A DNA stretch of 22,727 nucleotides. It comes from a virus. Position 1 is the first letter of the stretch. Each line of letters opens with the position of its first letter. Positions 1-22,727 of the stretch are shown here, one piece after another. Location of the stretch: the IMG/VR virus record IMGVR_UViG_3300025168_000722, positions 1-22,727 of that record; one strand, given 5' to 3'. A model generated the notes under the pieces. That model saw only the letters and a list, made by a program, of their open reading frames with translations, was not told the origin of the DNA and did not search any database. A program made the position numbers and the translations under genes.

Positions 1-1
1 C

Positions 2-241
2 TGGTTACCGACTCAAGAGCGTCCTTACCTACCAGCCCCTGAAGATGTTCCGGACAATATGGTGATTAGATTATCCGCTGCTAAGATTGACGGCTCATTT
101 GGTAAAGCCTGGAGCCATGGATCCAGCGTTGTAACCGATGGAACAGAGACTTGTCCATCAGGTAAGCAGGGCAACCAATGCTTAGATTGTAGAGCTTGCT
201 GGAATAAAGACGTTGTTAACGTCTCATACGGTAAACACTAA
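2..241 (+). CDS. Gp88-like phage protein, C-terminal part (5' end outside window)
   Basis: The frame is open from the window edge to TAA at 239-241, giving about 79 residues and no convincing start, so this is the 3' end of a longer gene. An internal ATG at 59 falls mid-domain. The C-terminus has a cysteine cluster, CPSGKQGNQCLDCRACW, preceded by WSHGSSVV. This matches my memory of the 'gene product 88' family of phage/mycobacteriophage proteins, which end in a CxxCxxCW-type cluster; their function is unknown and metal binding by the cysteines is inference. Base composition is richer in G+C than most of the window. The next ORF starts 1 nt after the stop. The family call is from recognition by eye; that the stretch is coding is more certain than the name. 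Confidence 0.6.
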   Translation, partial: WLPTQERPYLPAPEDVPDNMVIRLSAAKIDGSFGKAWSHGSSVVTDGTETCPSGKQGNQCLDCRACWNKDVVNVSYGKH

Positions 242-242
242 T

Positions 243-407
243 ATGAATCACAGCTGGAAGCATCCAACACACTATAAAAAAGTGAGCGATAAAAGAAAAA
301 AAATCCATGAAGAATGGATCAAGGACCAGGAAGAGAAACTGCGGCAAATTGACGCAGGACAAGATGCGCACCCGAAGGGTGCGACAAAATGTCGCAGGGC
401 AAAATGA
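243..407 (+). CDS. small basic hypothetical protein (54 aa) running into repeats
   Basis: ATG at 243 follows the preceding stop by one base, which suggests translational coupling. An in-frame TTG at 213 is less likely. The product is rich in Lys/His and predicted helical (KRKKIHEEWIKDQEEK). From about residue 34 the codons are supplied by the palindromic repeat cluster that starts near 340, including the stop at 405-407. The present C-terminus may therefore be repeat-derived rather than ancestral. I recognise no family. A distinct Shine-Dalgarno sequence is not visible, so expression would depend on reinitiation from the upstream gene. Confidence 0.4.
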   Translation: MNHSWKHPTHYKKVSDKRKKIHEEWIKDQEEKLRQIDAGQDAHPKGATKCRRAK

Positions 408-497
408 CGCAGGACAAAAAGCCTCAAGCTGCGGCAAATTGTCGCATGACGATAAGCCACAAGCTTCAAGCCACAAGCTTCAAGCTGCGACATATTG
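340..497 (+). repeat. palindrome and 7-bp tandem repeat cluster 1
   Basis: Several copies of a near-palindrome TGCGACA-N3-TGTCGCA: 340-356 (TGCGGCAAATTGACGCA), 380-396 (TGCGACAAAATGTCGCA, both 7-bp arms perfect), a half copy around 398-411, 430-446 (TGCGGCAAATTGTCGCA) and a partial copy at 486-497. A separate perfect hairpin CGCACCC-GAA-GGGTGCG lies at 367-383. From about 458 to 485 a heptamer CAAGCNN is tandemly repeated (CAAGCTT, CAAGCCA, CAAGCTT, CAAGCTG). The same combination recurs at 965-1146. I know no named repeat family that matches. The palindromes could be binding sites for a dimeric regulator, or the region could act in packaging or recombination. Confidence 0.8.
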
Positions 498-563
498 CTT
501 CTGTAAAACAAAATTTACCTGTGCGAGAATACCTTTTTAACAAATCAAAAAGGAGAATAAAAA

Positions 564-914
564 ATGTCACTAAAATACGATTACACCAAACTGGATACAG
601 GCAGCTGGACTCAGGACGATCACAACATTGCGAAAAATTTTTGTTGGACGATGTCTTTTATCGATCAAACAAAAATTACGGAAAAAAACAAAACAGAGGT
701 TTTGTTCCGGATCGAATTTCTCCAGGAGCTGGGGATGGGTCCTTGGACTCACAGACAATCGATCCCAGTGGTCAGAAAACAGATCAAAAAATTGATCGGT
801 TACGAAACCAATGTTGGGGAAAAATCTACGGCAAAGTTTATGAGCCGATGGATGAAAACTTACAAAACAAGAACCCTGGAAAGAATGAACAAAAAATTAC
901 AGGAAGCAAAATAA
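564..914 (+). CDS. hypothetical protein (116 aa), single-gene unit
   Basis: ATG at 564 has a strong ribosome-binding site (AAAAAGGAG about 9 nt upstream), and the stop at 912-914 is followed after 8 nt by an intrinsic terminator, so this looks like a monocistronic gene. The protein is soluble, with several tryptophans and a basic C-terminal helix (RWMKTYKTRTLERMNKKL). No signal peptide, TM segment or catalytic motif is evident and I do not recognise the family. It lies between the two repeat clusters. A 189-residue overlapping frame at 389-958 was rejected because its N-terminus is repeat-derived and it lacks a comparable RBS. The repeat-terminator-bounded layout resembles an independently acquired small gene, which is inference. 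Confidence 0.75.
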   Translation: MSLKYDYTKLDTGSWTQDDHNIAKNFCWTMSFIDQTKITEKNKTEVLFRIEFLQELGMGPWTHRQSIPVVRKQIKKLIGYETNVGEKSTAKFMSRWMKTYKTRTLERMNKKLQEAK

Positions 915-922
915 TCCAGCAG

Positions 923-954
923 CTGGGGCCCAGGATCTGGGTCCCAGTTTTTTT
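923..954 (+). terminator. rho-independent terminator
   Basis: CTGGGGCCCAG (923-933), loop GAT, CTGGGTCCCAG (937-947), then seven T (948-954). This is an 11-bp stem with a single G-U wobble and a 3-nt loop, directly after the 564-914 gene. It is the clearest terminator in the window. Confidence 0.92.
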
Positions 955-964
955 ATGAAAGGAG

Positions 965-1146
965 GTGCGACATATTGACGCATGGCGATTTGCCGCATTG
1001 ACAGGCAGCCACAAGCTTCAAGCCACAAGCTGCGACATATTGACGCATGGCGATAAGCCACAAGCTACAAGCTTGCTAATTTTTTAAGAGAAGCTTCAAG
1101 CCCCAAGCTGCAAGGTTCAAGCTTCAAGCCACAAGCAACAAGGTCC
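965..1146. repeat. palindrome and 7-bp tandem repeat cluster 2
   Basis: TGCGACATATTGACGCA occurs at 966-982 and again, identically, at 1031-1047. Each copy is followed by TGGCGAT and then CAAGC-type heptamers. The 1031 copy continues TGGCGATAAGCCACAAGC, nearly the same as cluster 1 after its 430-446 copy (TGACGATAAGCCACAAGC), so the composite unit is about 43 bp or longer. The stretch 1091-1143 is an almost uninterrupted CAAGCNN heptamer run (CAAGCCC, CAAGCTG, CAAGGTT, CAAGCTT, CAAGCCA, CAAGCAA). From 1065 onward the cluster overlaps the 3' end of the leftward nuclease gene and supplies its last 20 or so codons. Confidence 0.8.
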
Positions 1147-1427
1147 TTGATCCGGGAACCTTCATAAAGTTTTACCTCCTTGCTTAAGAGGGCCTTTACC
1201 AGGATAAAAGTATTGTGTGGGTGTATCAAATGGAACGCTATTTGATGTGGTGATATGGTAATTTTGTTGGTCTTTGTAACTTTTAATTCAACAGTGAAAA
1301 AGATGCCGTTATTATTATAACCCAATACATCGGGAGTACCCAAAGCGCTAAGGTTTTCCAGTCTAGTCCAGTAAATTTCACTCTTAATTTTTCTAACATC
1401 TTGCCAAAATTTTGTCTCGGGTTTCAC
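1065..1427 (-). CDS. VRR-NUC-type PD-(D/E)XK nuclease (120 aa)
   Basis: The catalytic order of VRR-NUC nucleases is visible: GTPD with Asp33, then E47-L-K49 (FTVELKV), then Gln62 after a short polar stretch (ISPHQ). This family cuts structured DNA (Holliday-junction-like or flap substrates), and in phages it is thought to help resolve replication or packaging intermediates. The listed start is GTG at 1427. No ATG or strong RBS is available close by, and the gene upstream on this strand ends at 1441, so coupling is likely. The C-terminus after about residue 95 is encoded by heptamer repeats (e.g. ACGLKLEPCSLGLEA) and is probably not part of the fold. The family core is about 90-100 residues, consistent with a repeat-derived tail. 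Confidence 0.8.
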   Translation of the reverse strand: MKPETKFWQDVRKIKSEIYWTRLENLSALGTPDVLGYNNNGIFFTVELKVTKTNKITISPHQIAFHLIHPHNTFILVKALLSKEVKLYEGSRIKDLVACGLKLEPCSLGLEASLKKLASL

Positions 1428-1440
1428 TACTACAGTCTTA

Positions 1441-1662
1441 TTATAATTTTTTTAAAACTTTACCCATATTCCAAGTTTCAGCCTTAACAGTAAATACTAA
1501 TCTGTGTGTTTCTCTCACACCAAATAGTTTATTTTCCATCAATTGTAAAGAGGTGATGTCATAATATTTTCCATCTGGAAGAGCAACTTGTATTCTAGCT
1601 TCACCAGCTGCTTCTCCTTTTAAGAATTTATCTAGGACTTGTCTTAATTCTTTTCCATTCAT
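1441..1662 (-). CDS. conserved small phage protein (73 aa)
   Basis: I chose ATG at 1662 (MNGKELRQVLDKFL); an in-frame GTG at 1695 would add 11 residues with poor coding character. The pattern, a helix (ELRQVLDKFLKG) followed by strands ending in DGKYYDITSLQLMEN, resembles small phage proteins that put an acidic DG-YYD-I turn after an N-terminal helix. Their function is unknown. It lies directly upstream of the VRR-NUC gene on the same strand, 13 nt from its GTG, so the two probably form a leftward pair diverging from the terminase operon. No catalytic residues are recognisable. Confidence 0.65.
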   Translation of the reverse strand: MNGKELRQVLDKFLKGEAAGEARIQVALPDGKYYDITSLQLMENKLFGVRETHRLVFTVKAETWNMGKVLKKL

Positions 1663-1777
1663 AATTTGTCTTTTAAAGTAGCCCTCAGTATCCACTTAGC
1701 GTCAGTTAAGCTTCGTAAGCCAGGGCCACTAATCAATCAACGGTCATTGAGCCAACCAAATTTAAACCCAACAACTA

Positions 1778-1806
1778 TTGCATTATGTATCATGTTGTGC
1801 TAAAAA
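1778..1806 (+). promoter_or_regulatory. candidate promoter for the terminase-small operon
   Basis: TTGCAT (1778-1783), 17-nt spacer, TAAAAA (1801-1806), 26 nt before the first ATG of the rightward trio. Spacing is ideal but the -10 box is weak. A half copy of the TGCGACA palindrome (1823-1829) lies just downstream, overlapping the start-codon region, and could act as an operator. Confidence 0.4.
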
Positions 1807-1831
1807 ATCAATACTTACAGAGTGCGACAAA

Positions 1832-1990
1832 ATGACAAAAGATAAAGCTAGACAATGGGATGGTAAATCAAGGCCCACAAATGACGTTTATAAGCAGCGT
1901 TGGCAAGAGATATTTGGTAAGAAAAAACCAATTAAAAAACTACCTCAAGAAGATCAAAAATATTTAGATAGTTTAAAAAACAAATTATAA
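1832..1990 (+). CDS. conserved small phage protein upstream of terminase (52 aa)
   Basis: The start is ATG at 1832 (MTKDKARQWDGKSRP). Upstream in-frame codons back to 1778 give a Cys-rich stretch unlike the rest. The product is small and basic and ends KKKPIKKLPQEDQKYLDSLKNKL. The ARQWDGKSRP...YKQRWQEIFGKK pattern is one I associate with short proteins encoded just before small terminases in marine phages. No biochemical role is known to me. The stop overlaps the next ATG by one base (TAATG), so it is co-translated with the HExxH gene. The start codon sits inside a sequence matching the TGCGACAAAATG palindrome seen at 380, which may link its expression to the same regulator. Confidence 0.7.
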   Translation: MTKDKARQWDGKSRPTNDVYKQRWQEIFGKKKPIKKLPQEDQKYLDSLKNKL

Positions 1991-2406
1991 TGAAAAAGAA
2001 AAAAGTAAAAAAACATTTTAGAAAACCAGAAAGATCTATTCCAGTTGAAGCAAAGGGGTTACCTGACATGGTTAGAATTGGCTATAAAGATGTTAAGATT
2101 AGATATGTCAGACCAGATTATAAAAAATGGGAAATGACTGATTGTTTTGGAGAGTATGATTACAGACAAAATATTATACAAGTACAACATGATTTATGCG
2201 GTCAAGAAATAGCTAATACAATCTTTCATGAGATCTTACATGCTGCAGTACAAATCTCTGGATTAAACCAGGAGAAAGCACCGCTGGAGAAACCAGAATT
2301 TGAAGAAGCTGTGGTTAATCAATTAACCAATGTAATGATGGGTGTATTTAGAGATAACCCTTGGATGATTGATATGATTAAAAATCAATTAGAAGACACA
2401 GACTAA
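1990..2406 (+). CDS. HExxH zinc-metallopeptidase-like protein (138 aa)
   Basis: A zincin motif HEILH occupies residues 80-84 (TIFHEILHAAVQ), within a predicted helix. Glu105/Glu106 follow and could be the third zinc ligand on the next helix, as in SprT- or ImmA-type folds. The basic N-terminus (KKKKVKKHF) may bind nucleic acid. The protein is short for a protease, so it may be a minimal zincin domain or a catalytically inactive derivative. It is coupled by TAATG overlaps both to the gene before it and to the small terminase after it, so its job is probably tied to packaging or to a host protein met at that stage. The substrate is unknown. The motif is certain; the activity is inferred. Confidence 0.75.
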   Translation: MKKKKVKKHFRKPERSIPVEAKGLPDMVRIGYKDVKIRYVRPDYKKWEMTDCFGEYDYRQNIIQVQHDLCGQEIANTIFHEILHAAVQISGLNQEKAPLEKPEFEEAVVNQLTNVMMGVFRDNPWMIDMIKNQLEDTD

Positions 2407-2957
2407 TGGGACTTCCTAAAAAACTTACAGAACAACAAATTAAATTTGCTAATTTATTAATTGCTGATCAAGGTAGAAAAACAGCTACAGCTTGTGCAAT
2501 AGAAGCAGGATATGCCAAAGATTCAGCTAGACAACATGCAAGTAAATTACAGAATCCAAAATTATATCCATTAGTAGTTCAATACATTGGAGAGTTAAGA
2601 GAAGAATGGCAGAAACAATTTGAAGTAACATTCGGTAGTCACATATCAGAGTTAGCCAAACTTAGAGATGAAGCTAGAGATAAGAAAGCCTGGTCAGCTG
2701 CAGTAAATGCAGAAGTAGCTAGAGGTAAGGCTGCAGGGTTGTATATAGAACAGAAGATAATTCGTACCGGTAAGCTAGAAGACTTAACAACAGAAGAGTT
2801 AGAAGGCAGAATGAAACAAATACTGGATGAATACTCACCAATACTGGAAGGTGTTGAAGTTCAAGAATTAGTAGAAAAAGTAAGATCGCAGCCAAACTTA
2901 GAAGAAGATCAAGAAACATTAGATCTCTTAAACATCAAAGATATTACAAAACAATAA
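2406..2957 (+). CDS. terS: terminase small subunit (183 aa)
   Basis: The N-terminal ~70 residues fit the Terminase_2 HTH pattern: LTEQQIKFANLLI, GRKTATACAIEAGY, SARQHASKLQNPK, then VVQYIGEL. In this family the HTH domain recognises the packaging site and the helical remainder oligomerises and recruits the large ATPase/nuclease subunit. The middle (SELAKLRDEARDKKAWSAAVNAEVARGKAAGLYIEQ) is the typical helical segment, and the C-terminus is acidic. Length is normal. ATG at 2406 overlaps the upstream stop. Unusually, no large-subunit gene follows: a 257-bp non-coding region and then convergent genes come next, so terL is either elsewhere or on the other side of a genome end. Confidence 0.88.
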   Translation: MGLPKKLTEQQIKFANLLIADQGRKTATACAIEAGYAKDSARQHASKLQNPKLYPLVVQYIGELREEWQKQFEVTFGSHISELAKLRDEARDKKAWSAAVNAEVARGKAAGLYIEQKIIRTGKLEDLTTEELEGRMKQILDEYSPILEGVEVQELVEKVRSQPNLEEDQETLDLLNIKDITKQ

Positions 2958-3214
2958 AACCCATAAGAGTTTTTTACGGAATTATATGAATATATAATTG
3001 ACCTAAAAAGTTTTGTATATTGGGAAATGTAGTTGAATGTAGTTACAATGTAGTAACACTTTTTTGATCTATTATTGTTGATATACATAACTAATAATCA
3101 AATGTAGTAATGTATGACTTTTTTTCATCTTTTTTGAAAAATATTTTTTCTAAAATACTTTTAAAACTCTTATAGGAAATATTACTACATGGTCCCTGGT
3201 GCCTGATTCTTGCC
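2958..3214. repeat. gene-free AT-rich region with octamer repeats (possible origin or terminus)
   Basis: No plausible ORF on either strand. ATGTAGTT/ATGTAGTA occurs at 3027-3034, 3037-3044, 3048-3055 and 3102-3109, with an inverted copy (TACTACAT) at 3183-3190 and a degenerate copy at 3110-3117. The first three are spaced 10 and 11 bp, about one helical turn, as in iteron-type protein-binding arrays. A hairpin AATTATAT-GAAT-ATATAATT lies at 2980-2999, and long T and A runs fill 3120-3160. The region separates the rightward terminase operon from the end of the leftward operon. An origin, genome end or packaging site would each fit. Confidence 0.6.
2963..3173. repeat. 11-bp inverted repeat at the two convergent 3' ends
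   Basis: ATAAGAGTTTT at 2963-2973 is exactly matched in inverted orientation at 3163-3173 (AAAACTCTTAT), with CC or TCC-type flanks on each. Each arm lies just downstream of a convergent gene end (2957 and 3215) and reads into a T-rich stretch, so they may be weak terminators. No strong stem is visible in either. Confidence 0.5.
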
Positions 3215-3922
3215 TCATTCACCTTGATTAGCCGCTGTTTTACTAACGTTTTTGTAATATAGGTCAACCTTCTTTAACCAATCGTACTTCGCTTGTCTAA
3301 ACTCTTGACCGTCCCAGCTAAATTCTTGATACAATAAATCCTTAGTCACAATAAAATTTATTCCACGTGGAACAGCTATCCCAAACATATCTTCAAACGC
3401 CAAGGCGTATGCTGCTAGCTGCAACCTGTAAGAGTCATGAAGCCATTCCTTACGTTTAGGCTTGTTAGAATTTTTATGATCACACATAGTTAGCTTTCCG
3501 TCATGTATTCCAACTAGATCAGTTTGACCTGCAAATAATCCTCGATAAGCTAAGAATGGTTCTACACCCCAAGATTCTGATAACCTCTCGTCTATGGCTC
3601 TCTTACACAGCTTATCAGCCATTTTATGAGCCAAGGTACCCATCGGTGTTAAATCTAAATGTCTCTCATCTTTTATATAACCTTCAACTATTCTGTGCAT
3701 CACTGATCCACGTGCAGCAGCTTCATCTCTAATCTGATCTGCTTGAACGGCACCTACACGATTTTTCCAATCGGCTAAAATTTTTAACTTCTCAGGAGAC
3801 TGTGTTGCATTAAGTATAGTGGTGACACTTGGTAATTTTTCTTCATTAATATCGTAGATTCTTTCTCCATTAACCATTCCACGTGTACTGCTTGGGTAAT
3901 CAAATTGTCTAGTTTTTATCAT
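3215..3922 (-). CDS. PD-(D/E)XK exonuclease, MGME1/RecB/Cas4-like (235 aa)
   Basis: Core motifs appear in order. LPSVTTIL (30-37) is followed by RG-x3-H76-x3-E80 (RGSVMHRIVE), GQTD with Asp135, D148-H-K150 in LTMCDHKNS, and Q168-x3-Y172 (LQLAAY), the RecB-family QxxxY signature. Such proteins degrade or trim single-stranded or double-stranded DNA ends, and in phages act in recombination, replication-intermediate processing or host-DNA breakdown. The start overlaps the stop of the upstream 36-residue gene by ATGA. It is the last gene of the leftward series and is followed by the 2958-3214 gap. Length is typical of MGME1-like phage nucleases. Confidence 0.85.
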   Translation of the reverse strand: MIKTRQFDYPSSTRGMVNGERIYDINEEKLPSVTTILNATQSPEKLKILADWKNRVGAVQADQIRDEAAARGSVMHRIVEGYIKDERHLDLTPMGTLAHKMADKLCKRAIDERLSESWGVEPFLAYRGLFAGQTDLVGIHDGKLTMCDHKNSNKPKRKEWLHDSYRLQLAAYALAFEDMFGIAVPRGINFIVTKDLLYQEFSWDGQEFRQAKYDWLKKVDLYYKNVSKTAANQGE

Positions 3923-4029
3923 TTATTATTTTTTCCTCTTTTAGTTCTATCACCATAAAGTTTACGCCATGACCATGAAGTCAAGTAAGTTGAGTAGTGA
4001 TATATTCTCTCAAGTATGTATCTAGTCAT
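3919..4029 (-). CDS. conserved micro-gene, 36 aa
   Basis: ATG at 4029 to TGA at 3919-3921. The product begins MTRYILERIYHYSTYLTSW and ends SWRKLYGDRTKRGKNNK. It is dense in aromatic and basic residues, with an amphipathic N-terminal helix and a basic tail, and is not low-complexity noise. The stop overlaps the ATG of the exonuclease (ATGA), implying coupled translation. I have the impression of similar short proteins in marine phages but can name no function. It could be a small DNA- or protein-binding accessory to the nuclease. Confidence 0.7.
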   Translation of the reverse strand: MTRYILERIYHYSTYLTSWSWRKLYGDRTKRGKNNK

Positions 4030-4033
4030 TGTA

Positions 4034-4108
4034 TTAAAAATTAGGTTTATTCATATCTATTACAGTTAGTATTACTAAAATTACAGCTATGATTAATAAA
4101 ATCTCCAT
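4034..4108 (-). CDS. single-pass membrane micro-protein, 24 aa
   Basis: ATG at 4108 lies 2 nt after the stop of the 4111-4572 gene, and TAA is at 4034-4036. The product MEILLIIAVILVILTVIDMN (first 20 residues) plus KPNF is one uninterrupted hydrophobic helix with a short polar tail, oriented like a minimal TM peptide. No distinct RBS is seen beyond coupling. The 4-nt gap to the next gene (ATG 4029) keeps the unbroken gene packing of this cluster, which argues that it is real. It could be a membrane modulator such as an antiholin-like or superinfection factor; that is speculation. Confidence 0.5.
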   Translation of the reverse strand: MEILLIIAVILVILTVIDMNKPNF

Positions 4109-4110
4109 TG

Positions 4111-4572
4111 TTATTTTGTTTTTGCTCTTAAATATTGTTGTTTAATTTTACCCATGTCTTCTAAAAGTTCTAAAAGATCTAGTATACGTTCTTCTAATTT
4201 ATCGTATTTAGATAAATCATGTTTAACTTTCCAATAATCTTCTATAATTATTTCACAATCTCTTTTAAAAAAGACAACACATTTAAATAAATCTATTGGA
4301 TTTCTTAATAAAAAATTACAAAAAAATGCAAAAGACTCTGTGAAACCTGCTCTAGCTCTTTTTCTCATATTGTTCATTGCACGTAATACTTTTTTAAAAA
4401 ATTTATAATCTTTCTCCATTAGATAATAATTATTAATTCTAAAATCATCTAAAGCATTTCTTAATTTTACAGCAAACGTTTCGTCAAATGTTTCAATACT
4501 GTTTTTGTTATTTGTAACATGTTTATGTGCTTTATCCATTATTTCTTGTATACGTTCTGCTTCTTTATTCAT
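4111..4572 (-). CDS. helical hypothetical protein (153 aa)
   Basis: Start ATG 4572 overlaps the upstream nuclease stop (TAATG). The sequence is almost entirely predicted alpha-helix, very rich in Lys, Phe, Tyr and acidic residues (e.g. LMEKDYKFFKKVLRAMNNMR, EERILDLLELLEDMGKIKQQ). The C-terminal ~30 residues look like a coiled coil with leucine spacing. There are no signal peptide or catalytic motifs, and a short hydrophobic stretch (AFFCNFLLRNPIDLFKCVVFF) is not a convincing TM helix. I do not recognise a family. Its place between a PD-(D/E)XK nuclease and the micro-genes suggests an accessory early function. Confidence 0.65.
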   Translation of the reverse strand: MNKEAERIQEIMDKAHKHVTNNKNSIETFDETFAVKLRNALDDFRINNYYLMEKDYKFFKKVLRAMNNMRKRARAGFTESFAFFCNFLLRNPIDLFKCVVFFKRDCEIIIEDYWKVKHDLSKYDKLEERILDLLELLEDMGKIKQQYLRAKTK

Positions 4573-4847
4573 TAATCTACCATCATCAATTCTATTTTCA
4601 TTTTTTTTTGTCTTTTAGTCGGTACCCTATTGATAATTAACGATTTTTTAGTCAAAGTAAGTTTACCTTTTTTACGATAACTTACTGATTTTACATCTAT
4701 TAATTTAACATCTCCATCTTCTCCTACTGCAACAAGATCAAAAGGACAATGTGGATCGACTGCTTTTGCTACGTGGTAACCATCTTCCAACAATTGAATA
4801 GTAATTTTATGTTCTCCGATGGTTCCCTTAATTGTTTTTTTAGTCAT
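4572..4847 (-). CDS. small PD-(D/E)XK endonuclease, HJR-like (91 aa)
   Basis: From ATG 4847 the fold signature is clear: Gly11-Glu12 in the first helix (TIGEHKITIQLL), CPFD with Asp37, Asp51-V-Lys53 (LIDVKS), then a basic strand/helix (YRKKGKLTLTKKS). This matches the minimal PD-(D/E)XK core of Holliday-junction-resolvase-like and related endonucleases. A TTG at 4880 would add 11 residues, but that stretch is shared with the end of the overlapping upstream gene and is less likely. It overlaps that gene (stop at 4840) by 8 nt. The substrate is not deducible; junction or mismatch cleavage is plausible. It is a third, distinct nuclease of this superfamily in the window. Confidence 0.78.
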   Translation of the reverse strand: MTKKTIKGTIGEHKITIQLLEDGYHVAKAVDPHCPFDLVAVGEDGDVKLIDVKSVSYRKKGKLTLTKKSLIINRVPTKRQKKMKIELMMVD

Positions 4848-5016
4848 TACTATTTTCTTTGAACCTATCCATTGTTCCAACTATTTTATGCAATCGTTCA
4901 ACAGATTTTTCTAAGACAGATATTCTATCTTCTAGAAATTTAATTTTCTGTCGTTCGTATTGTTCAGCTTTATTTCTTGTATGTAGTTCAAAATGTTCGT
5001 CTGTTAATTGTGTCAT
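4840..5016 (-). CDS. coiled-coil small protein (58 aa)
   Basis: ATG 5016 has an RBS (AGGAAAGG about 8 nt upstream) and overlaps the stop of the upstream zinc-finger gene by ATGA. It ends at TAA 4840-4842, inside the start of the next nuclease gene. The product begins MTQLTDEHFELHTRNKAEQY and continues with a heptad-like helix (KFLEDRISVLEKSVERLHKI), suggesting a dimeric coiled coil. No enzymatic motif is present. It may be a structural partner or transcription-associated factor, but function is unknown. Confidence 0.72.
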   Translation of the reverse strand: MTQLTDEHFELHTRNKAEQYERQKIKFLEDRISVLEKSVERLHKIVGTMDRFKENSND

Positions 5017-5183
5017 AGTGCAGCCTTTCCTCTTAAATATTCAACTAGCATTTCTACAGGAATTGTAATCTCACCTTGATTGTTACACGTTGAACAATCT
5101 GTAATTACTTCTTCCCTACCTTCTTCAATAAGTGCTCGCTTGTACCCGTTGCCCTTGCATTTGGGACATATAACTTTTTCCAT
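5013..5183 (-). CDS. DnaJ-type zinc-finger small protein (56 aa)
   Basis: ATG 5183 follows a good RBS (AAGGAAGG, about 5 nt upstream). The product contains CPKCKGNGY at residues 6-14 and CSTCNNQGEI at 30-39, i.e. paired CxxCxGxG / CxxCxxxG knuckles that bind one zinc in DnaJ-like domains. Such minimal DnaJ-finger proteins are frequent in phages, where they may chaperone or bind a host protein or nucleic acid. The 3' end couples to the coiled-coil gene (ATGA). The 5' end overlaps the upstream 113-aa gene by 59 nt in another frame, an unusually long overlap for this cluster. Confidence 0.8.
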   Translation of the reverse strand: MEKVICPKCKGNGYKRALIEEGREEVITDCSTCNNQGEITIPVEMLVEYLRGKAAL

Positions 5184-5466
5184 TTTGACCTTCCTTTAGT
5201 TTGATTTGATTGACAGCCTTAAGTACTTTACGTCTAACAAAGTTGTGATCAAAACCTGCAAATTCACAAACGTTAGCAAAGTCTGAATTTGGAATAGTAA
5301 AATATTCCAATGCAGTTTTTTGTGCATGACTATTGTAATTTCTAAATCTTTCTGCAACTGTTGTTTTGTTAACTAGATCTTCGATTGCAACGATTAATAC
5401 ATTACGCCAAAGATTTCTTATAGGATCTCTTGTATCCCACTCACTTAATGTTCTTAAGCCTTCCAT
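5125..5466 (-). CDS. hypothetical protein (113 aa)
   Basis: ATG 5466 with RBS AAGGAA about 6 nt upstream, overlapping the preceding gene by 26 nt. Sequence features are a tryptophan-containing N-terminus (LSEWDTRDPIRNLWRNVLIV), an alpha-helical middle, and FANVCEFAGFDHNFVRRKVL. The last of these looks like a DNA-binding helix-turn-helix: a helix, a G-F turn, then a basic second helix. The last ~19 residues overlap the zinc-finger gene in another frame and may be a read-on tail. No family recognised. A small DNA-binding or regulator-like role is a guess from the HTH-like stretch. Confidence 0.65.
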   Translation of the reverse strand: MEGLRTLSEWDTRDPIRNLWRNVLIVAIEDLVNKTTVAERFRNYNSHAQKTALEYFTIPNSDFANVCEFAGFDHNFVRRKVLKAVNQIKLKEGQNGKSYMSQMQGQRVQASTY

Positions 5467-5617
5467 TGAACTTCCTTGCTTTTTCGTTAATTAAAATATC
5501 TAAACATTTTGCTCTTGAGATTTGAACTTCCGGAACAATTATTTTTCTTACCTTATCTAACTTCTCGCAACTACTATGGGAGAGGGCTACAGATTTGTAT
5601 TTACTTATATCAGTCAT
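5441..5617 (-). CDS. small ribbon-helix-helix-like protein (58 aa)
   Basis: ATG 5617 has RBS AAGGA about 7 nt upstream. The product starts MTDISKYKSVALSHSSCEKL, followed by DKVRKIIVPEVQISRAKCLDILINEK. The order of a short strand (SVALS), a helix (CEKLDKVRKI), a turn and a second helix fits Arc/MetJ-type ribbon-helix-helix DNA-binding proteins, which bind operators as dimers. It is the first gene after a candidate promoter at 5651-5678, a typical position for a small phage repressor or transcriptional modulator. The fold call is from pattern only. Confidence 0.65.
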   Translation of the reverse strand: MTDISKYKSVALSHSSCEKLDKVRKIIVPEVQISRAKCLDILINEKARKFNGRLKNIK

Positions 5618-5650
5618 TATTTTTCCTTATCTTTCTTTTTAGTTGTTTCA

Positions 5651-5678
5651 TATATAGGATTATTATATGAAATTACAA
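5651..5678 (-). promoter_or_regulatory. candidate sigma70-type promoter (TTGTAA-N16-TATATA)
   Basis: On the minus strand TTGTAA (5673-5678), 16-nt spacer, TATATA (5651-5656), 34 nt before ATG 5617. A perfect TTGACA at 5682-5687 and a TATAAT at 5662-5667 overlap it, with poor 14-nt spacing between those two. The TTGNNN-N16-TATATA layout is the same as at 14867-14894 and 15235-15262. Confidence 0.5.
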
Positions 5679-5705
5679 TAGTGTCAATGACGATTAAAAA
5701 AAAAA

Positions 5706-5837
5706 TTAACCTTGACCTTTGTAACGTTTAGTCCGTTTTTGGCGTTTTTCCTGCTTATTTAGCGACTTTTTGTGCTGCCGGGGACCTCTTTTTTTAGGTC
5801 TATCCCGTTCGTGATGTTCTTTAAATTTTTTGGCCAC
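5706..5837 (-). CDS. highly basic small protein (43 aa), GTG start
   Basis: GTG at 5837 shares its G with the upstream stop (TAGTG), which supports this start. The product reads MAKKFKEHHERDRPKKRGPR, then QHKKSLNKQEKR and a basic tail ending KRYKGQG. Nearly half the residues are Lys/Arg/His, so it is probably disordered and nucleic-acid binding. I associate this KEHHERDRPKKR...HKKSLNKxE pattern with marine phage small proteins. Function is unknown; DNA or RNA condensation or translation interference are possible. Confidence 0.68.
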   Translation of the reverse strand: MAKKFKEHHERDRPKKRGPRQHKKSLNKQEKRQKRTKRYKGQG

Positions 5838-5977
5838 TATTTACCAATTTTTTTAAGAGCTTTCTTGTGAGCTTTTGTAAACGAATCACCTTTTTTAATA
5901 TCTTCTTTCATTTGTTTCATATGTTTAGCACTGTGATGTTTGCTGTGCTTCTTCATTGTTTTTTTCATCTTAGTCAT
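5837..5977 (-). CDS. Lys/His-rich small protein (46 aa)
   Basis: ATG 5977 follows AGGA at about 7 nt. The product begins MTKMKKTMKKHSKHHSAKHM and ends FTKAHKKALKKIGK. It is extremely rich in Lys and His with regular methionines, and is likely an amphipathic or disordered nucleic-acid-binding peptide. It is coupled to the following basic gene by a one-base overlap. No family function is known to me. The pair of adjacent polycationic micro-genes suggests a shared role on host nucleic acid or ribosomes, which is inference. Confidence 0.65.
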   Translation of the reverse strand: MTKMKKTMKKHSKHHSAKHMKQMKEDIKKGDSFTKAHKKALKKIGK

Positions 5978-5989
5978 TATTTTATCCTA

Positions 5990-6232
5990 TTATAATCTAT
6001 TTAATTTTAAATATTCTTTATCTCTATCTGTTAATTCAAGGTATTTTATAGAACCATTTACGTATTGTCTCATATCTTCACCACAATTACTACATCTATA
6101 ATAATCTGTAACTACTGCAACTAAAATAGTTCGCTCTTCACAACCTACACATTTACCCATTACGGTATCAATTTTGCTAAATGCTTCAGTCAATAATAAT
6201 CCTTTTAATCTTTCTTTCTTTTTATTTGACAT
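5990..6232 (-). CDS. zinc-ribbon protein (80 aa)
   Basis: Two CxxC knuckles (CVGC and CSNC) separated by a beta-rich stretch (ILVAVVTDYYR) define a zinc ribbon; NCGEDMRQYVNGSIKYLEL follows. This arrangement resembles single zinc-ribbon phage proteins and the ribbon of transcription or translation factors. ATG 6232 lies inside the end of the endolysin gene (11-nt overlap), so it is translated by coupling. The N-terminus is a basic helix (MSNKKKERLKGLLLTEAF). The role is unknown; nucleic-acid or RNA-polymerase binding is plausible. Confidence 0.78.
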   Translation of the reverse strand: MSNKKKERLKGLLLTEAFSKIDTVMGKCVGCEERTILVAVVTDYYRCSNCGEDMRQYVNGSIKYLELTDRDKEYLKLNRL

Positions 6233-6716
6233 ATCTATCTGTACTTAACCCCATGATTGGTTTGTACTCAGTCTTACCATTTTTTTTAAAAGCAATCAAG
6301 TACTCCTTACGATTTAAAGATATAGTGGGATTGTACGATACGTGAACCCATCCTGAATTTGGGCCTTCTGATGGATCATAGTACTCAAGAATTAATTGAT
6401 CGAACATAAGGTTTTCTTTTATCCAGTCACTTAGCTCATTATTAGGTAAATCAAATATCTCTATATCTGCCGCCATCCCCTGACAGTGCTGTGATGAATC
6501 TGAAGATCCAAGGTGCCTGTTTAAAATAATATCTCTATAGCCGCTAGAAACCGTAACCACTTTACCAAAATGGTCTCTAATGGGCTGTAGGACCCTCTCA
6601 CAAAGCAATCTTAGATTTTCTGTATGTTGTTCCCCTGGAATGTTAGCAAGGCCTTTCCTGACCGCTGTCTGAGATTTAATCATCTCTGATAAGTGAAAAT
6701 TTTTACTTAAGTTCAT
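6222..6716 (-). CDS. peptidase M15 endolysin (164 aa)
   Basis: The D,D-/L,D-carboxypeptidase fold of M15 (VanY/peptidase M15A) shows SSGYR at 57-61, SQH-x2-G-x-AAD with zinc ligands His77 and Asp84, and WVHVS with zinc ligand His125. Glu111 (LILEYY) is the likely catalytic base. The enzyme cleaves peptide stems or cross-links of peptidoglycan to release virions. No signal peptide is present, so it needs a holin. RBS GGAGATAAC lies about 6 nt from ATG 6716, which overlaps the preceding gene by ATGA. Length is normal for the single-domain family. Confidence 0.9.
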   Translation of the reverse strand: MNLSKNFHLSEMIKSQTAVRKGLANIPGEQHTENLRLLCERVLQPIRDHFGKVVTVSSGYRDIILNRHLGSSDSSQHCQGMAADIEIFDLPNNELSDWIKENLMFDQLILEYYDPSEGPNSGWVHVSYNPTISLNRKEYLIAFKKNGKTEYKPIMGLSTDRYVK

Positions 6717-6928
6717 GTTTGTGTTATCTCCTTACAATTAAATACAGTGTACGCTCTGTATGTATTAATAAATGTTGAATCAAATTTTTTTAGTATATTA
6801 GTAGAATATTCATAACCATGGATAGCACATTCGCTATAAGTATTAAAGTATGTTATTAATGGCTGAATAGGCCTACATTCGTTGCCTTCTACATGACTGC
6901 ATATAAACATTACCATTAAAAATTTCAT
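6713..6928 (-). CDS. small exported cysteine-containing protein (71 aa)
   Basis: The N-terminus MKFLMVMFICSHVEGNECRP is a short hydrophobic segment followed by a polar, Cys-containing domain, with further cysteines in YSECAIHGYEYS and VFNCKE. Four cysteines after export would allow disulfides in the periplasm. No clear lipobox. It lies between the holin-like and endolysin genes (TAATG and ATGA overlaps), so it is likely part of lysis or of envelope modification such as superinfection exclusion. A spanin role is possible but no Rz1-like proline-rich lipoprotein is seen. Confidence 0.7.
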   Translation of the reverse strand: MKFLMVMFICSHVEGNECRPIQPLITYFNTYSECAIHGYEYSTNILKKFDSTFINTYRAYTVFNCKEITQT

Positions 6929-7116
6929 TATCTACCTCTAACGGAATCGATGAAATTATAAACTCTACCAAATTGCTTGTCAATAGACATCAGGTCCGAC
7001 TGGATCATGGTTACTGTTAATTGAAGTTCTATGAGTGTGACCAAAGTCCATGTAGCAAGTCCCATTAGGATTGTACCTAATAAGGCAATTAAGGCAGTAT
7101 TGGTTTTTCTACTCAT
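6928..7116 (-). CDS. holin-like membrane protein (62 aa)
   Basis: A short basic N-terminus (MSRKTNT) is followed by one long hydrophobic segment (ALIALLGTILMGLATWTLVTL, about residues 8-28), then a coiled-coil-like polar region ending SIDKQFGRVYNFIDSVRGR. One TM helix, small size and position just before the endolysin block fit a class III-like or pinholin-type holin, or a membrane-anchored spanin component. The gene overlaps the upstream exported protein by 8 nt and the next by one base. The TM is certain; the holin name is inferred from context. Confidence 0.65.
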   Translation of the reverse strand: MSRKTNTALIALLGTILMGLATWTLVTLIELQLTVTMIQSDLMSIDKQFGRVYNFIDSVRGR

Positions 7117-7651
7117 TTGTAGGTACAGGTAATGTTAAAAATTTATCACCCATTAATTTAAGTTCTGGGTTCTTTTTTTTATATCCATCTTTTAACTCGT
7201 CCCATTTACTTTTGCCATCTGCTGGTCTGTTATCTAATTTAACAGGAGTTACACCCGTACACTTTGATACTAATAATCTAAAGTTTTCATTTTGTGCAAG
7301 ACTAGGATTGCTGTTAACCCTACCACACATTTTCATTAACTCTAGTTGCTGTTTGAGTTCCATGTTTTCTTGCTGCACTTGTCTAAATTGTTTAGTACAA
7401 GCAGTTCCAATGTAGTGTCTATAAGTTACACTCAAACGATCATTGTCACTATTGTTATCATAATCATTAGAACTAGAATTATGTCTATAATCGTTGTCTC
7501 TGTTTTCTGTTTCGATTCTAACATCGACTTCACCAGTTCTGCAGCTATTAGTCCCATTAGTTAAATATTCGTTTTTTGGATAAGCTGGTTTTGCAAACAG
7601 AGTTAAACATATAAACATTACAATTAGTAGTGCAGTAAATTTGTAATTCAT
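7109..7651 (-). CDS. exported protein with Asn/Asp-rich linker and coiled coil (180 aa)
   Basis: ATG 7651 has GGAG about 9 nt upstream. An ATG at 7666 would add five residues. A Sec-type signal peptide is clear: MNYK, then FTALLIVMFICLTLFA, with cleavage likely near AKPAYP. Next come a cysteine-containing domain, a low-complexity linker (RDNDYRHNSSSNDYDNN), a coiled coil (VQQENMELKQQLELMKMC), and a region with paired cysteines (MCGRV, SKCTG) ending KLMGDKFLTLPVPTNE. It is probably periplasmic. The cluster context suggests lysis, spanin-like bridging or an envelope-located virion factor. The pattern is familiar to me from marine phages but has no assigned function. Confidence 0.72.
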   Translation of the reverse strand: MNYKFTALLIVMFICLTLFAKPAYPKNEYLTNGTNSCRTGEVDVRIETENRDNDYRHNSSSNDYDNNSDNDRLSVTYRHYIGTACTKQFRQVQQENMELKQQLELMKMCGRVNSNPSLAQNENFRLLVSKCTGVTPVKLDNRPADGKSKWDELKDGYKKKNPELKLMGDKFLTLPVPTNE

Positions 7652-7669
7652 CCTGAGAGTCTCCATACA

Positions 7670-7969
7670 TTACCTGTTTAAATCCTTAATATCATAACTG
7701 TGTTCTCTAACTTCATCTGCTAATTGTCTGTATAAATTTTCTGCCATTTGCCAAGTGGACTCAGCAGAAGTTAGTCTTGTGTTTTGATCTGTAAGTTTTT
7801 CTTGAGCTACAGTTAGATCTCTTTGAAGATTTATTATTTGAGTTTGATTAGAATTAATTGTGTCTGTTAGATTAACAATATACTTAACGCCTGTAAATGT
7901 TCCAAAAAGAACGGATGCTATGACAGGTACTAATACAAAGTTTTTCTTAAATAATTCTGCTATTGACAT
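7670..7969 (-). CDS. membrane-anchored coiled-coil protein (99 aa), Rz/holin-like
   Basis: ATG 7969 has a strong RBS (GAGGAG, 8 nt). A GTG at 7978 would add three residues and overlap the RBS. The protein has an N-terminal cytoplasmic stub (MSIAELFKKN), a TM helix (FVLVPVIASVLFGTFTGVKY), then a long coiled coil (QIINLQRDLTVAQEKLTDQN and on to EVREHSYDIKDLNR). This topology, N-in TM plus periplasmic coiled coil, matches i-spanin (Rz-like) subunits, and also some holins. It overlaps the Cys-rich gene by 10 nt and opens the lysis/envelope cassette. Confidence 0.68.
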   Translation of the reverse strand: MSIAELFKKNFVLVPVIASVLFGTFTGVKYIVNLTDTINSNQTQIINLQRDLTVAQEKLTDQNTRLTSAESTWQMAENLYRQLADEVREHSYDIKDLNR

Positions 7970-8121
7970 GATAAACACTCCTCGTATTCAATTTCTTTTT
8001 CTGCTTCATGAAGACATTTTTTACATCCACATATATCCATTAAAGGTGAGTAGTGCCCTGAATCAATCTTATCTTCATTGCAGTGACACCCATGGCCACA
8101 AGTTTTACATTTTACAAACAT
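7960..8121 (-). CDS. cysteine-rich zinc-binding micro-protein (53 aa)
   Basis: ATG 8121 to TAG 7960-7962. There are nine cysteines and several histidines: CKTCGHGCHCNEDK at 5-18, ICGCKKCLHE at 30-39 and ECLSC at 48-52. The spacing suggests a compact double zinc site, for example a cross-brace or treble-clef-like fold. A clear RBS is not seen. It sits 43 nt downstream of the DNA polymerase and overlaps the start of the next membrane protein gene. The function is unknown; small multi-cysteine phage proteins often bind host RNA polymerase or other complexes. Confidence 0.7.
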   Translation of the reverse strand: MFVKCKTCGHGCHCNEDKIDSGHYSPLMDICGCKKCLHEAEKEIEYEECLSCQ

Positions 8122-8164
8122 GCCGGTATTTTATCAGAAAATGTTTTGTAGGAAAAGTATTTTA

Positions 8165-10102
8165 TTATTTTATTTCACCCCAATTAGGGCCAGATTCATA
8201 GTCAACTTTGTTAGGTACTTCTAAATCAACTGCAGTTTCCATGATATTTTTTATCTTTTTTGCTTGTTCTTCTGATTCAACAGAAAAATCTAACTCATCA
8301 TGTATTTGTATATGAGCTAATAATCCTTGTTTGTATAATTCTACCATGGCTTTTTTAGTCATATCAGCAGCACTCCCTTGGATTAATTTATTTAAAGCTT
8401 TGTAAGTAAAGGCACGTCTTGTTGGGTTTTTATGCCAGTAGTTTTTCTTAGGTTTACCTTGTTTATCTTTAATAATATTTTCTTCAAAATCTTTTAATAC
8501 AGGTCCCATATCTTGAAGTTCTTTCATACGTTCCTCATCTTCTGCAGGTACATAAGTTCCCCAATCATCACCTCTAAGTACAGGTTCATATTTAGGAAAT
8601 CTACAACGTCTTCCAAGTATAGTTTTAATTACACCTTTACTAGCTGCTGCATTCATAGCTTTGTTAGTAAGTTGTTTTACAAAAGGTGCATTCTCATGAT
8701 ATTTTTTAAATAATTCTTCAGCTTTATCTTTTGTTAGATCTAACTCATTCATAAGTTTAGCTTTACCCATACCATAGAAAAGACCTAAGTTAATTACTTT
8801 AGCTTGTGATCTAGGTATCTCTGCCATCTCAGCTACAATTTTGTGAAAGTCTGTATTAGGATCATTTTCATATGAATCTGCAATTGTATTAACAGAAGGT
8901 AATTCAAACTGTAATGAATAATGTGCTACAAGCCTTGGTTCCTGTTGCGAGTAATCAAACGTACCCCACTTGCAGCCTTCATCTGGAATAAATAAAGATC
9001 TAATCAAGGGTCCTGTTTCCGGATCCTTTGCAGGAATTTGTTGTAAGTTAGGATTAGAGTATGAGAATCTTCCAGTTACAGTTCCTCCGTCATCAGATCT
9101 AATTTGATTTATATCAGCATGAATTCTACCTTTGTGTTCATGTTTGATAATAGAATCTATAAAAGTAGTTCTGACCTTGTTTATTTTCCTAGCTTCTGCT
9201 ATCATCCTAACCACTGGATGTTTATGATTCACAAGAAAGTTTTTAGTAAATGATGGTTCACCTGATTTCTCAGTTTTGGAATACTCTAAATTTAATTTAT
9301 CAAAAAGTGGTGCAATGGTTCTTGCAGCCATTAACTGAATGTCTATTCCTGTTTCTATTTTTATTTGGTGGATTAAGTTTTCTTCTTTTAATGCTAATGC
9401 TGTCTTCAACGTATGAGCTTTTTGAACGTCTACTTTCACACCGTAAAACCTCATGTCAACAAGACATGGAAACAAATCAGTCTCCAGATTAAAAATTTTT
9501 TTTAAATCTTGTTCCGCCATTATTTTTTTTAACTGCTGCCAAAGTTCTAAAGTTAAAACTGCATCTTGTTCTGCATACGATCCAACTTCCATAGCTGGAA
9601 GTCTCCACATATCTGCCTTAGGATCTAATCCTCTTTCTTTAGCTGCCTTATTTAGTAAAGCTTCGTTCTTACCTTTACTTAAATATTTCCATGACATTGA
9701 ATTCAATGTGTATGAGAATCTATTCTCATCAATTAAAGATGATGCAATCATAGTATCTACAAGTAAACCATTAATTTTTATACCTAAATTACGTATCCAA
9801 GATACGTCGTACATAGCATTATGAAATATTTTTGTAGCCGGACATTCACAAACTTTTGTAAACCAATCTATAACTTTTTTAGGATCTAAGTTAGGACCTG
9901 CTTCATGAGCAATTGGATAATAACCTTTCCAACCTTCTACGGCAACTGCTATACCTACAATCTCACCATTACCAATGATGGCTCCTGAACCCTTACTCTT
10001 TAAATCTGGATCTCTTGTCTCTAAGTCAATAGCAATTTCTTTATGCTTTGTTAGATCAGGAAATTCTTTAGGGAGTAACCATTCAGTTTGAGGTAAAATC
10101 AT
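8165..10102 (-). CDS. polA: DNA polymerase I family (family A) with 3'-5' exonuclease (645 aa)
   Basis: The exonuclease domain is intact: ExoI Asp26-x-Glu28 (AIDLET), ExoII Asn95-x3-Asp99 (HNAMYD), ExoIII Tyr176-x3-Asp180 (YAEQD). The polymerase has motif A DYSQQEPR (Asp383), motif B Arg431-x3-Lys435 with Tyr443-Gly444 (RSQAKVINLGLFYGMG), and motif C His601-Asp602-Glu603. The conserved TVTGRFSYSNPNLQQIP precedes motif A. There is no 5'-3' exonuclease domain, as usual for replicative phage polymerases, and length matches T7-like enzymes (about 700 aa). It replicates the phage genome with the primase and helicases upstream. ATG 10102 overlaps the DUF3310 gene stop by ATGA. No T7-type thioredoxin-binding loop is obvious. 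Confidence 0.97.
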   Translation of the reverse strand: MILPQTEWLLPKEFPDLTKHKEIAIDLETRDPDLKSKGSGAIIGNGEIVGIAVAVEGWKGYYPIAHEAGPNLDPKKVIDWFTKVCECPATKIFHNAMYDVSWIRNLGIKINGLLVDTMIASSLIDENRFSYTLNSMSWKYLSKGKNEALLNKAAKERGLDPKADMWRLPAMEVGSYAEQDAVLTLELWQQLKKIMAEQDLKKIFNLETDLFPCLVDMRFYGVKVDVQKAHTLKTALALKEENLIHQIKIETGIDIQLMAARTIAPLFDKLNLEYSKTEKSGEPSFTKNFLVNHKHPVVRMIAEARKINKVRTTFIDSIIKHEHKGRIHADINQIRSDDGGTVTGRFSYSNPNLQQIPAKDPETGPLIRSLFIPDEGCKWGTFDYSQQEPRLVAHYSLQFELPSVNTIADSYENDPNTDFHKIVAEMAEIPRSQAKVINLGLFYGMGKAKLMNELDLTKDKAEELFKKYHENAPFVKQLTNKAMNAAASKGVIKTILGRRCRFPKYEPVLRGDDWGTYVPAEDEERMKELQDMGPVLKDFEENIIKDKQGKPKKNYWHKNPTRRAFTYKALNKLIQGSAADMTKKAMVELYKQGLLAHIQIHDELDFSVESEEQAKKIKNIMETAVDLEVPNKVDYESGPNWGEIK

Positions 10103-10344
10103 TTTTTATTAATGTCTTTCATTGTTTTAATCTGTAATTCACAATAATGAATTATTTTCTCAAGGTCTTGTATTCCCGCTTTGTTTTTATAGCGACAAAC
10201 ATATTTTATAACATTCCCCTGGAAAAAAGAAAGGTTGTTCTTAGATATAAATTCATACGGTTGTATATGAAATTTTTTATAATGTGATCCACCAATTTGT
10301 TTATCTTGTGGAAATGTACCTTCAAACATGTCTTTAGTTGTCAT
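10099..10344 (-). CDS. DUF3310 protein (81 aa)
   Basis: The DUF3310 signature is complete: QIGGSHYKKFHIQPYEFI, then FFQGNVIKYVCRYKNK, then GIQDLEKIIHYCELQI. The family is widespread in phage replication/nucleotide-metabolism operons. A nucleotide-kinase-like role has been suggested in annotations but no reaction is established. The gene is fused translationally to its neighbours by ATGA overlaps at both ends, placing it between the helicase and the polymerase and suggesting it acts in replication or in nucleotide supply. Confidence 0.9.
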   Translation of the reverse strand: MTTKDMFEGTFPQDKQIGGSHYKKFHIQPYEFISKNNLSFFQGNVIKYVCRYKNKAGIQDLEKIIHYCELQIKTMKDINKK

Positions 10345-11774
10345 AACTGATATCCTTTACGTTTTATTTTTGCTTTTAATTTATATAGGTTATTTCTTGC
10401 TCTTGTGGTTCCTACGTACCAAACTCTATGTTCTTCATCTTGTTTGTTCTGACTCTTTTTAATTGCTTTAAGAATCTTATCTCCCATATCTAAACATAGA
10501 ATTACATTATCTTCTTCTCCACCTTTGGCTGCATGTATAGTGGACAACCAAATTCTTGCTGGCTCATCTAAATTTTCTCCGTTGTCTAACATATTTTTTA
10601 TATATAATTTTTCTTTCTCACCAGCTAATTTAAATGCATCATACCAATTTAACATATGATCCCACTGAACTTCTCCAGTGTATTCTTGGATATCTTTTAT
10701 AACTTTATCTTCTAAAATTTTTCCTTTAGTCCATAGATCATAATTCATAGCTGACTTGTACAGAGATACTTTAAAACTCTTACCTTTGTTTGTTTCAAAG
10801 AATAAATTTTTCTTTTTTAATTCTTCATCTATTTTCATAAGCCTGGATATGGTTCTAGATAATATTAACCATTTACCTTGAGTTAAATCTACTTGACCTA
10901 AGTTAGCTATCTCATCAGATTCTCCAATAAAATCTCTAGGAAAATAGTTTTTATGCTTACGAATGCCCATAATTCTTTCAATAGGCTTCTCTGACTCTTG
11001 CTGGACCCTTAAAGAGATCCTTTTTGAGTACTTTAAAACCCTTTCTTTTGCAGGTTCTTTGATAAATCTCTCTACATCTGCACCAGCCCAAGCAAATATA
11101 GCTTGGTCATCATCTCCTGCTAAGTACATATCTTCTGTTTTTGTTTTTAATACATCGAATAGTTTCCACTGTAGTGGTGATAGATCTTGGGCTTCATCTA
11201 TAAATATAGCTTTAAAAGTTGGAAAGTCAGGGTGATCTTTTTTCTTAATAGTTAGATCTACAATGTCATTAAAATCATATAATGATTTTTTTTCTTTATA
11301 GTTTTTTAAATTATCATTTATGTATTTTAAAGTAGCCCATTTAATATCTTTACCATTGTGTTCATTTAAATCGTATTCTTCTTCAATAGAAGTACATCTG
11401 TTAATAGATTTATGAATGATTTGAAAATAAGGATTGTCACAAGTTAAAAAATTTACTTCGTCTTTGTTATACTTGTCTGTGTATTTAACTTTTATATTTA
11501 TTTTCTTACCAAAGTTTTCATAATGAAAGGGCTGCATTATATCTTGTTCTTTTAATTTTAAGAAATGAAAACAAAAAGCATGTAGAGTTTGGAAGTAAGG
11601 TAAGTTTTTATCATCAGAGGGCATTCTTTTTTTTGCTTCTCCAGCTGCTTTTCTACTGAAAGCAAAGTATCCTATTTTATGTAAAGGTATACCTGTCCTA
11701 GCATAAGCTTTAGCCCTACTAATTAATTTGTAGGTCTTACCAGTTCCTGGTGGTCCATAGTATTTATAAATCAT
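10341..11774 (-). CDS. UvrD/Rep-like SF1 DNA helicase (477 aa)
   Basis: Walker A GPPGTGKT is at residues 7-14 (Lys13), motif Ia around FAFSRKAAGEA, Walker B DEAQD at 193-197 (IFIDEAQDLSP), motif III GDDDQAIFAWAGA around 220-232, motif V STIHAAKGGEEDNVI at 411-425 and motif VI VGTTRARNNLY at 454-464. This is a compact SF1A 3'-5' helicase, shorter than UvrD (about 720 aa) with reduced B subdomains, a form common in phages. It probably acts as replication-fork or recombination helicase. TAATG links it to the primase and ATGA to DUF3310. Confidence 0.95.
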   Translation of the reverse strand: MIYKYYGPPGTGKTYKLISRAKAYARTGIPLHKIGYFAFSRKAAGEAKKRMPSDDKNLPYFQTLHAFCFHFLKLKEQDIMQPFHYENFGKKINIKVKYTDKYNKDEVNFLTCDNPYFQIIHKSINRCTSIEEEYDLNEHNGKDIKWATLKYINDNLKNYKEKKSLYDFNDIVDLTIKKKDHPDFPTFKAIFIDEAQDLSPLQWKLFDVLKTKTEDMYLAGDDDQAIFAWAGADVERFIKEPAKERVLKYSKRISLRVQQESEKPIERIMGIRKHKNYFPRDFIGESDEIANLGQVDLTQGKWLILSRTISRLMKIDEELKKKNLFFETNKGKSFKVSLYKSAMNYDLWTKGKILEDKVIKDIQEYTGEVQWDHMLNWYDAFKLAGEKEKLYIKNMLDNGENLDEPARIWLSTIHAAKGGEEDNVILCLDMGDKILKAIKKSQNKQDEEHRVWYVGTTRARNNLYKLKAKIKRKGYQL

Positions 11775-13393
11775 TATATAATATCGTCTTCACTTTTAAA
11801 CTCTACCATCTCATGAACGTCTTCATCTTTTTTAAAATACTTCAAAGGTATTCTTAAAGTTTTTAATGGTGGAAATATTTTACCTTTTGAATCTTTACCT
11901 GGAAATCTTTTACTGTGATCAAACTTAGCTTCATCCTCAGGTTTCTTACTTGGGAATAAATCTCTAATCATCAAAGATGTTTTTGCTGAAGACTCTTTCC
12001 ATTCATAAGTTTTGATATCATCATAGAAAGATGTAAATAAAAAATAAGCATGATCATCATCTAACAAAGGTCTACCACTTTGAAATGAACTGTATTGTTT
12101 AGCTGCAGGTTCATTTAGATATCTATATAAATGATTTCTTAATATGTCAGATGGATTTGTACCTTCTGCTGGTTCGATAACATCTATTTTATTTCCTTCA
12201 AATAAAGATTTTATAATTTCATGAAAGTCATTACCTTTTATTTGAGGTGGAACTACATGAGCTTGCTCCATTATAACTGCTCTTAATTCTTTTTGACTTT
12301 CTATTTTATGAATATTTTTAGCATGTACTTGTTTAGTTTCTCCATTTTCTTTTTCTATTGTGAAATACCATTCAGGTGTAGGTTTTATATTTAATTTTTG
12401 TAATGCAGATAACATAGGCCATCTAGGTTTATTGTCAGATATGATTCCAAACTTTCTTTTTACACACACTGCTTTAACACATACAGGTGCTATTAAAGGA
12501 TCATTACAAGTATGTCCTTTAGTATCTTTACTCCAACTTTTTACTTTTGCATTAACATGAATGTCTGTCCAGTTACTATCAAATTCAAAATACTTTCTTG
12601 CCGCTTCTATAATTTTCTCTTGCCACTTGTCTGGATATTTTTTTTTAGCAAACACCATGTAGTTATATAAAAATCTATCTCTACCATCTTTCATAACTTC
12701 TTTAGTTAGTATTCCTAAACATGGTGGACCATCATCAAACTCTTTGTCTCCACCGGTTAACTCATCTTTAACAATTCTCTCATTAATATTTTTTAATTGT
12801 TCTTTAGTTTGAGCATTAGCAATAACTACTTTGATAAACATATCTAAGTCCATCTCTTCTCCCGTAGGAAGTAATGCTCTTCTAGACATATTGTTGTAAG
12901 GTAAGTTTAAGAAGTTACCATTTGTTTTTTCTCCATCTGCATTCTCTCCAAGAGTAGTTTGCTTTGGAAAAATTTCTGTATTAATGGGTAGTTTGAATAA
13001 GAATAAAACCTGTTCCAAAAATTCCCTTATCTCTTTTGCCTTAACAAATTCAGTGGTGAACACATATAAATGTAGTCCACCACTTTTTGACAGGACAGGA
13101 ATTATTGGGAGATTTTTCTCTTCAATAATTTTTAAATAAAATTGTCTATCTATTGGATACTTATCTACATCAATAGCACCGAATCTTGCTTTACCTTCAT
13201 CAGTACAAGGTTGAATTCCAATAGATTTGTTTCCTTTTAGATGTTCTTGGTAATCTAATTCACTGACAGGAATACCAGACCATTCGTGTGGGTATCTTTT
13301 TTTACCTGTCTCTGCATCTATAAAACCTTCATTGGTTTTACAGACACCATAATTTCTTTTTAAGCCTTCAAAATATTTTGAATAATCTTTCAT
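11774..13393 (-). CDS. AEP-type primase/prim-pol, TOTE-like (539 aa)
   Basis: The archaeo-eukaryotic primase core is visible: catalytic Asp75-V-Asp77 in FGAIDVDKYP, the nucleotide-binding motif SKSGGLHLY at 102-110 with His108, and IFPKQTTLG...NGNFLNLPY (141-166), as in TOTE-type AEP primases. A helical domain with PPC225LGIL then C296, C305, C310 likely binds zinc. The C-terminal ~220 residues are unassigned; no helicase motif is fused. It should lay down primers for PolA and may also polymerise DNA. RBS AGGA overlaps ATG 13393. No DnaG/DnaB is present, so this gene probably replaces them. The TOTE relationship is by motif pattern. Confidence 0.85.
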   Translation of the reverse strand: MKDYSKYFEGLKRNYGVCKTNEGFIDAETGKKRYPHEWSGIPVSELDYQEHLKGNKSIGIQPCTDEGKARFGAIDVDKYPIDRQFYLKIIEEKNLPIIPVLSKSGGLHLYVFTTEFVKAKEIREFLEQVLFLFKLPINTEIFPKQTTLGENADGEKTNGNFLNLPYNNMSRRALLPTGEEMDLDMFIKVVIANAQTKEQLKNINERIVKDELTGGDKEFDDGPPCLGILTKEVMKDGRDRFLYNYMVFAKKKYPDKWQEKIIEAARKYFEFDSNWTDIHVNAKVKSWSKDTKGHTCNDPLIAPVCVKAVCVKRKFGIISDNKPRWPMLSALQKLNIKPTPEWYFTIEKENGETKQVHAKNIHKIESQKELRAVIMEQAHVVPPQIKGNDFHEIIKSLFEGNKIDVIEPAEGTNPSDILRNHLYRYLNEPAAKQYSSFQSGRPLLDDDHAYFLFTSFYDDIKTYEWKESSAKTSLMIRDLFPSKKPEDEAKFDHSKRFPGKDSKGKIFPPLKTLRIPLKYFKKDEDVHEMVEFKSEDDII

Positions 13394-13422
13394 ACAATCC
13401 TGTCAAAGTTTGTTTTTTTAAA

Positions 13423-13450
13423 AAGTGGCGATAGTCTCCCATCGCCACTT
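13423..13450 (-). terminator. strong hairpin, possible terminator or attenuator
   Basis: Perfect 10-bp stem: on the minus strand AAGTGGCGAT, 8-nt loop, ATCGCCACTT, then TTT before an A run. It lies between the 261-aa gene stop (13477) and the primase start (13393). The short U tract makes it a partial terminator, or an RNA-processing or stability hairpin within the operon. A small CCCT-CTG-AGGG hairpin sits 25 nt upstream of it. Confidence 0.65.
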
Positions 13451-13476
13451 CCACTTGCAAATGTCCCTCAGAGGGA

Positions 13477-14262
13477 TTAGATAATATCTTTTTTGGTTTT
13501 ATCAGCTTCAACCTTTTCGTACTTAGGTTGCGTAGAACCTTTTGATACTTCAGCTTGTAGCTTTTGACCTGCTTGATATAACTCAGCATCTTTAGTTTCA
13601 GATACATTTAGCATCTTAACAAAAGAAGGCTTATACACATGCCAGTTCTTATCTCCCCAACTCTTACCTGCTGTTTTTAATTTAAACACAGCTGTAAAAG
13701 ATGCAGGTTGAAATGAACCTTTGTCATCTTCCATTCTTAAATTTGAAATCATATCATTCAAATCTCTACCTGGAGTTAAGTTAGATGATCTCATAGGTAT
13801 TACAGCAGATCTAGATCCATTTTCTAAAATAGCTATCACATAGAAATACATAGTCTTCTCTACATAATTACCATTAGATAATCTATATCTACCACCTTTT
13901 TCCTCAACAGCATCTGCTGGTGGGTTAAGGTGTGTACCTACTGGTGCAGCAGTACTATCTCCTCTTTCTTGCCATTCAGGGTACCTAGTTTGAAAGTGAG
14001 ATACAATTATATCTAAACCTTTCTCACCGCTGACTAAGCTACCAAAACTGGATGCATAAATCATTCCAGGTTGAGCGCCATCAACATACTTTGCACTTCT
14101 TGAATTGCATTCTGGAGATAATTGATGAAGGATTTTTAAAATAGGTGTTGACCTATCACTTGATTGCATCTCTTCAGTTCCTTTACCAGAGTCTGCTCTT
14201 AGGTTGATTGTGGATAATGCTCCTGCATTATCTTTCTTAACGATTGTACTTTCTGTACTCAT
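13477..14262 (-). CDS. conserved phage early protein, putative ssDNA-binding (261 aa)
   Basis: ATG 14262 has AGGA about 5 nt upstream. The central region (TPILKILHQLSPECNSRSAKYVDGAQPGM, then GLDIIVSHFQTRYPEWQERG) follows a pattern I associate with phage proteins coded beside primases and PolA, often labelled putative single-strand-binding. A beta-rich middle (MYFYVIAIL..SAVIPMRSSN) is compatible with an OB-like domain, and the C-terminal tail is long, charged and Lys-rich rather than acidic. Gp2.5-type SSBs normally end in acidic tails, so this differs. A recombination mediator is an alternative. High expression is likely given the promoter at 14867-14894. Confidence 0.6.
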   Translation of the reverse strand: MSTESTIVKKDNAGALSTINLRADSGKGTEEMQSSDRSTPILKILHQLSPECNSRSAKYVDGAQPGMIYASSFGSLVSGEKGLDIIVSHFQTRYPEWQERGDSTAAPVGTHLNPPADAVEEKGGRYRLSNGNYVEKTMYFYVIAILENGSRSAVIPMRSSNLTPGRDLNDMISNLRMEDDKGSFQPASFTAVFKLKTAGKSWGDKNWHVYKPSFVKMLNVSETKDAELYQAGQKLQAEVSKGSTQPKYEKVEADKTKKDII

Positions 14263-14290
14263 ATATATCCTATTGGGTTATCGTTTAATG

Positions 14291-14836
14291 TTACTTACTT
14301 TTTATTTTAGTCTGACTTCCGTCAAACGTCCAAAATAGATCAGCAGGAATTTCTTTACCTTTGGTATGAACTTCCTCCATCACTACTCTTAAAGTGGACG
14401 GGTGAACCTTCTCTTCTTGAGTAGGTTCATAGCCCTGTCCCTTTGCAAGGGTAGCATATTCTGCAGCCTTGGTTTCCTCGTCACGACCGAATGATACTGT
14501 AATATTATTTTTTATAATATCACCCAAACCGTTGTCTCGAAGCCATTGTACGCACTCACCTTTTCTATCCGCTTTCATGGTGGTGCTGAAGATTTTTTTT
14601 ACAGACAGTTCAGAACCATCTTGTAATTTTAAACTTTTTAGATTCATCTCTTCCATTAATTTTGGAATAACGATTGTACTAAAATGTTTCTCGTCTTCTT
14701 TTAAATCTTTTATTTTATCTTCGTTGGATTTTATCTGTTTTTGAATTGATACTAATTTCTCAACTTCTTCAGATAGTTTTTTTGGATCAATTATATTGCT
14801 CTGATCTGGAGCGTCTTCTCTTAAGTTAATTGACAT
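14291..14836 (-). CDS. conserved phage early protein (181 aa)
   Basis: ATG 14836 follows a good RBS (GAGGAAAAAATA). The N-terminus is a coiled coil (LSEEVEKLVSIQKQIKSNED, KIKDLKEDEKHF), then IPKLMEEMNLKSLKLQDGSELSV, then a WLRDNGLGDIIKNNITVSFGR region, and HPSTLRVVMEEVHTKGKEIP near the end. I recognise this as a widespread family in T7-like and marine phage replication modules, without an assigned reaction. It is the first gene after the promoter at 14867-14894, so early, and precedes the putative ssDNA-binding protein. A role as replication accessory is inferred from position. Confidence 0.7.
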   Translation of the reverse strand: MSINLREDAPDQSNIIDPKKLSEEVEKLVSIQKQIKSNEDKIKDLKEDEKHFSTIVIPKLMEEMNLKSLKLQDGSELSVKKIFSTTMKADRKGECVQWLRDNGLGDIIKNNITVSFGRDEETKAAEYATLAKGQGYEPTQEEKVHPSTLRVVMEEVHTKGKEIPADLFWTFDGSQTKIKSK

Positions 14837-14866
14837 ATTATTTTTTCCTCGCTTTCATATCAAAGA

Positions 14867-14894
14867 TATATAGGAGTTTTATAATTTTTGTCAA
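14867..14894 (-). promoter_or_regulatory. sigma70-type promoter of the replication operon
   Basis: On the minus strand TTGACA (14889-14894), 16-nt spacer, TATATA (14867-14872), 30 nt before ATG 14836 and directly after the stop of the 112-aa gene at 14897. A consensus -35 box and correct spacing make it one of the strongest promoters in the window. Confidence 0.72.
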
Positions 14895-14896
14895 TA

Positions 14897-15235
14897 CTAG
14901 TTTTGAAAAATATTTATTTCGATCGGGTAATATGTTTTTTCTTGTCGGTCCCATTTAAGAAGCTTGTATTTTCCATTAGTTATATCTGAAACAACGGAAC
15001 AAACAACACCAATAACTGCGGGATCGCCTGAGAGTAGTAAATAATCTTCAGGTTTGTAGTTCTTTAGAAGAGTTCTAAGTTTTAAAATTAATGGGCCAGG
15101 AGATAATATAATCTGTGAATACATAGGAAGCAGCGTCATTATGTCGCCATACTTAGAAGCCCCTAATACATTGTATTTAGGCTGTCCTGTGTCTCTGTCT
15201 ACAGGAATCTCCTGTGTTAAATATACTTTGCTCAT
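14897..15235 (-). CDS. conserved phage protein (112 aa)
   Basis: ATG 15235 to TAG 14897. Hallmarks are KVYLTQEIPVDRDTGQPKYN at the start, a KYG-D-MTLLPM-SQIILSPGPL centre, DYLLLSGDPAVIGVVCSVVS, and KLLKWDRQEKTYYPIEIN at the end. This pattern is common in marine phages at the edge of the replication module; function is unknown. It is compact and beta-rich, with no metal or catalytic signature. The start codon lies inside the -35 box of the divergent SNF2 promoter and has no strong RBS, so its expression may be weak or driven by read-through from the right. Confidence 0.75.
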   Translation of the reverse strand: MSKVYLTQEIPVDRDTGQPKYNVLGASKYGDIMTLLPMYSQIILSPGPLILKLRTLLKNYKPEDYLLLSGDPAVIGVVCSVVSDITNGKYKLLKWDRQEKTYYPIEINIFQN

Positions 15236-15262
15236 TGACTTTTTATTTTAACCACATATATA
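15235..15262 (+). promoter_or_regulatory. promoter of the SNF2 helicase gene
   Basis: TTGACT (15235-15240), 16-nt spacer, TATATA (15257-15262), 26 nt before ATG 15288. Same geometry as the minus-strand promoter at 14867-14894. Its -35 box overlaps the first codon of the divergent 112-aa gene. Confidence 0.7.
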
Positions 15263-15287
15263 TCATCTATAGAAAGAAAAGCAAATT

Positions 15288-16721
15288 ATGAACTATAAAT
15301 TTAAAACGAAGCCTTTTGAGCATCAGCTCAAAGCATTAGAAGAGTCTTGGGACAAAGAAAACTTCGCTTATTTCATGGAAATGGGTACAGGTAAATCTAA
15401 AGTATTATTAGATAATGCCGCTATTCTCTATGATAGAGGCGATATAAATGGTCTATTATTGATAGCACCTAAAGGTGTATATAAAAATTGGTATGACTCA
15501 GAAATTCCTACTCACTTACCAGATCATATAGAAAAAAAAGTAGTACTTTGGAAAACAACTGACAAGACAGTTAAACAAAGAAAAATTTTAAATACATTAT
15601 TTGAAACTGGAACTGATCTACATATTTTAATTATGAATGTAGAAACTTTTTCTACAGGTGATGGTGCAGCTTTTGCAGCTAAATTTTTATCTTGTCACAA
15701 AGCAATGATTGCAATTGATGAGTCTACAACTATTAAAACTCCAACATCAAATAGAACTAAAAATATTTTAGCATTAAGAGACAGTGCAAAGTATAGAAGA
15801 ATTTTAACAGGTTCTCCTGTTACTAAATCTCCATTAGATTTATTTAGTCAATGTGCCTTTCTTGATCCATGGCTCCTGGGGCATGATTCTTACTACACGT
15901 TTCGATCTAGATATGCCAACATGAGAAAGATTGAAGTCAATGGTAGAAGAATAGAAATTGTTACAGGCTACGTGAACCTGGGTGAACTGTCTGATAAGAT
16001 AAAACCTTTCTCTAACAGAATATTAAAAGAAGATTGTTTAGATCTTCCAGAAAAAACTTTTGTTAAACATTATGTTGAACTAACTAAAGAACAAAAAACA
16101 GTTTACCAACAGATGAAAAAAGAAGCAGTAGCTTTCTTAGAAGGTAAGATGCAATCCTCTGCAACTGTTATGACTCAACTTATGAGACTACATCAAATTA
16201 CTTGTGGTCATTTTACTTCTGATGATGGTACTATAAAAGATTTACCTTGCAGCAGGCTAAATGAATTAATGAGTATACTAGAAAATATAGAAGGTAAAAC
16301 TATTATATGGTCTCACTACACTCATGATGTCAGAAGAATAATTAAAGAAATAAAAAAAGTATACGGTGAAGACTCTGTTGTTGATTACTATGGTGCAACA
16401 GACACTGATGCAAGATCTAAGAATATTAAAAAGTTTCAGAATGATGATGCTTGTAGATTTTTTGTAGGTACTACTCACACCGGTGGTTATGGTATTACAC
16501 TTACTGCTGGAAGTAACATGGTTTATTTCTCTAATGGTTATGACCTTGAGAAACGTCAACAGTCAGAAGCTAGAATAGATCGTATAGGTCAAACACAAAA
16601 AATGACTTATATTGATATCATGGCTCAGGATACTATTGATGAAAGAATTGTAAAAGCTTTACGTAATAAAGTTAATATTGCTAATGCAATTATGGATGAA
16701 GATTTTAAAGAGTGGATCTAA
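15288..16721 (+). CDS. SNF2-type SF2 helicase/ATPase (477 aa)
   Basis: The order of SNF2 motifs is complete: FEHQ (10-13), motif I MGTGKS (32-37, Lys36), Ia IAPKGVYKNW, motif II DEST (144-147), motif III LTGSPVTKSP (173-182), then in the second lobe WSHYTHDVRRI, GTTHTGGYGITL, and motif VI ARIDRIGQ (428-435, Arg429 and Arg432). Short phage SNF2-like proteins lack the eukaryotic accessory domains; they translocate on double-stranded DNA or remodel replication and recombination complexes. It is the only rightward gene in the right-hand two thirds of the window, has its own promoter, and ends in a 4-nt convergent overlap with the 64-aa gene. Confidence 0.93.
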   Translation: MNYKFKTKPFEHQLKALEESWDKENFAYFMEMGTGKSKVLLDNAAILYDRGDINGLLLIAPKGVYKNWYDSEIPTHLPDHIEKKVVLWKTTDKTVKQRKILNTLFETGTDLHILIMNVETFSTGDGAAFAAKFLSCHKAMIAIDESTTIKTPTSNRTKNILALRDSAKYRRILTGSPVTKSPLDLFSQCAFLDPWLLGHDSYYTFRSRYANMRKIEVNGRRIEIVTGYVNLGELSDKIKPFSNRILKEDCLDLPEKTFVKHYVELTKEQKTVYQQMKKEAVAFLEGKMQSSATVMTQLMRLHQITCGHFTSDDGTIKDLPCSRLNELMSILENIEGKTIIWSHYTHDVRRIIKEIKKVYGEDSVVDYYGATDTDARSKNIKKFQNDDACRFFVGTTHTGGYGITLTAGSNMVYFSNGYDLEKRQQSEARIDRIGQTQKMTYIDIMAQDTIDERIVKALRNKVNIANAIMDEDFKEWI

Positions 16722-16912
16722 ATTTTATCAAGTAACATTAAAATAACACTGGCCATACCAGCTAATAAAGTACCTGCACAAACTAATAATATTTTTTCAA
16801 TTCTATTAATTTGAATTTGTAAATTTTTAATATCAGTTTGAGTTTGTTTCTGCATTATTCTACAAAGTTTTTCGTGAGATTCTATTTTAATTAAAGCTAA
16901 ATTTTTTACCAT
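16718..16912 (-). CDS. small membrane protein (64 aa), XhlA/holin-like
   Basis: A coiled-coil-like N-terminal half (IMQKQTQTDIKNLQIQINRI) is followed by one hydrophobic C-terminal helix (ILLVCAGTLLAGMASVILML). This order is like the XhlA hemolysin/holin family and tail-anchored phage accessory proteins. ATG 16912 overlaps the 24-codon micro-ORF above it, and the stop at 16718-16720 overlaps the SNF2 stop on the other strand. No clear RBS. It is the last gene of the virion-protein series, so may be a late membrane factor for lysis or DNA entry. A second holin-like protein exists at 6928-7116. Confidence 0.65.
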   Translation of the reverse strand: MVKNLALIKIESHEKLCRIMQKQTQTDIKNLQIQINRIEKILLVCAGTLLAGMASVILMLLDKI

Positions 16913-16980
16913 TGGAATATAACCCCCGCTACATTCAAACCCCGATAAGACCAGCTTATCAAACCTCCCAAATAATCCAT
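16906..16980 (-). CDS. possible 24-aa micro-protein coupled to the 1421-aa gene
   Basis: ATG 16980 overlaps the stop of the giant virion gene (TAATG) and the ORF ends with TAA at 16906-16908, overlapping the ATG of the 64-aa gene (16912). The product is MDYLGGLISWSYRGLNVAGV plus IFQW, a mildly hydrophobic, glycine- and aromatic-rich peptide with no charge clusters. The unbroken chain of overlaps is the main evidence. A 6-bp hairpin (GATAAG/CTTATC, 16944-16960) lies within it, so the stretch might instead be a regulatory spacer. Moderate to low confidence. Confidence 0.45.
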   Translation of the reverse strand: MDYLGGLISWSYRGLNVAGVIFQW

Positions 16981-19900
16981 TATGCTAAACCTCTTTGTCT
17001 TAATCTAATCATTTTTTCTTCTTGAGATAATAATGCGTTTTCTGTGTTGGTTAATCCCTCATTCAAAGGTTCCGTTGCTTGAGCCTTAACACTTGCTTGT
17101 ATAACATTTTGGTTAGGCATTGGAGTCTGTGGTAACATTGGAGTTTGTACTTCTTGTTTGGTAATGTACTCATTAATATCAATTTGATCATCAAACTCTT
17201 CTTCTAAATTTAAATTTTGCATATCAAAATCTACTTCGGCTAATACAGTAGTTATATTATCCATGGATTCTGTAAAGGCGGTAGATTCTACATGTCCACC
17301 TACAGCAAAGTCTGCTCTAAATCTTTCATCAAAACCTAAAGCTTTAAGATCTCTTTTAATAGAATTTAAATCTCCTCTAGCTGATAAAAAAGCATTATCT
17401 TCACCTAAATTTAAAGATATTTCTTTAAATTTTTTAATAATATCTTTAGAAGGGTAGTAAGGTTCAAATCTTCCTTTATTCAAATTATTAAATGTTTTTC
17501 CACTTAATTGTCTTTCTTTAAATACTTTTCTTAGTTCAGAAGAACTATTACCTAACTCTTGAGCAGCTTCTAAATCTCTAAACATTTCTTTTTGAACTTC
17601 AAATCTAGCTTTATTAGATTTAATATATCTACTAACAACATCATTGTCATCTATAGAACCACCTTTTAACAGACCAAAAAATCCTCCTGTAAATTCTCTT
17701 CTAGCATTTCTTATTCCTGTTTGATAACCTGCAATTTTAAAATTCATTGCATCTAAGGGATCTATTTTAACAGGTCTAAATCCCATGAATCCTGCTAACT
17801 CTGGTCCTATTTCTAATTCATTTCCTCTTTTATCAGGTATTCCAAAAGAAGCTTGTCCTATTCTTAATCCTTGTTTGTAAGAAGGTGCTAAAGCATTACC
17901 TAAATGCATAAATTGAATAGCCATTTTATCTCCTAGTGGAGTTTGATCAGTATACAATTGTCTTCCTTCAGAAGTTCTTCCACCCCTTATAACTAAATCT
18001 GCCATAGCTTCTGTCCAAATAGATTCGGATATAAATGGATTCATAATTTCTCCACTTGCTTCACCTACCCCTGCAGTAAATCCTTCTAATAAAGTGTCTC
18101 CATTTTCTTGACCTTCTTGAATATTACTCATTAAAGTTCTAAATGGTCTAGCCATTAAATCGTAAGCATTACTTTTACTAAAATCTATATAGCTTAATTC
18201 GCCATCATCATCTCTAATTGGAACTAACGTAGAATTTTTAGACCAATCAGGAACAAATCTTCTCATCGCATCAATTTCATCTTCAGTTACATCGTACAAA
18301 GCTTTTGCTCCTTCAGTAACTGCAACAGGAACAGCAGTTAAAGTAGTGGCCATACCTGCAATTCTTTTCATTCCAGTTCCGTATGTTCCATTAGTAATAG
18401 CATTATTTTTAACTACTCTAGTACTTCCATCTTTTAATACTTCTGTAACTGTTAAACCTATATTACTTCCTTTAATTCTAACTACTCCCTCACCTTTTAC
18501 ATGTGAAAGTTCTTTAACACCTTGTCTAGCAATATTAGTAGTAGTTCTTATAATTTCAGATGGAAAAGACATAAAGTTACCAATAGGCAACAGTCTTGCA
18601 GTCTTAACTGCTTGTCCAACGTAAGCATAATTAGGTACTGTATTCTTAACAATTTCTGCAGCTTCTTGTTTTAATTTCCAAAGAGCTTCATTTCTTATAG
18701 GAATACCATTTTTTATTTTTTCAAAACCTTTAACTAAACCAATTGAATTTTCGTAAGCTTCTACAGTCATGTTTTTACTTTTAGCAGTGGCTTTAACTAT
18801 TCTATCTAATTCTACAACAAAGTTAGTAATTTTAAAGGTATCATCTTCTGCCATATATTTACCTTGAAAAAATTCTCCTATTTTTTTAAATTTTTTGAAC
18901 ATTCTACTTAAACCATAATCATTATTTAATAAATTTTTTCCACCTGCAGAATCTTTAATCAAAGAAGTCATATCTCCTAATTGAACTTGTGAATTTGTTA
19001 TACCTAATTCTAACATATCTCTATATGCTCTTTGATTAGCAGCAGTCCCTGCTTCCACTCCACCAAGTTTTAATAAACCAGATTCACCTATTCCTCTTCT
19101 AAAAGCTTTAGCAAATGTTTTTGGATTTTCTAATGCAAAAGGTATGATACCATTAGCTGCACTAAAAGCTCCTGCACTCATAAAATTTCTTATATGAGTT
19201 GGAATTGAAAAAATAGTTTTTGCCATTTGTGAAACACCTTTTGGAAACATTAATAAGTTTCTATAAAACCAACTAACTCCTGCTTCAGGACCACTCATTT
19301 TTTTATCCCCTCGTACAAAACCTTGAAAAGTTGTTGGAATATCATTTGCAAATTTTATAGCTTCACCTATTTCTTTAGTAGTCCATTTAGCATTTAAAGG
19401 ATTTATAATATTTTTTGTAGCATCAATTTCACCTAAAATTTCACTCATTCTTACTACTTCTATTCCAGTTTCCCCAGAATTAACTGCTTCTTTTGCAGCG
19501 GCTTCATTTTTCCAAAAAAAACCTCTTCCACCTTTTGCTTGAACTTGATCATTTTTAAGAGATATTTGACCTATGTAATCTGCAGTTCTGGCTATGTTTG
19601 AAAGATTACTAATACCATTAAATAAAGTAAACCTAGGATCTTCTACTTGTCCAAATAATTGTTTAAGAGCTTGTTTTTCACTAGCTGATCCTTTTGATGT
19701 TGATTTTAAACCTATTTTAAAAACTTCTTTTGATCCACCTTTTTCCATTGTTTTAGATATATATTTAAAATCAGGTAAATCTTTTGGAGATTTTACTTTT
19801 TCTGCTTGTCTTAAAATATCATCTACAATTGATCTAGCTTCTTGTTCAGTTCTTGTTCCATTTTTTGTAAATACATTTATTGCATTTTTATATGATTCAT

Positions 19901-21245
19901 CAGTAGGTTTATATTTTCTAAAAGCATTAAAGATATTACTTCTATGTTCAAAAATTTGATAAGTATGTCCTACATATTTATCTAATCTGTTTTTAAATAA
20001 ATCTTTTAATTCATCTGAAGCACCTCTTTTAATTCCTTTAGAATTTTTATTAAGTATGTTTAAAAGAGTATTAAACTCTGCTCTACCCTCACTTAAAGAA
20101 GTTAACAAAGCTTCAGTTTGTTTTTTACCAATACCTTTTTGATTTAATTTACTTATTATATTAGCAAAAGCTTTTTCATCAATTCCTTTTGATAAATCTC
20201 CACTTACAAGTAAGTTATTTAATTCTTTGCTGAAAGATAATTTATCTATTCCTTTAGTTTTAACTGTTTTATCTGCTACTTCTTGAACAGTAGGGAAAAA
20301 AGAATCTGTAATTTTAGTTATATTAGATACAATCTCTTTAGCTCTATAAGTATCTTTAACTTTTAAACCTTGTTTTTCCATTTCTTTTGCAAATACTTCT
20401 GCTGGTAAGGCTCCTCTAGGACTAAAAGCAGCTCTAATATATTTATCTATCCATCTTTCAAATGCTGAATTACTATAAGCTAAATCGGCACCTCTGTTTG
20501 CTAAAAGTTTAGCTGTTTTACCTATGCCATAAGCTACAGGTGTTGCAAAAATAGATTCTCCACCAAATTTAAATCTATTCATTAATTTTCTAGCAGCATC
20601 ATCGCTTCCGCTTAAACTAGAATCTCTATCTAATGAAGTAGGACCTTCAAACATATCTCCAAAAGTACCTATCGCATCATTGTCAACAACAAGAGTTTCC
20701 CCTGCGGCTCCTCCTAAAACAGCTGCTGCAAATCTAGGTTTTTTAAGTCCTTTATTTAATTTATTAACTTTGTCTAATGCTTCAGTTAAATTGTCTCTAT
20801 TATAATTTTTTGAAACTTTAACTCCTTTGGAGGTTCCTTTAGTTAAAGGATTATTAGCTTTATAAAACTTATCTCCTTTTCCAAAATCTGCATAAGCTTT
20901 ATTACGTTTTGCTTTTAAAGCTTTAGTAGTCATTTTTCTTGCAGCTGTACTAGCAACTTTAAATCCTATTCCTCCAGGAACAGCTATCTGCATTATAGCT
21001 TCAGTTAGTTTACCAATAGTATTTTCTTCAGCTATTTCTTCAAAAGGATTTATTTTATCAAAAAATTGTTCTACGTCTGCCGCAGTATTTGAATCCGCAC
21101 CAAGATCTACTAACTCTGCTCCTAAGGATACAACACCTTCAGGTATTTTAATTAAACCTGATACAAGACCCGCACCAAAAGATTTATACCAACTTGTCTC
21201 ATTATCACTTTCTGCTGAGTTTAAAGATGCAACGTATTCTGCCAT
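16980..21245 (-). CDS. giant internal virion / ejection-type protein (1421 aa)
   Basis: ATG 21245 has AGGA about 7 nt upstream, overlapping the preceding stop. Size (1421 aa, T7 gp16 is 1318), gene order after another virion-type protein, and alternating amphipathic helices with weak hydrophobic stretches (FGAGLVSGLIKIPEGVVSLG near the N-terminus; MATTLTAVPVAVTEGAKALY near residue 970) fit the large ejection proteins that podoviruses deliver through the envelope with their DNA. A Gln/Pro-rich C-terminus (TPMLPQTPMPNQN) follows long coiled regions. I see no lytic transglycosylase, kinase or polymerase motif. The ejection role is inferred from size and context; other large virion proteins are possible. 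Confidence 0.7.
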   Translation of the reverse strand: MAEYVASLNSAESDNETSWYKSFGAGLVSGLIKIPEGVVSLGAELVDLGADSNTAADVEQFFDKINPFEEIAEENTIGKLTEAIMQIAVPGGIGFKVASTAARKMTTKALKAKRNKAYADFGKGDKFYKANNPLTKGTSKGVKVSKNYNRDNLTEALDKVNKLNKGLKKPRFAAAVLGGAAGETLVVDNDAIGTFGDMFEGPTSLDRDSSLSGSDDAARKLMNRFKFGGESIFATPVAYGIGKTAKLLANRGADLAYSNSAFERWIDKYIRAAFSPRGALPAEVFAKEMEKQGLKVKDTYRAKEIVSNITKITDSFFPTVQEVADKTVKTKGIDKLSFSKELNNLLVSGDLSKGIDEKAFANIISKLNQKGIGKKQTEALLTSLSEGRAEFNTLLNILNKNSKGIKRGASDELKDLFKNRLDKYVGHTYQIFEHRSNIFNAFRKYKPTDESYKNAINVFTKNGTRTEQEARSIVDDILRQAEKVKSPKDLPDFKYISKTMEKGGSKEVFKIGLKSTSKGSASEKQALKQLFGQVEDPRFTLFNGISNLSNIARTADYIGQISLKNDQVQAKGGRGFFWKNEAAAKEAVNSGETGIEVVRMSEILGEIDATKNIINPLNAKWTTKEIGEAIKFANDIPTTFQGFVRGDKKMSGPEAGVSWFYRNLLMFPKGVSQMAKTIFSIPTHIRNFMSAGAFSAANGIIPFALENPKTFAKAFRRGIGESGLLKLGGVEAGTAANQRAYRDMLELGITNSQVQLGDMTSLIKDSAGGKNLLNNDYGLSRMFKKFKKIGEFFQGKYMAEDDTFKITNFVVELDRIVKATAKSKNMTVEAYENSIGLVKGFEKIKNGIPIRNEALWKLKQEAAEIVKNTVPNYAYVGQAVKTARLLPIGNFMSFPSEIIRTTTNIARQGVKELSHVKGEGVVRIKGSNIGLTVTEVLKDGSTRVVKNNAITNGTYGTGMKRIAGMATTLTAVPVAVTEGAKALYDVTEDEIDAMRRFVPDWSKNSTLVPIRDDDGELSYIDFSKSNAYDLMARPFRTLMSNIQEGQENGDTLLEGFTAGVGEASGEIMNPFISESIWTEAMADLVIRGGRTSEGRQLYTDQTPLGDKMAIQFMHLGNALAPSYKQGLRIGQASFGIPDKRGNELEIGPELAGFMGFRPVKIDPLDAMNFKIAGYQTGIRNARREFTGGFFGLLKGGSIDDNDVVSRYIKSNKARFEVQKEMFRDLEAAQELGNSSSELRKVFKERQLSGKTFNNLNKGRFEPYYPSKDIIKKFKEISLNLGEDNAFLSARGDLNSIKRDLKALGFDERFRADFAVGGHVESTAFTESMDNITTVLAEVDFDMQNLNLEEEFDDQIDINEYITKQEVQTPMLPQTPMPNQNVIQASVKAQATEPLNEGLTNTENALLSQEEKMIRLRQRGLA

Positions 21246-21253
21246 TTAAAATC

Positions 21254-22699
21254 CTAATTGTCTGATTGTATCATTTTATAAGGGTTGTCTTTATCAAAAC
21301 GATTTCCCTCTTGGTATGCCGACATCCCTGGTAAAATAGGTTTATAAGTTTGTTTTTTATTAATGCTTCCCCATAAAGATTCTGGAATTTCATATTTATC
21401 TATCATTTCTTGTCCTGTCATTGGAAATTCCATAACAGATCTAACTTCTGATAATTTTTCAAATACAGGTTTGTTATCAAAACCTACAGCTTGAGGTGTT
21501 AATTTAATAATTTCTTTATCCCCTTGGGATTCTTTTTCTACTACAATTTTTTCATTTTTTTGTTCAGTAGCTCCTGAACTTCCAGGTTCAAATATCTCCA
21601 CTAAAGTAGGTTCACCTTCAATCTTTTGAACTTGATAAACTTTATCACTATAAGGGTCATAATGAACAGAACCATCTCCTGCTCCATTTTTACTTGTTAT
21701 TTGATTTTTGGCAAATTTAGCTTTATCCTTAAGATCTTTTTGACTTAGGATAACACCTAAATTACCTTTAGTCTCAAATTTTTCAGAGTTAACTTCATTC
21801 CAAGTTGCAGCACGATTTGCTACATATCTATTAGTGTAATCTCCATCTTTAATAAATTGATCAGAAGCAGCTTTAATAATTGCTTTTGAATCTTCTGCAT
21901 TATCTAATTTTCTTTCAGCAGCATTGATAGCTATTGAACTTTCTTCTTGTTGTTTAATTTTTTTAAGATCATTTTCTAAACCTAAATTTGACATCTCAAG
22001 ATCATAAGCTTTTTTATCTGCAAGACTAGCTTTTGCTCTTATAGCAGCTTGTTCTTTTAGCCAATCTTCTCTATTTAAATCTTCTTTTCTGTTTTGAGCT
22101 TCTTTAGCCCATTGTTTACCTGTTACTTTTTCACCGTAAAGTCTATCATTCATTTTAGAAGCGTACGAATATTGTTTATCGTTTAAACTTATTCCATAAT
22201 CATATTTTCTACCTGCTATTTTTTCTTCATTAGCTAAAGACATTTTAGTTCCTGTCAAACCTAACTCTCTTAAGTACGCTGCTTTTTTATTAGCCTGTTC
22301 TATTAATGCTTGATTTGCTGGTCCTAATTTTGATATAGCATCACCAAAAGATGTTGCTTTAGCTATTTGAGGTCCTGCTGTTAATAAGAAAGAAGTTAAT
22401 GGATCCATTCCCCCATACTCTCCACCACCTTTTTTAAGTTGATCTATATAATAAGCTGAATCTCTTTCTTCCCCAAAATCAGGTTTTGGAAATAAATCTG
22501 CTGGCATTTTCATATCAGCTTTTGTAGTCATAACAGGATCAATATCTTCTTTTGGTAAAGGTGTGTAAAAATTATTATCAGCCTGGGTATTTAAAGTTGA
22601 AGCTTCGTTTTTATATCTTTTAATTGGATCTGAAAATTGATTAGTGTCTCCTACAAAAGGATCTTCAGCATGCATAGATCTATCTACAATACCAGTCAT
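21254..22699 (-). CDS. virion-associated protein, likely internal (481 aa or longer)
   Basis: The frame begins at ATG 22699 but stays open to the window edge, reading RGGNVGTGI just before that methionine. This glycine-rich sequence is plausibly coding, so the true start may lie outside the window. The protein is soluble and helical, with long Lys/Glu/Ala-rich coiled segments (about residues 180-270: RKEDLNREDWLKEQAAIRAK) and MTSFGD/GPANQAL-type motifs near residue 120. It stops 8 nt before the giant gene. By size and place it resembles the mid-size internal core or ejection proteins (T7 gp15-like position), but no homologous motif is identifiable. Tail or head-associated structural roles remain open. 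Confidence 0.65.
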   Translation of the reverse strand: MTGIVDRSMHAEDPFVGDTNQFSDPIKRYKNEASTLNTQADNNFYTPLPKEDIDPVMTTKADMKMPADLFPKPDFGEERDSAYYIDQLKKGGGEYGGMDPLTSFLLTAGPQIAKATSFGDAISKLGPANQALIEQANKKAAYLRELGLTGTKMSLANEEKIAGRKYDYGISLNDKQYSYASKMNDRLYGEKVTGKQWAKEAQNRKEDLNREDWLKEQAAIRAKASLADKKAYDLEMSNLGLENDLKKIKQQEESSIAINAAERKLDNAEDSKAIIKAASDQFIKDGDYTNRYVANRAATWNEVNSEKFETKGNLGVILSQKDLKDKAKFAKNQITSKNGAGDGSVHYDPYSDKVYQVQKIEGEPTLVEIFEPGSSGATEQKNEKIVVEKESQGDKEIIKLTPQAVGFDNKPVFEKLSEVRSVMEFPMTGQEMIDKYEIPESLWGSINKKQTYKPILPGMSAYQEGNRFDKDNPYKMIQSDN

Positions 22700-22727
22700 G
22701 ATGCCTGTTCCAACGTTCCCGCCTCTT

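Follow-up and report, generated by a model that had tools for sequence, protein, structure and literature searches.

RegA-like palindromes and heptamer-array promoters: two candidate regulatory modules beside the terminase genes of an HTVC027P-like phage

Why should a short interval ahead of the small terminase gene of a marine phage be crowded with palindromes and 7-bp tandem repeats, and do the two belong together? The window, by which we mean the whole stretch of 22,727 nucleotides (22.7 kb) analysed here, encodes a DNA polymerase, a helicase and the small terminase subunit TerS, and no tRNA genes were found in it; its GC content is 32.5%, and that of the repeat regions 45-50%. An earlier note, made from the sequence alone, had treated palindromes and heptamers as one composite repeat that might constitute operator clusters, a packaging or recombination site, or a selfish element. 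The closest isolate is Pelagibacter phage HTVC027P, with DNA identities of 72.9% over window positions 1-246, 71.6% over 1091-1657 and 76.7% over 2404-2887. Searching with the gp33 fragment recovered 50 related loci, a figure that overstates independence because some contigs are near-duplicates, and later counts were deduplicated. In most of these relatives homology to the window resumes only at about 1083-1111, within the last array, and positions 247-1088 are therefore specific to the window's phage among them. The end of a gp33-like gene is followed by a small ORF, three palindromes with a degenerate copy, a first array, a half site, a single gene with a hairpin behind it, a fourth palindrome, a degenerate 15-mer with TTGACA, an array, the fifth palindrome, further arrays, minus-strand genes and terS (Table 1). 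The segment is best explained as a regulatory and cassette-bearing interval that, in a phage akin to HTVC027P, separates the gp33-like gene from terS.

Table 1. Genes, predicted RegA-type boxes and heptamer arrays, in order of position in the window.
Feature	Position	Strand	Remark
gp33-like gene, C-terminal part, truncated at contig end	2-241	+	HTVC027P gp33 homologue
Small ORF at gp32 position	243-407	+	in-frame ORF 213-407, ATG at 243
Predicted RegA-type box 1, TGCGGCAAATTGACGCA	340-356	+	exact consensus match
Predicted RegA-type box 2, perfect palindrome TGCGACAAAATGTCGCA	380-396	+	exact on both strands
Degenerate box, 15-bp register with box 2	395-411	+	3 mismatches
Predicted RegA-type box 3, TGCGGCAAATTGTCGCA	430-446	+	exact consensus match
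CAAGCNN heptamer array	453-485	+	lone CAAGC also at 425-429
Half box TGCGACATATTGCTTCT, at array end, upstream of cassette gene	486-502		3 mismatches on - strand
Putative single-gene cassette, 116 aa	564-914	+	array-flanked
Intrinsic terminator-like hairpin after cassette gene	921-949	+	13-bp stem, then T run
Predicted RegA-type box 4, TGCGACATATTGACGCA	966-982	+	exact consensus match
Degenerate 15-bp box (983-997), then TTGACA (998-1003)	983-1003	+	palindrome-15-TTGAC layout
CAAGCNN array	1012-1030	+	motif match
Predicted RegA-type box 5, same as box 4	1031-1047	+	exact consensus match
CAAGCNN array	1054-1072	+	motif match
ORF matching PHROG 2165 (annotated DNA helicase)	1065-1427	-	PHROG match
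CAAGCNN array	1090-1143	+	homology to relatives resumes here in most
Imperfect box over ATG 1832 of gene upstream of terS	1823-1839	+	2 mismatches
terS, small terminase subunit	2406-2957	+	PHROG 51, E 3.8e-11

The region is not purely intergenic, because the 3' end of the small ORF traverses palindromes 1 and 2, as HTVC027P gp32 likewise reads into its own array, and the 3' end of the minus-strand ORF coincides in part with the last arrays; the product of this ORF is 67% identical in amino acid sequence to that of HTVC027P. In window 1065-1146, as in HTVC027P gp32, genes run through heptamer arrays into low-complexity C-terminal tails, and CAAGCNN repeats are free of stop codons in every + strand frame.

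All five copies of the palindrome TGCGRCA-N3-TGWCGCA stand exactly where the earlier note had located them, and with up to three mismatches allowed the window holds 18 matches, against 1.24 expected (largest count 6) in 100 shuffles. The palindrome at box 2 is indeed perfect, and the identity of boxes 4 and 5, formerly put at 17 bp, in fact spans 24 bp (TGCGACATATTGACGCATGGCGAT). A 15-bp tandem period runs over 383-419, and the spacing that separates box 4 from its TTGAC recurs in loci L191 and L258. Absence from relatives, or arms lacking conservation, had been named as grounds to doubt a functional role; the symmetric form TGCGACAWWWTGTCGCA, the class to which box 2 belongs, instead occurs in at least 120 viral stretches and gathers around terminase and gp33 in the phage group of the window. 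The longer exact string CAAGCTGCGACATATTGACGCA was matched in no other viral sequence. Among the matches listed, most stretches derive from this one group (TerL family, 71; family of ORF 1065-1427, 46; TerS, 44; gp33, 31; cluster names taken from the window's genes and gene order), low-GC contigs prevail, with values up to 64% also seen, and 57 of 150 gene-oriented placements fall within 450 bp upstream of terL; many other gene starts also carry palindromes. Base pairs flanking the palindromes are no commoner than in shuffled sequence (54 vs 50.8 at the first pair) and changes within the arms mostly affect one side; both points favour recognition by a protein over folding into a hairpin.

Across 342 oriented sites, TTGAC directly abuts the palindrome in 34 and lies 15 bp away in 29, with at most six at any other offset. 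These TTGAC sequences were considered as -35 elements and rejected, given a mean -10 score of 2.7, equal to background, and a frequent antisense orientation to the terL-side genes. Viral palindrome clusters also often adjoin other short repeats, namely TACTACATCTAGTA-like sequences and GTGGGCGGGWCCCACCC hairpins, as at about 1464-1590 in L182 and in L026, L084, L116 and other viral loci. Among the named phages scanned, the palindrome is absent from HTVC023P, HTVC027P, 023Pt_psg01, DSL-LC04 and CRP-902, and CRP-810 and MinM2 have matches with a GC-rich spacer only; its AT-centred form was not found in any isolated phage with a known host.

Bacterial genomes give an indication of what may bind these sites. 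The symmetric palindrome was detected in 20 of 398 Pseudomonadota genomes, against one for the reversed control, and its neighbours include regB-like kinases, ccoN, the copper storage protein Csp1 and copper-type TonB receptors. A RegB-like kinase (at least 110 bits) is encoded in 17 of the 23 genomes with the site vs nine of the 27 without; BlaI/MecI/CopY was rejected as the binder, BlaI being present in six of 23 and five of 27, respectively. In eight genomes no more than about 4 kb separates the site from regB, and in three (G240, G003 and G352) the site is directly upstream, the regB ORF starting 38-118 bp away; regA follows regB in G240 and G003, and in G003 a site also precedes ccoN, which encodes the cbb3 oxidase and is a known RegA target. 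In the bacterial loci L132-L155, the exact palindrome likely marks a RegA copper/redox regulon comprising regB, ccoN, Csp1 and copper TonB receptors.

The phage motif itself agrees with the RegR box given in PMC5506826, GNGRCRTTNNGNCGC, down to the R and N positions at which the window copies differ, and all five window copies fit the RegA/RegR half-sites GNGRC...GNCGC in inverted order; boxes of B. japonicum begin TGCGACA, TGCGGCA or TGCGTCA. Published RegA sites are degenerate and mostly situated ahead of the -35 element (PMC5506826), and their spacing varies, such that consensus fit alone makes a weak argument. RegA is a copper-binding protein and regB/regA share a transcript with senC (PMC9147068), in agreement with the copper genes beside bacterial sites. 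Moreover, the segment MHRRTLQR is the same in RegA of a 1.2-Mb, 31% GC alphaproteobacterium and in the RegAs of two genomes that carry the exact site. The composite pattern of palindrome and array yielded five matches in bacterial genomes, each a palindrome without arrays, and a literature search by motif string returned unrelated papers only. Together, the fit to the RegR box, the linkage to regB and the one-sided arm changes favour the suggestion of operator clusters, and would specify the operator as a RegA/PrrA/RegR-type box.

Whether the cognate regulator would be brought by the phage or found in the host is informed by the phage genomes. A search of 43 phage records, several of 44-165 kb but many fragmentary, gave no HTH_8/Fis-type (RegA/Fis-like) protein above the cut-off; a phage-encoded binder of this kind was rejected, and a host-supplied RegA-type regulator is therefore preferred. 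The palindromes might alternatively be operators of a phage-encoded regulator with another fold, their likeness to RegA boxes being convergent, and the many copies per genome that cluster at gene starts, as those of phage repressors would, together with the absence of the site from the group's isolated SAR11 phages, lend this some weight; we nevertheless consider it rather unlikely, as the at least 120 stretches share terminase-region and structural genes and no obvious small regulator family, and as bacteria show linkage of regB to this very same symmetric sequence. In strain HTCC1062, host of the nearest isolate, RegBA is one of only four two-component systems (PMC13198564). HTVC023P and HTVC027P, however, infect SAR11 and lack the palindrome, and sampled alphaproteobacterial genomes of up to 1.4 Mb gave a single match to the exact box, with a GC-rich spacer, so that the host of the window's phage may be another RegBA-bearing bacterium.

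The heptamers tell a different story. Arrays of CAAGCNN sit where the earlier note had placed them and far exceed chance, with 17 matches to CAAGCNNCAAGC at up to one mismatch vs 0.94 expected, all except one of them within 418-1143, on the + strand. Arrays of at least two heptamers are present in 47 of the 50 gp33 loci, near-duplicates included, always in the same orientation and chiefly at three places: ahead of gp33, ahead of the small gene before it, and behind gp33. Those at gene starts end in CAAGC followed by TTGACA, with TTGAC directly adjoining the array (offset 0) in 33 of the 44 non-redundant cases; the 44 unique array-TTGACA promoters have a -10 hexamer matching at least four of six consensus positions in 40 cases, vs 28% for TTGAC anywhere in the loci, and a 17-bp spacing in 41. 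The relatives' arrays thus lead into all the parts of a sigma-70 promoter, that is TTGACA, about 17 bp, a -10 hexamer and then a gene start, and no TTGAC follows the third array, after gp33. The genes downstream are gp33 (15 non-redundant cases) and at least 13 unrelated small families. Among the named phages scanned, arrays occur in HTVC027P only, HTVC023P being devoid of both modules, and are confined there to the end of gp32 and the regions upstream of gp33 and gp34, plus one stray two-unit match. The two HTVC027P genes with array promoters, gp33 and gp34, constitute a temporal cluster of their own, with a peak at 6-9 h, in published RNA-seq data (PMC12753301). As the core TTGACA-17-TAGGAT also exists without an array in HTVC027P, at 19224 and 19774, the array is an added module.

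Because most relatives have conserved arrays and no palindrome, and because the arrays lead up to sigma-70 promoters, the arrays are not the palindrome's partner as such. The notion of one composite repeat thus holds insofar as both components are real, and fails insofar as two separate modules, not one repeat family, meet at a single locus. These observations support a role for the arrays as upstream promoter elements and cassette borders, with a protein probably binding the heptamers as a direct-repeat array. A parS-like TTTCACGTGRAAC was also observed in the gene block beside the arrays in five of 51 related loci (L006 4133, L183 1566, L187 681, L191 1779 and L193 5484).

The arrays might also be conceived of as functionless repeats, selfish or born of slippage, that are tolerated because they introduce no + strand stop codon. 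Their variable copy number and NN letters, their overlap with ORF ends, and the roughly 100 array matches in some bacterial genomes are all compatible with such an origin. We regard it as unlikely, and the selfish repeat proposed earlier as the less supported reading, since orientation is invariant, locations are conserved and the junction with TTGACA-17-TAGGAT is fixed, whereas the bacterial arrays inspected are mostly short inverted array pairs, which is another layout. The Pseudomonadota genomes G194 and G197 contain 99 and 101 matches, respectively, to a four-unit CAAGCNN array, in the inspected examples often as inverted pairs that are potential hairpins.

The gene between the two repeat clusters does stand alone, as the earlier note had described, and has its own terminator-like hairpin. 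Its product has no PHROG match and a single relative in viral contigs, 70% identical, in L258, where a palindrome-15 bp-TTGACA element is also nearby, but upstream of the gene. No convincing sigma-70 promoter was found for the cassette in the window. The gene is located in the 3' array of the locus, and the split arrays therefore now flank it; judged from this arrangement, it would be an exchangeable array-bordered cassette, with exchange occurring through the arrays.

Proximity to terS raises the prospect that palindromes and arrays form the recognition structure of a packaging (pac/cos) or recombination site. Beyond the terL-proximal placements noted above, alignments end within arrays slightly more often than at random (11% vs 6%), which lends weak support to recombination at arrays. 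Packaging is not indicated, because several small genes have arrays at their promoters, palindromes occur at many other gene starts, and HTVC023P does without both modules; taken as a whole, this account seems very unlikely. Lastly, a 7-bp stem closed by a 3-nt loop could form from the symmetric 17-mer, and some flanks lengthen this stem, yet arm position 5 is mismatched in three of the five window copies and the changes in the arms are mostly uncompensated, so that a DNA or RNA hairpin (terminator, REP-like or processing element) in place of a protein-binding site is largely refuted and highly improbable.

From the sequences, their conservation and position, the promoter match and the linkage of the exact palindrome to regB, we consider the best joint explanation, with slightly better than an even chance of being right, to be one of host-RegA-type boxes, a separate array-promoter module and a cassette interval. 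The palindromes would be sites for a dimeric response regulator of the RegA/PrrA/ActR/RegR type, most likely supplied by the host, and a host redox regulator would thereby control phage genes in the vicinity, which in relatives are terL, those of the gp33 region and accessory genes; RegA binding, and whether it would activate or repress, we infer from sequence likeness. The heptamer arrays would be an independent module, positioned immediately ahead of the -35 element in sigma-70 promoters of small interchangeable genes, probably acting as a direct-repeat binding array and also bordering exchangeable cassettes, of which the window gene in the 3' array of the locus would be one. The broader proposition, that a large group of uncultured marine phages took over a host RegA site at terminase and accessory promoters and also possesses an undescribed 7-bp array module for cassettes, is more tentative, and we rate it somewhat below even.

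These findings suggest that such phages tie part of their gene expression to a host-supplied regulator. If the RegA reading is true, phage gene expression would track the redox or copper status of its host. Transcription regulators are very scarce in SAR11 and other streamlined marine bacteria; should abundant phages of these hosts respond directly to one of them, RegBA, infection would become sensitive to the redox state of the cell. Heptamer-array promoters may, in turn, offer a sequence handle on the gp33/gp34 class of HTVC027P, found by RNA-seq yet unexplained, and on the swapping of small accessory genes among pelagiphage-like genomes.

Several known systems share features with the two modules. 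The predicted phage sites resemble RegA/PrrA/ActR/RegR boxes in their GCGRC and GNCGC half-sites and in the positions at which variation is tolerated, and the exact palindrome is linked to regBA, ccoN and copper genes; they differ in being near-perfectly symmetric, clustered, and placed at terminase and accessory genes and beside heptamer arrays. In stoperators of the mycobacteriophage L5 type, too, a single regulator site is repeated many times across the short non-coding gaps of a phage genome. Stoperators, however, lack symmetry and are recognised by a repressor that the phage itself encodes; the window palindromes are symmetric, and a repressor of that kind was not found. The CAAGCNN arrays of Pseudomonadota chromosomes are built of the same heptamer, in the examples inspected mostly as hairpin-capable inverted pairs, whereas those of the phages run in a single direction and end at promoters. 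In this last respect the phage arrays recall pho boxes, which are direct-repeat activator arrays immediately upstream of the -35 element; both are tandem direct repeats at -35, with a period of 7 bp in the phage arrays, not the 11 bp of pho boxes.
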